Made by a program: the position numbers and the translations under genes. The notes beneath the pieces are model-generated. The model was not told where the DNA came from and made no database searches. It saw only the letters and a list, made by a program, of their open reading frames with translations. DNA of 64,000 nucleotides, taken from Acidobacteriaceae bacterium. Lineage in GTDB: Bacteria; Acidobacteriota; Terriglobia; Terriglobales; Acidobacteriaceae. Shown piece by piece: positions 1 to 64,000 of the stretch. Location of the stretch: NCBI GenBank assembly GCA_003151335.1, contig PLXE01000083.1:1-64000 (forward strand), given 5' to 3'. The stretch's first letter is position 1, and each line of letters begins with the position of its first letter.

Positions 1-1
1 C

Positions 2-166
2 CTTTTCCTGCGATTGTTCCAACGAACTCTGTTGGGCGTCCTTTGTCTTCTGCTGGGAACAATGGCGGCTGCGGATGGGATCAGGGTGGCGGCAGCTGCC
101 GACCTAAATTACGCATTCCGCGACATCGCTGCTCGGTTTGAAAAGGAGACCGGCCATTTCGGATAG
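2..166 (+). pseudogene. modA-like fragment (molybdate-binding protein N-terminus)
   Basis: Frame 2 reads from the window edge through a hydrophobic signal-like stretch and then RVAAAADLNYAFRDIAARF followed by EKETGHFG and a TAG at 164-166. The VAAAADL...FEKETGH pattern is the start of periplasmic molybdate/tungstate-binding proteins (ModA), which normally run about 250 residues. Only about 55 codons are present before the stop, so the substrate-binding body is missing. The break falls just before the converging gene that ends at 178. The 5' end lies outside the window. Identification rests on a short but characteristic stretch. Confidence 0.6.
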
Positions 167-177
167 TCGCTAATCGC

Positions 178-1011
178 TCATCGCTTGGTCACAGTAGCCT
201 CGGCTGACGCCGATTTTCGCGGCTCGGCTTTGCTGGTCGCCAGCAGATGATAGGTTCCTGGCGTACGCGGCGCGATGTAGACGGCCCTCGACGATAGCGT
301 GCCGCCTTCGGCTTTGGCTCCGCGAGTCACGACGCGGCCGCCGGCGTCGCCCTCCTGCACCGTCCAAGTCACTTGGGTATCGTCCGTGCCGCGGACGGTA
401 GCAGAGAAGTCGAAGGCCTTTCCCGCTACCACCTGGGCGCTCCCCGGAGAGATCGTTACAACGACGGACGAAGGCGCCGCTGCGGGCTTGCTTGGCAATG
501 AGGAACGCAGCATCCACACGGCAGTGCCAGCACCCGCCAGGAGTAGAACGATCACCAGGATCCCCAGCACCGGCAGGCGCGACTTCCGCCGGATCCCGCC
601 AGTTTTGGCGTACCCAGCAAAGGACGGAGGCGCAATATTCGCTGGCGCTGGAGTATCTGCGGGCAGCTCCGTTCCACACCAGTAGCAGGACAAGTCGGTT
701 CCTGTGTTTAATTTGCGACACCGTGGACAGCGGCGGATTTGCCGAACCGTCGACCTGGCCTGCCGGTGCGGTGGCAAGGGCTTTTCCCGCGTGAGATCGG
801 ATGAAGCATCCGAGCTTCCTGTGACGCCCTGCTCTTGCGTGGAATGCGGCGGCATGTTGGCGGAATCCTCTACGTCATGAACTTTGTGGCCTCTAGCAAG
901 ACCGCAAATCCTACAGGTACGAAAGCCGGCGATTGGCTTGAACGAATGTGGATTGTCTGACCCACGCCGAGCCAGTTGCTCTCGCACGACCTTTGCCTCT
1001 TTTTCGCTCAT
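178..1011 (-). CDS. membrane protein with zinc-ribbon and Ig-like domain
   Basis: 277-aa protein starting at ATG 1011 (MSEKEAKV...); an in-frame TTG at 1086 would add 25 residues without a visible ribosome site, so the ATG is preferred. Cys33/Cys36 sit in TCRICGLARGHKVHD, a half zinc knuckle. Cys95, 98, 109 and 112 form a zinc ribbon (CPRC...CYWC). One membrane helix follows at about 147-167, then a roughly 95-residue C-terminal Ig/BACON-like beta domain (VVVTISPGSAQVVAGK... to ...YIAPRTPGTYHLLATS). The predicted topology is a cytoplasmic zinc ribbon with an exported beta domain. Exact function is unknown. The neighbouring kinase at 1305-2729 also begins with a zinc ribbon, and both read on the minus strand. 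Confidence 0.7.
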   Translation of the reverse strand: MSEKEAKVVREQLARRGSDNPHSFKPIAGFRTCRICGLARGHKVHDVEDSANMPPHSTQEQGVTGSSDASSDLTREKPLPPHRQARSTVRQIRRCPRCRKLNTGTDLSCYWCGTELPADTPAPANIAPPSFAGYAKTGGIRRKSRLPVLGILVIVLLLAGAGTAVWMLRSSLPSKPAAAPSSVVVTISPGSAQVVAGKAFDFSATVRGTDDTQVTWTVQEGDAGGRVVTRGAKAEGGTLSSRAVYIAPRTPGTYHLLATSKAEPRKSASAEATVTKR

Positions 1012-1215
1012 GTTAGGCCAGACTATCTCCAAAACGAGACCGCAAGCAATTCCCCAAAGCAGCGGGTCGGCAAAACGGAAAGGCAAGTCTGCACCGAAAA
1101 GGTTACACCGGTCTCCAAGAAAACCACCGGTCGCAAGCCGATGAGTGCAGCCATGCGGAAGAAATTGTCGGCGATGATGAAGGCGCGGTGGGCGGAGCGC
1201 AAGGCCAAGGCGTAG
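976..1215 (+). CDS. small basic protein or remnant
   Basis: The last 35 codons end in a lysine-rich helix, RKPMSAAMRKKLSAMMKARW, followed by AERKAKA. This resembles the basic tail (MSxAxRxKxxAxxKARWA) found in many small putative nucleic-acid-binding proteins of soil bacteria. The upstream part of the frame has no recognisable content and overlaps the opposite-strand zinc-ribbon gene. It may be a gene remnant whose start has been lost; only the tail is persuasive. Confidence 0.25.
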   Translation: MLSHDLCLFFAHVRPDYLQNETASNSPKQRVGKTERQVCTEKVTPVSKKTTGRKPMSAAMRKKLSAMMKARWAERKAKA

Positions 1216-1288
1216 CAGGGAAACTCGCGGAGGGAAACGGGTCAGGGCAGATTCAGTTTCCTGGGCGGATCACATCGAACACGACGAA

Positions 1289-1332
1289 CTGTACTACCTC
1301 TGTACTACCTCTGTACTACCTCTGTACTACCT
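1289..1332. repeat. four tandem copies of an 11-bp unit
   Basis: CTGTACTACCT is repeated perfectly four times head to tail (1289-1299, 1300-1310, 1311-1321, 1322-1332). On the minus strand the repeat encodes the artificial tail GSTEVVQR of the truncated kinase and supplies its stop codon at 1305-1307. Confidence 0.95.
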
Positions 1333-2729
1333 TTCCGGGCGGCCGGACGGTTCATTTGGCCCAAGGTGGCGCGGACCTTTCCGTCCGAAAGGATGTTGAG
1401 GAAAGGCGATTGACTTAAGCCTACAGCCAGGGCCTGCTTCAACGTGTCGTCGAAGACGGGATCGCCCGTTTTATTGGTGAAGTCGGCGAGAATGATCGTG
1501 TCCTTTTCGGTCAGGGTATGCGCACGTCGCGCGAAAAGAAGCCATCCGCCAATGGCAAGGCCGACTACAATCGCCGAAAAGGCAATCCAAATGTAGCGCC
1601 GCTTCGTCTTTCCGACAGCTTGCGCAGCCGGGACGAAAGGAATAACGACTCCCGACGCTTCAGGCTTTCGCTGCGCGTCGACGTCGTCCAGAATTTCCTG
1701 CGCGCTCTGGTAGCGGTTCGCGGGATCGCGCTCAAGGCACTTCATGATGATGTTGTTCAGCCAATCGGGAATGTTAGGAGCGATGGTCTTTGGCGCCGGT
1801 GGAGTCTCGTGTGCGCGCTTGTACATCAGCTGCAACGTCGTCTCGGCGGTAAACGGAACGTCGCCGGTCAGCATCTCGTAGAAAATGAGCCCCAGCGCAT
1901 AAATGTCGGTGCGCGCGTCCACATGCTTGGCGTCCACCTGTTCAGGAGCCATGTAGCGCGGCGTACCCAACATGTCGCCACTCTGCGTCATGCCGCCAAC
2001 TTCGCCCAGCGACTTGGCGAGCCCGAAGTCGGAGACGAATACGTGATCATCCTTGCCCAGCATGATGTTTTGCGGCTTCAGGTCGCGGTGGACGACGCCC
2101 TCGGACTGGGCGGCATCGAGAGCCGCGCAGAGCTGACGCGTGATGTTCAGCATGCGATCGAGGGGAAGACTTCCCTCCCGCGCGAGGAGATGGTGCAAGT
2201 CCTCGCCATCCACGTAGGCCATCGAGATGAACTTCGTCCCGCCGGCATCGCCCAGGTCATGAATGCGAAGAATGTTGCGGTGAGAGATCTTGCTGGCAAG
2301 CAGCAATTCGTGGCGGAAGCGTTCCATCGCGTCCGGATAGACCATCAATTCAGGTCGAACCAACTTCAGCGCGACCTGGCGGCCCAGCTCCTGGTCATAG
2401 GCCAAGTACACTGCGCCCATACCCCCTCTTCCGAGCAAGCGTTCGACGCGATATCGAGGACCGAAATCAACTGAACCGGCGGAATCATCTGGAGTTAGAG
2501 GTGGCGTGGACTCCGGAACGGGCGGTGGAGTTAAGACATCGCTTCTGACATTGGTGATTCTTCGCGCAGCAGTTGCGGCTGCTATAGCATCGTCCGCCCT
2601 CCCCAACTTTGGCGGCACAGAGCCCGGGTTCATGGTAACCGCCGCATCACGCGGCTCCAGAGCGGTGTCGCATGCAGGGCACCGTTTTGCTCGGTCAGGA
2701 ACTGCGATGCCGCAATTGGGACAGTTCAT
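1305..2729 (-). CDS. Ser/Thr protein kinase, C-terminally truncated
   Basis: 474 codons. The protein opens with a zinc ribbon (Cys3, Cys6, Cys17, Cys20), then a Pro/Thr-rich linker and a Hanks-type kinase domain from about residue 93 to 355. Visible are the glycine loop LLGRGGMGAVYL, catalytic loop HRDLKPQN, DFG (VSDFGLAK) and APE (YMAPEQV). A membrane helix follows at about 383-402. After it comes KDTIILADFTNKTGDPVFDD and LKQALAVGLSQSPFLNILSD, the start of the extracytoplasmic segment that in this acidobacterial kinase type continues for several hundred residues, usually with TPRs. Here it stops after about 50 residues and runs into the 11-bp tandem repeat. The kinase and helix are intact, so a membrane-anchored kinase without its sensor could still be made. 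Confidence 0.85.
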   Translation of the reverse strand: MNCPNCGIAVPDRAKRCPACDTALEPRDAAVTMNPGSVPPKLGRADDAIAAATAARRITNVRSDVLTPPPVPESTPPLTPDDSAGSVDFGPRYRVERLLGRGGMGAVYLAYDQELGRQVALKLVRPELMVYPDAMERFRHELLLASKISHRNILRIHDLGDAGGTKFISMAYVDGEDLHHLLAREGSLPLDRMLNITRQLCAALDAAQSEGVVHRDLKPQNIMLGKDDHVFVSDFGLAKSLGEVGGMTQSGDMLGTPRYMAPEQVDAKHVDARTDIYALGLIFYEMLTGDVPFTAETTLQLMYKRAHETPPAPKTIAPNIPDWLNNIIMKCLERDPANRYQSAQEILDDVDAQRKPEASGVVIPFVPAAQAVGKTKRRYIWIAFSAIVVGLAIGGWLLFARRAHTLTEKDTIILADFTNKTGDPVFDDTLKQALAVGLSQSPFLNILSDGKVRATLGQMNRPAARKGSTEVVQR

Positions 2730-3057
2730 ATCAGGAAATGCACAAACTCACGTACAAGCGCTCCCTATGGCTTAGAACCCCTAACTCTATCAGGGCTGGA
2801 TTGAAAGGCCGCCAAAATAACGGGAGGCCATCTAAGCGTGCGCTGAACGAGCGCGGCGCCCATGGGCGCCAAGGAACCCTGGAAATAAAAAGGACGATCC
2901 TCCTTAAGGCATTCGCAAGCACATCGGAAATTTCGCTTCGACGGGCGATAAGCACCTGCTCCATTCAGCCTACAGCCCGTAGGCAGCGTTGGTGGAGGTG
3001 CTGTTGTATCGCTGCCAAGGTGAGGCTGAAAGCAACATCGGATGGCGGCCGCTGCTA
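2730..3057. other. intergenic region with a perfect 16-bp palindrome
   Basis: No convincing gene is seen; open frames here have unnatural composition. GGCGCCCATGGGCGCC at 2855-2870 is a perfect palindrome. The kinase at 1305-2729 starts just left of this region on the minus strand, so the palindrome lies about 130 bp upstream of its ATG and could be a regulatory site, though nothing shows that directly. Confidence 0.4.
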
Positions 3058-3309
3058 CTACGCCCTGAAGAGCTTATGCGGAGCGGCCACTTGCATCCTT
3101 CTCACTGCGAGCGGAACCACGTAGCCGAGCAGTCCTCTCTTCCAGCGTTGCCTCTTCAAATGACGATCCAGCGTGCCGAAGCTCAAACCCCGACTCCGAC
3201 AAAACGCGGTGCGTTTCATGCCGCTGCTTACAAACTCCGCTACTAGCTGCTGAACTTCCGCGCGGGTGCGGCGGCGCGCTGACATTTTCTGTTTCTGTTT
3301 TCCATCCAA
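3058..3309 (-). pseudogene. IS66-family tnpA fragment
   Basis: RRRTRAEVQQLVAEFVSSGM followed by KRTAFCRSRGLSFGTLDRHL matches the N-terminal helix-turn-helix of IS66 accessory protein TnpA (the AAFCRRHGLSxxTLDRW pattern). After roughly 55 residues the similarity ends and the frame continues as unrelated sequence. No tnpB or DDE transposase (tnpC) follows, so this is only the left end of an element. Confidence 0.65.
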
Positions 3310-3342
3310 CCAGCCACTTCACCACACACCCTTCTCGTCGAA

Positions 3343-3366
3343 AAGGTGTGTTGCCCAGACGCTTAC
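3343..3366 (-). repeat. IS66-type terminal inverted repeat
   Basis: Read on the minus strand, the site begins GTAAGCGTCTGGGCAAC, the GTAAGCG start typical of IS66-family ends, and lies about 35-60 bp before the tnpA fragment start. It marks the outer boundary of the element at 3366. No partner end was found within the window. Confidence 0.55.
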
Positions 3367-3513
3367 AGGCGAATGCTGCTCGGAGCATTATGACCAGTGC
3401 AGTTAGGCTACGACATGGGCTGTTATCACTCGCTAGCGTACTAAGCATGGAATGCTCCTATAAGCGTCCTGAGGCGACCGTCGTTTCCCCGCTCACGCGA
3501 AAGCGATTTTTCA

Positions 3514-3591
3514 CCAACTGACCAAGGCAGGTAGCTTCTCCCAATTTCCGGCTAATTGACCATCGGTCAACTGGGAGAAGTCGGCAGTTGG
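3514..3591. promoter_or_regulatory. nested inverted repeats upstream of the STAS gene
   Basis: Three nested dyads share one centre: CCAACTG (3514-3520) with CAGTTGG (3585-3591), CTTCTCCCA (3535-3543) with TGGGAGAAG (3572-3580), and TTGACC (3556-3561) with GGTCAA (3565-3570). They end 60 bp before the STAS start at 3651. They could be an operator or a structured leader; no T-tract follows, so a simple terminator is unlikely. Confidence 0.5.
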
Positions 3592-3650
3592 TTGCTCAAT
3601 CAAACCCTTGATATAGAATGCTCGTCGAGATCGCAAGAAGGGCGGTCCTT

Positions 3651-4067
3651 ATGTCGGAGCAAGAGAGTAGCAAGGATGAATCCAAACCCCGTTCTGTCTC
3701 GCGGCGCGTCATCAATGACGTGATGATTCTGCAACTCGTAGAAGGTGCAGAACCTTTCGAGACTGCTCGCATCCTTAATGATGCTGTAACCCTCGCAATT
3801 CGAGACGGGTACAGAAAGGTCATACTCGATCACGCCCATGTTAGGTACGCCAGTTCCCAAACGGCGGGAGCTATATGTAGTGCCTACACAGGCTTGAAAA
3901 ACATGCAAGGTGAGTGTGTCCTGACATGTTTGCCGCGCAGCGTGTCTGAAGCTTTCAGAATGAATAAAATGGATCAAATCTTGCGGATTTTCAAGACTCT
4001 GCCCGAGGCCCTCGAATACTTCGGTGTGCCGCAATCCGATGCCGCGGCACCGGGTGTGGAAGGATAG
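3651..4067 (+). CDS. STAS-domain protein (anti-sigma-factor antagonist type)
   Basis: 138 aa. ATG 3651 is chosen over the in-frame ATG at 3618 because AAGAAGGG lies about 10 bases upstream and family members start near here. The segment VMILQLVEG...ILNDAVTLAIRDGYRKVILD followed by HAHVRYASSQTAGAICSAYT has the STAS fold pattern: strand, helix, then D-x(7)-S-S/T-x-G, where the serine of SSQTAG is the position phosphorylated in SpoIIAA-like antagonists. It ends with MDQILRIFKTLPEALEYF, the usual final helix. Such proteins bind anti-sigma kinases in partner-switch pathways. No RsbW-like kinase is seen nearby. The next gene starts three bases after the stop, so the two are probably co-transcribed and may work together. 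Confidence 0.8.
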   Translation: MSEQESSKDESKPRSVSRRVINDVMILQLVEGAEPFETARILNDAVTLAIRDGYRKVILDHAHVRYASSQTAGAICSAYTGLKNMQGECVLTCLPRSVSEAFRMNKMDQILRIFKTLPEALEYFGVPQSDAAAPGVEG

Positions 4068-4069
4068 TT

Positions 4070-5011
4070 GTGAGGATAGGCGCCCCAGTACGATTTCGTG
4101 CGATGCGGCGAAAAGCTGCCCGACAAACCACCTTGGCCATCATTGTGGGCGCAGCTCTTACCATGGCGGCCTTTGCCGGATTCCTCGCATGGCGACTGCC
4201 TCGCTGGTATGCCGAACTGCAAACCATCAGCGATCCAAAAGAACGCATCTCACTCGAAAACGAGATCTTCAAAAACGTCATGCAGGCGGTGGGAGGTGCG
4301 TTCGTCCTGGGAGGGCTTTATTTTACGGGCAGGACCCTGGCTCTTAACCGGGAAGGGCAAATCACGGAACGCTTCAGTAAGGCCGTCGAGCACCTGGGAT
4401 CGGAGCAGCTCTGCATAAGGCTCGGCGGCATACATGCTCTAGCGCGAATCGCGCACGATTCCCCCAAAGACGCCCGCCCCATCATGGAGATCTTCTGCGC
4501 TTTTGTTCGAACTGCTCTGGCAGGCCGCACATCTCTTGCCAAGTTGCCTCTCGACGCGAGTGCTGCATTGCTGTTGATCACTACTGGCGAAAAAGACTAT
4601 CCGCTGGACCTGTCTGGTATCGACCTTTCAGGCGCCGATTTTCGGAATTGCGCACTCGACCACGTGAATTTTGAGGACTCGAACCTTCAAGGAGCAGATC
4701 TCTCGCTGGCATCGTTGCGTAGTTCCCGGTTCCGAGGCGCTGACTTGATGAATAGCAACCTGCGCGATGCAGACCTGGAAGGGGCAGACCTGGTCGCGGC
4801 AAATCTTTGCCAGTCTAGCTTCCGCGACGCGAACCTGAGCGGTACCAATCTGCTGGGCGCCAATCTGTCAGAGGCGACACTGCTGGGCGCCGATCTAAGC
4901 GGCGCAAAGTACGCCACTCGAGAACAATTCGAGACGGCCATAGTGGACCAGGCGACTGTGATGCCAGATTTTCCGGAAACTCCAATCGGCAGGCCCGAGA
5001 AGTTCGCCTAG
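4070..5011 (+). CDS. membrane-anchored pentapeptide-repeat protein
   Basis: 313 aa from GTG 4070; ATG 4103 is an alternative that removes 11 residues. Two membrane helices are visible (about 22-43 and 70-90). A conserved soluble segment follows (ITERFSKAVEHLGS...RLGGIHALARIAHDS). From about residue 175 to 285 come tandem pentapeptide repeats of the A(D/N)Lxx type (LSGADF, LQGADL, FRGADL, LEGADL, LLGANL, LLGADL), which fold as a right-handed quadrilateral beta helix. This two-helix plus AVEQLG plus pentapeptide layout is a widespread family of unknown role. It sits three bases downstream of the STAS gene. Confidence 0.8.
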   Translation: MRIGAPVRFRAMRRKAARQTTLAIIVGAALTMAAFAGFLAWRLPRWYAELQTISDPKERISLENEIFKNVMQAVGGAFVLGGLYFTGRTLALNREGQITERFSKAVEHLGSEQLCIRLGGIHALARIAHDSPKDARPIMEIFCAFVRTALAGRTSLAKLPLDASAALLLITTGEKDYPLDLSGIDLSGADFRNCALDHVNFEDSNLQGADLSLASLRSSRFRGADLMNSNLRDADLEGADLVAANLCQSSFRDANLSGTNLLGANLSEATLLGADLSGAKYATREQFETAIVDQATVMPDFPETPIGRPEKFA

Positions 5012-5427
5012 GCTACTCCACCGCGAACTCGAACTCATACCGTTCCCTGCCCACCGGCACCGTCACCTTCACTTCTCGCGCAGCAGGCGGATGACGGGCA
5101 ATACGGAAGTTGAATGTCAGTTGGCGATAACAGGGCTTTGCGTGAGTTGATGTCTGCAACTCCTGGTTCGTCGGCTCGACGGACATGGCGTTTTTCCCAA
5201 TTCTTCGGATACTTGGCGTGAAATCGCCATCTGGTAGGTAATCCCGGCTGGTCGCCCCTTCGGATAGGCTACGAAATGCCCTTGAAAAGGACCGCAAGTT
5301 GTTGGAATAGAAAGGGCCAACCTCGGCCGCTTTTCATGCTTGATGGTGACGGGCACCGGCATGCTGACCCTGTTCGCAACAACTGTCCTGTCGGACGGGT
5401 GGCTGGTGCTGCCACGCAACGTCTCCT
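5012..5427. other. intergenic region; possible gene relic
   Basis: A minus-strand frame (5013-5297) ends in REVKVTVPVGRERYEFEFAV, which looks protein-like, but the rest does not resemble a known family. At 5121-5135 it contains TTGGCGATAACAGGG, part of a dispersed repeat also seen near 11183 and 24205. It is best treated as non-coding with a possible relic. Confidence 0.3.
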
Positions 5428-6200
5428 CTACAGCGTCTCGTGCGAGGACGCCGCGCGATCATTGAACGTCTTGTAGAAAGTGTCGTAATCACCGCTCGCC
5501 TCGGCGCGGCGCAATTGCTTCACCCGCTCCACACAGATCTCCGTCACCTCGGGGGAGTGCTTCAGGATGTGCATCGCTTCGGTAATGAAATCGTTCAGCG
5601 GCTGCGCGTTCGGATCCGTCAGCTGCCCCGGTCCCAGCAGTTCCGTTTGCACATACGGCGGGATCAGTTCCAGAACCTCCACCGATGTGTGCTGCAGTTG
5701 ATACCGGAGCGATTGCGTATAGGAATGAATCGCGGCCTTTGTGGCGCAGTAGGTCGGAGTCACTGCCAGCGGCACGAATGCCAGCCCGGAAGACACTGTG
5801 TCATGATCGCCGCCCGTGGCTTCGACAGCAGCATAGGCAGCAGCGCCGCTGTCAGACGGATCGGGCCCAGCAGGTTCGTCGCCACGATCGCCTCCGCATC
5901 AGCCAGGCCACCTCCTTGCACCAACTCCGCCCGCATAATGCCAGCGTTAAGAATGACTACATTCAGGGCAGGATAATCACGCTTCATCTGGTTGGCGAAG
6001 CGAACGATCGCGTCGCCGTCGGTGACATCGACCACGGCAGCCTTCATGCCCGGATTGGCCGACACCGTTTCTTCCAGCGCCTTCTTTCCACGGCCGGCAA
6101 TAATCACCTTGTTCCCCTCGGCGTGAAAAGCCTCGGCAAGACCGCGGCCAACCCCCCTTCCGCCGCCGGTAATCAGGATAGTGTTGTCCGTCACTTGCAT
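5428..6200 (-). pseudogene. short-chain dehydrogenase (DltE-like SDR), frameshifted
   Basis: Start ATG 6200 has GGGAGGG just upstream. The first part carries the Rossmann motif TILITGGGRGVGRGLAEAFH, NAGIM and NLLGPIRLTAALLP. The frame then goes out of phase near 5797-5803, where AIMTQCLPG replaces the expected AIMNVSSGLAF. The continuation, starting VSSGLAFVPLAVTPTYCATK, is intact in another frame (5428-5796) with the catalytic YxxxK (Y-C-A-T-K) and C-terminal region. A single +2/-1 shift therefore splits an otherwise complete enzyme of about 255 aa. It lies 179 bp downstream of the peroxiredoxin-like gene on the same strand. A sequencing error would also explain it. Confidence 0.8.
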
Positions 6201-6379
6201 GAGGCCCTCCCTCTCTCCACTACGCCACCGCATCAGGATACCAACGCTACTGGCCCAACTTCCGTATGACACGAAAGTCGATGCTACACGTTCGCGAAGG
6301 CAGCCATCTTGCCATTCGTAAAACCTGCGGCTTGACGAATGGCGGCTCTCGATTCACCGCCTGCCCGTTCTCTCTGTCT

Positions 6380-6910
6380 TCACGGAATCACTGCCAGCAA
6401 TTCCGCAACAGATGCGGTGTCGCCGAACGTCTTGCTCACATGCGCATAGAGGTCGCGATTACCGGGAGCGAAGACGAAACTGCCTCCCAGCTGAAAAGGG
6501 TTTTTTCCCAACTTATGTTGGCGATGGCCGCTCGCACGGGCGCGTTTGCGGGCTACAGCGTTATCGCTCCGAAGAAGGTGGAGCAGCGTAGCGCTGCCTA
6601 ACCCGGCAGCGCGATACGCTTGGCGTTCCTCATCGATAAGCAGCGGAAACGTGATTCCGGTCTCTTCCCGGAAGAACTTGGCGTAGTTCCTATCGCCCAG
6701 TCCAATTGCCGCGATGCGGGCTCCTCGGTGCCTGAATTCCGTTTCGTGTTCGCGCAACTGCGCGACGTGCTCGCGGCAGAAAATTCAGCCATAGTGCCGC
6801 AGAAAAGCCACCACCGCTGGCGCTTCTGCCCAGATAGATCCAAGCGTGAACTGATTGCCTTCGGAATCCGGCAAGCTGATGCCTGCCAGCCTTGCGCTTA
6901 GAGACTCCAT
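6380..6910 (-). CDS. peroxiredoxin-like AhpC/TSA_2 protein with in-frame TGA (candidate selenoprotein)
   Basis: Reading from ATG 6910, the frame runs 176 codons with one interruption, a TGA at 6785-6787 (codon 42). The sequence before it is AGISLPDSEGNQFTLGSIWA, then EAPAVVAFLRHYG; directly after come IFCREHVAQLREHETEFRHR and GARIAAIGLGDRNYAKFFRE. In the PRXL2/AhpC-TSA_2 family this spot is the CxxC redox centre (xRHFGCxFCREH), so the TGA stands for the first catalytic Cys and Cys45 is present. The C-terminal part, with GHRQHKLGKNPFQLGGSFVF, is complete and undamaged. Some thioredoxin-fold families of this type (SelU) are known to use selenocysteine as UxxC. A bacterial SECIS-like hairpin follows at 6758-6779. 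The alternative is a nonsense mutation; the neighbouring SDR is itself broken. Confidence 0.7.
6758..6779 (-). promoter_or_regulatory. SECIS-like hairpin after the TGA codon
   Basis: Starting six bases after the TGA, the mRNA can fold as CUGC, bulged C, GCGA, loop GCACG, UCGC, GCAG: two 4-bp stems, one bulged base and a 5-nt loop that opens with G. Bacterial SECIS elements lie immediately 3' of UGA, with the apical loop about 16-37 nt away; here the loop begins about 15 nt after. GC-rich coding sequence forms such hairpins by chance, so this is only supporting evidence. Confidence 0.35.
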
Positions 6911-7314
6911 CGCCCCGCCATTCTAGCTTGCGGGCAGGGCCGTCTCAACTGTAGATGAATAACGCCGATACCTGCATTCAGAACGATACAGACTCGAGGC
7001 CGCGTGGCGGGGCAGGTCTACCCGCAGACTGTTGCCCAGAAACTTCTGTTTGTGGGCAGGCGAACTGCATGGTCTCGCGTGCCACAATATCAAGCACTTA
7101 GCGGCCCAGATTCACTGGGGCGATTGGGCAAGTCGGAGAATGCCAATCTGAGCAAAGGTCCTTGCTGGCATTGAGCGGACAAAGTGGATTACTTCCGTGT
7201 TGGCCGTCGCTCGGGAGGACTCTCAGCGATTGTCAGCGGCAGATTTCCCACAACCGGACTTCTGGACAAGTTGGCGATCCGACTCCGGACGACAGCCGTT
7301 CTCCTCTGCAGGCC
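6911..7314. other. intergenic region with duplicated 3' flank
   Basis: No gene is seen. The last 60 or so bases (about 7258-7314) match the sequence just downstream of the truncated paralogue (about 11320-11377): both carry CTTC(T/G)GGACAAGTT(G/C)GCGATCC, then CGTTCTCCTCTGCA before the stop codon. The duplication therefore included the 3' flank of the gene. Confidence 0.6.
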
Positions 7315-9681
7315 CTACGGCGCAAAATAGCTGGAGATGTCGAGGATCAGTTGCGTAAGCCCCGACGCATAAGCATTGACCTTTCCGTTGATGCTGGGCA
7401 CGATGGCCATGTTGTCGGAGATGGATCCATCCAGCGCGTTCAGCGTCGAGACCAACGGTTGGGTGGCGCCGTCCGGCCATAGCGTCAGATAGCCCAGCAT
7501 ACCTTGCGGCACCACGCTGGCGTTGAAGACATAGGCCTGCGCCGTGGCGGACGGTCCACAAACACTACCCTCCACGTCCACCGGAGGATTCAGGAGTCCG
7601 CTGAAAGCGCCGCCCTCGCCTGGGCTACGCGTGTCGATGACTCGGCAAGGCGGCACCGTGTAGAGCGAAAGCCCGCCCTGCCCGGTTGGCGCGAAGTAGC
7701 CGTTAATGTCAATGATTAAGTCGGTGTCGTTGGTCGGGTAAACCGAGACATTACCACCCGTACCGGCGGGCACAAGCGCGGCATTGGCGATGATGGTTCC
7801 CGGGATGTCGTTCAAGGTGGAAACCACCGGCCGGGTTTGCCCCGTGGGCCAGGCGGTCATGTAAAACAGCGAGCCGTGGGGCACGACCGAGAAGTTCAAC
7901 GAATACGCAGCGACGCCGGTCGAGGGAATGTTGCAGGTCGTGCTGGCATTGAGGATGGGGAAGGCCCGTTCCTGGCCGCCGGTCAGAAATGGCGGTCCCA
8001 GGCCGGGAGGATAGCTGCTGTGGCGCGTGTCGGCGACGCGACACGGGGTCAGCGGATAAAACGCCAGAGTGGAAGCCGATACCGGCGCGAAGTAACCGTT
8101 GATATCCAGGATCACGTTGGTCGTTTGGGTTACGTAAAGATTGACCGCTCCGTTGGTTCCCGCGCCTACAATGGCCGCGTTGGCCTTGATGCGGCCATCG
8201 ATGGAGTTCAGGGTAGCAACTAGAGGTCTCAGGGTTATGCCCGCGGGCCACATGGTCAAGTAACCCAGCGGACCTAGGGGCACCACCGAGACATTGAGCG
8301 AGTACGCGGTTGCGGTCGCCGGAATGTTGCAGCCGCCCTCTAGCGGAATGGGGAAGGTTTGGAAGGTGCCGCCTTGAATCGGCCCGCCCCCGCCATGTTC
8401 CGGCCGTGTATCCACCAGCCGGCAGGGAGGTACGGTGACGAATTGATACGCGGTAGGAGGCGTATTTGTGATCTCGAACACCGTTCCCTGATTGGAAGTG
8501 CCGCCTGCGACCGTCGTGCCGTAGAGATTGCCGGCGGCATCGAGGATCAAGCCGGCATAGGGATTGGCCCCGTCCGTGCCGCTGAAGCTCTGCAGCAAGA
8601 CCTCTCCCTGGGTGTTAAATCGAAATACCGTCCCTCCGCCATAACTGCCGCCATCGTTGGTGGTGCCGTAGAGATTGCCGGCGCCATCGAGGATCAGGCT
8701 GGCTTGGGGAAGAGATCCGTCCGTGCCGCTGCCGAAGTTATGCAGCACCTGCTCCGTCCAGGTCCCGCCCGCTGCGGGCATCAACTCGAACATCGTCCCA
8801 TGGCCGTAAGTGCCGCCACCGCTGGTCGTGCCGTAGAGGTTGCCGGCGCCATCGAAGATCAGGCCGGCCCAGGGATAGGCCCCGTCCGTGCTGTTGCCGA
8901 AGCTCCACAGCACCTTCTCCGTCCAGGTTCCGCCCGCTGCCGGCGTCAACTCGAACACCGTCCCTAGGTCGTTAGTACCGCCATATGCGGTCGTGCCGTA
9001 GAGATTGCCGGCGGCATCAAAGATCAGCCCGCCATAGGGAATTAGTCCGTCCGTGCCGCTGCCGAAGCTATGCAGCACCTTCTCCGTCCAAGTTCCGCCC
9101 GCTGCGGGCGTCAACTCGAACACCGTCCCGTAGCTGTTGTAAGCGCCGCCTTGGTACGTCGTGCCGTAGAGATTACCGGCGGCATCGATGATCAGGGGGG
9201 CCAAAGGCTCAATCCCGTCCGTGCCGTCGTTGTTGAAGTTATGCAGCACCTTCTCCGTCCAAGTTCCGCCCGCTGCGGGCGTCAACTCGAACACCGTCCC
9301 GTAGCCGTAAGCGCCGCCTAGGTCCGTCGTGCCGTAGAGATTGCCGGCGGCATCGAAGATCAGGCCGGCGTAGGGATGAGTCCCGTCCGCACCGCCGCTG
9401 AAACTATGCAGCACCTTCTCCGTCCAGGTTCCGCCCGCTGCGGGCGTCAACTCGAACAGCGTTCCGCTGTTGGAAGTGCCGCCATCGGAGGTGGTGCCGT
9501 AGAGATTGCCGGCGGCATCGAAGATCAGCCCGGCGTAGGGATTTTCTCCGTCCATGCCGTCGGCGTTGAAGTTATGCAGCACCTTCTCTTCGGCAGTCGC
9601 CCAGGTGCTGGTCACAAACAGGATCGCAGTAAAGATCGTCAGGGTCGCCATCCATCGGATGGAAGGTCTCTTGACTCGCAT
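7315..9681 (-). CDS. exported GloVer tandem-repeat protein
   Basis: 788 aa from ATG 9681, chosen because AAAGAGGA lies just upstream and the N-terminus becomes a clean signal peptide (MRVKRPSIRWMATLTIFTAI...TWATA). Seven repeats of about 55 residues follow (residues ~30-420), each with VLHxFxxxDGxxPYAGLIFD, AAGNLYGTT and GTVFELTPAAGGTW; these GloVer repeats probably form a beta-propeller. The C-terminal half contains three copies of a roughly 120-residue beta module, each opening with PCR(L/V)(V/A/I)DTR and ending ...VILDINGYFAP or ILDISSYFAP. No anchor or enzyme motif is seen; it is presumably a secreted or surface protein. Its 3' end is duplicated at 9705, 10011 and 11378. Confidence 0.85.
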   Translation of the reverse strand: MRVKRPSIRWMATLTIFTAILFVTSTWATAEEKVLHNFNADGMDGENPYAGLIFDAAGNLYGTTSDGGTSNSGTLFELTPAAGGTWTEKVLHSFSGGADGTHPYAGLIFDAAGNLYGTTDLGGAYGYGTVFELTPAAGGTWTEKVLHNFNNDGTDGIEPLAPLIIDAAGNLYGTTYQGGAYNSYGTVFELTPAAGGTWTEKVLHSFGSGTDGLIPYGGLIFDAAGNLYGTTAYGGTNDLGTVFELTPAAGGTWTEKVLWSFGNSTDGAYPWAGLIFDGAGNLYGTTSGGGTYGHGTMFELMPAAGGTWTEQVLHNFGSGTDGSLPQASLILDGAGNLYGTTNDGGSYGGGTVFRFNTQGEVLLQSFSGTDGANPYAGLILDAAGNLYGTTVAGGTSNQGTVFEITNTPPTAYQFVTVPPCRLVDTRPEHGGGGPIQGGTFQTFPIPLEGGCNIPATATAYSLNVSVVPLGPLGYLTMWPAGITLRPLVATLNSIDGRIKANAAIVGAGTNGAVNLYVTQTTNVILDINGYFAPVSASTLAFYPLTPCRVADTRHSSYPPGLGPPFLTGGQERAFPILNASTTCNIPSTGVAAYSLNFSVVPHGSLFYMTAWPTGQTRPVVSTLNDIPGTIIANAALVPAGTGGNVSVYPTNDTDLIIDINGYFAPTGQGGLSLYTVPPCRVIDTRSPGEGGAFSGLLNPPVDVEGSVCGPSATAQAYVFNASVVPQGMLGYLTLWPDGATQPLVSTLNALDGSISDNMAIVPSINGKVNAYASGLTQLILDISSYFAP
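8455..9600. repeat. seven ~165-bp tandem repeats inside the GloVer gene
   Basis: At DNA level the propeller repeats are highly alike (recurring GTGCCGTAGAGATTGCCGGC and CTTCTCCGTCCAGGTTCC blocks about every 165 bp). They are coding repeats with no CRISPR character. The similarity suggests recent expansion or homogenisation. Confidence 0.85.
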
Positions 9682-9704
9682 AGTAGTCCTCTTTAGTACC
9701 GCAG

Positions 9705-9788
9705 TTACGGCGCAAAGTAGCTGGGCATGTCGAGGACCAGTTGGGTGATCCCGGACGAATAGGCATCGAACTTTCCGTTGGTGTTGAC
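9705..9788 (-). pseudogene. 3'-end fragment of a GloVer paralogue
   Basis: Read on the minus strand the fragment gives VNTNGKFDAYSSGITQLVLD then MPSYFAP and TAA (9705-9707). It matches the last 27 residues of the 7315-9681 protein (INGKVNAYASGLTQLILDIS SYFAP). It sits just upstream of that gene's start and nothing else of the gene remains. Confidence 0.8.
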
Positions 9789-9819
9789 AGATTATGCTGT
9801 CGCTCCTGTCGAAAAACAA

Positions 9820-10350
9820 CCTATTTTTCTATTTTCTTATCGAAAGGGACACCCTGAATGGTCGTGAATGCCATGTCAGAGACACCGAGTGCTTGGCCCC
9901 TCGGTCATTCTGTGCAAGGTGCTCCACCCTTCCGCTCTCGTCTGGCAGAAGGGTGGAAAGCGAGGCTCGTAGGCTCACAAAACGTCCCTGTCTAGGATGG
10001 ATGACTCTTCCTACGGCGCGAAGAAGCTGGAGATCTCGAGAATCAGTTGCGTGATCCCCGACGGCATCAACGTCTACCGCCGATCATCGCTGATCGGGGT
10101 TGAAACGAACTCCGATAACAGGGCGAGCGTAACGGGCAATTAATTGTTGCTAAGTTCGTCATTCAACAACCACCGGCCAATCGCAAAACCATAGTTGGCC
10201 AGACGGGGTTCGAGGAGATCGGAGCGCAAGCGACGCACCGTCGCGCCACGTTTCCCCGAAGAGGACTTCTGGACAATCTTCGGGGAGGCGGACTCGCCTA
10301 TCGGCTGTGGCTGAGGATTACTTACGACTTGGCGATTTGTCGCTCATTGG
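9820..10350. other. intergenic region with gene scars
   Basis: Apart from the short 3'-end fragment at 10011-10068, no gene is supported. GTTGGCCAGACGGGGTTCGA near 10195 is a degenerate copy of the dispersed intergenic motif, and GAGGACTTCTGGACAA at 10261 recalls the 3' flank seen after the GloVer genes. Confidence 0.5.
10011..10068 (-). pseudogene. second 3'-end fragment of a GloVer paralogue
   Basis: On the minus strand it reads LMPSGITQLILEISSFFAP then TAG (10011-10013), corresponding to ASGLTQLILDISSYFAP at the end of the full-length protein. Only about 19 codons survive. Confidence 0.75.
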
Positions 10351-11115
10351 TTATGTCCGTGTCCTTGCTGCGCTCGCCTGCACCCGCCACTTCGAGGAGT
10401 TCACTCCGGCGATGATGAGCCACAAGGTCAGTAATCCCTCTGCCACCCCGGCCTGCAGCATTATCCATGGGAACAAATGAGCTCTCACCGTGGTTGGCAT
10501 TACGTTAGCGAAAATGTTGATCAGATAACTGACGCCTCCGATGGCCAGCAGCACGCCGAGGATTCGTGGGAAGAAGGTTGATTTGAACAAAAGATAGCCG
10601 ACGATGACACAATGAAGCCCGAAGAACACCAACGCAATGTCGAAACCGATTGTGCGGAGCCTGAAGAACAGGGACGAGAGCGCCTGCAACTGATCGGGGT
10701 TAAATGCCGACCGGTACTCCGCGCGGTCTAGCAGTACCAAAGGTGCAAATTGGTTAAGCACGTTAGCACCGGCAATGGCCACGAAAACCACTCGAAAGAA
10801 GGCCGCGAGCAGGGACAGGTTACGACCGACCGGCTTGAGGAGTTCATAAAGGAGCAGCGCCACGCACAGGTCGCAGGTAAGTATCGCTAGCTGGGCGATC
10901 CCGCCAAACAGACGGTGTGATCTCGAAGCCAGGACTTGATCGGCCGCGGGTAACGCCGCGTTTGGTCGCATCATGCCCGAAGGAGCGGGGACAGCGAATG
11001 GAATGAAAAGTGCCCCGACGATAATCAGCAGGTATAAAACGCCCGCTAATCTCGCCATGGTACTCGGAGAGGCGTCCGCTACTGGATTCGGCGCCGCAAC
11101 TGTGCCCATGCTCAT
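10351..11115 (-). CDS. DUF4386 integral membrane protein
   Basis: 254 aa from ATG 11115, which has GGTGGAG a few bases upstream; the TTG at 11130 is less likely. Six or so hydrophobic segments are visible, beginning ARLAGVLYLLIIVGALFIPF, with LFGGIAQLAILTCDLCVALL, AALFFRVVF-like and IGFDIALVFFGLHCVIVGYL stretches and FFPRILGVLLAIGGVSYLIN near the end. The RxAGxLYLxxI opening and SxFFPRxLGxLLxIGGxxYL closing are typical of DUF4386. Function is unknown. The gene is intact although GloVer gene fragments flank it on both sides. Confidence 0.85.
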   Translation of the reverse strand: MSMGTVAAPNPVADASPSTMARLAGVLYLLIIVGALFIPFAVPAPSGMMRPNAALPAADQVLASRSHRLFGGIAQLAILTCDLCVALLLYELLKPVGRNLSLLAAFFRVVFVAIAGANVLNQFAPLVLLDRAEYRSAFNPDQLQALSSLFFRLRTIGFDIALVFFGLHCVIVGYLLFKSTFFPRILGVLLAIGGVSYLINIFANVMPTTVRAHLFPWIMLQAGVAEGLLTLWLIIAGVNSSKWRVQASAARTRT

Positions 11116-11254
11116 TTCTCCACCAACCAATGCGTGATCGTAAGCGCACTTTACTCCGTGGCTTGAATATGGGCAAGGATCATTGGCGATAACAGGCCAT
11201 ATCGTAACCTATTTGAACTGGACATAATGCTCCGAACAGCATTCGCTTGTCACA

Positions 11255-11272
11255 TTGGCCAGAAACCGGCTT
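11255..11272. repeat. dispersed intergenic motif, copy 1
   Basis: TTGGCCAGAAACCGGCTT, identical to copies at 21227-21244 and 24266-24283; a related TTGGCGATAACAGG box lies 70 bp upstream at 11183. Confidence 0.85.
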
Positions 11273-11377
11273 CGGGGAGATCAAAGCGGGAGCAGAATTC
11301 AGCAGCAGCACACTTCCTCGAACAGGACTTCGGGACAAGTTCGCGATCCGACTCCCCCCGTTCTCCTCTGCAAGGCC

Positions 11378-12236
11378 CTACGGCGCGAAGTAGCTGGAGA
11401 TGTCGAGGATCAGTTGCGTGAGCCCCGACGCATACGCATCAACCTTCCCGTTAATGCTGGGCACAATGGCCATGTTGTTGGTGATTGAGCCATCCAAGGC
11501 GTTCAACGTCGACACTGTTGGTCTGGGTTCGCCATCAGGCCACAGCGTCAAGTAGCCCAGCGCGCCAGTCGGCACAACGGTCGCGTTGAGGTCATACGCT
11601 AGCGCGGTGCCGGGTACGCCACACGGGCTGTTTACCACGTCCACGGGGGGAGTCAGGTTTTCGCTGAAGGGCAGCCCATTGCCGATCTTGCGAGTGTCGA
11701 TGACCCGGCAAGGCGTTGCGGTATAGAGCGACAGTCCGCCAATTCCCGGCTGTGCGAAGAAGCCGTTGATGTCAATGATCACGTCGGTGTCGTTGGAGGG
11801 GTAGACCGAGACGTCTCCACCGGTACCCGCGGGCACAATGGCCGCGTTGGCGATGATCGTTCCAGGAATATCGTTCAAGGTCGAGACCAGCGGCCGCGTC
11901 TGGCCGGTGGGCCATACAGTCATGTATCCCAGCCCGCCGTGGGGCACGACGGAGAAGTTCAGCGAATAGGCTTCAGCGCTGGAAGGAATGTTGCAGCTGG
12001 TGGCATTGAGGATGGGGAATTGCCGTTCCGTGTGGCCGGGCAAATACGGCGATCCCAGGCCCTGAGGATAGCTGCTGTTGCGCGTGTCGGCGACACGACA
12101 AGGCGGCAGCCGATAGAAGGCCAGCGTGGAACCAGAGGCCGGCGCGAAATAGCCGTTGATGTCGAGAATCACGTTGGTCGTGTTGGTGACGTAAATACTG
12201 ACGGCGCCATTCGTTCCCGCCGGCACGATGGCGACG
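11378..12236 (-). pseudogene. N-terminally truncated GloVer paralogue
   Basis: About 285 codons from AIVPAGTNGAVSIYVTNTTN through two complete PCRVxDTR beta modules to ...ASGLTQLILDISSYFAP and TAG. It is very close to the C-terminal half of the 7315-9681 protein. The signal peptide, all GloVer repeats and the first beta module are missing. Similarity stops at about 12236, where sequence of the opposite orientation begins, so the loss is a rearrangement and not simple decay. Confidence 0.85.
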
Positions 12237-12420
12237 GCACAACGTACTATGGTGGAGAAAGTGGCTGCACTGGGAAGGGCGGTTGCGGCACGATTTTCCA
12301 TCTAAAACCACCGGCGGTATTGCAAAGATCGGCTGTTAGTCCCTGGAACGAAATCGTACTCTATCGGTTTACCGGGGGAATTGATGGAGCACATCCTTTC
12401 GGGGATCTCATTTTCGACCA
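12230..12420 (+). pseudogene. GloVer repeat fragment in inverted orientation
   Basis: On the plus strand this stretch reads GDGTTYYGGESGCTGKGGCG, TIFHLKPP and then WNEIVLYRFTGGIDGAHPFG DLIFD, the GNLYGTT...GTVFxLxPP...WxExVLYxFxGGxDGxxPxGxLIFD pattern of GloVer repeats. The spelling differs from the repeats of the neighbouring minus-strand gene, so it comes from a different member of the family. It is bounded by the truncated paralogue and by the barrel gene stop. Confidence 0.75.
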
Positions 12421-12423
12421 AAT

Positions 12424-13053
12424 CTACTTCCCGCCCAGGGTGAAGTTAATGCCGGCGAAGTACTTGAAGTTGTTCTGGTTGGCGCTGAAATTCTTGAAGC
12501 CGAAACGCGTCAGTTGGTAGTCAACCTCGACCGGGCGGACCTGCACCGTCCTCGACAGCACAATATCCAGGCCGCCGCCTATCTCCATGGCGAAAGCATT
12601 GTTGTTGCTGCCCCCGCTCTTCAGCTGATAGGTACCGTCCCCTTTCGCACGTAGGACCGCAGCATAGCCGTTGGAGTGTGCCACGCCGTAGAGGGTCTCT
12701 CCAAACGGCTGCAGCTTACCCGCGTGCTTCTTGATCTGCGGGCCGAACTGGTAGGTAAACAAGTTGCCGCTAGTGGAGCCGAGGTAGCCCAGCTCTTGCA
12801 GTTTCCTGTTCCAGCCGCTTCCAAAGGTGTATCCCATGAAGTCGGCCCTGACTCCGAGCCAATCCGTGATGTTATACACGAACGCACCGCCTCCGCCGTT
12901 CAGGTTCTGGCTGGTTAATTGGGGAACGTTCGGATGGAAGTTGATATACGAATAGCCACCAGCCAGTTCGACTTTGGGGAATGTCTGAGCTGCCGCGGCC
13001 AGGGTGACCAAGAACACGAACCAGACGACACAGACCCAACTGCGGTTTCTCAC
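12424..13053 (-). CDS. outer-membrane beta-barrel protein
   Basis: 209 aa. GTG 13053 is the likely start because GAGGAG lies seven bases upstream and the product then opens with a signal peptide (VRNRSWVCVVWFVFLVTLAA AAQ). The mature part alternates short beta strands, starting KVELAGGYSYINF, with Gly/Asn-rich loops, and ends KYFAGINFTLGGK with an aromatic-rich final strand. This matches small OmpA-like/OmpX-like eight-stranded barrels common in Acidobacteriota (YSYxxxxP...GLDxxLSRxxxxRxxEVDYxxT). Substrate is unknown. The stop codon lies directly next to the GloVer fragment junction. Confidence 0.75.
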   Translation of the reverse strand: MRNRSWVCVVWFVFLVTLAAAAQTFPKVELAGGYSYINFHPNVPQLTSQNLNGGGGAFVYNITDWLGVRADFMGYTFGSGWNRKLQELGYLGSTSGNLFTYQFGPQIKKHAGKLQPFGETLYGVAHSNGYAAVLRAKGDGTYQLKSGGSNNNAFAMEIGGGLDIVLSRTVQVRPVEVDYQLTRFGFKNFSANQNNFKYFAGINFTLGGK

Positions 13054-13256
13054 TGAAAACTCCTCGAGTGCTAAACTTCGAATCTCTTCCTGCTCAACTT
13101 TGTCCCACAATGGCGTTCCAGTGTGCAGTCATGCTGGCTCTGGTCGCGTTGTCGTCAAGACATCGACCCTGCAGCCAGTCTGGAGATGGCAGACCCGCGA
13201 TGCGGGCATCTCACCCACCCGTGGCCGGGAAGTCGCGTTTGGCCGGCTCCAATTGC

Positions 13257-16152
13257 CTACTTGCTCAGCGGAACAACCTGAACCGGAACCACCGCTGAGT
13301 ACACTGTACCGTCAGCACTTGTGCCTTGCACCAAGACGGAGTACAACCCAGTCGGCGTAAGTTGCCCATACCCGCCACCACACCCAACGCCCATCAGCAA
13401 AGCCAGGATGAGCAGCAACATTGCCACTATTTGCAACATCCGCTTGCGGGAAAGCCTCTTATTGCGCACAGACCCCAGCAACACCATGGCTGGCATCCCC
13501 AACCAAAATGCTGCGAGGATTGTCGTTCGGGTCCTCAGCCCGGCAATGGTGCAACCGGAGATAGTGACGATAACCGATCCGGGAAGGGTCACCGATCCCG
13601 GACTGAAAGTGCAGACGCCACCGATCTTGCTGAGGTCTTCACTGCCCGTGATTCCCGTGCCGGAAACTAACGGACAAGAGAAATTATTCACGATAGTGCC
13701 GGGGGGGGCCGGCAAAACAGACGGGTGCCCTACCAGCACCGCCGGGAGGCATTTGTATCGGATCTGTGTAGCAAATCACGGTAAGCGCAAGGGTAGCGAA
13801 GCGCATTAATCCAATTCTGTCTTGCGCCGTTACCGTGACTGTGTAGGAGCCGATCGGAGTCGAGCTGCCCGCGCTGATGATAAGCGTCGTATTGAGATTG
13901 CCCCCCGCCAGCGATCCTGAGCTTGGTGGATTGACCATGCATGTCCCATTTATGAGGACAGGATTCACGCTGCAAGACAGTGTCACTGTGCCGCCATAAC
14001 CGTACAGGGGCTGCACCGTCAGATTGATGGTCTGGGCGAAGAACGGCTCATTGGTGTTGTTGAAGCTTTGGATGACCGTTACCGCGCCGGGGAAAATTGA
14101 CAGTAAGGAGAAGTCCTGTACCATCTGCGCCAGCGTGGCGGAGCTGGGACCGTAGAAACCTTGCGGGTCATTGAAGGTCGCCAGAATGGTGTCGGTGCCG
14201 GCAGGCAGTGACTGGGTGGTGCAGGTAGCCACACTGCCGTTGCCCACCTGCCTTACCGGCACCGGGTTACGACACTCGGGAATCGGATTGCCGTTACTGG
14301 TGAACGTCACGTTTCCCGTGGGAAGTTCACCAACCGAGGTAACTGTCGCCGTGAAGGTAACGAACTGGTTCACCTCCGATGGGTTAAGAGAAGAGGCGAG
14401 CTGCGTAGTGGTGGCGGTGGCGACCCTGTTTGTAAATTCCATCCATCGGACACCGGTCTGTCCGCCCGAGGCTTCCACGTCAAAGTTCACATACCAGTGC
14501 TGCCTCGGAGCCGAGCCGCCGCCGCCGTGACAATTTGAGAACTCCGCCGAAGCGATCTGCGTGCTCCAGTCGAAGCTCTGGGTCACCATGTAGAACTCGG
14601 TGGTGTACCAGAAGGTGCAGTTGTCAACCGGATCAATTCGCATGGCGCTGTAGTCGCCCCAGCGGTCTGAGGTGTCCGGCTGTGAACCGTTGCCCTGAAC
14701 TACCAACAACTCTGATTCCAGATTGTTGAGGCCAACCGGATCATTGTTGGTCCGTCCGGCTACGTAAATTGCTGGGTGCGTAGTTGCGCTGGATTGGCTG
14801 TAACCTAACAGGATGTCGCCTGCCTTATCCTGGGCAACAGAGCCCATCCAACGGTAAGTGTTGTCGGGAGCGTACGTGCCCGCTTGGAAGACCACCAGAT
14901 CGGCGGCCTCAATCCCCCATAGGAGCGCGCTGTCATTCCAATAGGCGAAGCGGTACATCAAGCGATCACCCAGGGAATCCATGGGAGAGCCGCCAAGGCT
15001 GGGAACGCAATCGCCACCAAATCCACCACTGCAGGAACCGCTATACGTGGGTATCGGAATGAGGATTGTGTTAGGGCTGCCTAGGACAAACGAATTGGCG
15101 GGAGTCGTAAAATCCGCGTGGAACTGATACAGAGACAAGTGAGAGTTGTCCACAGCGGCTACACTGCCGATGAAGAATTCATCCTGGGGAGTTCCATCGG
15201 GCTTGTTTGGCGGACCGATAGGGGAATCGAGGTCGCCGGGCAACAAGCTGTCTTGGCACCCTATGCGCTGCAAATTGCACCCGGATCCAGTGGGGAGCTG
15301 GAAGCAAATCTGCGTAGGACCGGCAGCGCCGGCCAGCATGGCGGCGCGATCATACGCGCAGATTTGGGGACCTAAGAAGCCGCTGCCGCCGGGGCCGAAG
15401 TTGTTCCAAGCCTGGTAGTAGCCGTTGTTGACGCCGCTGGTTGGCCAAGTACCGAACTTCGGGTAGTCAGGGAAGCCCGCGCCAGGAACCGGGAACTGCC
15501 AAACATGCCAGGTGCCAGTCGCGTCGTTGGTGTCGGAGATAGCAAAGCAAACAGCGTACGGTGAAGCGAAGACGTTCTGTGACAGGAACCAGCGATCGGC
15601 CTTGCGGTCAAACTGGGCGAGGATGTCACCATCGTTGCTGTTCGCGCACATGGTCCCAGGAATGCCGTTGTGCCAAAGCGTGTTGCCAAGAATGGCTGGC
15701 CCGCAGGTGTAGGGTGAAGTCTTGGAGCAGATGGTGTAGGAAACGTTCACCCATTGCAGCACCTGGGTGTCGCCCACCGCCATGTTGGTATCGGGAGGAG
15801 CGTCAGGAACGCTGTATCCCGGAAAGCCGTTGCCGACTCCAAGGAAATTAGCAATGATCGAGTAATTGGTTGAGGGAGCAGCGCTGCTCTGTTCCACTGG
15901 ATCCACGGACTCTCCAAAGTTGCGTTTTGCAATGCGGCGATAGGGCTCCGCTGTGTGGAAGCCGTATTGCGTCGGCTGTGGCAGCTTCGCCAGATCGCCA
16001 AGGCGCGCAGTGGCACCAGACGCCGTCGCGGAGTTTACGGTTGGTTTCAGGTCCTGCGCAACGAGCGGCTGCCCACCAAGGCCACTGGCTGTGAGCAGGG
16101 CCAGCGCCCACAGCGGGTAACGACACACCAGAAAACGGCGACAGCGCGCCAT
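13257..16152 (-). CDS. exported Ig-like repeat protein, frameshifted at a C8 tract
   Basis: Start ATG 16152 has GGAGA upstream and gives a signal peptide (MARCRRFLVCRYPLWALALL TASGLGG). Residues ~90-560 form a large exported domain seen in acidobacterial exoproteins (SVPDAPPDTNMAVGDTQVLQW VN..., SDTNDATGTWHVWQF, DRWGDYSAMRIDP). Then comes an Ig-like domain (TTTQLASSLNPSEVNQFVTF) and further beta domains. The first frame ends at 13684. The C-terminal segment, CTFSPGSVTLPG..., an IrtA-like TILAAFWLGMPAMVLLGSV RNKR helix, a second hydrophobic segment and GCGGGYGQLTPTGLYSVLV, continues in another frame to 13257. The two join cleanly across a run of eight G/C at 13701-13708. Confidence 0.75.
13701..13708. 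repeat. G8/C8 homopolymer at the frameshift
   Basis: Eight consecutive G on the plus strand (C on the coding strand). Reading one base fewer or more connects ...APVCFAGPP to GTIVNNFSCPLV. This could be a slippage-prone tract or a sequencing miscall. Confidence 0.85.
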
Positions 16153-16360
16153 TTGATCTCCGAAAGTCACAATGTGCCCAAGAAACGGGGGCCTGAGTGT
16201 CGTGCTTGGATGAATCATTGAGAGATGGGTCAAGCTAGCACTGTCCTTTGTGGGAGTCAATCGGAATTTAGTCCGAAGGTGGCATTCGGTAGCCAATCGC
16301 CAATGCGCGTCTCCATTAACTGAGAGCATCCCGCGCGCTGAAGACCCCTAGCCAGGCACC

Positions 16361-18688
16361 CTACTTCGATTTCATCTCATGGACGCCGTCCCAGTCAGCA
16401 GCAGGAGGTTCCTCCATGAACTCCATACAGCGTTGCAGGAGCACCTGGGTTGGGCCGTCATGAGGATGGGTAGCCAAGATCGGGCCAAATTTCTCTGCTG
16501 CGACTCGCCAGTCGCGGGTGCGGTAGCAGGCCAGCGCCGTGTTGTATGCCGTAAGGAGTGCTTCATACTTGCCGCGTTGCGACAGTGGCGCCAGCAGTTC
16601 GTAGATGGTGACAGGTTGTTTCTTCCCTTTGACCCGGATCTTGTCGACCTCGCGCGCAACAAACTGGCGTGAGACCTGCCCATAGGTGCTTTCGCTGATG
16701 ATGATCTGGGTCCGGTACTGTTTAGTCATGCCCTCGAGGCGGGAGGCAAGGTTGACATTGTCGCCCATCACCGTCCACGCCAGGCGCTTGTCCGATCCCA
16801 TGTTGCCGACGTTCACCGGCCCCGTATTTAGGCCGATGCCGATCGAGATTTCAGGGCAGCCACGGGCGCTCCAGTCGTGATTCAGCTCCGCCAGACGCGC
16901 GATCATCTCCGTGGCGCAGCAACAGGCATGATAAGCGTGGTCTTCGAGCGGGTAAGGCGAGCCCCAGAACGCCATGACGGCGTCGCCGATGTACTTGTCG
17001 AGTGTTCCGAGATGCCGGAACAGGATGTCGGTCATCGCGCCTAGATATTCATTCAGTAGGCGCACCAGTTCGTCCGGACTCATACCCTCGGAGAGGTTCG
17101 TGAAGTCCCGGATGTCACTAAACATGACAGTAAGATCCTTGATCTCTCCTCCAGGCCGAATGTACTTCTGCGGGTCTTTCTCGATGAGAGCGATGACGCC
17201 GGGCGAGAGATATTGCGAGAAAGTCTTGCGAATCTTCCGTTTCTCCCGTTCTTCGAAGAACACACGGAAGCTGATGGCCGACACATAGGAGCCGACCAGC
17301 GTGGCTGCGGGAATCACGAAGCTGAACCAGCGCCCCCAATGGACAAAACTGAAATACACGAAGCACGCGAAGGCCGCTATAACGAGGAAAACGGTGGCAG
17401 TGGCCACGAAAGGGCGGCACCGACCGAACCAGAACCCGGCCCCGAAGAGGATAATGAGGCCGATGTCCACCAATTCTTCGCGCGAGCCCCGGACTAGGAA
17501 GGTACGGTGGGGCTCGTTGCTGTGCAGGAGGTTATCGAGGATATTGGCATGCACCTCGACACCCATATAGCCGGGATCATGAAAAGGCGTATTCCGCACT
17601 TCGCCACTTGCAAGTGCCGTGGCGCCAACGAAGACAATTTTGTCGCGAAAGCCATCTAGAGAAAGCGGTCTGTACAAAACATCAACCATCGAGTAGTACG
17701 GATACGAGTGAAATGGGCCAGCGTAATTGATCAGCGCGGTCCCGTTTTGCCATGGCCGTATTTCGTGCGATCCAAACTGGATACGCTCGATTCCATCAAT
17801 CGCGATGTAGGCCGCGATCTGCTGGTCCGGAATGTCTTCGTACTGTCGCAGGACCTGCAGGTCAAGGGATGGGAAAAAGTCGCGGTCCTGGTACTGAATC
17901 ATGAGCAGCGCTCTGCGCAGCGTGCCGTCGGCGTCAGGAACGATATCGAAGGAGCCAGAGGATGCGGCAGCCTCAGCGAATTGCGGGAGATTAGCCTCGA
18001 CGCCCTGAGCAACCGGGCCTCCACTGTGAACCCAAGCTTCCTCAAGATTGAAATCTTGCTTGCCGGACTTGGCTTTCAGCACTTGGGGAAAATCTTTAGC
18101 CCAAACGATGTTGTAGTATGCCTCGGCCAATTTGGGATCGGCAGGAGCGCGGTCAGCATTAAGAAAGGAATGTCCGAGAACGACGTTGCCCGCCTCCTTG
18201 AGGGCGGCTGCAAACTGGGCGTCGACATCGGCTTGCTGCTGGAGTACCTCGACCTTTTTCTCGAGGCCCGAGCTTGCTTTGATCTCCGCTTCCTGGCGAA
18301 GCCGGCTCAACACTGCCAACGCTTCGCTGCTTTGAGGAGTGGGGAAAGTCATGTCGAAGGCGACAACGCGGGCGCCTTCCTCCTTTAGCTTGCGGACGAG
18401 AGCAGCGAAAGAACTACGTGGCAGAGGATAAGAGCCGAGCTCCCGCAGCGTCTTCTCATCAATACCGACGATCACAATTCGGGGGTCTGGTGTGCGCTTA
18501 CCCCGCAAGGCAAACCGAAGATCCAGGGAGCGCTGCTCAATGTCCTGCAGAAAGACAAAGCCGGCTCGGCGGTTTTCACCGATTCCAGAATAGGCAAACA
18601 GAAACAGGCCGATGGCAGTCGTCGCGAGAGCTATGACCAGGCTAGCGTGTTGCGAGAGCCATTTGCCTAAGATTTTCAAAAAGCGCAT
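16361..18688 (-). CDS. CHASE2-domain class III adenylate/guanylate cyclase
   Basis: 775 aa. One N-terminal helix (about 15-35) precedes a large extracytoplasmic CHASE2 sensor (about 45-395: FALRGKRTPDPRIVIVGIDE, ARVVAFDMTFPTPQ, DKIVFVGATALASGEVRNTP F). Three closely spaced helices (about 405-480) lead to a cytoplasmic class III cyclase domain (about 520-690). Its metal-binding aspartates are visible in FSDIRDFT and DKYIGDAVMAFWG, and the transition-state region in MGDNVNLASRLE. It should make cAMP (or cGMP) in response to an envelope signal. The FecR gene ends 12 bases upstream, so the pair forms an operon. A possible receptor of the product, with a cNMP-binding domain, is encoded at 29370-30203. 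Confidence 0.9.
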   Translation of the reverse strand: MRFLKILGKWLSQHASLVIALATTAIGLFLFAYSGIGENRRAGFVFLQDIEQRSLDLRFALRGKRTPDPRIVIVGIDEKTLRELGSYPLPRSSFAALVRKLKEEGARVVAFDMTFPTPQSSEALAVLSRLRQEAEIKASSGLEKKVEVLQQQADVDAQFAAALKEAGNVVLGHSFLNADRAPADPKLAEAYYNIVWAKDFPQVLKAKSGKQDFNLEEAWVHSGGPVAQGVEANLPQFAEAAASSGSFDIVPDADGTLRRALLMIQYQDRDFFPSLDLQVLRQYEDIPDQQIAAYIAIDGIERIQFGSHEIRPWQNGTALINYAGPFHSYPYYSMVDVLYRPLSLDGFRDKIVFVGATALASGEVRNTPFHDPGYMGVEVHANILDNLLHSNEPHRTFLVRGSREELVDIGLIILFGAGFWFGRCRPFVATATVFLVIAAFACFVYFSFVHWGRWFSFVIPAATLVGSYVSAISFRVFFEEREKRKIRKTFSQYLSPGVIALIEKDPQKYIRPGGEIKDLTVMFSDIRDFTNLSEGMSPDELVRLLNEYLGAMTDILFRHLGTLDKYIGDAVMAFWGSPYPLEDHAYHACCCATEMIARLAELNHDWSARGCPEISIGIGLNTGPVNVGNMGSDKRLAWTVMGDNVNLASRLEGMTKQYRTQIIISESTYGQVSRQFVAREVDKIRVKGKKQPVTIYELLAPLSQRGKYEALLTAYNTALACYRTRDWRVAAEKFGPILATHPHDGPTQVLLQRCMEFMEEPPAADWDGVHEMKSK

Positions 18689-18700
18689 CGTTCCGCCGGC

Positions 18701-19486
18701 CTACTTGCACCCGCAGGGCTTCGAGCTTGAATTGATTTGCGTCAGAGCGACGGTCAAGCCAGCGGTGGCAAGCAGTGCGGTGATGACAGCTATCTTTGTT
18801 CGGTGGGACCTTGCTTGGTGGGACTTCTCGCCCTGAACAGGTACGTCTGTGTCATGCATGCTGGCCTGCATCGTCGCAGGAGGAACAGAAATAGCTTGAT
18901 ACGCAACGGCTTGGTCTTTTGGGCCGATGACGATCATTTGACCTGCGATAAGCGTTATAGCTGCGCTGGTTCCCGCGCTGGCGTTGTTGCTATCCACCGC
19001 CTGAGCGCCTGGTGCAGGCGTAACTACCAGCTGCCCCTCATAGCAGATGACGGTGGTCCGGTTGTTAGCATAGGCGACATAAAAATCGGTACCTATCACG
19101 CCGATTACCGCGTTTGGGGTCTTTACTTCATACTTTCCCCCCGGTTGCGTCATCTTCACGACTTGGTTTCGCAGCTTGCCATAGTTCATCTCAAGCAACG
19201 TCTGCTGCGAACTGGCGTCGTGTTGCACGACCTTCAGCTCACTGTTCGAGCCAAGACTCAAGATCGAGCCGTCCGTGAGCCCGGCTCGAACGCGTCCTTT
19301 CGCATTGGTTTTGAGCAAGTCGTTCCACTGCAGCGTATCCTTCACCGCGAGTGGGTGTGCGTTACGCGAAGCATCCGGGATCAGTCGCTGCACCTCGCCT
19401 GCGGGCTGGTCGCCGCTTGGCGCACCTAACGCCGGTACCACCAAGAGAAGCAGAGACAGAAAAAAGGAAAGCAGTGACCTGAGCAT
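18701..19486 (-). CDS. FecR-domain exported protein
   Basis: 261 aa from ATG 19486 (GGAGAGG upstream; an ATG at 19534 is less likely). Signal peptide MLRSLLSFFLSLLLLVVPAL, then the FecR core: LQWNDLLKTNAKGRVRAGLT DGSILSLGSNSELKV, followed by VKTPNAVIGVIGTDFYVAYA and ICYEGQLVV. This is the stand-alone secreted FecR type, not the sigma-regulator type with an N-terminal anti-sigma region. A C-terminal hydrophobic segment (KIAVITALLATAGLTVALTQ) may anchor it. FecR plus CHASE2-cyclase pairs occur in several phyla; FecR is presumed to supply or modulate the signal for CHASE2. Confidence 0.85.
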   Translation of the reverse strand: MLRSLLSFFLSLLLLVVPALGAPSGDQPAGEVQRLIPDASRNAHPLAVKDTLQWNDLLKTNAKGRVRAGLTDGSILSLGSNSELKVVQHDASSQQTLLEMNYGKLRNQVVKMTQPGGKYEVKTPNAVIGVIGTDFYVAYANNRTTVICYEGQLVVTPAPGAQAVDSNNASAGTSAAITLIAGQMIVIGPKDQAVAYQAISVPPATMQASMHDTDVPVQGEKSHQARSHRTKIAVITALLATAGLTVALTQINSSSKPCGCK

Positions 19487-19715
19487 TGCACCTCTCCGGT
19501 TAGCTCTAGTTTTTACGGGTAACGCTTGCTGCATTGTCTCTCAATTGCAGCGCAAGTCAAGGGGCTTTCCACGAGTCATACTTGCGGCGCACATGGGGAC
19601 ACGATTGCTCGACACTTGCTGCTGTATGCGTTGACCTGCCCCCCCCCGGAAAAATAGTCCAGCGGAAATGTGACTTCTCCATTTACGATGGCCCGCCAGG
19701 GCCAGAGGAAGAGTC

Positions 19716-19982
19716 GTGAGAAAGAGTCGATTCAGCGAAGATCAAATTATCGCCATCCTGAAGGAGTCGGAAGGCGGAGTCGAGACGGGGGAACTGTATC
19801 GGCGGCACGGGATCGCGCGGGCATGTTTTTATCGCTGGAAGAGCAAGTACGGCGGAATGGAGCTGAGTGAGGCGAAACGACTGCGGCAGTTGGAAGAGGA
19901 AAACCGGCAGCTGAAGCACATCGTGGCCGAACAGGCAGTGGACATTCGGGCATTGAAGGCGGTGGTCGCAAAAAAGTGGTGA
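19716..19982 (+). CDS. IS3-family OrfA
   Basis: 88 aa, full length. MRKSRFSEDQIIAILKESEG then TGELYRRHGIARACFYRWKS shows the HTH_8/transposase_8 domain, with a leucine-zipper tail (RLRQLEEENRQLKHIVAEQA). It ends at AAAAAAG (19970-19976), the A6G slippery site used in IS3 elements for -1 frameshifting into orfB. Confidence 0.85.
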   Translation: MRKSRFSEDQIIAILKESEGGVETGELYRRHGIARACFYRWKSKYGGMELSEAKRLRQLEEENRQLKHIVAEQAVDIRALKAVVAKKW

Positions 19983-20335
19983 GCCCGCAGTCGCAGCGAG
20001 AGGCGGTGCTGGTGATGCAGGTAGAAGGAGAGCTGAGCCAGCGACGCGCCTGCGGGCTGATAGAGATGCATCGTGCCACCTGTCGGTATCGGCGGCGGCG
20101 GCCGGAAGAAGGAGGATTGCGGGGACGGCTGCGTGAACTGGCGGAGGTCAGGCGCCGGTTCGGCTATCGGCGTTTGCAGGTCCTGCTGCAGCGGGAGGGC
20201 TGGCAGGTGAACCACAAACGGGTGTACCGGAGGAGAAGCTATCGTTGCGGCGCAAGCGCGGGAGAAAGCGCAGCACGGTGCGCCAGCCGCTGCGACAACG
20301 GACCCGAGTTCGTGAGCCGCATCATGGGAAGGTGA
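19976..20335 (+). pseudogene. IS3-family OrfB, internally deleted
   Basis: The N-terminal HTH_21 part is recognisable (SQRRACGLIEMHRATCRYRR, VRRRFGYRRLQVLLQREGWQ VNHKRVYR). The frame then slips: RRKRGRKRSTVRQPL is readable in another frame. It jumps directly to DNGPEFVSR of the second catalytic Asp motif, so about 100 residues carrying the first Asp of the DDE core are gone, as is everything after. Confidence 0.8.
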
Positions 20336-20473
20336 GGATTATCCTGAAGGCACGGGCGGAGGGCTAACTTCGATTGAGGCCAAGTCGGTTCGCACGCAAT
20401 TCCCCGCCGATGCCAACATCATTGTTGGCCAAGACATTTGATATGAGATGCCCTAGATAGCAGGGGCTTTGGT

Positions 20474-21067
20474 ATGCGATTCTCGTTCTCGGACACCACC
20501 GCTACAGACCGGGGGCACCCGAACACCATAAGCCTGAAACTGCGCGACACGAACCAACTCTTCAATTCGATGGACCCTTCGCCGTTCATTGAAAAGGATC
20601 TCGACGACGACGCAGAAGAATTCATCGTAAGCTGGGCCCAAGAATTTCCCCCGAACACTCCGATCAGATTGCGCATCCACCTGGACCAGTGGCCGGCGGA
20701 AGACCCCAAAGAACTGATCAGGACGGCTGTCCGCAACCATTTTGCTCACCGTGCCAAAATCACCGACCTGGAGTTCAAGCGCCTCCTAAAACAGGGCCGC
20801 ACCAGTCTCTTTATCGGGCTGCTGTTCTTGGCTGCGTGCCTACTCCTCAGCAGGATGTTGTTAGGTCAGGAGGCAGGAGCGTGGCGGCCGATGCAGATCT
20901 ATCTTTACGATTGGTGGCCTCTGTTGCGACTGAGGCGGACTTTTACCAAGCTGAGCCATATGCCCGTGGAAGTCGTCCAAAAGGGCAAACCCTTAGTGGC
21001 CTCCCTGTTCGTTAGCTACTCACTGGCGTGCGAACAATCGCCGCTGCGGCCCTGCCCCGCAGAGTAG
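20474..21067 (+). CDS. conserved hypothetical membrane protein, probably shortened
   Basis: 197 aa, with AGGGGC before ATG 20474. The product has an acidic soluble part (FNSMDPSPFIEKDLDDDAEE FIVSWAQEFP), a second conserved stretch (AVRNHFAHRAKITDLEFKRL LKQGRTS) and a membrane helix (LFIGLLFLAACLLLSRMLLG). It then runs straight into WRPMQIYLYDWWPLLRLRR. In relatives I recall, another hydrophobic segment lies between the helix and WRPMQI; here it seems to be missing in frame. The last 25 residues look random, so the natural end may be lost. No function is known. Confidence 0.6.
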   Translation: MRFSFSDTTATDRGHPNTISLKLRDTNQLFNSMDPSPFIEKDLDDDAEEFIVSWAQEFPPNTPIRLRIHLDQWPAEDPKELIRTAVRNHFAHRAKITDLEFKRLLKQGRTSLFIGLLFLAACLLLSRMLLGQEAGAWRPMQIYLYDWWPLLRLRRTFTKLSHMPVEVVQKGKPLVASLFVSYSLACEQSPLRPCPAE

Positions 21068-21472
21068 GTCGGACAAACTCTAACCACACGTATAACGGAC
21101 TACACGGAAATTGGGTGTCAGCTGATGAAAACAGCACTTCGCATAAATTGACTGTTTGTCGTCGCGAAAAGAAGACCTCCCGAAAGCCGACCAATGATTA
21201 TGGATTTGCGGTGTGCCAACACGAAGTTGGCCAGAAACCGGCTTTGGGGACATGAGCCGCAGCAGGACCTCCTACGTGATGGACCAGAAGAGGACTTCTG
21301 GGCCGCGTCGATTGGAGCCCGTCCTCGCCTAGTTAGCGCGCTCGGACAGAGGTCGATGCCCGTCCTGCTACGCCACTCTTCGGCTCAATAGAGCCATGAC
21401 CACCAAGCTGTCCACATGACTATTTGGGAAAAGGAGCCCGACCCTGTAAAGTAATAATCCTCGCTACCTCTC
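21068..21472. other. intergenic region with dispersed motif
   Basis: No gene is seen. It contains copy 2 of the dispersed motif, preceded by GCCAAC...GTTGGC, a short hairpin. A GAGGACTTCTGGGC box near 21292 resembles sequence following the motif elsewhere. Confidence 0.5.
21227..21244. repeat. dispersed intergenic motif, copy 2
   Basis: TTGGCCAGAAACCGGCTT, identical to the copies at 11255 and 24266. The upstream GCCAAC and the GTTGGC start of the motif can pair. Confidence 0.85.
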
Positions 21473-24046
21473 ATGGCCCTCATTTCGGGTACCAAACTCG
21501 GACCTTATGAAATTCAGTCTCCGCTGGGCGCAGGCGGCATGGGAGAGGTGTATCGTGCCCGCGACACGCGCCTCGACCGCCAGGTGGCTATCAAAGTCTT
21601 GCCGGAGTCATTTGCGCGCGATGCCGACCGGTTGCGGCGCTTCGAGCAGGAAGCACGAACGGTCGCGGCCCTGAATCATCCCAATATTCTCGGCGTGTAC
21701 GACATCGGGCAGCACCAGGGATCGCCGTATATGGTCTGCGAGCTTCTCGACGGCGAGACCCTGCGCGAAAAAATGAACGACGGCCGGATGCCTCAGCGGC
21801 AGGCGATCGAATACGCGTCGCAGCTCGCCGAGGGGCTTGCCGCCGCGCATGACAAAGGCGTGGTGCATCGCGACCTGAAACCGGAGAACGTGTTCGTCAC
21901 CAAGGATGGACGGGTGAAGGTGCTCGACTTCGGGCTGGCAAAGCTCGCGCGAATAGAAGAAGCCCGCGCGCAGGGCGCAGAGGGAGCCACGGCGACTGTC
22001 CCGGCTCACACCATGCCGGGTATGGTTCTGGGCACCGCGGGGTACATGTCGCCGGAGCAGGTACGCGGCAAGGAAGTAGACGCGCGCACCGACATCTTTG
22101 CCTTCGGCGCAATCTTGTACGAAATGCTCAGCGGACAGCGCGCGTTCAAGGGCGACTCGTCCATCGAGACGATGAATGCCATCCTGAAGGATGATCCGCC
22201 AGAGTTGGACACGGACAAACTGGAACTATCGCCAGGGCTGGAGCGGATCGTGCGGCGGTGCCTGGAGAAAGAGCCGGCGCGAAGATTCCATTCGGCGCGC
22301 GACGTGGGATTTGCGCTGGAGGCGATCTCGGGCACCTCCAGTTCGAGTGTGGTGAGCCGGCACGCCCTGCCACCAGAACGCCCGCGCTGGATGAGAGTAG
22401 TGGTGCTGGCGCTAGTGGTCGTCGCAGCCGTGCTGGCGGCGTATTTCCTGGGCAAGAGGAATGTGTCGTCCTCCACCGCCTCCTACCAGCAGGTCACCTT
22501 TGAGCCGGGGTATGCAGGTCCAGCGAGGTTCACTCGCGACGGCAACACCGTCGTGTACTCGGCGTCATGGAACGGCGGAGCCAGGCAGCTGTACGCGCAG
22601 CGCAGCAACAGCGTGCAGGCCACACCGCTCAACCTCGACGCGGATGTGCTCGGCATCGCCGACAACGGCGATATGGCGGTCATCCTGAAGCGCCGTTTCC
22701 TGGCGACGTGGCTGCAGCGCGGGACGCTGGCGCGATTGCCGCTGGAGGGCGGCGCCCCGCGGCCCATCCTGGAAGACGTTTACGAGGCCGACATCACCCG
22801 CGATGGCAAAGAATTCGCGGTGGTGCGACGCGACCGCGGCAAACAGCGGCTGGAATTTCCTATCGGCAAGGTGCTGTTCGAAACGTCGGGATGGATCACC
22901 GACGTTCGCATCAGTCCGGACGGGACGCAGGTCGCATTTATGGACCACTCTGTTCTGCCCGATGATCGCGGTGCGGTGGCGCTGGTGGACAGGCAAGGGA
23001 GCGTCAAGCGCCTGACGCCGTATTACGCCACTGGCCGCAGCCTGTGCTGGACGCCCGACGGCAAAGAGGTGTGGTACACGGCAAGCCTGGAAGGTGAAGA
23101 TCCCGGTATGTACGCAGTCACGGTAACCGGAAAGCGTCGTACTGTACTGCGGTCCCCGACGGAACTGATCGTTGAAGACATCTCGGGTGCGGGCAAGGTC
23201 CTGCTGGAAAGCGTGCGCTTCCAGATCGAGATGGGCGTGAAGCGGAGCGATGAAAGCAGGGCGCGTGATCTCTATACCGGGGTCGATATGGGATCCTTGT
23301 CCTCCGATGGGCAGTGGATCGTCTTCAACCGCTACGAGGGTACCGACTACCAGGCATACGTGAAGAAGGCGGACGGGGTGGGGGCGGTGAAACTGGGCGA
23401 CGGATACGGCGCGGGCATCACCTGGGACGGGAGTACGGTAGCGGCAGCACAAAACTCGCAGCCCCACAAACTCTATCTGTATCCCACCGGCGTCGGCGAG
23501 CAGAGAGTGATCGACCTGGGAGACCTCAGCGCCGCATTCGGTACCTGGGAGAATGATCTGACGTTTTCCCGCGATGGACGATGGGCGGTCTTTTCCGCCT
23601 TCGACCCCCAACAGCAAATTCGCGATTACCTGCTCGATATGCGCGATGGCAAAGTGCGTCCCGTCACCCCTGTTGGCACCAGGGCGGGCAAGCTGTCGCC
23701 TGACGCAACGCGGATCGTCACCCTGGATGTTGCCGCGGAGAAATATGTGCTGGTGGATGTCGCTTCCGGCAAGGTAAGTGAGATTCCTGGCCTCGAGAAG
23801 GATGACGAGGTGGTGGGATGGAACCTCGATGGCCGCATGGTCAATGTATGGAACCAGGATCTGCCGGCGCGCATATCGCAGGTGGACGTGACCAGCGGGC
23901 GGCGGCAGCTCGTTCAGACGGTTGAGCCAATGGCGATGCTGGGCTCCATGTATGCACGTATGGTCACCTCCGCGGATGGCAAGACGGCAGCGTACCGGCA
24001 CAGGCGCGGACTGTACGCGATCTACATCGCCGACGGGCTGCATTGA
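21473..24046 (+). CDS. Ser/Thr protein kinase with C-terminal beta-propeller
   Basis: 857 aa. A Hanks-type kinase domain occupies residues ~11-290: glycine loop LGAGGMGEVYRARD, VAIKVLP lysine, HRDLKPEN, LDFGLAK, GYMSPEQV, and DIFAFGAILYEMLSGQRAF. A membrane helix follows (MRVVVLALVVVAAVLAAYFL, about 310-329). The rest is an extracytoplasmic WD40-like/TolB propeller, shown by repeated SPDGTQVAFM, TPDGKEVWY, SSDGQWIVF, SRDGRWAVF and SPDATRIVT strands. This is the standard acidobacterial receptor-kinase layout; the propeller probably senses a periplasmic ligand. Unlike the kinase at 1305-2729 it is complete. It is monocistronic, with 400 bp before it and 290 bp after. Confidence 0.9.
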   Translation: MALISGTKLGPYEIQSPLGAGGMGEVYRARDTRLDRQVAIKVLPESFARDADRLRRFEQEARTVAALNHPNILGVYDIGQHQGSPYMVCELLDGETLREKMNDGRMPQRQAIEYASQLAEGLAAAHDKGVVHRDLKPENVFVTKDGRVKVLDFGLAKLARIEEARAQGAEGATATVPAHTMPGMVLGTAGYMSPEQVRGKEVDARTDIFAFGAILYEMLSGQRAFKGDSSIETMNAILKDDPPELDTDKLELSPGLERIVRRCLEKEPARRFHSARDVGFALEAISGTSSSSVVSRHALPPERPRWMRVVVLALVVVAAVLAAYFLGKRNVSSSTASYQQVTFEPGYAGPARFTRDGNTVVYSASWNGGARQLYAQRSNSVQATPLNLDADVLGIADNGDMAVILKRRFLATWLQRGTLARLPLEGGAPRPILEDVYEADITRDGKEFAVVRRDRGKQRLEFPIGKVLFETSGWITDVRISPDGTQVAFMDHSVLPDDRGAVALVDRQGSVKRLTPYYATGRSLCWTPDGKEVWYTASLEGEDPGMYAVTVTGKRRTVLRSPTELIVEDISGAGKVLLESVRFQIEMGVKRSDESRARDLYTGVDMGSLSSDGQWIVFNRYEGTDYQAYVKKADGVGAVKLGDGYGAGITWDGSTVAAAQNSQPHKLYLYPTGVGEQRVIDLGDLSAAFGTWENDLTFSRDGRWAVFSAFDPQQQIRDYLLDMRDGKVRPVTPVGTRAGKLSPDATRIVTLDVAAEKYVLVDVASGKVSEIPGLEKDDEVVGWNLDGRMVNVWNQDLPARISQVDVTSGRRQLVQTVEPMAMLGSMYARMVTSADGKTAAYRHRRGLYAIYIADGLH

Positions 24047-24337
24047 AGTTTCAGCTTTAGTTTTGGATGACTGTCGCCACTCGCCCTCTGACAAGTGATC
24101 CTGGGCAGCGCCATTGCAGGCAGGCAAGGCGTTGTCGCCTTCTGGGAAGTTAGGTGCACTACGGCTCGTATGGCGGGCTACGGGCTATTTGGAAGTGGAC
24201 TCAGTTGGCGAAAATAGGGCTTCGCGTGAACCGAGGTCTCCAATTCCCCGGATGGCCAACCGCCATTGGCCAGAAACCGGCTTGTGGGAAGTGCTGAACG
24301 GGGGCGGAGCGTTTGCCGCTAGCCTTCCCTAATCCGC
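24047..24337. other. intergenic region with dispersed repeats
   Basis: No gene is seen. TTGGCGAAAATAGGGCTTCG at 24205 matches TTGGCGATAACAGGGCTTTG at 5121 in most positions, and copy 3 of the 18-bp motif follows 50 bp later. TGGCCAA...TTGGCCA can form a hairpin across the motif start. Confidence 0.55.
24266..24283. repeat. dispersed intergenic motif, copy 3
   Basis: TTGGCCAGAAACCGGCTT, preceded by TGGCCAACCGCCA, so that TGGCCAA and TTGGCCA form a perfect inverted repeat. Confidence 0.85.
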
Positions 24338-24994
24338 CTAAGTGCCGCTGTGTTTTTCGGTAAGCCATGCAACCGATCGCTGGGCGCTCCCCTTGCTCAC
24401 ATTGAGGGTTCGACATACCTGGGACCACGAGAGTCCGTCACCGCGTAGCTCACTCACGCGAACAGCGTCAATCTTGACGCGCGGCCTTCCGAACGTCTTG
24501 CTCTTAGCCCGAGCGTTCCGTAGGCCGGCTTTCACGCGCTCCTGGATAAGCGAGCGCTCAAACTCGGCCATTGCGCCGATTATCTGGAACATGAGCCGGC
24601 CGGAAGGCGTGCTCAAATCAAGATTGTCGCGGAAGCTGATGAACGCAACACCATACGCGCCGAGGTCCGCGAGGGCGTTGACGAGATGCTTCAGCGAACG
24701 ACCGAAGCGATCGATCTTCCAAACGAGCACGGCATCGAACTTTCGCCGGAGAGCGTCGGCCATGAGTTGATTCAGTTCAGGACGTGATTCCTTCGAGCCG
24801 GACACGCCCTGATCGATGTACTCGCAGGTGATGGTCCAGCCGCGGCGAGAAGCGTATTCCCGGAGTTCGGAAAGCTGCATCTCGGGATCTTGGCCGTTCA
24901 GTGTTGAAACGCGCGCGTACAAAGCGACGCGAGCAATTGTGAGGGGTGGTTCTTGAGTGAGTGAAGATGCGGTGTTACGGTGATGTACAGCCAT
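24338..24994 (-). CDS. small serine recombinase (resolvase/invertase type)
   Basis: 218 aa, with a strong AAGGAGG six bases before ATG 24994. The resolvase domain opens RVALYARVSTLNGQDPEMQL, where the Ser of ARVST is the nucleophile. It continues YIDQGVSGSKESRPELNQLM, VWKIDRFGRSLKHLVNAL and FQIIGAMAEFERSLIQERVK AGL. The C-terminus GRPRVKIDAVRVSELRGDGL SWSQVCRTLNVSKGSAQR is the helix-turn-helix. All catalytic landmarks (Ser, and the R of DRFGRS) are present. It could be a resolvase or invertase of a transposon or island; no inverted recombination sites are obvious nearby. The 55-aa gene at 25062 is 67 bp upstream on the same strand. Confidence 0.9.
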   Translation of the reverse strand: MAVHHRNTASSLTQEPPLTIARVALYARVSTLNGQDPEMQLSELREYASRRGWTITCEYIDQGVSGSKESRPELNQLMADALRRKFDAVLVWKIDRFGRSLKHLVNALADLGAYGVAFISFRDNLDLSTPSGRLMFQIIGAMAEFERSLIQERVKAGLRNARAKSKTFGRPRVKIDAVRVSELRGDGLSWSQVCRTLNVSKGSAQRSVAWLTEKHSGT

Positions 24995-25031
24995 TGGGTG
25001 CCTCCTTAGTAGGTGCCCTGGTTAGCGTCGT

Positions 25032-25051
25032 GCCGGTGTTTCCGCACCGGC
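25032..25051. promoter_or_regulatory. hairpin between the 55-aa gene and the recombinase
   Basis: GCCGGTG and CACCGGC form a perfect 7-bp stem around a 6-nt loop. It lies 11 bases past the stop of the 55-aa gene on the minus strand with no T-tract, so it may attenuate or separate the recombinase transcript. Confidence 0.4.
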
Positions 25052-25061
25052 GCGGCGCGTT

Positions 25062-25229
25062 CTAAAGTTTGGTTATCTTCTGCTCCTTGCGCGGTCGCCC
25101 GCCCTTCTTCCCATTCTGACGGGCAATTTCTCGTATCCGTTCAATGCCGAAATGCTGCACTCGGGTCGCATAGCTACGTCTCCCCATCCACGACATCACT
25201 TCGGCAAGCTGCAATTGCTTCACGCACAT
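25062..25229 (-). CDS. 55-aa basic protein, putative DNA-binding
   Basis: Complete small frame beginning ATG 25229: MCVKQLQLAEVMSWMGRRSY, then RVQHFGIERIREIARQNGKK GGRPRKEQK. The C-terminus is strongly basic, and the RIREIARxNGKKGGRPRK pattern resembles the tails of small regulators. TTGACA and TAGATT on this strand are spaced 17 bp apart (25253-25258, 25230-25235) around the palindrome CTAAACAGTTTAG. If that promoter is used, transcription would begin inside the frame and translation at GTG 25223 or ATG 25196. It is upstream of the serine recombinase and might regulate it. Confidence 0.5.
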   Translation of the reverse strand: MCVKQLQLAEVMSWMGRRSYATRVQHFGIERIREIARQNGKKGGRPRKEQKITKL

Positions 25230-25258
25230 AATCTAAACAGTTTAGGTTTATTTGTCAA
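25230..25258 (-). promoter_or_regulatory. promoter-like site with operator palindrome
   Basis: TTGACA (25253-25258) and TAGATT (25230-25235) on the minus strand have 17 bp between them. The perfect palindrome CTAAAC-A-GTTTAG (25233-25245) overlaps the -10 box and the spacer, a common arrangement for repressor control. The proximity to the ATG conflicts with the start at 25229. Confidence 0.45.
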
Positions 25259-25482
25259 TAAGAAAACTGACCGCCGTGCCCTTTCCGAGACTTCTTGTGT
25301 CGCCGATTAGGGGAACTTGCCGGCTCCCGATGACCACGGCGACTGTGCCCAATTTTGTGCCCAGTGGCTGTTTAGTTACGCTTGTATCTCGAAGGGCAGC
25401 GGAGCGGGAAACCCGCATAAATACTAGGGAATCTTACTGCGTACAAGCCGCGCTAAACCGTTGATTTATCGTGCGGCGAGTC

Positions 25483-25527
25483 CTCCGGAGCAATAGGTCG
25501 GGAGTTCGAATCTCTCCGGGCGCGCCA
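25483..25527 (+). tRNA. 3' half of a tRNA-Arg (CCG-like); attachment-site scar
   Basis: The sequence reads anticodon loop CTCCGGA, 3' anticodon strand GCAAT, variable loop AGGTC, T-arm GGGAG-TTCGAAT-CTCTC, 3' acceptor strand CGGGCGC, discriminator G and encoded CCA. The upstream bases do not pair with the anticodon strand, and no 5' acceptor strand (GCGCCCG) or D-arm is found. Only the half from the anticodon loop onward survives, which is the piece duplicated when an element integrates into a tRNA gene. It cannot be a working tRNA. Confidence 0.75.
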
Positions 25528-25762
25528 GAGTTCTTCTTGCCGTCAGCAAGTTGCAGGGTTGCAACCGGCGGCAATCTCCTCAGTTTTGGCGCCTGGCGAA
25601 CGGCCGCAAGGGTCTTGGGCTCTTCCTGCAACTTACGTAAGCGCTCCAGCTCGTTCTGCACGGCGTTGGTACCGGCGGCCACAAGCTCTCTGGCTTTGGC
25701 AAGCACTTGCTCGGCTGAAGGGCCTAATCCCCAATCGATTGATAACAAACCAAATCCATTTC

Positions 25763-25790
25763 TTGACATTGCATATTGCAATATTATAAT
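25763..25790 (+). promoter_or_regulatory. consensus sigma-70 promoter with palindrome in the spacer
   Basis: TTGACA (25763-25768) and TATAAT (25785-25790), both perfect consensus, have a 16-bp spacer containing the perfect palindrome ATATTGCAATAT (25773-25784). A second arm pair GCAAT...ATTGC overlaps the -10. The XRE gene starts 13 bases after the -10, implying a nearly leaderless mRNA. Autorepression by the XRE product is the simplest reading. Confidence 0.75.
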
Positions 25791-25803
25791 TGCTAATCGT
25801 AAT

Positions 25804-26328
25804 ATGAAGCTCGGCGAGAAACTTCGGTATCTGCGTTTGGTGGAGGCCACCCTGCGCGGACTGGACCGCGAGATGACGCAGCAGGACCTGGCCATCGCGC
25901 TTAAGAAAGAAGTGGGCAGCGGGTTGAGCCAGTCCTATCTCTCGCAGATCGAAAGTGGAGCGCGGCCGCACCTGACCAACGCCTCCCGCATGTTGCTGGC
26001 GCGTTTCTTCAAAGTGCATCCCGGATACCTGGTCGACGATCCCGAGGGCTATCAAACCGAGCTGACCAGTGATTTGCGCGCCATGGAAGACCGGCTCGAT
26101 CTTTGGCTGATCAGTGGCGCCGAACAGTTTTCGACTGATCCCGAGTTGAGCCAGGCGCTGGTCGAAGTGGCCAAGTATAAGGACTCGCGCAAATGCCTGG
26201 TGCTGTTGGGCGCGATCCTGGAGGCGCCGGAGCTGGTGGAGCGATTGACGGAAGTTCTGAAGCCGAATCTGAGCGAGTCCGCGCATCACGGCGCACGGAA
26301 GAAGAGATTGGCGGGAGGGAAGCTATGA
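25804..26328 (+). CDS. XRE-family transcriptional regulator
   Basis: 174 aa. ATG 25804 is chosen: an upstream frame start at 25471 would translate through the tRNA remnant and the promoter. The helix-turn-helix is visible in KLGEKLRYLRLVEATLRG..., MTQQDLAIALKKEVGSGLSQ, SYLSQIESGARPHLTNASRM LLARFF. The C-terminal 100 residues (SDLRAMEDRLDLWLISGAEQ FSTD..., KDSRKCLVLLGAILEAPELV) form a helical effector-like domain. Its stop overlaps the start of the NfeD gene (ATGA), so it heads the NfeD-flotillin transcript and probably controls it. Confidence 0.85.
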   Translation: MKLGEKLRYLRLVEATLRGLDREMTQQDLAIALKKEVGSGLSQSYLSQIESGARPHLTNASRMLLARFFKVHPGYLVDDPEGYQTELTSDLRAMEDRLDLWLISGAEQFSTDPELSQALVEVAKYKDSRKCLVLLGAILEAPELVERLTEVLKPNLSESAHHGARKKRLAGGKL

Positions 26329-26903
26329 CCTGGGCGATGTTTTATCTGGTGTGCTTTCTGGTGGGAGTGACGCTCAGCGTGCTGTCGTTCCTCAGCGGAA
26401 GCTTTCACTTGCCCCACCTCCTCCATCTTCACCTGCCCCACGGAGGCGTGCACGCCGGCGTTGGCGGCGATATGCCGTTCCTGAACTTCGGCACAATTGC
26501 GGCATTTCTGGCGTGGTTTGGGGGAGCAGGGTACCTGCTGACGCGCTACTCATCGCTGGTAGTCGCAGGAGTGCTGACGCTGGCGATCGTCGCCGGACTG
26601 GTGGGCGCGCTGATCGTCTTCTGGTTTGTAGTCAAGCTGCTGCTCAAGCACGATCGTGAACTCGATCCAGCCGACTACGAGCGAGTGGGAGTGGTGGCCC
26701 GCATTAGCAGCCCAATTCGCGAGGGTGGTACCGGGGAGATCATTTTTTCGCAAGAAGGCACGCGGCACACCTGCGGTGCGCGTAACGAAAACCGGGATGC
26801 CCTGCCGCGCGGGACCGAGGTGATCGTCACCCGCTATGAACACGGCATCGCCTATGTACGGCGCTGGGAAGAATTGGCAGAGAAAGAAGTAGCCAGCAGT
26901 TAA
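26325..26903 (+). CDS. NfeD-like membrane protein
   Basis: 192 aa from ATG 26325 inside the ATGA overlap with the XRE stop. Three hydrophobic segments are visible (about 2-24, 48-70 and 75-102), separated by a His-rich stretch (FHLPHLLHLHLPHGGVHAG). The C-terminal soluble domain (VGVVARISSPIREGGTGEII FSQEGTRHTCGARNE...PRGTEVIVTRYEHGIAYVRR) is the OB-fold typical of NfeD partners. NfeD proteins pair with flotillin/stomatin (SPFH) proteins, and the flotillin gene follows 17 bp downstream. The serine-protease part of long NfeD proteins is absent, so this is the short form. Confidence 0.85.
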   Translation: MTWAMFYLVCFLVGVTLSVLSFLSGSFHLPHLLHLHLPHGGVHAGVGGDMPFLNFGTIAAFLAWFGGAGYLLTRYSSLVVAGVLTLAIVAGLVGALIVFWFVVKLLLKHDRELDPADYERVGVVARISSPIREGGTGEIIFSQEGTRHTCGARNENRDALPRGTEVIVTRYEHGIAYVRRWEELAEKEVASS

Positions 26904-26920
26904 TTGTTCAAGGAGGCGGT

Positions 26921-28393
26921 ATGGGTTTTCACGTTCCAACAGAAGCGTTAATTGTCGCCTGGACCGCGGTAGCGGCGGTAGTGCTGATCATCGCAGTCTT
27001 TGCCCGGCTTTACCGCAAAGCCGGGCCCAACGAGGTCCTGGTGGTGTATGGCTTTCGCGGCACTCGAGTCGTGAAGGGACACGGCACGGTCATCTTCCCC
27101 ATGGTTGAGACCTTCCGTGAGCTCTCGCTGGAGTTGATGTCGTTCGACGTGGCGCCGCAACAGGACCTCTACACCAAGCAGGGCGTTGCCGTCACGGTGG
27201 AAGCCGTCGCCCAGATAAAAGTGAAGTCCGATCCGGAGTCGGTTTTGACCGCCTCGGAGCAGTTCCTGACCAAACCGCCGCAAGACCGGGAAGCCCTGAT
27301 CCGACTGGTGATGGAAGGACACTTGCGCGGCATCATCGGACAGCTCACGGTGGAAGAGATTGTGAAGCAGCCCGAGATGGTCGCCGACCGGATGCGTTCC
27401 ACCTGCGCCGACGACATGAACAAAATGGGGCTGGAGGTGATTTCGTTCACCATCAAAGAGGTGCGCGACAAGAATGAGTACATCGCCAACATGGGGCGGC
27501 CGGATGTGGCCCGCATCAAGCGCGATGCCGACGTGGCCACCGCCGAAGCGGAACGCGACACGGCCATCCGGCGCGCCATTGCGCTGCGCGAGTCGGCGAT
27601 CGCCAAAGCGCAAGCTGACCAGGAGCGCGTCGCCGCCGAAACTGCGTCCCTGGCGCGACAGGCCGAGGCGCAGCGCGATCTGGAAGTGAAGAGGGCAACC
27701 TACACCGAAATGGTCAAGCGCCAGCAGGCACAGGCTGACAAGGCGTACGAGATCCAGACCAACGTTATGCAGCAGCAGGTCACCACGGAAGCGGTGAAGG
27801 TGCAGCAAGTCGAGAAGGAACAACAGGTGAAGGTGCAAGAGGCCGAAATTCTGCGCCGCGAGAAGGAATTGATCGCCACCGTGTTAAAGGGCGCCGAAAT
27901 TGAGCGCCAGCGAATCGAGACCTTGGCCGAAGCCGAACGGCAGCGGCTGACGGTGGAAGCCGAAGGCCATGCCAGCGCGATTCGCGCCCAGGGCGAGGCG
28001 GAAGCCGAAATCATCTTCAAGAAGGGTGACGCTGAAGCCCGGGCGATGAACGTGAAAGCCGCCGCCTACCAGGAGTACAACCAGGCCGCGGTTTACGACA
28101 AACTCATCACCGGCTTGCCCGAAGTCGTGAAGGCGCTGGCCAGCCCGTTGGCCAATGTCGATCGCATCACGATTGTCTCCACCGGCGACGGCAACTCGGC
28201 GGGGATGCACAAGATTACGGGCGACCTCACGCAGATGGCAGCGCAAGTACCGGCGCTGTTCGAGGCGCTCTCCGGGATGAAGATGTCGGACCTGCTAGGG
28301 AAGATCAGGACCATTGGGGACAAGTCGCCTGAGCTGCCGCCAAGCGATGGCGGAGGCGATGGCAAGTCCAAGGCAACAGGAGCAGGGAAGTGA
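26921..28393 (+). CDS. floT: flotillin-family (SPFH) protein
   Basis: 490 aa with a strong AAGGAGG seven bases before the ATG. An N-terminal membrane hairpin (ALIVAWTAVAAVVLIIAVFA) precedes the SPFH/Band 7 domain (EVLVVYGFRGTRVVKGHGTV, LELMSFDVAPQQDLYTKQGV AVTVEAVAQIKVKSD). A long Ala/Glu/Gln-rich coiled coil follows (about 200-400; repeated EAE, AEAQ motifs), then the flotillin C-terminus (YDKLITGLPEVVKALASPLA NVDRITIVSTGD). Flotillins scaffold ordered membrane domains and oligomerise at the inner membrane. Together with NfeD upstream and PspA downstream it forms a membrane-homeostasis set. The symbol follows the Bacillus naming by family, not by orthology test. Confidence 0.9.
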   Translation: MGFHVPTEALIVAWTAVAAVVLIIAVFARLYRKAGPNEVLVVYGFRGTRVVKGHGTVIFPMVETFRELSLELMSFDVAPQQDLYTKQGVAVTVEAVAQIKVKSDPESVLTASEQFLTKPPQDREALIRLVMEGHLRGIIGQLTVEEIVKQPEMVADRMRSTCADDMNKMGLEVISFTIKEVRDKNEYIANMGRPDVARIKRDADVATAEAERDTAIRRAIALRESAIAKAQADQERVAAETASLARQAEAQRDLEVKRATYTEMVKRQQAQADKAYEIQTNVMQQQVTTEAVKVQQVEKEQQVKVQEAEILRREKELIATVLKGAEIERQRIETLAEAERQRLTVEAEGHASAIRAQGEAEAEIIFKKGDAEARAMNVKAAAYQEYNQAAVYDKLITGLPEVVKALASPLANVDRITIVSTGDGNSAGMHKITGDLTQMAAQVPALFEALSGMKMSDLLGKIRTIGDKSPELPPSDGGGDGKSKATGAGK

Positions 28394-28401
28394 AGTGACG
28401 C

Positions 28402-28446
28402 GGGTTCCCGCCCTGTCGCAAAACCGGCGACCAGGGTGGGGAACCC
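28402..28446. repeat. long hairpin after the flotillin gene
   Basis: GGGTTCCCGCCCTG pairs with CAGGGTGGGGAACCC, with one bulge and a 16-nt loop, eight bases after the flotillin stop. It has no T-tract. It may protect the 3' end or partly terminate transcription before pspA. Confidence 0.55.
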
Positions 28447-28458
28447 AAGCATCTGGGA

Positions 28459-28559
28459 TTGTCATTACGAGCGAAGCGAGGAATCTGCTGTTGTTTTGTG
28501 CTGCGAAGGACCTGGGGAAACAGCAGATCCCTCACGGCTAAAGCCGTTCGTGATGACAA
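28459..28559. repeat. MITE-like palindromic intergenic element
   Basis: A 101-bp unit with ends TTGTCATTACGA and TCGTGATGACAA (11 of 12 paired) and inner arms AATCTGCTGTT / AACAGCAGAT. GAGCGAAGCGAGGAATCTGC and CTCACGGCTAAAGCCGTTCG are the kind of sequence seen in bacterial intergenic repeat families. No coding capacity. Confidence 0.7.
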
Positions 28560-28668
28560 CTCAAAGATTACGAGAATGGACGTTACGTATGCGGCGCTCT
28601 CTCTAGGACCTTCTTGAAAACTATCGTGCGCGCTGAACGCACATCATGACATTCAGCAAGGAGCTGTT

Positions 28669-29328
28669 ATGGCATTACTCGATCGCGTAGCAACCCTGGT
28701 GCGGGCCAACCTGAACGATCTCGTCGATCGGGCGGAGAACCCCGAAAAGATGTTGAAGCAGGTCATCCTCGACATCGAAAACCAATTCGTACAGGTGAAG
28801 ACGCAGGCGGCCATCGCGCTCGCCGACCTTCATCTGTTGCAGAAAAGGAAGAAAGAAAACGCCGAAAAGCACGCGGAATGGATGCGCAAGGCTGAGCTGG
28901 CCGTGGAAAAGAAGGATGACGAACTGGCCCGCGCGGCTTTGGAGCGAGCCATGAGCTTTCAACAACTCACGGAAAGTTTCGATGAGCAGATTGCGGACCA
29001 GGAAGCGCAGGTCGAATTGCTGAAGTCAGCGCTGAAGAAGCTGGAAGTCAAGCTGGCGGAGGCGCGCGGCAAAGCGGAACTGCTGATCGCGCAGCATCGC
29101 CGCTCGCGGGCGATGAATCGGGCGGCCGATGCCCGGCAGACTCCGGGCGGGGAGAATCGCACCTTCGAGCGCATGCGCTCCAAGATCGCCGGCGAGGAAG
29201 CTCTGGGCAAAGCCAAGAGTGAACTGTTGGGCGACGACATTGATGGACGGTTTCACACGCTGGAACGCGAGCAGAAAATCGATGCGCTTTTGCAAGAGAT
29301 CAAGGCAAGAAAACGTCTGAGCGCCTAG
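28669..29328 (+). CDS. pspA: PspA/IM30 family protein
   Basis: 219 aa, AAGGAG eight bases upstream. It starts MALLDRVATLVRANLNDLVD followed by RAENPEKMLKQVILDIE, the PspA amphipathic helix and first conserved block (ENPEKML...). The rest is almost wholly helical coiled coil (KAELAVEKKDDELARAALER, EAQVELLKSALKKLEVKLAE A) with the late FERMRSKIAGEEALGKAKSE LLGDDID motif. PspA/Vipp1 proteins are ESCRT-III-like and bind damaged membranes. Separated from the flotillin gene by 275 bp of hairpins and a repeat, it may have its own promoter. Confidence 0.9.
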   Translation: MALLDRVATLVRANLNDLVDRAENPEKMLKQVILDIENQFVQVKTQAAIALADLHLLQKRKKENAEKHAEWMRKAELAVEKKDDELARAALERAMSFQQLTESFDEQIADQEAQVELLKSALKKLEVKLAEARGKAELLIAQHRRSRAMNRAADARQTPGGENRTFERMRSKIAGEEALGKAKSELLGDDIDGRFHTLEREQKIDALLQEIKARKRLSA

Positions 29329-29369
29329 CCTCGGAATAGCGTCTCGCCGCGGCTGGCAATCAGGACACC

Positions 29370-30203
29370 TTACCTCAGCTTCTCGCGGAGCAGATCGTCA
29401 ACGTCCCCAATCTTGTCGGACAGCAGATTCAGTTTGTCCGCCAAGCCTTGGATCTCGGACTCAGCGCGGCGATTCACGTCGTAGTCCAGCTCGCCGCGCA
29501 GCCGGTCCTTGGTGTCCTGGCGATTTTGGCTCATCATGATGACCGGCGCCTGGATGGCCGCCAGCATGGAGAGGAACAGGTTCAGCAGAATAAACGGATA
29601 CGGGTCCCACGCCTGGCCCCGCAGCGCCACGTTCAGCCCTGAGTAGGTCGCGATCGCAATACCGAACAGAATGATGAATGTCCAGGACCCACCGAATTGG
29701 GCGACTGAGTCGGCGATGCGCTCTCCCAGAGTCGATTTCTCCTCAATCACCTCATTGGGATTGCGGCTGGCCCGCACTCGCACCAATTGCTGGGAAGCAT
29801 GGAACTGGCGGCCGAGCACCGTCAACATATCCATACCGGCCATGGGCTTGCGTTGCAGCAGAATGGCAATGTCGTTGCGGTCCACCTCAAGACAGGTGGT
29901 CTCTTCCATGGCGATGGCGTTGGTCTGGTGGGGCGTCTGCTCCAGCATGGAGGCGAAGCCGAAGAAATCGCCGTGACCGGGCTGATCAACCACGACCTCC
30001 TGATGTTCCTCGTCCACGGTGGTGACGCGGACGCTTCCCGACATCATGACGTAGGCCTGATTGCCCGGATCGCCGATCTTGTAGATGCGCTGCCGCGGGG
30101 CGAATCGCCTGAGCTCGACCTGGGCGGCCAGGACCGCAGCTTCCTCATCGTCGAGCAACGCGAATAGTGGAACGTGTCTCAATTCTTGTGGGTCGCAGGC
30201 CAT
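29370..30203 (-). CDS. cyclic-nucleotide-binding / DUF1003 membrane protein
   Basis: 277 aa; GAGGTGA precedes ATG 30203. Residues ~10-130 form a CAP-type cyclic-nucleotide-binding fold (FALLDDEEAAVLAAQVELRR FAPRQRIYKIGDPGNQAYVM MSGSVRV..., GHGDFFGFASMLEQTPHQTN AIAMEETTCLEVDRND). Residues ~160-260 are DUF1003 with two membrane helices (FGGSWTFIILFGIAIATYSG, FILLNLFLSMLAAIQAPVIM MSQNRQ) and a C-terminal coiled coil. A cNMP-gated membrane protein fits with the cyclase at 16361, although the two are 11 kb apart. It converges on the pspA gene. Confidence 0.85.
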   Translation of the reverse strand: MACDPQELRHVPLFALLDDEEAAVLAAQVELRRFAPRQRIYKIGDPGNQAYVMMSGSVRVTTVDEEHQEVVVDQPGHGDFFGFASMLEQTPHQTNAIAMEETTCLEVDRNDIAILLQRKPMAGMDMLTVLGRQFHASQQLVRVRASRNPNEVIEEKSTLGERIADSVAQFGGSWTFIILFGIAIATYSGLNVALRGQAWDPYPFILLNLFLSMLAAIQAPVIMMSQNRQDTKDRLRGELDYDVNRRAESEIQGLADKLNLLSDKIGDVDDLLREKLR

Positions 30204-30454
30204 CAGTCACCTCGGTGGTAGTCTATGGATCGCGCCCATTCCGTCTTGAGCGCCTGATCAATCTGCGAGAGACAATAGCAGAGGGCACGGGAGATGGGTA
30301 CTGGGGCTCCGCACATCGGCATCTCACAACGCCCTGGCGCATTTCGCTTACAATGAACCGTTGCGCAAGTAAGTATTCGGCATGCAACAGCCGGAGGCCG
30401 GGGCGGCTCTAGTCCATTGCGCGGCGCCCTGCGTCGCATCGCTCGAGGTGAACC

Positions 30455-30742
30455 ATGCAGAGTTGGAAGAAGGCAATCGTATTTGGCTCCATCGGCGTCG
30501 GCGCCGTGCTGGTCATCACCCGCCGCCGTCCTCTCGGAATGGCTTTTGCCGCCGCCGGTCTGGCGGTCCTGGCCTCAGAGTATCCCGAGAAATTCGAAGC
30601 GGTGTGGGAAAGCGCCCCGGAGTACCTGCAAAAGGGCCTGCAGATTTTCGCCGCGCTGGAAAAAATGGGAGAAGGCTTTGCCGAGGAGGCCGAACGGCGC
30701 AGCGTCAGCGCCTGGCGCGATCTGCGCGCCCACAGCTCGTGA
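30455..30742 (+). CDS. small conserved membrane protein, unknown
   Basis: 95 aa, GAGGTGA seven bases before the ATG. Two adjacent hydrophobic segments (AIVFGSIGVGAVLVI and PLGMAFAAAGLAVLA) are separated by TRRR. They are followed by an amphipathic part (SEYPEKFEAVWESAPEYLQK GLQIFAALEKMGEGFAEEAE RR). It looks like a helical-hairpin membrane protein with a cytoplasmic tail. No known domain is recognised. It is divergent from the cNMP/DUF1003 gene and converges on the DUF59 gene with 16 bp between stops. Confidence 0.65.
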   Translation: MQSWKKAIVFGSIGVGAVLVITRRRPLGMAFAAAGLAVLASEYPEKFEAVWESAPEYLQKGLQIFAALEKMGEGFAEEAERRSVSAWRDLRAHSS

Positions 30743-30758
30743 GGGTCGTCCTAAAACT

Positions 30759-31091
30759 TCACTCAATTCCCAATTGCTTGCGCGCCTCGGGACTGAGCCG
30801 CTCGGGCGTCCACTGCGGATACCACACGATGTTGACCGTGGCGTTGCCCACGCCCGGCATTCGCAGCAGGCGCTGCTGCACCTGATTGCTGATGTCCTGG
30901 GAAGACGGGCAGCCGGGCGTAGTCAGCGTCATTTCCACTTCGATATCTTCAGCTTGGCCCTGGAGGTTGGGAACGTCCGTCGGCTTCATCCGCACTTCAT
31001 AGATCAGGCCGAGATCAACGATGTTCACTGGGATCTCGGGGTCGTAACACTCTTTGAGCGCTGTGATGACATCTTCCTGGGTCAGTGCCAT
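30759..31091 (-). CDS. DUF59 / MIP18-type Fe-S assembly factor (SufT-like)
   Basis: 110 aa from ATG 31091; in-frame sequence further upstream belongs to a palindromic repeat and is not protein-like. MALTQEDVITALKECYDPEI then PVNIVDLGLIYEVRMKP is the DUF59 signature (DPEIPVNIVDLGLIY). TPGCPSSQDISNQVQQRLLR contains the conserved TxxGCP Cys, followed by VNIVWYPQWTPERLSPEARK QLGI, the usual ending. These proteins help deliver or repair Fe-S clusters. No suf genes are adjacent. Confidence 0.9.
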   Translation of the reverse strand: MALTQEDVITALKECYDPEIPVNIVDLGLIYEVRMKPTDVPNLQGQAEDIEVEMTLTTPGCPSSQDISNQVQQRLLRMPGVGNATVNIVWYPQWTPERLSPEARKQLGIE

Positions 31092-31242
31092 GCGAACCTC
31101 TGGCTCTAGTCTAACGGGAAGTGGCGGGGTCCGTCTTGCGGCTCGCCGCCGTGAAAACAGGTGTGGGGCTGGCAAGCTTTGAAGGGGCACGGCTGCACAG
31201 GCTGCGGAAAAACTCTCTACAAAACCCATGGCGTGCATTGCT

Positions 31243-31429
31243 TTGGTGGCAGCCCCCGCATTTATGCGGGGGAAGGAGCGCTTCAGCGCTCCGGAAAAAG
31301 TGCGGCTTTGATCACGCGCTTTAGCGGCGGGGCAGCGGGAAATCCCGGGGCTAAAGCCCATTTCAAAATCGACTCCTTTTCCGCTGGACTAAAGTCCAGA
31401 TCCCCCTGCTAAAGCAGGGGGCTTCCACC
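31243..31429. repeat. multi-hairpin MITE-like element, copy 1
   Basis: The 187-bp element has ends TGGTGGCAGCCCCC and GGGGGCTTCCACCA (13 of 14 paired). Inside are short perfect hairpins: CCCCGCATTTATGCGGGG, GAGCGCTTCAGCGCTC, GGGCTAAAGCCC, TGGACTAAAGTCCA and CCCCCTGCTAAAGCAGGGGG. Copy 2 is at 51947-52120; similarity extends about 40 bp further left (GGCTGCGGAAAA, CGTGCATTGC). The rest of the 31092-31479 intergenic region holds no gene. Confidence 0.85.
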
Positions 31430-31479
31430 AAGGCGCCGCACTACGCATACAAACCGGATCCATCTATTGTGGTACCGCT

Positions 31480-34064
31480 CTAGAGTTTCGTCGCCTTGGA
31501 CGCTTGGCCTCTGCCGCCTCCAACCCTGCCTGACGATTCCTGGAATCGCGGCCCGGGGTGGATGGTTTCAATGCGGCGATGGTGCTCGGCATCGCTGGGC
31601 ACCGTCCAGCCATTCTCCTGTTCGACGACGCGTACGATGGCCAGACTTTGATTGTGTAGCACCAATCCGCCTGTCGTCACCGACACCTCGTTGCGCTCCC
31701 AGGTCCGGGCCAACATGCTGTTCTTCACGTGCGATACCAGCCGCGGAGCATCGCTGGAGGCGATTACGACGCCGCGGTCAGCCTGCCCGGCAGGGGTCAG
31801 CACGATGAAGCGTGCGCTCAGGACCTTTGCGTCGAAGCGCCCAAAAACAAACTGGAAAACTTCCGGATGCTCCGGAATCCCCCCATCGCCGGCGTAGTTC
31901 ACCAGGTATTCTTCATCGACCGTATCGCCGGGCGAGAGAACCGGCAGCGAGTTGCGTGGATTCGCGGGATCAAGTTTCATCGCAGTGACACTGCCATCGG
32001 AATGGAGGATGCGCAGTTGCAATATCTGCGTATCGTGGGGAAGATTAGTCTCTGCGAAACGCTCGACGTCCTCTGCGCTTGAAAAACGGGTAGTGGTGTG
32101 AACATACAGCGCAACGCTGCCATCGGGCCGCGCAATGGCAACGTGATCATTTACCAGCAGGATGGGGCGCCAGTGAATTGTGCGGCCCTGGCCTGTATGA
32201 CTTGGACGGCATCGCGGCGATAGGGAGCGTAGAACTCGTTCGCATCGGCAGCCGGATCGTTGCTACCAGCGGCGGCCAGGCGACGGTACTCGGGAGCGTT
32301 GGGAGCAATCCGCAACCAGGCGGCGGCAGCACGTTCCGCGCCGGGACCGTCACCGGCCAATTGCAACTCGCGGACCAGCATCAGCCGCGCGGAACGATTC
32401 AACGGGGCCGCCGCCAGCAATTGCTGCAGCGCCCTTGCACCTTCGCCATGGCGCTCCTGGGCAGCCAAGGACTGCGCATACGCCAGCGATTCGGGAGCGC
32501 ACCCGTCCAGCTTCTGCTGTGCTGTGGCCGCCTCGGCAAATTGCCGCCGTGTGCGATAGAACATCATCGCGTTGTTGGACGTCTCGCACGCGGGATGCTC
32601 CGCCAAACGCCGCGACCAGATCAACGCCGCTTGGCCTTCGGAGTCGGCAAGCCCCGCATCGCCAGCGATTGCGCCGCCTAATGTCTCCAGGGCCCGGATG
32701 TCGTTGGGTCTCGCTGCCAGGACACGCCTGGCAAACTTGGCCGCCTCAACCAGATGACCGTCAGCCGACGCCCGCTCGCCGAGTGCCTGATCGGCAGCCA
32801 AGGCTCCGGGCGCGAGCGACCGAACACGGTTCCACGCTTGAAGGCCTTCGGGCGCCGCGGGATTCTTGCGCGCCCACGACTGGGCCAACAGAAACTGCAG
32901 TGCAGCCGAATGTGCAGCCGATGGCAGCGCGCCGATTTGCTCAATCGCCGTTCCGAACTCCCCGTCGGCGTAGGCAGTCGCAGCCAGATCGTGAGTCAGC
33001 TCTTCCACGGACAGCTTGGCCCTTGGTGGAGTGGATACCTCCGAGGCCGAAGGCGATACTGCAATCCTCAGCGGGGTGGCGGCGCCGGCAAATTTCGCCA
33101 TCACGCGGTGCGGACCAGCCGCGAGATCGACGGTGGCCGAGCCATGAACACGAGTTCCGCGCAGGCCGGCGTCTTGCCGCAACACCCGCTTGCCGTCCAC
33201 GTAAATTTCCAGCGCCCCGGCACTTTCGAAGCGCACGCTCCAGGCTCCCGCCGCAAGCGAGGCAAAATGTCCGGCCGCATAGAAGGTCCTCCGATTCGGG
33301 AGATAGGGAGGCAGGCTAATGATGCCGTCGGGAAATTCGAAATTCTCCACCGCGCGGTTGTCATAAGACGCCTGCGTCAAATCGTCATTCGGCGAGATCG
33401 ATGACTGGTCGAAGTCGAGCAACGGGTGCCGGCCCAGCGGGCCCACAATGCGCCACTCGGTTAAGACACCCGAAGCGCGCGCGAGGGCTTGGGGACCCAG
33501 CCCCGGAGCGCCATCCATCACCGCATGAAGCAAGGCGGCGTTCAGTTCCGGCCAATCCTCGCTGAATTTTGCCAACAGGGTTTGCACGCGTGGGATGACT
33601 GCCCGAAACTCGGGCGTATTGGCTGCCGACTCGCGCAGACGAGCCGCCGCTAAGCGCACTCGTGGGTCCTGCCTGGCCGCGCCCCCGATTTCGCACAGAC
33701 GCAGAGCGGCGTTCACCATGGCCGCCTCGTCGGCTGCAATGGCCGCCGCTTCCATCTGCACAAATAATGCCTCGGCGTCGCGATGGTCGCGTCGCCAGGC
33801 ACGCTCGGCAAGTTGACGCGCACGGACGAGGGCGCCGTTCACAAACATCGCGGTCGCAGCCGAGCGCGAAAGCGCCGATTCGGACAGCGGTCCCGTGTGA
33901 GGCGAGATCGTTCCGTGTGGGCCGTCGCGCGCATCGACGCGAGGTTGCGTGACCGCAGGTACACTGTCGCGTTCCAGGCGTGCGAGCGTCCGACCCTGTG
34001 TGAACGCCGGCATGGCAAGCGCCATGGCAGCCCATAGGACCGATATTGCAGATGTTGCTCTCAC
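31480..34064 (-). pseudogene. TPR / DUF3857-like exported protein, frameshifted
   Basis: The first frame (32151-34064) opens with a signal-like segment (SAISVLWAAMALAMPAFTQG), then helical TPR-like repeats, a beta module (TFYAAGHFASLAAGAWSVRF ESAGALEIYVDGKRVLRQDA) and more TPRs, ending artificially at TGAPSCW. In the next frame the protein continues without a break, first ILLVNDHVAIARPDGSVALY, VHTTTRF, then through QLRILHSDGSVTAMKLDPAN P, SPGDTVDEEYLVNYAGDGG and RVVEQENGWTVPSDAEHHRR IETIHPG to 31480, a DUF3857-type region. One base inserted or lost near the CCCC at about 32162-32166 separates them. No transglutaminase core follows, though many relatives have one. Total about 860 codons. Confidence 0.7.
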
Positions 34065-34330
34065 TCAGTAATCTCGGGAGTCATGAATCGCCCTAGACCG
34101 CAACGGCCGCCCGTCGCAGCGATTTACGGATCTTTTTCTCGGAGGAGTTAAGGAAGACTAACCGATAGAGTCGGGATTGTGAAACAGAAATTGCGCAGCC
34201 GCACTACCACTTCCAGGTAGTGGGCTGGTGTACCGGCTCCGGATGCGCAACCTCGGGCAGAAAGCTTAATCAAGCTTGGGGGATAGACTTAGACGATGAA
34301 TTTTGGCATCCAACTCTGCTTGTAAACGCT

Positions 34331-35029
34331 ATGTCGAAAACCAGCAAGATCATTCAGGTCGTGTTGCTCGTGGCAATCATAGCCGCGGGCATCAACTTGT
34401 TTTTCTACCTGCGCGAGCGTCGCTCCGGCCTGGCAGAACCGAAAAAACCGGAAGTTGCGCTTGATCCCGACTACTACGTCACGCCCAAGAAACTGCATCC
34501 GCAGGACCTGAAGGACGCGAAGGAATTGACCCGCCAGCCCGTTTGGATTCGCGAGGGCTATCGCTTTACCTACTATCCTTACACCGGGCACACGGACTTC
34601 CAGCACCCCGCCGGAACATTGGGTCCAATCGAGAAGCTCGATATCAAGGACGTTGTCATCGATCGCGCGCCCGGCTCCGGCAGCGACAAACAGGTGATGG
34701 CCATATTTGAGAAGGACGGCAAACGTTTCGCGTTTCCCATCGGAGTCGTGGCGAACGGCGATTACAAGATCTACTCCGACGATATCCTCTTCATTCAAGA
34801 TCCGCACGAGTTGTACAAACATTGGCCCGCCGACGTATGGAAGCTGATCGACACCCATCAGATGCAGCCCGGAATGAATGAATTGCAGGCCTCCTTCGCA
34901 ATTGGAATGGGAGTGCCCGAGGGATCGGGATTGTCTAATCCCCGCATCGTCGACTACCCGAACCATGGCCATCCCCTGCGCGTGACCTACACCAATGGGA
35001 AAGCGACGCAAGTTCAGCCCGGTTCGTAG
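34331..35029 (+). CDS. membrane-anchored periplasmic protein, unknown
   Basis: 232 aa from ATG 34331 (MSKTSKIIQVVLLVAIIAAG); the upstream in-frame extension is not protein-like. One N-terminal helix is followed by a soluble domain of about 200 residues with many aromatic and Asp residues (DPDYYVTPKKLHPQDLKDAK ELTRQPVWIREGYRFTYYPY, IFEKDGKRFAFPIGVVANGD YKIYSDDILFIQDPHELYKH WPADVWKLIDTHQ). The pattern is well conserved-looking but I do not recognise the family. An AAGCTT...AAGCTT repeat lies upstream. It is followed 67 bp later by the quinone oxidoreductase gene on the same strand. Confidence 0.7.
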   Translation: MSKTSKIIQVVLLVAIIAAGINLFFYLRERRSGLAEPKKPEVALDPDYYVTPKKLHPQDLKDAKELTRQPVWIREGYRFTYYPYTGHTDFQHPAGTLGPIEKLDIKDVVIDRAPGSGSDKQVMAIFEKDGKRFAFPIGVVANGDYKIYSDDILFIQDPHELYKHWPADVWKLIDTHQMQPGMNELQASFAIGMGVPEGSGLSNPRIVDYPNHGHPLRVTYTNGKATQVQPGS

Positions 35030-35096
35030 GGACCGCGCCATGCAAACCTGGCCGGCTCTGCGTAAAATCTGAGAGGAAATCTGTGCGCAGGAGGAA

Positions 35097-36065
35097 ATGA
35101 TGAAAGCTATCCGAGTCCATGAATTCGGCGGTCCTGAAGTTATGAAATTGGAGGATGTCCCCGATCTTCAACCCGGTCCCGGACAAGTTGTGGTGCGCAT
35201 CCATGCTGCTGGCGTGAACCCCGTGGAGGTTTACGTCCGCACAGGGACCTACGCGATGAAACCCAATCTTCCCTACACTCCGGGCACGGATGCCGGTGGC
35301 GTCGTCACGGCTGTGGGACCAGGCGTCAAGCGAGTGAAGGCCGGCGACCGCGTTTATACCACCCTCCCTAACAGCGGCACTTATGCCGAGCAGGTCCTGA
35401 GCAATGAAGCCCAGGTGCATCGCCTCCCCGACCAGGTGAGCTTCGAGCAGGGCGCGGCCATGGGCGTTCCCTACGGCACGGCGTATCGCGGATTGTTTCA
35501 GCGTGCCGAGGCGCAGCCTGCTGAGACTGTGCTGGTTCACGGCGCGAGCGGCGGAGTTGGCAGCGCAGCCGTGCAACTGGCGCGCGCTGCAGGCATGACT
35601 GTCATCGGTACCGCGGGCAGCGAGCGTGGCCTCGAACTGGTAAAGAAGGAAGGCGCGCACCACGTTCTCAACCATGCGTCCGATGGCTATCTCGACGAGT
35701 TAATGAAGCTCACCGAAGGCCGTGGCGTGGACGTCATCCTGGAAATGCTGGCGAACAAGAACCTGGCCAAGGACCTCACGGTGCTCGCCAAGAAAGGCCG
35801 CGTGGCGGTGATTGGAAGCCGCGGCACAATTGAGATCGATCCGCGTAATGCCATGGGCCGCGAAGCCGACATCCGTGGCGTGACCCTCATGAACACTTCC
35901 GAGCAGGAATATAAGGTCATGCACGCCGCTCTGGTCGCAGGTCTGGAGAATGGAACGCTGCGTCCGGTGATCGGGCAGCGGATTGCGCTCGCCGAAGCGC
36001 CGCGCGCCCATGTTGAGATCATGAAGCCGTCAGGCGCGCATGGAAAGATCGTGTTGGTGCCGTGA
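35097..36065 (+). CDS. NADPH:quinone oxidoreductase (zinc-independent MDR)
   Basis: 322 aa; GGAGGA sits just before tandem ATGs at 35097 and 35100. The N-terminal GroES-like domain (MKAIRVHEFGGPEVMKLEDV, AGVNPVEVYVRTGTYA, PGTDAGGVVTAVGPGVKRVK AGDRV) lacks the Cys/His zinc ligands of alcohol dehydrogenases. The Rossmann part shows VLVHGASGGVGSAAVQLARA AG, the AxGxxG-type nucleotide motif, and VIGTAGSERGLELVKKEGAH HVLNH. The C-terminus is EAPRAHVEIMKPSGAHGKIV LVP. It should reduce quinones or enone-type substrates with NADPH (zeta-crystallin/QorA-like). Physiological substrate is not evident from the neighbours. Confidence 0.9.
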   Translation: MMKAIRVHEFGGPEVMKLEDVPDLQPGPGQVVVRIHAAGVNPVEVYVRTGTYAMKPNLPYTPGTDAGGVVTAVGPGVKRVKAGDRVYTTLPNSGTYAEQVLSNEAQVHRLPDQVSFEQGAAMGVPYGTAYRGLFQRAEAQPAETVLVHGASGGVGSAAVQLARAAGMTVIGTAGSERGLELVKKEGAHHVLNHASDGYLDELMKLTEGRGVDVILEMLANKNLAKDLTVLAKKGRVAVIGSRGTIEIDPRNAMGREADIRGVTLMNTSEQEYKVMHAALVAGLENGTLRPVIGQRIALAEAPRAHVEIMKPSGAHGKIVLVP

Positions 36066-36155
36066 CGGCGGGAGAAGCTCGCGACGGAACCCAGTCCCAT
36101 GCGACAGACACGGGAATTCCCCAGAAGAAATTACGGTGGCTCTATCAACACAGCT

Positions 36156-36347
36156 TCAGGCCGCTGCGTGTACAGGCGCCTGCACCTTATCGAGGATTGC
36201 CTCCAGCATCGTGCAGCGACGACGCAATCCGTCTCTGAATTCGTGGTGGTCGGCCTTAGCGATCTCTCGCAATAGATGGGTCTGATGCTCTTGCAGGAGA
36301 TCCCGAAGCAGGTCTTCTTCTTCCGCGGTCAACCGGAGTTCCATCAT
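36156..36347 (-). CDS. small helical protein, unknown
   Basis: 63 aa from ATG 36347, with GGTGGAGG five bases upstream. MMELRLTAEEEDLLRDLLQE HQTHLLREIAKADHHEFRDG LRRR...LEAILDKVQ is acidic-basic and almost certainly an antiparallel helical pair (xLTxEExxxLxxLLxxxxxxLxxEIxxTDxxxF). Similar short proteins of unknown function are frequent in this phylum. Confidence 0.65.
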   Translation of the reverse strand: MMELRLTAEEEDLLRDLLQEHQTHLLREIAKADHHEFRDGLRRRCTMLEAILDKVQAPVHAAA

Positions 36348-36546
36348 GGCAACCTCCACCTACTTAGATGTTGACAAGTTAATTGTAGGCTCTCGCGTCC
36401 AAATTGCAACGGCGCAGCTAAGTCCTCCGCGCTCGCCCAACGGGGCCGCATCTCCTTCGTGCTGTGGACGTACCTAGGGGTATCAGCCCCGGTTCGCCGA
36501 GGATGCACATGCGGCCGCGTTTGCGCTGCGCCGTTACAATCGAGGC

Positions 36547-37500
36547 ATGCCCCGCCTGAACCTGGCCTGCCGGTGCTTCGCAGCTATCCTTGTGTGCGCC
36601 GTGGCCTTGCGCGCCACAGCAGGAGGGTCAGATAATTCGACGTTGCAGAAAGCGGCTGCGCACGCGATGGCAGGCCGTCGTGGCACGGCGGTAGTCGTCG
36701 ATGTCCAATCTGGACACGTCCTCGCCGCTTACCACCTCGATGTCGCCGCTCGTCGCGTGGTGCATCCCGGCTCCAGCATCAAGCCCTTCACCCTGCTGGC
36801 GCTGCTGCAAGCGGGAAAGCTCGATGCGCAGACCGCGCTCATGTGCAAGCGCACAGTTTCCATTGGCGGCCACAAGCTCGACTGCACCCATCCGGCAACA
36901 CGTGGGCCGCTGGCCCCGGCGAGCGCGCTGGCGTACTCCTGCAATTCGTACTTCACCAGCGTCGCAACCCGCCTGACGCCCGCACAATTGCGCGACAGTT
37001 TTGTGCGCTCCGGTTTCAGCTCTTCCACCGGATTGTCGCCACAGGAAGCCGCCGGAAGTGTTGCCCTCGCCCACTCTCCGGAGGAATTGCAACTGCAAGC
37101 TGTCGGCGAGTGGGGAATCAGCCTGACTCCGCTGGAACTGTTGCACGGCTATCGCGATCTGGCAGCGCTCGCTAACAGCGATCCGAACGGCAAGCTCTTC
37201 CCAATTTTTGCAGGCCTGCAACAATCCGTTGCCTACGGCATGGGACGCATGGCGCAACCGGATGTGCCGATGAAAGTTGCGGGCAAGACTGGGACCGCGA
37301 TGGCTGACGAAGGTCCATGGACGCATGCCTGGTTTGCCGGTTATGCGCCGGCTGAGAATCCCCAGATCGTGCTGGTCGTCTTCCTGGAAAAAGGGCACGG
37401 CGGCACGGACGCTGCCAGCGTCGCGAGAGAGATCTTCGCGGCGTTCGCGGTTGATCACGGTGCTGGGATCGCCGCAGCCGCAAAAGGAGCGCGGAAATGA
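36547..37500 (+). CDS. penicillin-binding transpeptidase-like protein
   Basis: 317 aa with a signal peptide (LACRCFAAILVCAVALRATA). The three penicillin-interacting motifs are present: S76-S-I-K79 (HPGSSIKPF), S131-C-N133 (YSCNSYF) and K247-T-G (VAGKTGTA). The protein is a stand-alone transpeptidase or class-D-like domain without the N-terminal dimerisation domain of high-mass PBPs, so it may be a small D,D- or carboxypeptidase-type enzyme. Its stop codon overlaps the start of the SpoIID gene (ATGA at 37497-37500), so the two are translationally coupled peptidoglycan enzymes. Confidence 0.8.
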   Translation: MPRLNLACRCFAAILVCAVALRATAGGSDNSTLQKAAAHAMAGRRGTAVVVDVQSGHVLAAYHLDVAARRVVHPGSSIKPFTLLALLQAGKLDAQTALMCKRTVSIGGHKLDCTHPATRGPLAPASALAYSCNSYFTSVATRLTPAQLRDSFVRSGFSSSTGLSPQEAAGSVALAHSPEELQLQAVGEWGISLTPLELLHGYRDLAALANSDPNGKLFPIFAGLQQSVAYGMGRMAQPDVPMKVAGKTGTAMADEGPWTHAWFAGYAPAENPQIVLVVFLEKGHGGTDAASVAREIFAAFAVDHGAGIAAAAKGARK

Positions 37501-39290
37501 AGCGCCGGTTGGCGGCTCTCGGTCTGCTGCTCCTGCTGTGTGCGGCGGGCGATGCTGAGTTGGGCGATCACGCCACCGCCAAAGCTTCCCACGCTGGATT
37601 TCCGCAGACTGTGCGAGTGCGGCTCTGGTATCTGCATCCGCCGCGCGAATTGCGGATTCGCGCCGACGCCGGGCGGGCCCAGATGCGAACCTGCGCAACT
37701 TGCACAACATCCACCATCACCGCTGCCGCCCTGCGCGCCACGGGACCGAAGATTGCCGTCGCGGGAAACAAATCCTCCTTCTCCGAGCTTCGCGTGAGTG
37801 GCGCCTATCAAATGAACGCCACCGGTGACCCGCCGCTGCGTGCCGATTTTCCCATTGAGATTCGCGCCAGCGACAGCCACCTGCTCATCACCGCCTTGCT
37901 GCCGATGGAGGAATACATTGCGGGCGTGCTCGCCGGGGAAACCGGAAACTTCAAGTCCGATGAGGCGCTGAAGGCGATGGCGGTTGCGGCGCGCACTTAC
38001 GCGATGCACTTTGGCAGCCGCCACGCCCTGGAAGGGTTCGACTTCTGCGACACCACCCACTGCCAGGACTTGCGCATAGCCGGCATTGACGCCCATTTGC
38101 GCAGCATCGCCGAGGCGACCGCGGGCGAAGTCCTCTGGTACGACGGCGAACCGGCGGCCACTTACTATCACGCCAACTGCGGAGGCACTACCGAAGATGG
38201 GCGCTTTGTCCTCGGCAACAATGAGCCCCCCGCTCCATTTCTGGTGCAGCATTCCGATCAGTACTGCTTGCGCAACGGGAGTACCCAATGGCGTACAGAG
38301 GTTGCGAAGCGCGAGTTGCAGCGCGCTCTCGTGGCCGATGGCATCGTCGTTCCCGGAGCCCTGCGTACAGTATCCGTTCTGCATCGCACGCCCAGCGGGC
38401 GCGTGGAGTTTCTGCGCGTCACCGGTAACGGCGCGATTACGGTGCCGGCCCTGGCTTTTCGCTCTGCCATCGGCCGGCACATTGGATGGGACCGCATGAA
38501 GAGCAACTGGTACGACGTGAGCGATGCCGGCGACCGCCTTACTTTTCATGGCCGGGGCTCCGGGCACGGGGTCGGTCTGTGCCAGGTCGGCGCCGAGGTC
38601 ATGGGCGAGGAAGGCCATTCCTACCGCGAGATCCTCAGCTTCTACTACCCGGGGACGCGTCTGGGCGTCAGCGCGCAGGGCATACCGTGGCAGCAGCTCG
38701 CTAATGAGGATGTCACGTTGCTGACCACTCGTCCCGATCGCGATCGCCCGCTGCTGACGCTGGCGACCGGGTTTGTGCATGAGTCGGAAGAAAATACTGG
38801 ACTGCTCTATCGCGCCTCTCCGCGGCTGAAGATTTATCCGACGGTTGCAGCTTTCCGCAACTCAACGGGCGAGCCGGGATGGGTGGCAGCTTCGACTCGC
38901 GGGCGCACCATCCAGATGCAACCCTCCAACGTATTGCGCGAGGCGGGCACGCTGGAGAGCACAATTCGCCACGAACTTCTGCACATGCTGATCGACTCGT
39001 ACGCGCTTCCGGGAACGCCGCTCTGGTTCCGTGAAGGGCTGGCGCTTTACCTCACCGCGCCCAACGCCTCCTCGAAACAAAGCGACAGCGTCGATGATTT
39101 GAAGGGCCTGGAGAAGTCACTGCGGTCTCCGGCAAGTGAAGAAGAGTTGCGGCACGCTTACGCCGGCGCCCGTGCGCGGGTGGCGCAACTGGCGCGACAG
39201 CACGGTAAAGCCGCATTGCTGGATTGGGTGCACAACGGATTGCCAGCCAACCTGGCGGTGAGTGGGGCTCAGCGCCCAGAAGGCCGTTGA
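37497..39290 (+). CDS. SpoIID/LytB-domain protein fused to a gluzincin-like peptidase domain
   Basis: 597 aa with signal peptide MKRRLAALGLLLLLCAAGDA. Residues ~100-400 are a SpoIID/LytB domain: LITALLPMEEYIAGVLAGET, EALKAMAVAARTYAMHFGSR H, YYHANCGGTTEDGRFV and FHGRGSGHGVGLCQVGAEVM. Characterised SpoIID proteins cleave denuded glycan strands as lytic transglycosylases. The C-terminal 200 residues carry H492-E-L-L-H496 and E513 in LWFREGLALYL, the HEXXH...E zinc site of MA-clan peptidases. This two-domain combination is unusual. The start overlaps the upstream PBP-like gene. Confidence 0.85.
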   Translation: MKRRLAALGLLLLLCAAGDAELGDHATAKASHAGFPQTVRVRLWYLHPPRELRIRADAGRAQMRTCATCTTSTITAAALRATGPKIAVAGNKSSFSELRVSGAYQMNATGDPPLRADFPIEIRASDSHLLITALLPMEEYIAGVLAGETGNFKSDEALKAMAVAARTYAMHFGSRHALEGFDFCDTTHCQDLRIAGIDAHLRSIAEATAGEVLWYDGEPAATYYHANCGGTTEDGRFVLGNNEPPAPFLVQHSDQYCLRNGSTQWRTEVAKRELQRALVADGIVVPGALRTVSVLHRTPSGRVEFLRVTGNGAITVPALAFRSAIGRHIGWDRMKSNWYDVSDAGDRLTFHGRGSGHGVGLCQVGAEVMGEEGHSYREILSFYYPGTRLGVSAQGIPWQQLANEDVTLLTTRPDRDRPLLTLATGFVHESEENTGLLYRASPRLKIYPTVAAFRNSTGEPGWVAASTRGRTIQMQPSNVLREAGTLESTIRHELLHMLIDSYALPGTPLWFREGLALYLTAPNASSKQSDSVDDLKGLEKSLRSPASEEELRHAYAGARARVAQLARQHGKAALLDWVHNGLPANLAVSGAQRPEGR

Positions 39291-39348
39291 GGCTGAGCAG
39301 GCGTTTCGTTGACAGGTGGTCACAAGCCATGCCAAAATGCTGTATGCT

Positions 39349-39370
39349 CTGAACTAACTAATTAGTTCAG
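39349..39370. promoter_or_regulatory. operator-like inverted repeat of the toxin-antitoxin operon
   Basis: CTGAACTAA and TTAGTTCAG form a perfect 9-bp dyad around CTAA. TATGCT at 39343-39348 directly before it can serve as a -10 box. The position, 46 bp before the antitoxin start, fits autorepression by the Phd/YefM protein. Confidence 0.65.
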
Positions 39371-39415
39371 AAAAAAGAAATGAGGAGTGCCATTAACCAC
39401 AAGGAACGCCGTAAC

Positions 39416-39715
39416 ATGCCAATGGTGATCTCAGCCTTGGCGGCTCGTACCCAGTTTGGCCAGATTATGCGCCGAGCTAGCCAGCAGGAGGAACGATTTG
39501 TGGTCGACAAGAGGGGCGAGCCACAAGTGGTGATTATGGGAGTCAAGGACTTCTTGAAGGCCGTTGCTCCGGAGCCGAGCGTCATGGCGGCAATTCGGGC
39601 CGAAGCCAAACGCAATAAGAAGTCAACTCTGACCATGCGGCAGATCGACCAGGAAATCGCGGCATTCCGTCGAGAAAGAAGACTCAGCCATGCCACGTCC
39701 AAGCGTCGTGCTTGA
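39416..39715 (+). CDS. Phd/YefM-type antitoxin
   Basis: 99 aa from ATG 39416, preceded by AAGGAA; ATG 39380 is an alternative adding 12 residues. MPMVISALAARTQFGQIMRR, ASQQEERFVVDKRGEPQVVI MGVKDFLK is the Phd fold: a DNA-binding N-terminus followed by the strand pattern (V(V/I)xKxGxPxAVIxxxxxY/F). The C-terminus is basic and helical and would wrap the toxin. It overlaps the toxin gene by 26 bases. Confidence 0.85.
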   Translation: MPMVISALAARTQFGQIMRRASQQEERFVVDKRGEPQVVIMGVKDFLKAVAPEPSVMAAIRAEAKRNKKSTLTMRQIDQEIAAFRRERRLSHATSKRRA

Positions 39716-40112
39716 TACGAACGTGGTTGTCTCCGCCCACCTCAGGTCCGACGGTTTGGAAAGGTTCGTTCTCGATCTGGCCCTTGCCGGCGCCATCAAA
39801 CTCTACATGTCGCACGAAATTCTCGAGGAGTACAGCGGCGTGCTGCGGCGAGCGAGGCTTGGAATTTCCCCTGATCTTGTTGCCGATTCGTTGGACCTTG
39901 TCCGGAAGGTAGCGAAATTCGTACGACCCAAGCAAACCCTCAGTATTTCTTCCGATTCAGACGACAATAAATTCCTGGAGTGCGCCGAGGAGACAGGAGC
40001 CGATTATCTCGTGACCGGCAACAAACGCCACTTTCCTAAGGCTTGGGGCAGAACTCGCGTGGTCAGCGCTCGCGAGCTGTTGGAAGAAATTATTCCCACG
40101 CTGAAAAGCTGA
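39690..40112 (+). CDS. PIN-domain toxin (putative ribonuclease)
   Basis: 140 aa. PIN domain with its acidic residues: VVLDTNVVVSAHL (first Asp), SHEILEEYSGVL (Glu), SSDSDDNKFLECAEETGADY LVTGNKRHF (the Asp pair). These make the Mg-dependent RNase active site of PIN-family toxins. The order antitoxin then toxin, the overlapping frames and the upstream operator are classical for a type II module. The toxin gene ends 30 bp from the converging membrane-protein gene. Confidence 0.85.
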   Translation: MPRPSVVLDTNVVVSAHLRSDGLERFVLDLALAGAIKLYMSHEILEEYSGVLRRARLGISPDLVADSLDLVRKVAKFVRPKQTLSISSDSDDNKFLECAEETGADYLVTGNKRHFPKAWGRTRVVSARELLEEIIPTLKS

Positions 40113-40142
40113 GGTTGTTTGCAATAAGCCCGATCGTCTATC

Positions 40143-40946
40143 TCATAGCTCCTCGGGAATGGCGGAGTTCACCATTGCCTTCGGGTCAGGACGCAGCACA
40201 ATGGGCTCGGAATCTTCCCTTTCCACCCGCGTACCGATGATCAACAGCAGAGCCACCCACGCCGTAATCAGGATCACGTAAGCCAAGAAGAATCGGGACC
40301 CCATGCTCCATGCCTGTTTGCGCAGGTCGCTCAGGTCGGGTATCCACCAGACCAACTTGTACGGAACATACGCGCCAGCCAGCATCAGCGCGCAGAACCA
40401 TAGCCAATACGCGGGCCGCCGCAAGACACGCAGGGAGCGCGTCATGCGCTTCAATCTGAATCCGACGGCTGCAATCGTGCTGGCGATCGGCAGCCACATC
40501 ACCGGCATAATCAGCCACACAATGAGTATGATCGTCCAGTTGAGATCGCGCGTGACATTTCGCGGTGTCGGACCTGCGTTCAGCTTCTGCCGAATCCAGA
40601 CTCCCGCCTGTGGCGTATAGGTACGGAGATTCCAAAGCAGCCAAACCAGCATGGCCAACGCGGCAGCCCATACGGCCAGCGCGACCATGTGCCGCAACGC
40701 ATGGCGAAAGGCGCGCCCCACAGTTGCATTGTCTCGAAACTCTGCAACCCTGAAGTAGGCGAACGTCCCTGTCCGCAGCCACAATAGACAAAAGATGACA
40801 ACAACTGCGGCCAGGGCGGAGCCTCCCACCTGCCAGCCATGCGCATCCGGCATCAGCAGCCAGAAATAGACGGCAGTGAGCAACGCGGCGTTGCCGACCA
40901 GGTTCAGCAGCCACAACTTCGCCACGCCACTGTGTTTCGCGCTCAT
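40143..40946 (-). CDS. polytopic membrane protein, last gene of the alpha-2-macroglobulin operon
   Basis: 267 aa with about six hydrophobic segments (LWLLNLVGNAALLTAVYFWL L, LAAVVVIFCLLWL, MVALAVWAAALAMLVWLLWN L, WTIILIVWLIMPVMWLPIA, YWLWFCALMLAGAYVPYKLV, FFLAYVILITAWVALLLIIG). The motif LWLRTGTFAYFRVAEF lies between the second and third. I do not recognise a family. Its ATG overlaps the stop of the alpha-2-macroglobulin gene (ATGA), so it is probably a partner of that pathway. Confidence 0.7.
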   Translation of the reverse strand: MSAKHSGVAKLWLLNLVGNAALLTAVYFWLLMPDAHGWQVGGSALAAVVVIFCLLWLRTGTFAYFRVAEFRDNATVGRAFRHALRHMVALAVWAAALAMLVWLLWNLRTYTPQAGVWIRQKLNAGPTPRNVTRDLNWTIILIVWLIMPVMWLPIASTIAAVGFRLKRMTRSLRVLRRPAYWLWFCALMLAGAYVPYKLVWWIPDLSDLRKQAWSMGSRFFLAYVILITAWVALLLIIGTRVEREDSEPIVLRPDPKAMVNSAIPEEL

Positions 40947-43900
40947 TTCACCGTCACCGTCAACGCGTCGCTGGTCGAAAGATACTCGGGCTGATACATC
41001 GGTTCTACGCTGGTCGGGCTGACGCGGAAGACCCCGGGGTCCACCACCTTCAGCAGGTACACGTATTCATGCTGCCCTTGCGGGAAGTACATATTGAAGA
41101 AGGTCGTGCGATCGTCGCGCAGTTCGCGATTGCTGAACCAACGGCCCCCCCAATTAGGACGCTGGTCCAGTTCATACAAGTCGTCACGCGCGATCGACTC
41201 GGCCCCTGACGGGATCGGATCTTCGATCATCAAGTACCTCCAGTTGTTGCCGCCGACGCTAAGGCGCACCGCCAGCGTGTCGCCCACCTGCACCTCTCCC
41301 GCGAGCTTATCGAGGTGATACACCACACGGCCGTCCTTCTGCTGCGGCGACAGGCGATAATATTCGCGCACTACGCTCAGCTTGAAGCTGCCCGTGTTCA
41401 CCACCTTCGACTCGTTCGAGTAGTACTCTCCTCGCGCCGACCAGTACAGCCGCCCGTCACCCGACTTCGCGATCCGAATCTGGTTGGTTCCCTGCGACAG
41501 TTGCGACTCATTCAGCACCACCGTGGTCGCGGGGGCCAGCGCATCGGCCGCGGTGAACCTCTTGGTCGCCACCGTCTTGCCATTCACCTGGACCTCGACG
41601 CTGTAGTTGGGCTGCAACTCTTTCGTGCGCTCCAGGTAATCGGTGAGTCCGTAGATCACCATCGCCGTCTGCTCGGTGGATGCCCAGTAGTAGCCTTGGT
41701 CGCGATGGTTCACCAGATAAACCGCAGCCTTCGACAGCAGCGGGCTCGCCGCATCGGTATGATCCAGCAGCTTCAGGGCGTACGCGGTCGTCTCGGGAGC
41801 CGTGTCGCCGTAGAAATCCAGCAGATAGTTGTTGTTGCTGGGCCACCAGGCTTGCGAGTCATCTTGTTTTGCCTCAGCTTCAATTTGCTTGCTCAACTCG
41901 TTCGCCCGGCTATCGTTCCTCTCCAGCATGGCCAATCCCAGCAGCGCCTGCCCGTAGGCAGTCAACGTCGAGCGCTGGTTCCACACGGAATCAAGCACCG
42001 TCGTCTCCTGCGTTCCGCTCAATACCAGCGCGTAGGCCATGTAGGCGCGCAGATCGGTCTTCACTTTTTCCGAGCGATCGAATTGCGGGCGCAACCAACC
42101 GCGTCCGCGATCAATCGCGTCCTGCTTGATCTCGAATCCCGCCGCCTTGGCCTGGCTTAGCCCGGCGAGCACGTACGCCGTCATGAACGCCTGGCTGTCG
42201 TCGGTCTGCCACCAGCCCCAGCCGCCATCGGGATGTTGATAGTTGTACAGCCGGTCGAGGCCCGCCTGCACCTGCTTGTTCAGCTTTTGCGGATCGATGT
42301 TCGACTTCACTCCCAGCTTCTTCAGCGAGTTTGCCACCAGCACATCGGGCAGGAAGCTCGACATCGTCTGTTCGGTACAGCCATAGGGATACGAGGTCAG
42401 GAACTCTAGTGCGGCGAATACCGTGCCCGCAATCGAGGGCGTCACGCCAATTGTGAGCTTGCGAGTTCCCACCTCGGCGCCCGCCGGGAAGGTCAACGGC
42501 TGCAGCGTGTCGCTCTTGCCCGGGACCGCGACCGATCCCGACTTGGCCACCGCCAGCTTCACTCCGAACGGAACCACCGGCAGCGTCAGTTCCATCGCGT
42601 CGCTTTCGACGTCGGTCAGCGCCTTGCCCAGCACGCGCGCTGAATCCACATCGAGCACGCGCACCCGATAATCCACTTTCATCAATCCGCGGCTGGGGAC
42701 GCTGACATCGTGTTGACCGCCATCCAATACCTGGAGGCCTGCAAGCTCCATCGAGACCCGCGCAACTTTGGCGGTGGGCAGATAGTTCTGCACGATGGTC
42801 GAGATCGTAATCTCGTCGCCGCGGCGGAAGAAGCGCGGCACTACCAGTCGCACCATCAGGTTCTTGCGCACGATGGTGTTTACCACCGTGCTGCCGACTT
42901 TGGTGTCTTGCGTGACGCCTCGCGTGGTTGCGCGCCACGACGTGATGGCGTCGGGGTAGTCGAAGCGCACCGTGGCTTGTCCGTTGCTGCCGGTGCGCAC
43001 GTCCGCCATCCAGTACGCAGTGTCGGGGAATGCTTTGCGGACCTTGGGCTGCACTAGGCGCTCAGGCTTCAGTTGCGCCATCGCTTTCGGGGAGCGCACG
43101 GTGGCCAACTGCATCGCGCGTTTTCCCGCCTGCCCGCTGAAGTAATAGGTCAGCGAGGTCTCCGTGGTCACCCTCGAATAGACATGGCCATAGAACGCGT
43201 TGACGATGCTACCCACGGTTTCCGGTTTGATGGCGTAGATGGCCTCGTCCACCACGCCCAGGCTGAACTCCGCCGCCACCGGCTTGCCGCTGTTGTCCGT
43301 CGCCTTGATGGTGTAGCTGGCCGCTTCGCCCGGCTGGTACTGCGGTTTGGAAGGCAGCAACTGCACATTCAGTTCGTGCTGTACGGGTGGCACGGTGAGA
43401 CTCTTCGATCCTTGATACAGTTTGTTGCCGCGAATGAAAACCGCCGCCACATAGAAGTTGGGGGCGTACTCCGGCTTGATGGGAACATCCACCGCGATGC
43501 TGCCGCCGCTGCTCTTGATCACCTGGCCGGAGTAGAGCCCGTTGCCTTCCACCGTCACCAGAACTGAAGTCGGTTCCTTACCGGTGACGATCAGCACATG
43601 CGCGGTGTCGCCAGGCTGATAGGTCTTTTTGTCTGGGACAATCTGCACGCGCTCCTGCGCGGGACCGCTCCACCACGGACTTTCGCCCGGGGCCCATAGG
43701 AATGCGGCGGTCTCAACGCTGCGATTCTCTGGAGTGGTGGCGGTCACGCGAATGCGGAATTCGCCGGCATCGGGGATGGTGAGCTTGATCTGTGCTTTGC
43801 CGCTGGCGTCGGTTTGGCCCTGCGTGGCAGTGACCGATTGTCCCGCGCCTTTGCGCCAGTCCCAGCGAGTCATCTCCACTCGGAACGTCGTCTGTACTGG

Positions 43901-45604
43901 TTTCTTCTCGTAGTCTTGCGCGGTGATGGTCACGGTGGCCGTGCCGTCCTTGCTGTAAACGTAAGAATCCGGCGCGGCGGCCAGGAAAAAGCTGCCGTAA
44001 GTCGCGAGTGCAAAGCCGTGCCCGGCGATCTCGCGATTGCCTGCATCGGTCACGCGCGCCTCGATGCGATAAGTCAGGTCGCGCTTCTTGCCATCGACCT
44101 TTGTCGGAATCGTGATCTGTAGCTTGCCGTCGGCGTCGAGCGCGCCGCTGTTCTCGCTCTCCTGTTCGCCGCCGTAGGTGTCATCGCCCTCTGGATTGTC
44201 AGCGTCGGGATTGTCGCCCTCCTGCTCTGCGCCGGCCTCTTCGTCCTCTTCGCCGCGCCCCATCGGCCAGTACGTTGAGGTGTGCACTACCCACTTCACC
44301 TTGGCATTCGCCACGGGCTCGCCAAAGTAGTAGCGCGCGTCGATGGTCGCCTTGATCGGTTGCCCTTGCAGCACGCGCGGTGTCTGTGCCGTCACCTTCA
44401 CCTGGTACTCCGGTTTCTTGTAGTCCTCCACCGAAAAGCTGGTGCCCTCGATGTTGCGCTCGCCCATCTGCATCGTGAGGTAGTAGAAGCCGAGATTGGC
44501 CTCGGCGGGAATCACGTAATTCCATTCCGCCGTGCCCATGTCGGAGAGCTTCACGGTCTGCGTCCAGATGGTTTTGTAGTCGCGAGGATCGCGCATCTCC
44601 AAGCGCAATTCACGGTCTTGCGGAATGATGTAGCCGCTCACCGTCTGGGCGCGAACGATCGATTTGAAATGCACCGTGTCACCGGGCCGATACACCGGCC
44701 GATCGGTGTAGGTGTAGCCGCGCAAACTGCTGCCAGGATCGTTACCCAGGTTCCATGCGCCGGGTGTGTTGATCGCGAACTGGTCGGCGTTGGCCGCCAC
44801 CACCGCAACGTTTTCGGGCTTGGCCTCGATTAGGTAGGTATCCAACAATCCCTGCGGGCCGGTGGTATCGGCGGCAACTTCTTTCTGGTCGACCCACACC
44901 CGCACCATGGCTCCCGCGATAGGGTCGCCGCTGCGGCGATTGACCACCCAACTCATCAGCCGGCCCGGCGCCCCTTTGGTGACGACCGCGATCTCGGTGA
45001 CGACGATGATGGTGTAGGCGCGAAGCGTGCCATTGGTCGCCTCCACCAGATACACTCCCTTGTCGCTTACCGGGACCGCGACGGTCGTGCTCTCCCATCG
45101 CTCATGCGAGGGCACCGTCCAGTTCCAAACCGAAACCACCTGCTGCTGATTCAGCACCGGCACTTGCGCGTAGCTTTCAACCTTCGCTCCCGATTTCTTC
45201 TCGCCGCCGCCCATCTGCCACAGCCGAATCTGCTGGCGCGACTCGGGCGAAAACTGCGCGCGAATGAAGTCGCGAATCCGCGCCCACAGGCGGTGCTTCC
45301 AGGCGTGAAACTTTTCCAGCCAGGTGCGCGCCTGCTTCGGCAGGCTGGGCGCGCGACCGCCGAAGTTATGCAACTCCTGCATCTGGCTGAAGAACTTCAC
45401 CGGATCGTTCACCCGATAGACCCGGAACTCCAGCGCATTCACGTTGTGGGAGTAGACCGAGACCTCCGGCTTTTCTCCGGGCAGGTAGGTGCGTTGGCTG
45501 GTCAGCGAGAACGATTGCTCAGTGTTGGCATCGTCTTGGGCACACAACGGCAGCACCAGTGCGTGACACAGAAGAACTGCAACGAAAGCGGATTTCAGGC
45601 GCAT
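40943..45604 (-). CDS. bacterial alpha-2-macroglobulin with thioester
   Basis: 1553 aa with signal peptide MRLKSAFVAVLLCHALVLPL CAQ. MG-type beta domains fill the first two thirds (YLPGEKPEVSVYSHN, DRPVYRPGDTVHFKSIVRAQ, the MG2 signature). A strongly acidic insertion lies near residue 450 (GEEDEEAGAEQEGDNPD...). The A2M core shows DTAYWMADVRTGSNGQATVR FDYPDAITSWRATTRGVT. The thioester motif is C1076-T-E-Q1079 (YPYGCTEQ), and the terpenoid-fold domain follows (LDRLYNYQHPDGGWGWWQTD). Such proteins trap attacking proteases in the periplasm. There is no lipobox at the signal-peptide end (LCAQDD has Cys at 21 but no LxGC), so anchoring is uncertain. The start overlaps the DUF1175 stop (TGATG). Confidence 0.9.
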   Translation of the reverse strand: MRLKSAFVAVLLCHALVLPLCAQDDANTEQSFSLTSQRTYLPGEKPEVSVYSHNVNALEFRVYRVNDPVKFFSQMQELHNFGGRAPSLPKQARTWLEKFHAWKHRLWARIRDFIRAQFSPESRQQIRLWQMGGGEKKSGAKVESYAQVPVLNQQQVVSVWNWTVPSHERWESTTVAVPVSDKGVYLVEATNGTLRAYTIIVVTEIAVVTKGAPGRLMSWVVNRRSGDPIAGAMVRVWVDQKEVAADTTGPQGLLDTYLIEAKPENVAVVAANADQFAINTPGAWNLGNDPGSSLRGYTYTDRPVYRPGDTVHFKSIVRAQTVSGYIIPQDRELRLEMRDPRDYKTIWTQTVKLSDMGTAEWNYVIPAEANLGFYYLTMQMGERNIEGTSFSVEDYKKPEYQVKVTAQTPRVLQGQPIKATIDARYYFGEPVANAKVKWVVHTSTYWPMGRGEEDEEAGAEQEGDNPDADNPEGDDTYGGEQESENSGALDADGKLQITIPTKVDGKKRDLTYRIEARVTDAGNREIAGHGFALATYGSFFLAAAPDSYVYSKDGTATVTITAQDYEKKPVQTTFRVEMTRWDWRKGAGQSVTATQGQTDASGKAQIKLTIPDAGEFRIRVTATTPENRSVETAAFLWAPGESPWWSGPAQERVQIVPDKKTYQPGDTAHVLIVTGKEPTSVLVTVEGNGLYSGQVIKSSGGSIAVDVPIKPEYAPNFYVAAVFIRGNKLYQGSKSLTVPPVQHELNVQLLPSKPQYQPGEAASYTIKATDNSGKPVAAEFSLGVVDEAIYAIKPETVGSIVNAFYGHVYSRVTTETSLTYYFSGQAGKRAMQLATVRSPKAMAQLKPERLVQPKVRKAFPDTAYWMADVRTGSNGQATVRFDYPDAITSWRATTRGVTQDTKVGSTVVNTIVRKNLMVRLVVPRFFRRGDEITISTIVQNYLPTAKVARVSMELAGLQVLDGGQHDVSVPSRGLMKVDYRVRVLDVDSARVLGKALTDVESDAMELTLPVVPFGVKLAVAKSGSVAVPGKSDTLQPLTFPAGAEVGTRKLTIGVTPSIAGTVFAALEFLTSYPYGCTEQTMSSFLPDVLVANSLKKLGVKSNIDPQKLNKQVQAGLDRLYNYQHPDGGWGWWQTDDSQAFMTAYVLAGLSQAKAAGFEIKQDAIDRGRGWLRPQFDRSEKVKTDLRAYMAYALVLSGTQETTVLDSVWNQRSTLTAYGQALLGLAMLERNDSRANELSKQIEAEAKQDDSQAWWPSNNNYLLDFYGDTAPETTAYALKLLDHTDAASPLLSKAAVYLVNHRDQGYYWASTEQTAMVIYGLTDYLERTKELQPNYSVEVQVNGKTVATKRFTAADALAPATTVVLNESQLSQGTNQIRIAKSGDGRLYWSARGEYYSNESKVVNTGSFKLSVVREYYRLSPQQKDGRVVYHLDKLAGEVQVGDTLAVRLSVGGNNWRYLMIEDPIPSGAESIARDDLYELDQRPNWGGRWFSNRELRDDRTTFFNMYFPQGQHEYVYLLKVVDPGVFRVSPTSVEPMYQPEYLSTSDALTVTVK

Positions 45605-46659
45605 CAGTCCGCCCCCCGCAAGATGTTCCAGCGATAGACACCCAGAAAGCCGGAGTTGGCCGAAATCGGCCGCCAGCGTGCGTCAGGATAGTTTAGAAGT
45701 TGCGCAACTGATAGACGGCGGATTTCCCCAGACGAGCGCCCACTTGGACCGGTGTGATAGACGACGTATTGCTCGCTGCCCAGCTCGATCTGGCTTTGCC
45801 CGAGGAAGATCATCGCGTGGAATGGCATCCTGTGACCATCCTGGCGGAAGAACAGCAGGTCGCCCGGCCGAGTCCGCGATAGATCACGGCCAACGAAATG
45901 GGTGTTATGCCGCCAAAGGGTTTCCACATCCGCGAATTGCGCAAAGGCGCCGTCGCCGAGATCGCTGGCCCGAAGGCTTCCACCACGCACCCGAAACAGT
46001 GCCGCCGCCAGCGGCGTGTAGGGGTATTGATATTGCTGGATGTCGCTTGCCGAAGCCGGAGCCGGCAGTGCCATCTCGCGCGCCCAAGCGGCGTCGTGCG
46101 GGCGCAAGGCTTCACGGTAAGCAAAGCGCAGGAGCGCCGCGCAATCGTCGATCTCGGCCGGAAGTACTCGTCCGCGGAAATACTGCGCCTCAGCGAGCAA
46201 GGTAAACCAGCGGCGGAAAGCAAGGCGGTCGGCCGGATCGTGCAAGCGCAGGAAGTCGGGAGTGCCGTCGCCGACCGTGTCACTGCCGTCGAGCAGGGTG
46301 CTTAACGCGATCTCCTGGGTCGGGAAGCCGCGGCCCGTGACTCGCACCTTGGTCTCGCCCGGCAACACGCCGGCACGCAGCGACGCGGTCGCCCTGTCGC
46401 CCTCACCGTCAATCATCACCGCTTCCACCGCCGCGCGATGCGGATCTTCCACCGCGACCTGCAAGTCGCGCAGTGGACGGCCATTGGACGGCGTGATTTT
46501 GAGCTCTGTGGAAGTGAAACCGTCGGCAGGAACCGTAGTTGGGGAGAGTTGCAATATCAAGGATGCGGGCGCCATCGCGCGTCGAACGGTGAAGGCACAC
46601 ACCACCGCCCCGGTCGCGACCACAGCCAACACTGCTACCCAGCGAGGCACGCCGCGCAT
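45604..46659 (-). CDS. DUF1175 protein (YfaT-like)
   Basis: 351 aa. An N-terminal helix (WVAVLAVVATGAVVCAFTVR R) is followed by an Ig-like segment (SLILQLSPTTVPADGFTSTE LKITPSNGRPL). The DUF1175 domain has DDCAALLRFAYREALRPHDA, YQYPYTPLAAALFRVRGG, and RPGDLLFFRQDGHRMPFHAM IFLGQ. The DCxxL...RPGDLLFF...HxMIFLG layout recalls NlpC/P60-type Cys/His enzymes, so a hydrolase is possible. In E. coli a DUF1175 gene (yfaT) neighbours the alpha-2-macroglobulin gene yfaS, and the same pairing is seen here. Confidence 0.85.
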   Translation of the reverse strand: MRGVPRWVAVLAVVATGAVVCAFTVRRAMAPASLILQLSPTTVPADGFTSTELKITPSNGRPLRDLQVAVEDPHRAAVEAVMIDGEGDRATASLRAGVLPGETKVRVTGRGFPTQEIALSTLLDGSDTVGDGTPDFLRLHDPADRLAFRRWFTLLAEAQYFRGRVLPAEIDDCAALLRFAYREALRPHDAAWAREMALPAPASASDIQQYQYPYTPLAAALFRVRGGSLRASDLGDGAFAQFADVETLWRHNTHFVGRDLSRTRPGDLLFFRQDGHRMPFHAMIFLGQSQIELGSEQYVVYHTGPSGRSSGEIRRLSVAQLLNYPDARWRPISANSGFLGVYRWNILRGAD

Positions 46660-46745
46660 TCCCGCCCTCTCCTTTTGGGTACGGGCGGATTATAAATCAA
46701 CCGCGAGAATGTCGATGTGACATTCAAAAGGTTAGTTGCTAATTG

Positions 46746-48020
46746 CTATTTCCCCAGCCCGCGCAGCTCCGCCAGCAGACGCTCCACTTCTTCAGCGGTG
46801 TTGTAGTGCGCCAAGCCAATGCGCAGCATGCCTCCCGAACCCTGCACGCCCAGCCGCTCGGCCAGATCGATGGCGTAGTAGTTTCCGTCCCAGGTGAAGA
46901 TGCCGCGCTCGCCAAGGTGCGCCGCCAATTCGCGCGGCGTGTGGCCCTCCATGCGGATGGCCAACGTCGGGGTGCGCTGGTCGAACTTCGCTGCATCCTT
47001 GATGCCGTAGAAGGTGAGTCCCGGAATCGCCAGCAATCCATTGATTAATTGCCCGACCAGTTCGCGCTCGTGCTGCTGGATAACCTCATACGCCGCGAGG
47101 ATGGCCTCGCGCCGCGTCTTCACTTCAGGAACGTGATGCCGACCAACATCGGCGATGTAATCGATGGCGGCGATCAGTCCCGCCAGGCATTCGTGGTTCT
47201 GCGTTCCTGTCTCCCAGCGGTCAGGTAAGTTCTCGGTGCAGGCGCGAAGTTTGTAGGGACGCAGCCGCTGCAGTTGCTCGCGTTTGCCGAAAAGAATGCC
47301 GAGGTGCGGGCCGAAGAACTTATAGCTGGAGCACGCCAGGAAATCGCAATCAACGGCGCGGACGTCAATCGGCCCATGCGGCGCGTAATGCACCGCATCC
47401 AGGAAGGCCATGGAGCCTGCGGCATGGGCCAGCCGCACGATCTCGTGAACATCGTTGATGGTGCCCACGGCGTTGGCAGCCCATCCGATGGCGACCAGGC
47501 GGGTGCTGCGACGAATTTTCGCCGAGAGGCCGAACATATCCAGGGTGCAATCGCCCGGCGTGACGTCGGCCGTGCGCACCTTCACTCCGCGTTCCTCCAG
47601 GCACACCCAGGGCGAGACATTGGCGTCGTGGTCCAGGCAGCTCACCAGCAACTCGTCTCCGCTCTTCAACTCGCGGCCAATGGCGCGGCTCAAGGCGAAG
47701 GTCAGCGTGGTCATGTTGGCGCCGAAAACCACCTCGTCGCTGGCGCAATTGAAAAAGTCGGCCATCGCGGCGCGCGCCCCGGCGATCATCTGATCGGTGC
47801 GCTGGCTGGTGGCGAAGGCGCCGCCGCTGTTGGCGTTGCTGGTAGACAGGTAACCGGCAATCGCATCAATCACGCGTTGCGGCACCTGGGTCCCACCCGG
47901 CGAATCGAAGAATGCGGCCGGCTGACCGTTTACCGCCTGATGCAGCGAAGGAAACTGTTGCCGCACCCACTCCACATCCAGCTTGCGCGTTCGTATGACG
48001 GCTCTTGCACTTGACGACAT
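46746..48020 (-). CDS. cysteine desulfurase-like PLP enzyme (class V)
   Basis: 424 aa. Fold-type I aminotransferase class V: AAFFDSPGGTQVPQRVIDAI, NANSGGAFATSQRTD, EVVFGANMTTLTFALSRAI, LDHDANVSPWVCLEERGVKV. The PLP Asp/His region is FLDAVHYAPHGPIDVRAVDC, and the Schiff-base Lys is in ACSSYKFFGPHLGILFGK. The sequence matches the cysteine desulfurase-like subgroup (TIGR01976 type) better than IscS or SufS. The catalytic loop Cys of true desulfurases is not evident, so the substrate is open. Divergent from ilvE. Confidence 0.85.
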   Translation of the reverse strand: MSSSARAVIRTRKLDVEWVRQQFPSLHQAVNGQPAAFFDSPGGTQVPQRVIDAIAGYLSTSNANSGGAFATSQRTDQMIAGARAAMADFFNCASDEVVFGANMTTLTFALSRAIGRELKSGDELLVSCLDHDANVSPWVCLEERGVKVRTADVTPGDCTLDMFGLSAKIRRSTRLVAIGWAANAVGTINDVHEIVRLAHAAGSMAFLDAVHYAPHGPIDVRAVDCDFLACSSYKFFGPHLGILFGKREQLQRLRPYKLRACTENLPDRWETGTQNHECLAGLIAAIDYIADVGRHHVPEVKTRREAILAAYEVIQQHERELVGQLINGLLAIPGLTFYGIKDAAKFDQRTPTLAIRMEGHTPRELAAHLGERGIFTWDGNYYAIDLAERLGVQGSGGMLRIGLAHYNTAEEVERLLAELRGLGK

Positions 48021-48374
48021 GTTCAGGTACTCCTGACCGCGGCCTGGAAGTCTGCCAGCAAACCGTACGCTGTGGCCTCCAGCCCGGGGTCCTGCTCGGT
48101 AATGATCAATTCCGGGAAAACATCGGTTTCAAAACTGATGACGACCTCTTATTGTAAACACCCGGGGCGGCGCTGCCGAGGCTGAGGAAAACCCTGGCTT
48201 GCGGTGCTCGAACGTCAGTTATAATTCCGAGTTAAGCTGATTCCCTGATGCTTACCGTGGTCGAGCGCGCTGGCGTTGGTTTTTTGGGTGAGCGTCGTTT
48301 GTATCTGTATCCTGCACGTTCGGCACAACAGCGTAACAAGGTGTACCACTCCGATTCTTTGAAGGAGCGCCAGA
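48021..48374. other. divergent intergenic region with promoter-like site
   Basis: TATAAT at 48220-48225 with TTGCGG at 48199-48204 (15-bp spacer) could drive ilvE, leaving a leader of about 145 nt. A short frame in the leader is not enriched for branched-chain codons, so attenuation is not supported. Nothing else is seen. Confidence 0.4.
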
Positions 48375-49319
48375 ATGGCTATCAAGGCAAGTGACTACGT
48401 GTGGCATAACGGGCAACTGGTCCCCTGGGATGACGCCAAGATCCACGTGATGGCCCATGTGGTCAACTACGGCTCGTCGGTGTTTGAAGGAATCCGCTGC
48501 TATCAGAATGGCAAGGGCCCCGCCATCTTCCGCCTGCGGGACCACATGTTGCGCCTGCTCCAGTCCTGCAAAATCTACCGTATTGAGCTGGACTATGGCC
48601 TCGACGAGTTGTGCCGGGCAGCGGTGGACCTGGTCGCCGCCAACAAAGTGTCGCCGTGCTATGTCCGCCCGATCGTGCTGCGCGGATACGGCCAGGTCGG
48701 CGTCAACCCGTTCAACTCGCCCACCGAGGTTTACATTGCCAATTATGAGTGGGGCAAATATCTGGGCAGCGCGGACAGCGACGACGGTGTGGACGTTTGC
48801 GTTTCCTCGTGGACGCGCCTGGCGCCCAACACCATGCCGACCATGGCCAAAGCCGGCGCCAATTACATGAATTCGCAACTGATCAAAATGGAAGCCATCG
48901 TCAACGGCTACAGCGAGGGCATTGCGCTCGACGTCAACGGTTATGTGAGCGAGGGCTCGGGCGAGAACATCTTCGTGGTGCACAAGGACCGCCTGTACAC
49001 GCCGCCCCTGGGCAACAGCGTTTTACCCGGCATTACCCGCAACTCGGTGATGCACATCGCGCAGGAGCTGGGAATTCCAGTGATCGAGCAGATCCTTCCC
49101 CGCGAGATGCTCTACATCGCCGACGAACTGTTCTTCAGCGGCACGGCCGCCGAGATCACCCCAATCCGCTCGGTGGACAAGATCACGGTGGGGCAAGGCG
49201 TTGCCGGTCCCATTACCAAGACCCTTCGCAAGGAGTTTTATGCCATCGTGAACGGGACCGCGGAAGACCGCTTTGGCTGGATGACGCCGGTCCCGGTGAA
49301 ACAGCCTGTCAGCGTGTAG
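48375..49319 (+). CDS. ilvE: branched-chain amino-acid aminotransferase
   Basis: 314 aa, GAAGGAG nine bases upstream. Fold-type IV aminotransferase: YVWHNGQLVPWDDAKIHVMA HVVNYGSSVFEGIRCY, RLRDHMLRLLQSCKIY, the PLP Lys in MNSQLIKMEAIVNGYSEGIA LD, SEGSGENIFVV and LPGITRNSVMHIAQELG. The C-terminus EITPIRSVDKITVGQGVAGP IT fits IlvE rather than D-amino-acid or 4-amino-4-deoxychorismate enzymes. It transfers amino groups between Leu/Ile/Val and 2-oxoglutarate. Single gene with its own terminator. Confidence 0.95.
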   Translation: MAIKASDYVWHNGQLVPWDDAKIHVMAHVVNYGSSVFEGIRCYQNGKGPAIFRLRDHMLRLLQSCKIYRIELDYGLDELCRAAVDLVAANKVSPCYVRPIVLRGYGQVGVNPFNSPTEVYIANYEWGKYLGSADSDDGVDVCVSSWTRLAPNTMPTMAKAGANYMNSQLIKMEAIVNGYSEGIALDVNGYVSEGSGENIFVVHKDRLYTPPLGNSVLPGITRNSVMHIAQELGIPVIEQILPREMLYIADELFFSGTAAEITPIRSVDKITVGQGVAGPITKTLRKEFYAIVNGTAEDRFGWMTPVPVKQPVSV

Positions 49320-49342
49320 CATCGACAACACACGGAAGCGAG

Positions 49343-49370
49343 AAGGGCGTAATGGATGCGCCCTTTTTTA
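49343..49370 (+). terminator. Rho-independent terminator of ilvE
   Basis: AAGGGCG and CGCCCTT form a perfect 7-bp stem around a 9-nt loop, followed by TTTTATT, 24 bases after the ilvE stop. Confidence 0.85.
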
Positions 49371-49441
49371 TTGCTCGACCGGACGGTGCGAGTAAGTGAC
49401 TGGGGTGGCAAACGTCAGCGCGCCAATTCCATTATTTCTGG

Positions 49442-50125
49442 TCAGAACTCCATCGTCTTTAGCTCCGGGCTAACGACAAGCGGAGCCTCGGTTGCGCGCT
49501 GGACGTCGTCCGCCGTCAAACCGGGCGCGATCTCTTCCAGAACCAGACCGCTCTGTGTCACCCGTATATACGCCATCTCGGTGACGATGGTGTTGACCAC
49601 GCGCAGTCCGGTGATCGGCAACGTGCACCGCTTCAAGATCTTGGGCGCGCCACTCTTGGTGGTATGCTCCATGGCCACGATGACCCGCCGGGCGCTGGCC
49701 ACCAGGTCCATCGCTCCGCCCATGCCTTTCACCATCTTGCCGGGAATCATCCAATTGGCCAGGTTGCCCTCTTCATCCACTTCCATGGCGCCGAGCACGC
49801 TCAGGTCGATGTGGCCGCCGCGGATCATGGCAAACGATTCGGCGCTGGAGAAGAAAGCCGTACCCGGAATTTCCGTCACCGTTTCCTTACCCGCGTTGAT
49901 CAGGTCGCCGTCTTCCTCGCCCGCCAGAGGATACGGGCCGACGCCCAGCATGCCGTTCTCGCTTTGCAAAATAACTTCCATGCCGGGAGGCACGCAGTTG
50001 GCCACCAGGGTGGGCATTCCGATTCCGAGATTGACGTAGAAGCCGTCGCGTAACTCGCGGGCCACCCGCTTCACGATGAGATCGCGCTTTTCGGTGTCTT
50101 TCTGCTTAACAGCGATTTCGGCCAT
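49442..50125 (-). CDS. scoB: 3-oxoacid CoA-transferase subunit B
   Basis: 227 aa. [26 protein letters not shown], the catalytic Glu in [14 protein letters not shown] (SENG motif), [40 protein letters not shown]. It transfers CoA between succinyl-CoA and acetoacetate or related 3-oxoacids. It lies 27 bp downstream of subunit A on the same strand. Subunit naming follows AtoA/ScoB; the precise acid substrate cannot be told from sequence. Confidence 0.95.
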
Positions 50126-50152
50126 GGGTTTCTCCTGTTCGCCTTTCGCGAA

Positions 50153-50854
50153 TCACGCCTTGCGCACTGTTCGCCGCTCGATGCGTTTCTCGTAGTCGGT
50201 CCCCTGGAAGATGCGCTGCACGTAAACGCTGGGGGTATGCACCTGGTCCGGCTCGATTTCTCCGGGCTCGACCAGGTGCTCGACTTCGACGATCGTCACC
50301 TTGGCTGCGGTTGCCATCATGGGATTGAAGTTTTGCGCCGTCTTGCGGTACACCAGATTGCCCCAGCGGTCGCCCTTCCAGGCTTTGATGAGCGCGAAAT
50401 CGGCTTTCAAGGCCATCTCCAGCACATACGGCCGGCCATCAAACTCGCGCGTGTCTTTGCCCTCGGCAACCACCGTCCCAAATCCCGTAGGGGTGTAGAA
50501 GGCGGGAATTCCCGCTCCGCCGGCGCGGATGCGTTCGGCGAAGGTGCCCTGCGGAATCAGCTCCAGATCGATGCGCCCGGTCAGCACCATCTCTTCCAGC
50601 AGACGGTTTTCGCCGACGTAGCTTCCCTTGTGCGACTTGATCTGGCCGGCCGCGAGCATGAACCCCAGCCCAAAGTCATCAATTCCCACGTTGTTGCTGA
50701 TGGTGTGCAGGTCCTTCACGCCTTTTTTCACCAGCGCACGGATCAGGTTCTCGGGGATGCCACACAGCCCGAAGCCCCCGATCATCAGCGTGTCGCCATC
50801 TTTAATGTCGTGAATGGCCTCGTCTGCGTTCGCAACTACTTTATGCATTGCCAT
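50153..50854 (-). CDS. scoA: 3-oxoacid CoA-transferase subunit A
   Basis: 233 aa. Begins KVVANADEAIHDIKDGDTLM IGGFGLCGIPENLI, the GGFGxxGxPxxLI CoA-transferase family I signature. It continues ISNNVGIDDFGLGFMLAAGQ IKSHKGSYVGEN, FYTPTGFGTVVAEGKDTREF DGR, and DRWGNLVYRKTAQNFNPMMA TAAKVTIVEVEHLVEPGEI, the usual ending. Forms the alpha subunit of the scoAB pair and leads the two-gene operon. Confidence 0.95.
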   Translation of the reverse strand: MAMHKVVANADEAIHDIKDGDTLMIGGFGLCGIPENLIRALVKKGVKDLHTISNNVGIDDFGLGFMLAAGQIKSHKGSYVGENRLLEEMVLTGRIDLELIPQGTFAERIRAGGAGIPAFYTPTGFGTVVAEGKDTREFDGRPYVLEMALKADFALIKAWKGDRWGNLVYRKTAQNFNPMMATAAKVTIVEVEHLVEPGEIEPDQVHTPSVYVQRIFQGTDYEKRIERRTVRKA

Positions 50855-51000
50855 AGGATTTTGCTTCCGACCGGCGATTGTACCGGGGCATGGCGATTAG
50901 CGCAAAACGATGACCGTATTGAACTGCGCCATGGAACCAACCCAGCGATAAGCCCGAAACGATCGGTCGCAATGACTAACAACCGACAACTGGCAACTGG

Positions 51001-51861
51001 CTACTCGCTACTGCCTTCCCCGAACTTGTTGGCGCTGTCGAACAACTCCCGCAGCCCCGGCCCGCGCAGGTTCTCACGCAGATGCGCCAATTGCTGCTCA
51101 AATCGCAGCAGCGCTTCGTCGATGTTCTGGCTGTTGGTAAGCGCGATGTCGCGCCACATCGAGTAGGGGCTGCTGGCAATCCGCGTCATTTCCCGCAAAG
51201 CCCGGCCGCCGATTTCCTTAATCGCTTCGTCGTCTCCCAACTCATCGCGCAGGGTCGAAGCCAGTGCCGTTGCGATCATCTGCGGCAGGTGGCTGATCCA
51301 CGCGCACAGGCGATCGTGCCGTTCCACATCCATCGCAACCACTCGCGCGCCTATGGACTCCAGCAGTTCAATGTACTCTCGCTGCCGCTCTGTGTACTGC
51401 TGTTCAGCATTGATTGGCGTGAGCAGCCACACCGCGTCGCGAAACAGATCGGCATCCGCATTCTCGATTCCGCCGTGTTCCTTGCCGGCCATGGGATGTC
51501 CGGGGAGCACGCGGATTCCCGCCTCCGCGCCGAGTACCATGCGCGCGCGTTCCACGAACCGCAGCTTGGTACTGCCGGTATCTGTAACCAGCGCGGAGGA
51601 GGGAAGTGTGGGGGCCAGCTTTTCGAAGCTGGAAAGTATGCCGCCAATCGGTGTGGCAAGGACCACGACGTCGCAATCCTGGGCCGCTTGCCTGACGTCG
51701 GTCTCTCCGCGATCGATCGCGCCGCGGACGAGGGCAGCATCCAGCACCTCACGACGGTCGCAGCCAACCAGAACTCCCGAGAATCCTTGCTGGCGCAACG
51801 CAAGTCCGAAAGAGCCGCCGATCAGGCCCGTTCCCACTATCGTGATCTGCCGAATCGCCAT
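51001..51861 (-). CDS. tyrA: prephenate dehydrogenase
   Basis: 286 aa. ITIVGTGLIGGSFGLALRQQ G is the NAD-binding GxGxxG, followed by VVVLATPIGGILSSFEKLAP, VTDTGSTKLRFVERARMVL and the substrate region LPGHPMAGKEHGGIENADAD LF. The helical C-terminal domain has the conserved ISHLPQMIATALAS His and SPYSMWRDIALTN. It converts prephenate to 4-hydroxyphenylpyruvate for tyrosine. No ACT domain follows. It is the last gene of the aromatic block, separated from the DAHP synthase gene by a 280-bp gap filled with a repeat element. Confidence 0.93.
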   Translation of the reverse strand: MAIRQITIVGTGLIGGSFGLALRQQGFSGVLVGCDRREVLDAALVRGAIDRGETDVRQAAQDCDVVVLATPIGGILSSFEKLAPTLPSSALVTDTGSTKLRFVERARMVLGAEAGIRVLPGHPMAGKEHGGIENADADLFRDAVWLLTPINAEQQYTERQREYIELLESIGARVVAMDVERHDRLCAWISHLPQMIATALASTLRDELGDDEAIKEIGGRALREMTRIASSPYSMWRDIALTNSQNIDEALLRFEQQLAHLRENLRGPGLRELFDSANKFGEGSSE

Positions 51862-51946
51862 GGCTAAAGGGGTTTAACTCCTGCATAGCGCGGGTGGAGC
51901 ACGCCTTCAGAGGCTGCGGAAAATATGGCTCGTGCATTGCACTTCT

Positions 51947-52120
51947 TGGTGGAAGCCCCCGCATTTATGTGGGGGAAGAAGCGCTTCAGCGCTCCGGTAA
52001 TCATCATGCGCTTCAGCGCTGGGATCGAAACATCCGGGGCTAAAGCCCTTCTCAAAAGCGACTCGCTTAACGCTGGACTGAAGTCCAGCTTCCCCCTGCT
52101 GAAGCAGGGGGCTCCCACCA
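51947..52120. repeat. multi-hairpin MITE-like element, copy 2
   Basis: The 174-bp element has ends TGGTGGAAGCCCCC and GGGGGCTCCCACCA and the same internal hairpins as copy 1 (GCATTTATGTGGGGG, GCGCTTCAGCGCTC, GGGCTAAAGCCC, TGGACTGAAGTCCA, CCCCCTGCTGAAGCAGGGGG). Loop changes are partly compensated in the stems. It lies between the DAHP synthase and tyrA genes, inside the presumed aromatic operon. Confidence 0.85.
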
Positions 52121-52141
52121 AAAAGCCTCCGCCGGAGTTGC

Positions 52142-53158
52142 TCAAATCGTCCGCCCCACCGCCGGAGCAATCATCCGCAACTGCTCCATCAGTTCGGCAA
52201 ACTGTTGCGGATACAGCGACTGCGCGCCATCCGACAGCGCCTCGTCGGGTGAGGGATGCACTTCGATCAGCAACGCGTCGGCCCCCGCAGCCACCGATGC
52301 GCACGCCATAGGCGCAACTTTGTCACGCAATCCGGTCCCGTGCGAAGGATCGGAGGTAATCGGCAAATGCGACAACTTGTGCACAATGGGAATCGCCGAT
52401 ATGTCGAGCGTGTTGCGGGTGTAGGTCTCGAAGGTGCGAATGCCGCGTTCGCACAGGATGACCTGGTAGTTGCCGCCGGACAGGATGTACTCGGCCGAAA
52501 GCAGCATCTCTTCGATGGTGGCCGCGATGCCTCGCTTCAGCAGCACCGGTTTGCGCGCCTTGCCCAATTCGCGCAGCAGATTGAAGTTCTGCATGTTGCG
52601 CGCCCCTACTTGGAAGATGTCGATGTAGGGCAGCATGATTTCGATTTGCGAGATCTCCATGACCTCGCTGATGACCGCCATGCTGTAGCGGTCGCCGGCT
52701 TCGCGCAGCAGTTTCAACGCCGCTAGTCCGAGGCCCTGAAAACTGTACGGCGAGCTGCGCGGTTTGAATGCCCCGCCACGCAAGACCTTGGCGCCGGATT
52801 TGCTCACCGCCTCGGCCGCAGCAAACAGTTGCTCCTGCGAGTCCACCGAGCAGGGGCCGGCCATGACGACCACTTCTTTGCCGCCGATCTCGACCCCGTT
52901 GGGAAGCTTGACGACGGTGTTGTGCTCATGGAACTGGCGCCCCGCGAGCTTGTAAGGCGCGCTGATACGGTGCACGCGCTCCACGCCCGGCAGCACCTCG
53001 AGGTCACGCGTGTCAAAGTCGATACGCTTGCCCACGGCAGCAAGCACACTCTGCCGCGCGCCAGTCGTGCGATGCACGGCAAAACCCATCCTCATCAGAT
53101 GATCGGTCACCCGCTGGATCTGGTCTTCGCTGGCATGTTCCAACATCGCAACAATCAT
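52142..53158 (-). CDS. aroF: 3-deoxy-7-phosphoheptulonate (DAHP) synthase, AroF type
   Basis: 338 aa. A ferredoxin-like N-terminal domain (IVAMLEHASEDQIQRVTDHL MRMGFAVHR) precedes the type I-beta barrel: VVVMAGPCSVDSQEQLFAAA, VLRGGAFKPRSSPYSFQGLG, QVGARNMQNFNLLREL, RGIAATIEEMLLSAEYILSG GN, PIVHKLSHLPITSDPSHGTG and LIEVHPSPDEALSDGAQSL. The Cys, Lys, His and Asp metal and substrate residues of the family are in place. It catalyses the first step of the shikimate pathway from PEP and erythrose 4-phosphate. The N-terminal domain normally gives feedback control. Confidence 0.95.
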   Translation of the reverse strand: MIVAMLEHASEDQIQRVTDHLMRMGFAVHRTTGARQSVLAAVGKRIDFDTRDLEVLPGVERVHRISAPYKLAGRQFHEHNTVVKLPNGVEIGGKEVVVMAGPCSVDSQEQLFAAAEAVSKSGAKVLRGGAFKPRSSPYSFQGLGLAALKLLREAGDRYSMAVISEVMEISQIEIMLPYIDIFQVGARNMQNFNLLRELGKARKPVLLKRGIAATIEEMLLSAEYILSGGNYQVILCERGIRTFETYTRNTLDISAIPIVHKLSHLPITSDPSHGTGLRDKVAPMACASVAAGADALLIEVHPSPDEALSDGAQSLYPQQFAELMEQLRMIAPAVGRTI

Positions 53159-53258
53159 GAATTCGCCTTTAGCCCTTAGCTCTTAGCACTTAGCCTTTAT
53201 CCTTTTGCAATCCGAACCAAACTGTGACGGTTCAAAACTAACCACTAGCCACTATCCA

Positions 53259-53543
53259 CTAATCATTTTCCCCTTCGGGAGCCATCTCTTCCCGCTGAAT
53301 CTGCCGCATCACGTCCACCAGGCGCTCATAGACCTGGCGCAGTTGCACGTCTGACAAGGGCCCCTCGTTGACGCGCGCGATGTTCTGGAAGATGATCCGC
53401 TCGCGGTCCGGCTCATAAATGGGCATGGCTGAGTTGTGCTTGAGCCTGCCAATTTCGTGCGCGCATTGGGCGCGCTCGTTTATCAAGCGCACCAGTTGGC
53501 GGTCAAGATCGTCGATCTTTCTTCGCCAATCCTCGATGTCCAT
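53259..53543 (-). CDS. aroQ: chorismate mutase (AroQ type)
   Basis: 94 aa, the size of a stand-alone helical AroQ mutase. MDIEDWRRKIDDLDRQLVRL INERAQCAHEIGRLK carries the conserved R11-type, R/K and L-x-R-x-x-x-x-x-x-I-G-x-x-K pattern. PIYEPDRERIIFQNIARVNE G supplies the second part of the active site, followed by the third helix to MRQIQREEM. It converts chorismate to prephenate for TyrA in the same block. It sits 38 bp downstream of trpA and 100 bp upstream of the DAHP synthase gene. Confidence 0.9.
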   Translation of the reverse strand: MDIEDWRRKIDDLDRQLVRLINERAQCAHEIGRLKHNSAMPIYEPDRERIIFQNIARVNEGPLSDVQLRQVYERLVDVMRQIQREEMAPEGEND

Positions 53544-53581
53544 GGCCTATTTGCCTCGTGCTACTGCGCACTGCCGCAGCC

Positions 53582-54364
53582 CTAACCTTTGCCCACGGCC
53601 CCCTGCGCTGTTCCGGTCAGGGATGCCAGGAATTCTGATACAGCCGCTGCTTCCCGCCCAGGATTTTGTTCGATGCGCTGCACAATCGCGCTGCCGACCA
53701 CAGCCGCGTCGGCGAAACTGCCGACCTCGGCGAATTGCTCGGGCGTCGAAACTCCAAATCCGACAGCGATCGGCAGCTTGGTGTGAACTCTCAGCCGCTC
53801 GACCAACGAGCGCGCGTCGCCCGCAAGCTCTTGCCGCGTGCCGGTAATGCCAGTGCGCGAGATGGCATACACGAATCCGCGCGAATGTTTGGCCACATCG
53901 CGCAAGCGCTTCTCCGGACTGGTGGGAGCCGCCAGAAACACGGGCGCGAGTTTGCGCGACTTCATAGCGCGCAGATATTCTGCAGCCTCTTCCACCGGAA
54001 GATCGGTGACCAGAGCGCCGTCCACGCCAGCCTCGGCGGCAGCCGCGCAAAACCGTTCCAGGCCAAACTGCAAAATGGGATTGAGGTACGAGAAGATAAT
54101 CAATCCGGCGTTCGACTGCTGCCGCAGTTGCTTCGCTACCTGCAGGACACCGGCCAGGTTGGTCCCATGTCGCAAGGCGCGCTCGCTGGCGCGCTGAATG
54201 ACCGGGCCGTCGGCGACGGGATCGCTGAAGGGAACACCCAGCTCGATCACGTCTGCGCCGGCGCGAATCGCCGCCAAGGCGACCTCGCGTGAGATATCCA
54301 GGCTCGGGTCGCCGCAGGTGATGTAGGCGACCAGCCCCGGCCGTTGCTTGAAGATGATGGCCAA
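53582..54364 (-). CDS. trpA: tryptophan synthase alpha chain
   Basis: 260 aa. VAYITCGDPSLDISREVALA, the catalytic Glu in GADVIELGVPFSDPVADGPV IQ, the Asp region GALVTDLPVEEA, GFVYAISRTGITGTR, and VGFGVSTPEQFAEVGSFADA AVVGSAIV. It cleaves indole-3-glycerol phosphate and passes indole to the beta chain. The gene follows trpB by 7 bp, so the two chains are co-translated. Confidence 0.95.
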   Translation of the reverse strand: MAIIFKQRPGLVAYITCGDPSLDISREVALAAIRAGADVIELGVPFSDPVADGPVIQRASERALRHGTNLAGVLQVAKQLRQQSNAGLIIFSYLNPILQFGLERFCAAAAEAGVDGALVTDLPVEEAAEYLRAMKSRKLAPVFLAAPTSPEKRLRDVAKHSRGFVYAISRTGITGTRQELAGDARSLVERLRVHTKLPIAVGFGVSTPEQFAEVGSFADAAVVGSAIVQRIEQNPGREAAAVSEFLASLTGTAQGAVGKG

Positions 54365-54371
54365 ATTGCTC

Positions 54372-55625
54372 CTAGAACGCTACGTTCTCCCGCAAAATCC
54401 CAATATCTTTGTCGCCGCGCCCCGACACGTTCACGATCACGATGTCCGACTTGTCCATCTTCGGCGCTCGCTTGATGCATTCTGCAATTGCGTGCGCCGA
54501 CTCCAGGGCGGGAATGATGCCCTCCATCCGCGCCAGCTTAAGACACGCGTCGAGCGCCTCTTGATCGCTGGCCGACACATATTCGGCGCGCCCCTGATCG
54601 TGCAGCCACGCATGTTCAGGACCGATCGCCGGGTAATCGAGTCCGGCGGAAACCGAGTGCGTCAATGCGATCTGTCCGCCCTGGTCTTGCAGGACGTAAG
54701 AATACGTCCCCTGCAACACGCCCGGGCCGCCGCCGTCGAAGCGCGCTGCGTGCTCTCCCAGCGAATGGCCGCGCCCGCCAGCTTCCACGCCAATCAGTTT
54801 CACTTCGCGGTCCTTGATGAATTCGTAGAACACGCCAATCGCGTTGGAGCCGCCGCCCACACATGCGATCACCGCCGAAGGTAGTCGGCTTTCAGCCTTG
54901 AGCACCTGTTTGCGGGCCTCCTGGCCGATGACGCGATGGAAGTCGCGCACCATTGTCGGATAAGGATGCGCTCCCAACACGCTGCCCAGAAGGTAATGCG
55001 TGGTGCGGACATTGGTCACCCAGTCGCGCATGGCTTCGTTAATAGCATCCTTCAAAGTGCGCGAACCCGAGTCCACGCCGCGCACCTCGGCGCCCAGCAG
55101 CTTCATGCGGAAGACGTTCAGTTCCTGCCGCCGCATGTCTTCCGTCCCCATGTAAACCACGCACTCCATACCGAAGAGCGCGCACACGGTTGCGGTCGCG
55201 ACCCCGTGCTGGCCGGCGCCGGTTTCTGCGATGATGCGATGTTTGCCCATGCGCCGGGCCAGCAGCGCCTGTCCGATGCAGTTGTTGATCTTGTGCGCCC
55301 CGGTGTGCAGCAGGTCTTCCCGCTTCAGATAGATCCTCGCGCCGCCAAGCTCCTGGGTGAGCCGCTCGGCCAGGAACAGCGGTGTCGGACGCCCCGCGAA
55401 ATCGGCCAGCAGGCGGTGGAATTCGTTGCGAAATGCCTTGTCTTTGCGCGCCACCGCATAGGCAGCCTCGAGCTCCTGCAGCGCCGCCATCAAGGTTTCA
55501 GGGACGTAGCGCCCGCCGTAGGAACCGAATCGTCCCGGGATGGCACGCACACGCGGCTGCTTGCCCGGCTTGCCGAGCGGTGGACTCGCTGTGGAATCTT
55601 GCCCGTTGCTGGTTGTCTCTTCCAT
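54372..55625 (-). CDS. trpB: tryptophan synthase beta chain
   Basis: 417 aa from ATG 55625; longer in-frame sequence overlaps trpF and is not TrpB-like. [23 protein letters not shown], the PLP Lys in [52 protein letters not shown]-type phosphate loop ([18 protein letters not shown]), and [15 protein letters not shown]-like [20 protein letters not shown]. The first 30 residues are a Ser/Pro-rich extension. Lies 8 bp after trpF and 7 bp before trpA. Confidence 0.95.
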
Positions 55626-55633
55626 GGTCTCTT

Positions 55634-56302
55634 CTACCGCAATGCCCCCTGTGTTTGACGCGCTGCCCCGACGAAGCTGCGCAGCCTGGCTTCGTCCTTC
55701 CTTCCTACTTCGCGTTCGACGCCCGAAGCCACATCCACTCCCCAGGGCGCAAACAACCGGATGGCCTCGCCGACGTTTTCGGGGTTCAAGCCTCCCGCGA
55801 TGATGACGGGCATCTGTGCGCGAACCCGGGCCACAATCGGCGCTGCGGCGGTCCAATCGAAGGTGTGCCCCGTCCCGCCTCGCTGGCTCGGCGAGCCCGC
55901 ATCCAGAAGGATTGCGTCAATGCTTTGCCGAGATCGCAGATAACCATTCAGACTGTCTGGCGAATTCAGCAACTCTCGCGCTTGCAGCGTCTTGATGATC
56001 TTGCGGTGCCCCAGCGCCTGCCGATATTCCGGCATCTGGTCGGCCGGTTCATCGCCGTGAAGCTGGACGCCGGTCAATCCGGCCCGCTCGGCAACCTCGG
56101 CGACCTGGGCGGGTGCCTGGTTCACGAAAACGCCGATCTTATCAATGTCGTTCGTCAGGCTGGAGATGATCTCCGCCGCCTGGTCGATCCCGATTTGCCG
56201 CGAACTCGGCGCAAAGATGAACCCCAAAGCATCGGCTCCGGCAGCCAGGCTGGCCTGCGCGTCGGGCAAATTCGTAGTCGCGCAAATCTTTACCCAGATC
56301 AT
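55634..56302 (-). CDS. trpF: phosphoribosylanthranilate isomerase
   Basis: 222 aa. [34 protein letters not shown] contains the active-site Cys (K-I-C), followed by [28 protein letters not shown] with the catalytic Asp, and [30 protein letters not shown]. It is an (beta/alpha)8 enzyme of tryptophan synthesis. The ATG overlaps the trpC stop (ATGA). Confidence 0.95.
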
Positions 56303-57099
56303 CGGGCTGCGACCGCCTGTGCCAGCAGCGCTTGCAATGCGTCTCCGGGACGCGGCGCGCGCATTAGCGATTCGCCGATCAGAAAGGCATCGAATCCGGC
56401 GGCTCGCAGGCTGGCAATGTCATCTCCAGTTTCGATACCGCTCTCAGCGACCTTGACCACTCCCGCCGGCATCAACCCGGCCAGTTGCAGCGACGTGTTC
56501 AGGTCAACCCGAAAGGTATGCAAGTCCCGGTTGTTTACGCCGATTGTCTCGCAGCCGGAGTCAAGGGCGCGCTGCAATTCCACGCCATCATGCACCTCGC
56601 AGAGCACATCGAGTTGCAACTCACCCGCGCGCCGGTGCAGATTGGCCAGCTCAGTCTGCGTGAGCGCGGCGACGATCAGCAGCACGGCGTCAGCGCAATG
56701 GGCCCGCGCTTCCAGCAACTGGAACTCATCGAGAATGAAGTCCTTCCGCAGACACGGCAGCCGGGTCGTTTGCGATGCGATCTCCAGACTCTGCAGCGAG
56801 CCCTGAAAGAACCGTTCATTGGTCAACACGGAGAGGGCTGCGGCTCCAGCGTCTTCCAACTCCTGGGCCAGTTTGGCCACTGGGAAATCCCCGCGAATCA
56901 GCCCTTTTGACGGCGAAGCCTTCTTCAACTCGGCGATCACCGCAATGCCTGACTCGGCCGCCGTTCGCAAACCTTGGCGGAACCCGCGCGGCTGATGCTC
57001 CTGCGCCGCCCGGCTAAGCGCCCGGAGATCAGCCGACACCTTGGCAGTGGCAACTCGCTCGCGCGTAGTAGCGACGATCTCTTCCAGCTTGGTGGGCAT
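56299..57099 (-). CDS. trpC: indole-3-glycerol-phosphate synthase
   Basis: 266 aa from ATG 57099 (MPTKLEEIVATTRERVATAK); the upstream extension to 57180 is not family-like. IAELKKASPSKGLIRGDFPV AKLA (catalytic Glu and Lys), ALSVLTNERFFQGSLQSLEI A, LRKDFILDEFQLLEARAHCA DAVLLIVA, EVHDGVELQRALDSGCETIG VNNRDLHTF and VAESGIETGDDIASLRAAGF DAFLIGESLM are all present. First gene of trpC-F-B-A. trpE, trpG and trpD are not in the window. Confidence 0.95.
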   Translation of the reverse strand: MPTKLEEIVATTRERVATAKVSADLRALSRAAQEHQPRGFRQGLRTAAESGIAVIAELKKASPSKGLIRGDFPVAKLAQELEDAGAAALSVLTNERFFQGSLQSLEIASQTTRLPCLRKDFILDEFQLLEARAHCADAVLLIVAALTQTELANLHRRAGELQLDVLCEVHDGVELQRALDSGCETIGVNNRDLHTFRVDLNTSLQLAGLMPAGVVKVAESGIETGDDIASLRAAGFDAFLIGESLMRAPRPGDALQALLAQAVAAR

Positions 57100-57277
57100 G
57101 AGCGTAGCAAGAGTATAACCGCTGAAGACGGGTGATAGTTCGACAGCAATCGGCCTTCCCATCATCCCTCGCACCATCAAGTCCTGTTGCCGTGACCACC
57201 CAGCCGCGCTTCTGCTTGACTTACGTCTCAGCCTCCACTACTGTCTGCCTGAAATCGAAACCAAGGGAGGACTAGCC

Positions 57278-57727
57278 ATGCGCCCGACCGGAATTGTGCT
57301 GATTGCGGTGTATCACTTGATTAGCGCGTTGTTCCTGGTGTTTCTTGCTGTTTCGCTGGTCGTCGGCGGCAGCGTTCTCGGCGCCATGTTCGGCGCCGGT
57401 CACGAGAACGCCATGGGTGGCATGAACCTCGGCCTTTTAATTGGGATGGTGGGGGCCGTGTTCTTCGTGGTTCTCGCTCTTATCGCTGCCGCTGCTGGCT
57501 ACGGAATCTGGAGCCTGCGCGAGTGGGGACGCATTCTATCCATCGGGCTGGCCGCCATCTCGCTGCTGTTTTCTCTTCCCGGATTGTTCTTCTTGGGGCT
57601 CCATTTGAGCCTGTTTTTCGGCGGCTTTCACCTGTTCCGAATTGCCATTAGCGTCCTCATTATCTGGTATCTGATGCAACCGCAGATCAGAGTTCTCTTT
57701 CAAAAGCCCGCACTCCCGCCCGCCTGA
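57278..57727 (+). CDS. four-helix membrane protein, unknown
   Basis: 149 aa, GGGAGGA eight bases upstream. Four hydrophobic segments: IVLIAVYHLISALFLVFLAV, GLLIGMVGAVFFVVLALIAA AAGYGIW, WGRILSIGLAAISLLFSLPG LFFLGLHL and HLFRIAISVLIIWYLMQPQI. The RPxGVxLIAxYxxI opening and WxLRxWGRxLxIxLA core are common in a family of small bacterial membrane proteins of unknown function. Divergent from trpC. Confidence 0.75.
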   Translation: MRPTGIVLIAVYHLISALFLVFLAVSLVVGGSVLGAMFGAGHENAMGGMNLGLLIGMVGAVFFVVLALIAAAAGYGIWSLREWGRILSIGLAAISLLFSLPGLFFLGLHLSLFFGGFHLFRIAISVLIIWYLMQPQIRVLFQKPALPPA

Positions 57728-57786
57728 TCACCTTGGCCGGAGTTCCCTGGGTGGGGTCACTCCCCTGATTCCGTCCTCTTTCTTGC

Positions 57787-57814
57787 TTGTGCCCGCTTCT
57801 TCCACACCTATAAT
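57787..57814 (+). promoter_or_regulatory. promoter-like site upstream of the amidase gene
   Basis: TATAAT (57809-57814) is a perfect -10 box with a weak TTGTGC -35 at 16 bp. CACCT and AGGTG flank the -10 as a short inverted repeat. It is about 100 bp before the amidase start. Confidence 0.45.
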
Positions 57815-57913
57815 TAAGGTGCTCTGGACGACAAAGGCTCCGCCGGATCGCACCTGACCGTAGCCGCGCTGAGATCGCGGCTGTGGTACGCGGGTATCCG
57901 GAAGCATGTCCCT

Positions 57914-60235
57914 ATGGCGACGCTCTTCTCCGCAGCAGGCGCCCTACCATCCGCCGGCCGCCTTTCCTCACTTCACCTTCGCCGCAAGAGGCGCTCTTTC
58001 AAGGCGTTGAGTGCCATGGTCTTGCTGTTACTGCTGGCCGGCGCGGAGCGGAACGCCTTCGCGTGGAGTGCGGCCAGTCGCAAGCAGGAAGCTGCCAGCC
58101 AGTTTGCCAAGGCGGAGCAGATGCGCGAGGCGCTAAACGGCCGCCCAGAGGAGGAACGCACCCGTCGCGATTACCAGCGCGTCGCGGACGCGTATCGCAA
58201 GGTCTATTACGTGGCGCCCGCTTCCAGCAAAGCCGACGCCAGCGTGATTGCGGTGGCCGAGATCCTGGCCGCCATGGGCCGCCAGTTCGAGCCCGGAGAG
58301 AAAGACCTGCGTTCAGCCATCCGCGAATATGAATTCCTGCGGCATGAGTATCCGGGCAGCAAGTACCGCTTCCAGGCGCTGTTCACCATTGGGCAAATCT
58401 ACGCGGAAGACCTCGGCGATAACGCCGCCGCGCGTAAGACCTTCGAGGAATTTCTGCGGCGATATCCGCGCCAGTCCCTGGCCCGGGAGGCGAAACAGGC
58501 GCTGGCCGAGCTGGACCAACCCAAGTCGAGCAAGAAGCCTGTGGAGGAAGCGCGCGCGGAACCTGCGGAGATTCCAGCCACGGAGATCGTCTCGCAAGCT
58601 ACGATTGGGAAGAAGTTGGCGTTGCCCATGGTGACCAGCATCCGTCATTGGTCCACTCCCGATTACACACGGGTGGCGATCGATTTGGACCGCGAAGTGA
58701 AGTATGAAGCTGGACGCGTTCCCGACCCCGACCGCATCTTCTTCGATCTGCCCGACACCAAGCTGGCGTCGGTCCTGGTGGGCAAGAGCTTCGACGTGGA
58801 AGACGGCTTTCTGAAGAAGATCCGGGTCGCGCAGTACCAGCCGGGATACACGCGGGTCGTTCTCGAAGTTGCCGACGTCTCCGACTACTCGGCGTTCCTG
58901 CTGCCCAACCCCTACCGCCTCATCATTGATATCCACGGGCGCCAGCCTCACTCCAAAACGCAGGTAGCTCAGTTGGGCAAGCCCACAGTCAGCAACGAGG
59001 AGCAGGCTGCACCGGCTGGCCGCAAGGTCGAAACCACGGCGAAGTCTTCCCGCGACAGCAACGCGACGCAGAATGCCGCCGCCAAGACGGCCGGCGACAA
59101 CAACGCCAATACCAATACCAAAGCTGCCGCGCAGCCAAACCGGCCAACACTTGCCACGGCGGAGTCGTCCAACCCTCCCCATCGCAAAGTCGTCGTGCAC
59201 GAAAACGATGAGGTCAGCACCGATGATCTGCCGCCGGCGATGGCGTCATCCGCAAAGCCGCGCACTGCGAAGGCAACCCAGGCAACGGTGGCCCGCGCGG
59301 TCAATCCGAACGACCCGCTGTTCTCCGGTCGGGGAGATAGCAAAGGTCCGGAACTGAAGGCCACAACCGAGCCCACCACCGCTCCAACCGCCGTGGCCAT
59401 CGCTCCTCGCGCCAAGGGTCGCAAGAAGACAAGCAAAGTCGCAGCCCCGGATGTGCCTTCCACCCACGAGGCCGACCCCACGTCCGCGGGAGACCGCAGC
59501 CTGATCCGCGCTCTTGGACTCAAGATTGGACGCATCGTGGTGGATGCCGGGCACGGCGGTCACGATACCGGAACCATCGGCCCCAACGGGATCATGGAGA
59601 AAGACCTGGTCCTCGACGTGGCCTTGCGCCTAGGCCGCTTGTTGGAAACTCGGCTGGGTGCCGACGTGATCTACACCCGCGACGACGACACCTTCATTCC
59701 GCTCGAGACTCGGACCGCCGTCGCCAACGAGCACCAGGCTGACCTGTTCATCTCGGTACACGCGAACTCCAGCCCCGACCCGTCGGCCCGCGGGGTCGAG
59801 ACCTACTACCTGAACTTCACCTCCGATCCTGGTGCGCTGGAAGTGGCGGCGCGTGAGAACGCCGTCTCCCAAAAGTCAATCTTCGAGCTTCAGGACCTGG
59901 TCAAGAAAATCACGTTGAAGGAGAAGATTGAGGAATCGCATGAACTGGCGAGCGACGTACAACACTCGCTCTACAGCGGACTGGCCAGCAAGCACTCCAC
60001 TCTGCGCGACCGCGGGGTCAAGAAAGCACCGTTCGTGGTGCTGATCGGCGCCAACATGCCCAGCATCCTGGCGGAAATCTCGTTTGTTTCCAACCCTACC
60101 GACGCCGCCAAGCTGGAAACTCCGGAGTATCGGGAGAAGATCGCCGAGTCGCTGTACAAGGGCGTCGCGAAATATGCCGGTGGGCTCAGCGGCGTGAAAG
60201 TGGCCTCCAAGCTGAGCAAGCCCAGCGGAGAATAG
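57914..60235 (+). CDS. N-acetylmuramoyl-L-alanine amidase with TPR and AMIN domains
   Basis: 773 aa. The N-terminal hydrophobic segment (AMVLLLLLAGAERNAFAWSA) is a long signal or anchor. Residues ~55-200 are TPR-like (DYQRVADAYRKVYYVAPASS, SKYRFQALFTIGQIYAEDLG DN). An AMIN domain follows (about 235-350: VTSIRHWSTPDYTRVAIDLD, RIFFDLPDTKLASVL, YRLIIDIHGRQP), then a long Ala/Thr/Asn linker. Amidase_3 is at ~540-760: RIVVDAGHGGHDTGTIGPNG with the zinc His, MEKDLVLDVALRLG (Glu), ISVHANSS (His), and ILAEISFVSNPTDAAKL (catalytic Glu). It cuts the peptide stem from the glycan chain. AMIN should target it to peptidoglycan or the division site. Confidence 0.93.
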   Translation: MATLFSAAGALPSAGRLSSLHLRRKRRSFKALSAMVLLLLLAGAERNAFAWSAASRKQEAASQFAKAEQMREALNGRPEEERTRRDYQRVADAYRKVYYVAPASSKADASVIAVAEILAAMGRQFEPGEKDLRSAIREYEFLRHEYPGSKYRFQALFTIGQIYAEDLGDNAAARKTFEEFLRRYPRQSLAREAKQALAELDQPKSSKKPVEEARAEPAEIPATEIVSQATIGKKLALPMVTSIRHWSTPDYTRVAIDLDREVKYEAGRVPDPDRIFFDLPDTKLASVLVGKSFDVEDGFLKKIRVAQYQPGYTRVVLEVADVSDYSAFLLPNPYRLIIDIHGRQPHSKTQVAQLGKPTVSNEEQAAPAGRKVETTAKSSRDSNATQNAAAKTAGDNNANTNTKAAAQPNRPTLATAESSNPPHRKVVVHENDEVSTDDLPPAMASSAKPRTAKATQATVARAVNPNDPLFSGRGDSKGPELKATTEPTTAPTAVAIAPRAKGRKKTSKVAAPDVPSTHEADPTSAGDRSLIRALGLKIGRIVVDAGHGGHDTGTIGPNGIMEKDLVLDVALRLGRLLETRLGADVIYTRDDDTFIPLETRTAVANEHQADLFISVHANSSPDPSARGVETYYLNFTSDPGALEVAARENAVSQKSIFELQDLVKKITLKEKIEESHELASDVQHSLYSGLASKHSTLRDRGVKKAPFVVLIGANMPSILAEISFVSNPTDAAKLETPEYREKIAESLYKGVAKYAGGLSGVKVASKLSKPSGE

Positions 60236-60313
60236 GGGCCTTCCTCATGCGATGCCTTCCTGGAAACTTTGCCCCTGTCGCAGTAGTCTAATTCTGTAGG
60301 TCCGTGACCTTCC

Positions 60314-61387
60314 ATGCTGTGCTGTCTCCTAAAACGCCTTCTCGCTGCCGCTGTTTTGTCGGTCGTGCTGGGAAGTGTTGCATTCGCATCCGGCGGCAAC
60401 GACTTCCTGCCGCAGTCCTTCGCCGGCTGGACCAAGTCCGGCCCGGTGCAGTCAACCGTCGATCCGGCGAATGCCGATGCCGCTTATCCCGCGGTCCTGA
60501 AAGAGTACGGCTTCGCCGGCGCCGAGACGGCAACCTACACCCGCGCCGATGGACGAAAGCTGACCGTGAAGGCGGCAAGATTCAACGACGCTTCCGGAGC
60601 TTATGGCGCCTTCACCTTCTATCGCCAGCCGTCGATGGGGACGGAACGGATCGGCACCAAGGCCGCGTCGGCCAACCAGCGCATTCTGTTCTTCCGCGAT
60701 AACGTTCTGGTCGATGCCAAGTTCGATCGCCTGACCGAAATGTCCGCCGCTGAATTGCGGGAGCTCGCGGGGATGCTGCCCGCCGCCAAGGCTTCAGCCG
60801 AAAACTTGCCGAGTCTTCCCGGGTACTTGCCGAAGGGCCATGCTGTGGAAAACTCGGCCAAATATATCCTCGGCCCGCAGGCGTTGGTGGCACAGAAGGG
60901 GCCACTCACTCCCGAGCAGGTCGACTTCAGTCATGATCCCGAAATTCTGATGCAGGACTATTCGTCCGCGAGCGGGCCTCTCACGCTGACGTTGATTCAA
61001 TATCCGACGCCGCAGATCGCCGGTGAACGCCTGCGAGCTTTGCAAAGCGCTGAACAGTCGTCTCCGAACGCTCTGCTGGTAAGGCGCAGCGGGCCGCTGG
61101 TCGATGTCGTTACCGGCGCCGTCGGGAGCAGCGACGCACGTGCGCTTCTCAACTCCGTAAACTACGAAGCCGAGGTCACGTGGAACGAAGCCACCTCGAT
61201 GAGCAAGCGCGACAACATCGGCAATCTGATCGTCGGAGTGTTTGCGCTGACTGGGATCGTTCTGCTGATCTCTCTCATCTTTGGGATTTTTTTTGGAGGC
61301 ATTCGCATCTTGATGAAGCGTCTTTTCCCCGATCGCGTCTTCGACCGCCCCGAGGATGTGGACATCATTCAATTGCATCTGCAATGA
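60314..61387 (+). CDS. DUF6599-type exported membrane protein
   Basis: 357 aa with signal peptide CCLLKRLLAAAVLSVVLGSV AFA. The main domain has DFLPQSFAGWTKSGPVQSTV, YGFAGAETATYTRADGRKLT VKAARFNDASGAYGAFTFYR, FRDNVLVDAKFDRLTEMSAA ELREL, LPSLPGYLPKGHAVENSAKY ILGP and LIQYPTPQIAGERLRAL, the pattern of DUF6599. A membrane helix near the C-terminus (NLIVGVFALTGIVLLISLIF GIFFGG) is followed by a conserved RPEDVDIIQLHL end. Function is unknown. Starts 78 bp after the amidase stop and is probably co-transcribed. Confidence 0.75.
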   Translation: MLCCLLKRLLAAAVLSVVLGSVAFASGGNDFLPQSFAGWTKSGPVQSTVDPANADAAYPAVLKEYGFAGAETATYTRADGRKLTVKAARFNDASGAYGAFTFYRQPSMGTERIGTKAASANQRILFFRDNVLVDAKFDRLTEMSAAELRELAGMLPAAKASAENLPSLPGYLPKGHAVENSAKYILGPQALVAQKGPLTPEQVDFSHDPEILMQDYSSASGPLTLTLIQYPTPQIAGERLRALQSAEQSSPNALLVRRSGPLVDVVTGAVGSSDARALLNSVNYEAEVTWNEATSMSKRDNIGNLIVGVFALTGIVLLISLIFGIFFGGIRILMKRLFPDRVFDRPEDVDIIQLHLQ

Positions 61388-61529
61388 CAAGCTATCTCAT
61401 GTAAAGTACTGAAAATAATACACTTATCTTCATATTACGCGAACTCGGCGGTTTTCGGTCAATTTCCTGCAAATACCTTAATACTTTGTAAGTAGTTGAA
61501 AATACAGCAATTTAAGTCCTAGAAATTAC

Positions 61530-61646
61530 TTGACACGGGGTTTTCCGTGACCCTAGTATTTGTGCAGAAAGTTTTGACGGTTTAGCCTCCGTTGGAACTA
61601 TTCTCCCTTGAAGAGAAGGCCGCCCCGTTGCCGGGTGGCCTTTTCG
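61530..61646 (+). ncRNA. candidate small RNA with its own promoter and terminator
   Basis: TTGACA (61530-61535), an 18-bp spacer and TAGTAT (61554-61559) form a good sigma-70 promoter. A start near 61566 would give an RNA of about 80 nt with three hairpins: ACGG...CCGT (61577-61593), TTCTC...GAGAA and a GC-rich AAGGCC...GGCCTT stem (61616-61642) running into TTTTCG, a Rho-independent terminator. No coding frame fits. It stands alone between the DUF6599 and ABC-transporter genes, after about 140 bp of AT-rich DNA. Confidence 0.45.
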
Positions 61647-62125
61647 TTTGCGCCAAATCGCTCAGCGCTCGAAGTCGAACTCGCGATGTCGAGAAATATT
61701 CTGCGCGAAAAAGTTTTTCGATCCAGCTCTCTCAGCCAGCCACTGCAATCGCATTTTCCTTCAATACGATGTCTATCAGCGCGCAATATTGCTCCAGTTG
61801 CGATGCATTTTACTTTCGGTGAGGAATCCGATATGGCGATCAGGACCGTGTCGCAACCTCTGCCGTCCCTACGGGACTCGAAATTATTTTCCGCTATACC
61901 CAGCGCTTCCGCGCTGGGCTAAGTTCTTTCGCCCCTGCGGGGCTGGTTCTCGCCCGCTTCATTCCACTGCGGCGAATCGGCATCACGTCGCAACCCAGAA
62001 GCTGAAGGCCCCCTCTACTCGTACAGGCCGGATAGAACAACTCTTGGAACGGGAGCAGTCCATTCGTCTCCGCCAGTTCCGAACCCAATCACCCCGCTCG
62101 CGAATCCAAGTCTTTGACCCTTATC
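61647..62125. other. intergenic region with short hairpin repeats
   Basis: No gene is supported. At about 61864-61965 three neighbouring perfect hairpins occur: GTCCCTACGGGAC, CCCAGCGCTTCCGCGCTGGG and GCCCCTGCGGGGC, preceded by a TCGCAACCTCTGCC block. This looks like another family of intergenic palindromic repeats, distinct from the one at 31.2/51.9 kb. Confidence 0.5.
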
Positions 62126-64000
62126 ATGCATTTCATGCATTCCACATCGGCGAAGCCGCTAAAGAAAACTGAGATCTTCAAGGTGCTGCCCGAAGTCTGG
62201 CAACTGATTCGGCCGCGCCGCGCCCTGCTCGCGCTGGGTCTGGGATTGATGATCATCAACCGCGTCTCCGGGCTGGTCCTGCCGGCTTCCACCAAGTACC
62301 TGGTGGACGACATCATCGGCAAGCGGCATTTCAAGCTGCTCTATCCGCTGGTGGGAGTGGTCCTGGCGGCAACGCTCATTCAAGGCCTCACGTCGTTTGC
62401 GCTCACCCAGACACTGTCTAAGGCGGCGCAGAGGCTGATCGCCGAGTTGCGCCGTCGCGTGCAAGAGCACGTCGGGCGACTGTCCATTTCTTATTACGAA
62501 GCCAACAAGACCGGCACGCTGGTTTCGCGCATCATGAGCGACGTCGAGGGCGTGCGCAACCTCATTGGCACCGGTCTGGTGGACTTCGCCGGCGGGCTGC
62601 TCACCGCCGTCATTGCCTTTGCCGTTCTGATCCGCATCAGCCCGGTCATGACCGCCATCGCCTTCGGCTTTCTCGGTATCTTCGGATTCGGTCTGCGCAA
62701 GGCCTTCCGGACCATCCGCCCTATCTTCCGGGAGCGCGCCAAGATCAACGCTGAAGTCACCGGTCGTCTGACGGAATCGCTGGGAGGAGTGCGGGTGGTC
62801 AAGGGGTACCACGCCGAGCAGCGCGAGCACGAGGTGTTCAGCTCGGGGGTCGAGCGCCTGCTGCAAAATGTCTTTCGCACGCTGACCGCAACCTCGGTCA
62901 TGAGCCTGTCGTCTTCCACGCTCATGGGCGTCATCGGGGCGATCGTCATGTTCATGGGAACGCGCCAGATCCTGGCAGGGAAGTTGACGCTGGGCGGATT
63001 CTTCACCTACACCATGTTCCTCGGATATCTGGCCGCGCCATTGTTTCAGGTGGTCGGCATCGGCACCCAGATCACGGAAGCGCTGGCCGGTTTGGAACGC
63101 ACCCGCGAAGTTCTCGACGAGGTCCCCGAAAACGAAGAACCCAAGCGGACGGTCACGCTGCCCGAGATGCGCGGCGAGGTCACCTTCCAGGATGTCACCT
63201 TCGCCTACGAGCAGAAGAAGACCGTCCTGCACGACATCTCGTTTCGCGCCCGGCCGGGTACGGTGACGGCGCTGGTCGGGTCCTCGGGATCGGGCAAGTC
63301 CACCATCATCGGCTTGGTTGCCGCCTTCCATACTCCCAACCAGGGCAAAGTTCTGGTGGATTCGGTCGATCTCTCCACCGTCCGGCTGGAGTCGTACCGC
63401 ACTCAACTAGGCATGGTCTTGCAGGATTCGTTTCTGTTCGACGGAAGCATTCGCGAGAATGTGGCCTTTTCCAAGCCCCATGCGACGGAACAGGAGATCC
63501 TCCGGGCTTGCGCCATTGCCCGCGTGGACGAGTTTGCCGAGAAATATGAGCTGAAGTACGACACCATCATCGGCGAGCGGGGAGTGAAGCTGTCTGGCGG
63601 ACAGCGCCAGCGGGTCTCCATCGCGCGCGCCATCCTGGCGGATCCGCGCATTCTGATTCTCGATGAAGCCACCTCCAGTCTCGACTCCGAGTCGGAAGCC
63701 CTGATCCAGGAGGGACTCTCCTATCTGATGCAAGGGCGTACCACGTTTGTCATCGCCCATCGGCTCTCCACCATTCGCCGGGCGGACCAGATCCTGGTGG
63801 TCGAGGAAGGACGGATCGTCGAGCACGGCAACCACCAATCGCTTTACCAGTTCGGTGGCCGCTACTACGAGCTGTACACCAAGCAGCATGGCATCGAGCA
63901 GAACCTCTTCCTGGCCCCCGGGGAAGGGGACACGACCGAAGAGTCCCCCGCGGTGCTGCCGGACGGAGCGCCCGCCGATCCCGATCCGACGACGCTGCTG
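62126..64000 (+). CDS. ABC exporter, fused membrane and ATPase domains (3' end beyond window)
   Basis: 625 codons to the window edge with no stop; ATG 62126 or 62135. Six membrane helices form the type I exporter domain (LALGLGLMIINRVSGLVLPA, LLYPLVGVVLAATLIQGLTS FAL, GTGLVDFAGGLLTAVIAFAV L, VMTAIAFGFLGIFGFGL and two later). The ATPase has Walker A VGSSGSGKST, Q-loop LGMVLQDSFLFDGSIRENV, signature KLSGGQRQR, Walker B ILILDEATS and switch His VIAHRLS. A soluble Glu/Pro/Asp-rich tail follows (PGEGDTTEESPAVLPDGAPA DPDP). Homologues are multidrug or lipid (MsbA-like) exporters working as dimers. Substrate is not deducible. Confidence 0.92.
   Translation, partial: MHFMHSTSAKPLKKTEIFKVLPEVWQLIRPRRALLALGLGLMIINRVSGLVLPASTKYLVDDIIGKRHFKLLYPLVGVVLAATLIQGLTSFALTQTLSKAAQRLIAELRRRVQEHVGRLSISYYEANKTGTLVSRIMSDVEGVRNLIGTGLVDFAGGLLTAVIAFAVLIRISPVMTAIAFGFLGIFGFGLRKAFRTIRPIFRERAKINAEVTGRLTESLGGVRVVKGYHAEQREHEVFSSGVERLLQNVFRTLTATSVMSLSSSTLMGVIGAIVMFMGTRQILAGKLTLGGFFTYTMFLGYLAAPLFQVVGIGTQITEALAGLERTREVLDEVPENEEPKRTVTLPEMRGEVTFQDVTFAYEQKKTVLHDISFRARPGTVTALVGSSGSGKSTIIGLVAAFHTPNQGKVLVDSVDLSTVRLESYRTQLGMVLQDSFLFDGSIRENVAFSKPHATEQEILRACAIARVDEFAEKYELKYDTIIGERGVKLSGGQRQRVSIARAILADPRILILDEATSSLDSESEALIQEGLSYLMQGRTTFVIAHRLSTIRRADQILVVEEGRIVEHGNHQSLYQFGGRYYELYTKQHGIEQNLFLAPGEGDTTEESPAVLPDGAPADPDPTTLL

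Follow-up and report, generated by a model that had tools for sequence, protein, structure and literature searches.

Bacterial peroxiredoxin (Prx)-like selenoproteins with a UxxC redox motif have long been known (PMC1088965, PMC2398784). SelL, a Prx-like selenocysteine (Sec) protein, carries two Sec residues two residues apart (PMC3316567). In the SelU family, certain proteins use Sec, and these have a Prx-like2 domain (PMC3473315); the two-Sec SelL, like SelU, has been described in eukaryotes (PMC3473315, PMC3316567). For bacteria, published tables list a "Peroxiredoxin-like family protein (AhpC/TSA)" under cd02970 / pfam13911 with the motif UxxS, and their UxxC/UxxU entry is a separate PF00578 "Prx-like thiol:disulfide oxidoreductase" (PMC13188914, PMC9312934). 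A 2006 survey counted four selenoproteins in three families for the Acidobacteriota (PMC1794560). Within the available portions of the open-licence literature searched, we recognized no description of a UxxC AhpC-TSA_2/SelL-related protein in this phylum. Here we describe an acidobacterial gene for a predicted thioredoxin-fold redox protein. Comparison of sequences makes it very probable that an in-frame stop codon encodes selenocysteine in the active site, since many related bacteria have kept both this codon and the hairpin that follows it.

The window, a 64,000-nucleotide stretch of contig PLXE01000083.1 from an Acidobacteriaceae bacterium (assembly GCA_003151335.1), contains on its minus strand a 176-codon frame that runs from ATG 6910-6908 to a terminal TGA at 6382-6380. 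The sole internal stop of this frame is a TGA at 6787-6785 (codon 42; residue context FLRHYG-U-IFCREH), which occupies the first Cys of a CxxC motif (GUIFC) with Cys45 as the partner. The first-pass annotation had described the frame as intact but for this TGA at the first Cys of CxxC, as our rereading confirms, and had put it forward as a candidate selenoprotein, a proposal that is supported by the sel genes, the conserved TGA, and the SECIS-type hairpin presented below. We annotate a selenoprotein gene at 6380..6910 (minus strand; UGA as Sec at codon 42) with a predicted selenocysteine 42 at 6785..6787 (minus strand; UxxC with Cys45). A mechanical list of open reading frames (ORFs) placed the start of the gene 3′ of the TGA, giving a product of 125 aa; any gene caller that treats TGA as a stop only would break this ORF. 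Directly upstream of the gene lies a weak match to a sigma-70-like promoter (TTGAGA-17-TAGAAT; 6920..6948, minus strand), which is putative: the pattern occurs once in the region, against 0.5 matches expected.

The encoded protein matches the Pfam family AhpC-TSA_2 (PF13911) at 61.5 bits (cut-off, 27), above its 49 bits for AhpC-TSA (PF00578). It also passes the NCBIfam model NF040769, "SelL-related redox protein" (130.2 bits; cut-off, 120; residues 12 to 174), and by sequence this is its most specific curated family. A scan of the genome with NF040769 returned four matches, with only the selenoprotein gene above the cut-off (121 bits). All 15 members of A1 match the model at E ≤ 1e-8, and among 10 chosen family members 6 pass its cut-off and 4 (L031, L055, L096, and L109; 108.8 to 118.3 bits) fall slightly short; this mixture of passes and near-misses indicates that the edge of NF040769 cuts through our family set. 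A confident AlphaFold2 model was built from six sequences (mean pLDDT, 94.1; pTM, 0.90). Human prostamide/prostaglandin F (PGF) synthase is both the best sequence match in the PDB (9us9, 2.5e-18) and the best fold match found by Foldseek (1.8e-13); VIA-align gave a Z of 23.2 for 9usa (1.5 Å over 158 residues, 27% identity), the next protein reaching 19.3. C44/C47 of the human enzyme align with Sec42/Cys45 of the window protein.

These results allow the locus to be placed among the described systems. PRXL2/SelU proteins, including human prostamide/PGF synthase, have CxxC in the same place and give the best fold match; they differ in that the window gene has its SECIS within the coding region, and identity to the human enzyme stands at the 27% given above. 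The kinship to PRXL2/SelU suggested in the first-pass annotation thus holds for the fold and the Pfam family, while the most specific curated family is the SelL-related one. With SelL the window protein shares the character of a Prx-like Sec protein (PMC2398784). Three acidobacterial family members (L076, L077, and L078) have two in-frame TGA codons each, giving the UxxU pattern of SelL, and score 153 to 182 bits in NF040769. The window protein, however, has a single Sec, in UxxC (UIFC), and so departs from the two-Sec criterion of SelL proper. SelL is reportedly a diselenide protein. The bacterial selenoprotein listed under cd02970 / pfam13911 falls in the Pfam family that is the window protein's best Pfam match, but that listing gives UxxS and the window protein has UxxC. 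The classical Sec-peroxiredoxins differ in their TxxU motif, the window protein having His39, not Thr, three residues before Sec.

Orthologues were drawn from 150 genomes chosen as relatives and from a pattern scan of a genome collection. In the search of the 150 relatives, the window's own locus and the nine matches ranking next among those listed were read at the site (L022 to L031), and many of the weaker matches among those listed also have TGA. A profile search of the phylum (396 genomes, with eight first-look candidates scored per genome) gave 56 matches at E ≤ 1e-15 across 52 genomes. Among the 69 family loci read, TGA occurs at the site in 55 and a Cys codon in the remaining 14 (50 UxxC, 3 UxxU, 1 UxxP, 1 UxxY, 13 CxxC, and 1 CxxS); L057 was dropped as the same gene as L026, and L032 to L051 and L113 to L118 stand outside all counts. 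The window belongs to a clade of 18 loci (SH-aLRT, 99), all of the Sec form: TGA occupies the codon 42 position in 18 of 18, the window included. The aligned frames of these 18 loci are free of any other stop, and none of the 14 Cys loci read falls in the clade. Clade orthologues are 62 to 75% identical to the window protein (measured for 11 of 17). The genome-collection scan, run with six patterns of which one was written with Cys, found three clade loci, all with TGA, two distant Cys proteins, and no Cys member of the clade, although pattern scans can miss; a plasmid search gave three matches, all distant. The nearest named relatives in the genome-collection scan (L052, from the Bryobacteraceae, L053, and L054) point to an acidobacterial genome. 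The first-pass annotation had proposed reading this codon in close homologues. With TGA at the same codon in these relatives and the aligned frames otherwise open, neither a nonsense mutation confined to this genome nor a read error can account for the stop, in agreement with that annotation's remark that a random nonsense mutation at this codon alone would be a coincidence.

The family tree is of a quick kind, with 25 of its 66 inner branches open; it needs six Sec/Cys changes, or four when only starred branches are trusted. Two relatives have Sec without a Cys partner at +3, namely L031 1579 (UxxY, GUQFYAE), a single locus on a long branch that scores slightly below the NF040769 cut-off, and L100 343 (UxxP, GUVFPRE), which scores above it. 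Possibly new are the acidobacterial UxxC clade, in which every locus read is of the Sec form, its covarying SECIS, and the single UxxY and UxxP relatives.

Synonymous divergence among the 18 clade sequences is high (pS about 0.65), and pN/pS is 0.44 on the 5′ side of the TGA and 0.37 on the 3′ side. This purifying selection 3′ of the TGA argues that the full-length protein matters. Synonymous change dips sharply shortly after the TGA: none of the other 160 nine-codon windows compared goes as low as codons +3 to +11, where pS is 0.217 against a median of 0.669. All 18 clade sequences use TTG for Leu +10, a codon that makes up 42 of 358 (11.7%) of their other Leu codons. The likely cause of this dip is a hairpin.

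We judged candidate SECIS elements against published bacterial criteria, which are a loop of 3 to 9 nt, a stem of 4 to 16 bp, a G at loop position 1 or 2, a distance of 16 to 37 nt from the UGA, and an MFE of ≤ −7.5 (PMC13188914). A predicted bacterial SECIS apical hairpin at 6750..6765 (minus strand), here called the supported hairpin, pairs 6765-6760 with 6755-6750 around the loop AGUU at 6759-6756, which is AGGU in two relatives. Its loop, 6-bp stem, G in the second loop position, and distance of 25 nt from the UGA lie within these criteria, and the folding energies given below are under the MFE limit. Covariation was assessed in 32 Sec forms, chosen from the 55 for a Gln codon at +9 and hence for loop register, with the other 23 uncounted; all 32 rows of this set are distinct, so that the TGA-bearing clade loci all differ in sequence. 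The supported hairpin is paired in 94.3% of cells, against 80.7% after shuffling, and 21 cells are changed on both sides, against 4.8 in shuffled sets (0 of 500 shuffles reach 21). Its covariation score is 0.419, compared with 0.161 for shuffled sets and at most 0.105 when the partner is slid. Two weaker measures were reached by shuffles (pairs with a double change, 62 of 500; further pair types, 35 of 500), and 8 of the 32 sequences do not form the outer pair, 23-38. RNAalifold, unprompted, returned the inner five pairs of the supported hairpin and nothing else (consensus, −8.78). In the single window sequence the 48-nt region folds at −11.2 kcal/mol, of which the supported hairpin is the larger part, and it is no more stable than its shuffles (−13.6; z, 0.89); single-sequence stability is thus unremarkable, and the case for a SECIS rests on comparison. 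Beyond the clade, not every Sec form has the supported hairpin at the same register: it is paired in 55% of cells in the 37 such forms, against 52% in 14 Cys forms.

The first-pass annotation had pointed to a hairpin starting six bases past the TGA, which we take to be one at 6758..6779 (minus strand; positions 9 to 30, numbered from the T of TGA; loop opening with G) that overlaps the supported hairpin. This alternative hairpin is present in the window, but its loop lies 14 nt after the UGA, nearer than the 16 to 37 nt of PMC13188914, and its covariation is not convincing. It is paired in 88.7% of cells, against 86.6% shuffled (12 of 500 shuffles reach this level). Changes on both sides are seen in 4 cells, a count that 82 of 500 shuffles also reach, and the covariation score of 0.156 is reached by 13 of 500, with a single slid version scoring 0.159. 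In the 18 closest sequences the alternative hairpin is paired in 97% of cells and the supported hairpin in 93%; conservation alone therefore cannot separate the two, and it is the wider set and the loop distance that do. Outside the clade, the alternative hairpin is paired in 64% of cells in the 37 Sec forms and 54% in the 14 Cys forms. The earlier expectation of a SECIS-type hairpin after the TGA was correct, but the supported one is at 6765-6750 instead.

The window's genome is a draft of 4.65 Mb in 121 contigs. A search for selA, selB, selC, and selD, also proposed in the first-pass annotation, found all of them, four of four above their cut-offs: tRNA-Sec at 66.6 bits (cut-off, 47), also called by ARAGORN as tRNA-SeC (tca), selB at 398 bits, selA at 559 bits, and selD at 370 bits. 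In 14 control genomes the cut-offs were passed by tRNA-Sec in 5, selB in 2, selA in 1, and selD in 2; a tRNA-Sec match alone is thus not decisive, and the protein genes weigh most. The selD frame of this genome (L018) has an in-frame TGA of its own (KAAG-U-ASK), which points to at least one further likely Sec gene. The window's genome also has a distant second Prx-like frame with one TGA (G000:C80:25215-25484; L113, L130), possibly another selenoprotein.

Across the 52 genomes with a family match, selA is found in 39 of 40 Sec-form genomes and 9 of 12 Cys-only genomes (Fisher P = 0.034, with kinship ignored). It is above the cut-off in 117 of the 150 relatives and in all 10 genomes of that set with a Sec form read (the window's own, G009, G013, G015, G058, G062, G068, G081, G087, and G091). 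Because selA is common among the relatives, its co-occurrence with the Sec form is weak evidence. G248 (L101), which has the TGA form, gave no selA at E ≤ 1e-60; this is a 750-contig draft, and the absence is possibly an assembly gap. Among the matches listed there is no close orthologue in eight other genomes of the window's genus (71 to 99% complete), so the presence of the gene looks patchy. No common neighbour gene was seen at 17 clade loci when the longest neighbouring ORFs were compared by eye. In the window, 7315-9819 (minus strand) encodes a tandem-repeat protein with EKVLHNF...NLYGTT units, and dozens of similar stretches occur across the genome and the genus.

The locus could in principle be a pseudogene, that is, a CxxC protein struck by a nonsense mutation in a decaying stretch. 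Such a reading would draw on the lack of a close orthologue among the matches listed for the eight congeners and on the adjoining short-chain dehydrogenase (SDR) copy, which lies downstream at 5428..6272 (minus strand) and is frameshifted, split into the frames 5760-6272 and 5428-5796. However, contig C78 of this genome (G000:C78, L127) carries an intact SDR paralogue that is 92.7% identical, and its match of 867 columns ends at the SDR, short of the selenoprotein gene. The window's SDR is a redundant copy and not part of the selenoprotein system; its decay is separately explained and has no bearing on the selenoprotein. The first-pass description of the area as decaying therefore applies to the frameshifted SDR and not to the selenoprotein locus. 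Given also that the same TGA without any other stop recurs in 18 of 18 clade loci, and that purifying selection acts on either side of it, we regard a pseudogene as very unlikely. An error of sequencing or assembly that turned a Cys codon into TGA might be suspected in a draft of 121 contigs, but 17 other clade loci, all distinct in sequence, have TGA at the same codon, which excludes a one-off error and leaves this explanation a vanishingly small probability.

The readable frame that runs on past the TGA would also be expected if UGA were read as an ordinary residue, through a reassigned code or plain read-through, rather than as Sec. Against this, the gene's own terminal stop is TGA, the internal TGA stands solely at the redox Cys site, the genome has the sel machinery, and SECIS covariation lies beside the TGA; we consider an ordinary residue extremely improbable. 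Sec insertion is generally inefficient, and the codon might act chiefly as a regulatory stop at which translation mostly terminates, Sec being inserted only when selenium is plentiful and a truncated product or mRNA control being the main role. The frame 3′ of the TGA is nevertheless under purifying selection, which makes a mainly regulatory role highly unlikely.

With very high confidence, we propose that the gene encodes a SelL-related/PRXL2-like (AhpC-TSA_2) thioredoxin-fold selenoprotein of 176 residues, with Sec insertion through SelB and the hairpin and a Sec42/Cys45 redox cycle. The conserved TGA, the Cys homologues, the SECIS covariation, the sel genes, and the predicted fold are all read from sequence; that the cell decodes UGA as Sec, and the chemistry of the protein, are inferred. 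Sec-tRNA would be made by SelA, SelD, and tRNA-Sec; SelB would bind the hairpin at 6765-6750 and insert Sec at codon 42, and translation would stop at the gene's terminal UGA. By likeness to human prostamide/PGF synthase, from which the chemistry, substrate, and donor are proposed, Sec42 would be the attacking residue, oxidized by the substrate (a peroxide, endoperoxide, or disulfide). Sec42 and Cys45 may then close a selenenylsulfide, to be reduced by thioredoxin or a similar donor.

Together, these results extend the selenoproteins of the soil Acidobacteriota by a predicted SelL-related member that is conserved and has a covarying SECIS. More tentatively, and as a picture that we think possible rather than probable, this phylum may hold a large SelL-related family in which Sec prevails, one clade is seen in the Sec form only, and the residue at the second redox position is free to vary (UxxC, UxxU, and, once each, UxxY and UxxP). 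If this is true, some members would function with a single Sec and no resolving partner at +3, and the diselenide SelL and the SelU-like proteins of eukaryotes could be traced from this family as a reservoir in soil. The natural series UxxC / UxxU / CxxC / UxxY / UxxP would offer a test of what Sec and the diselenide contribute to the PRXL2 fold.
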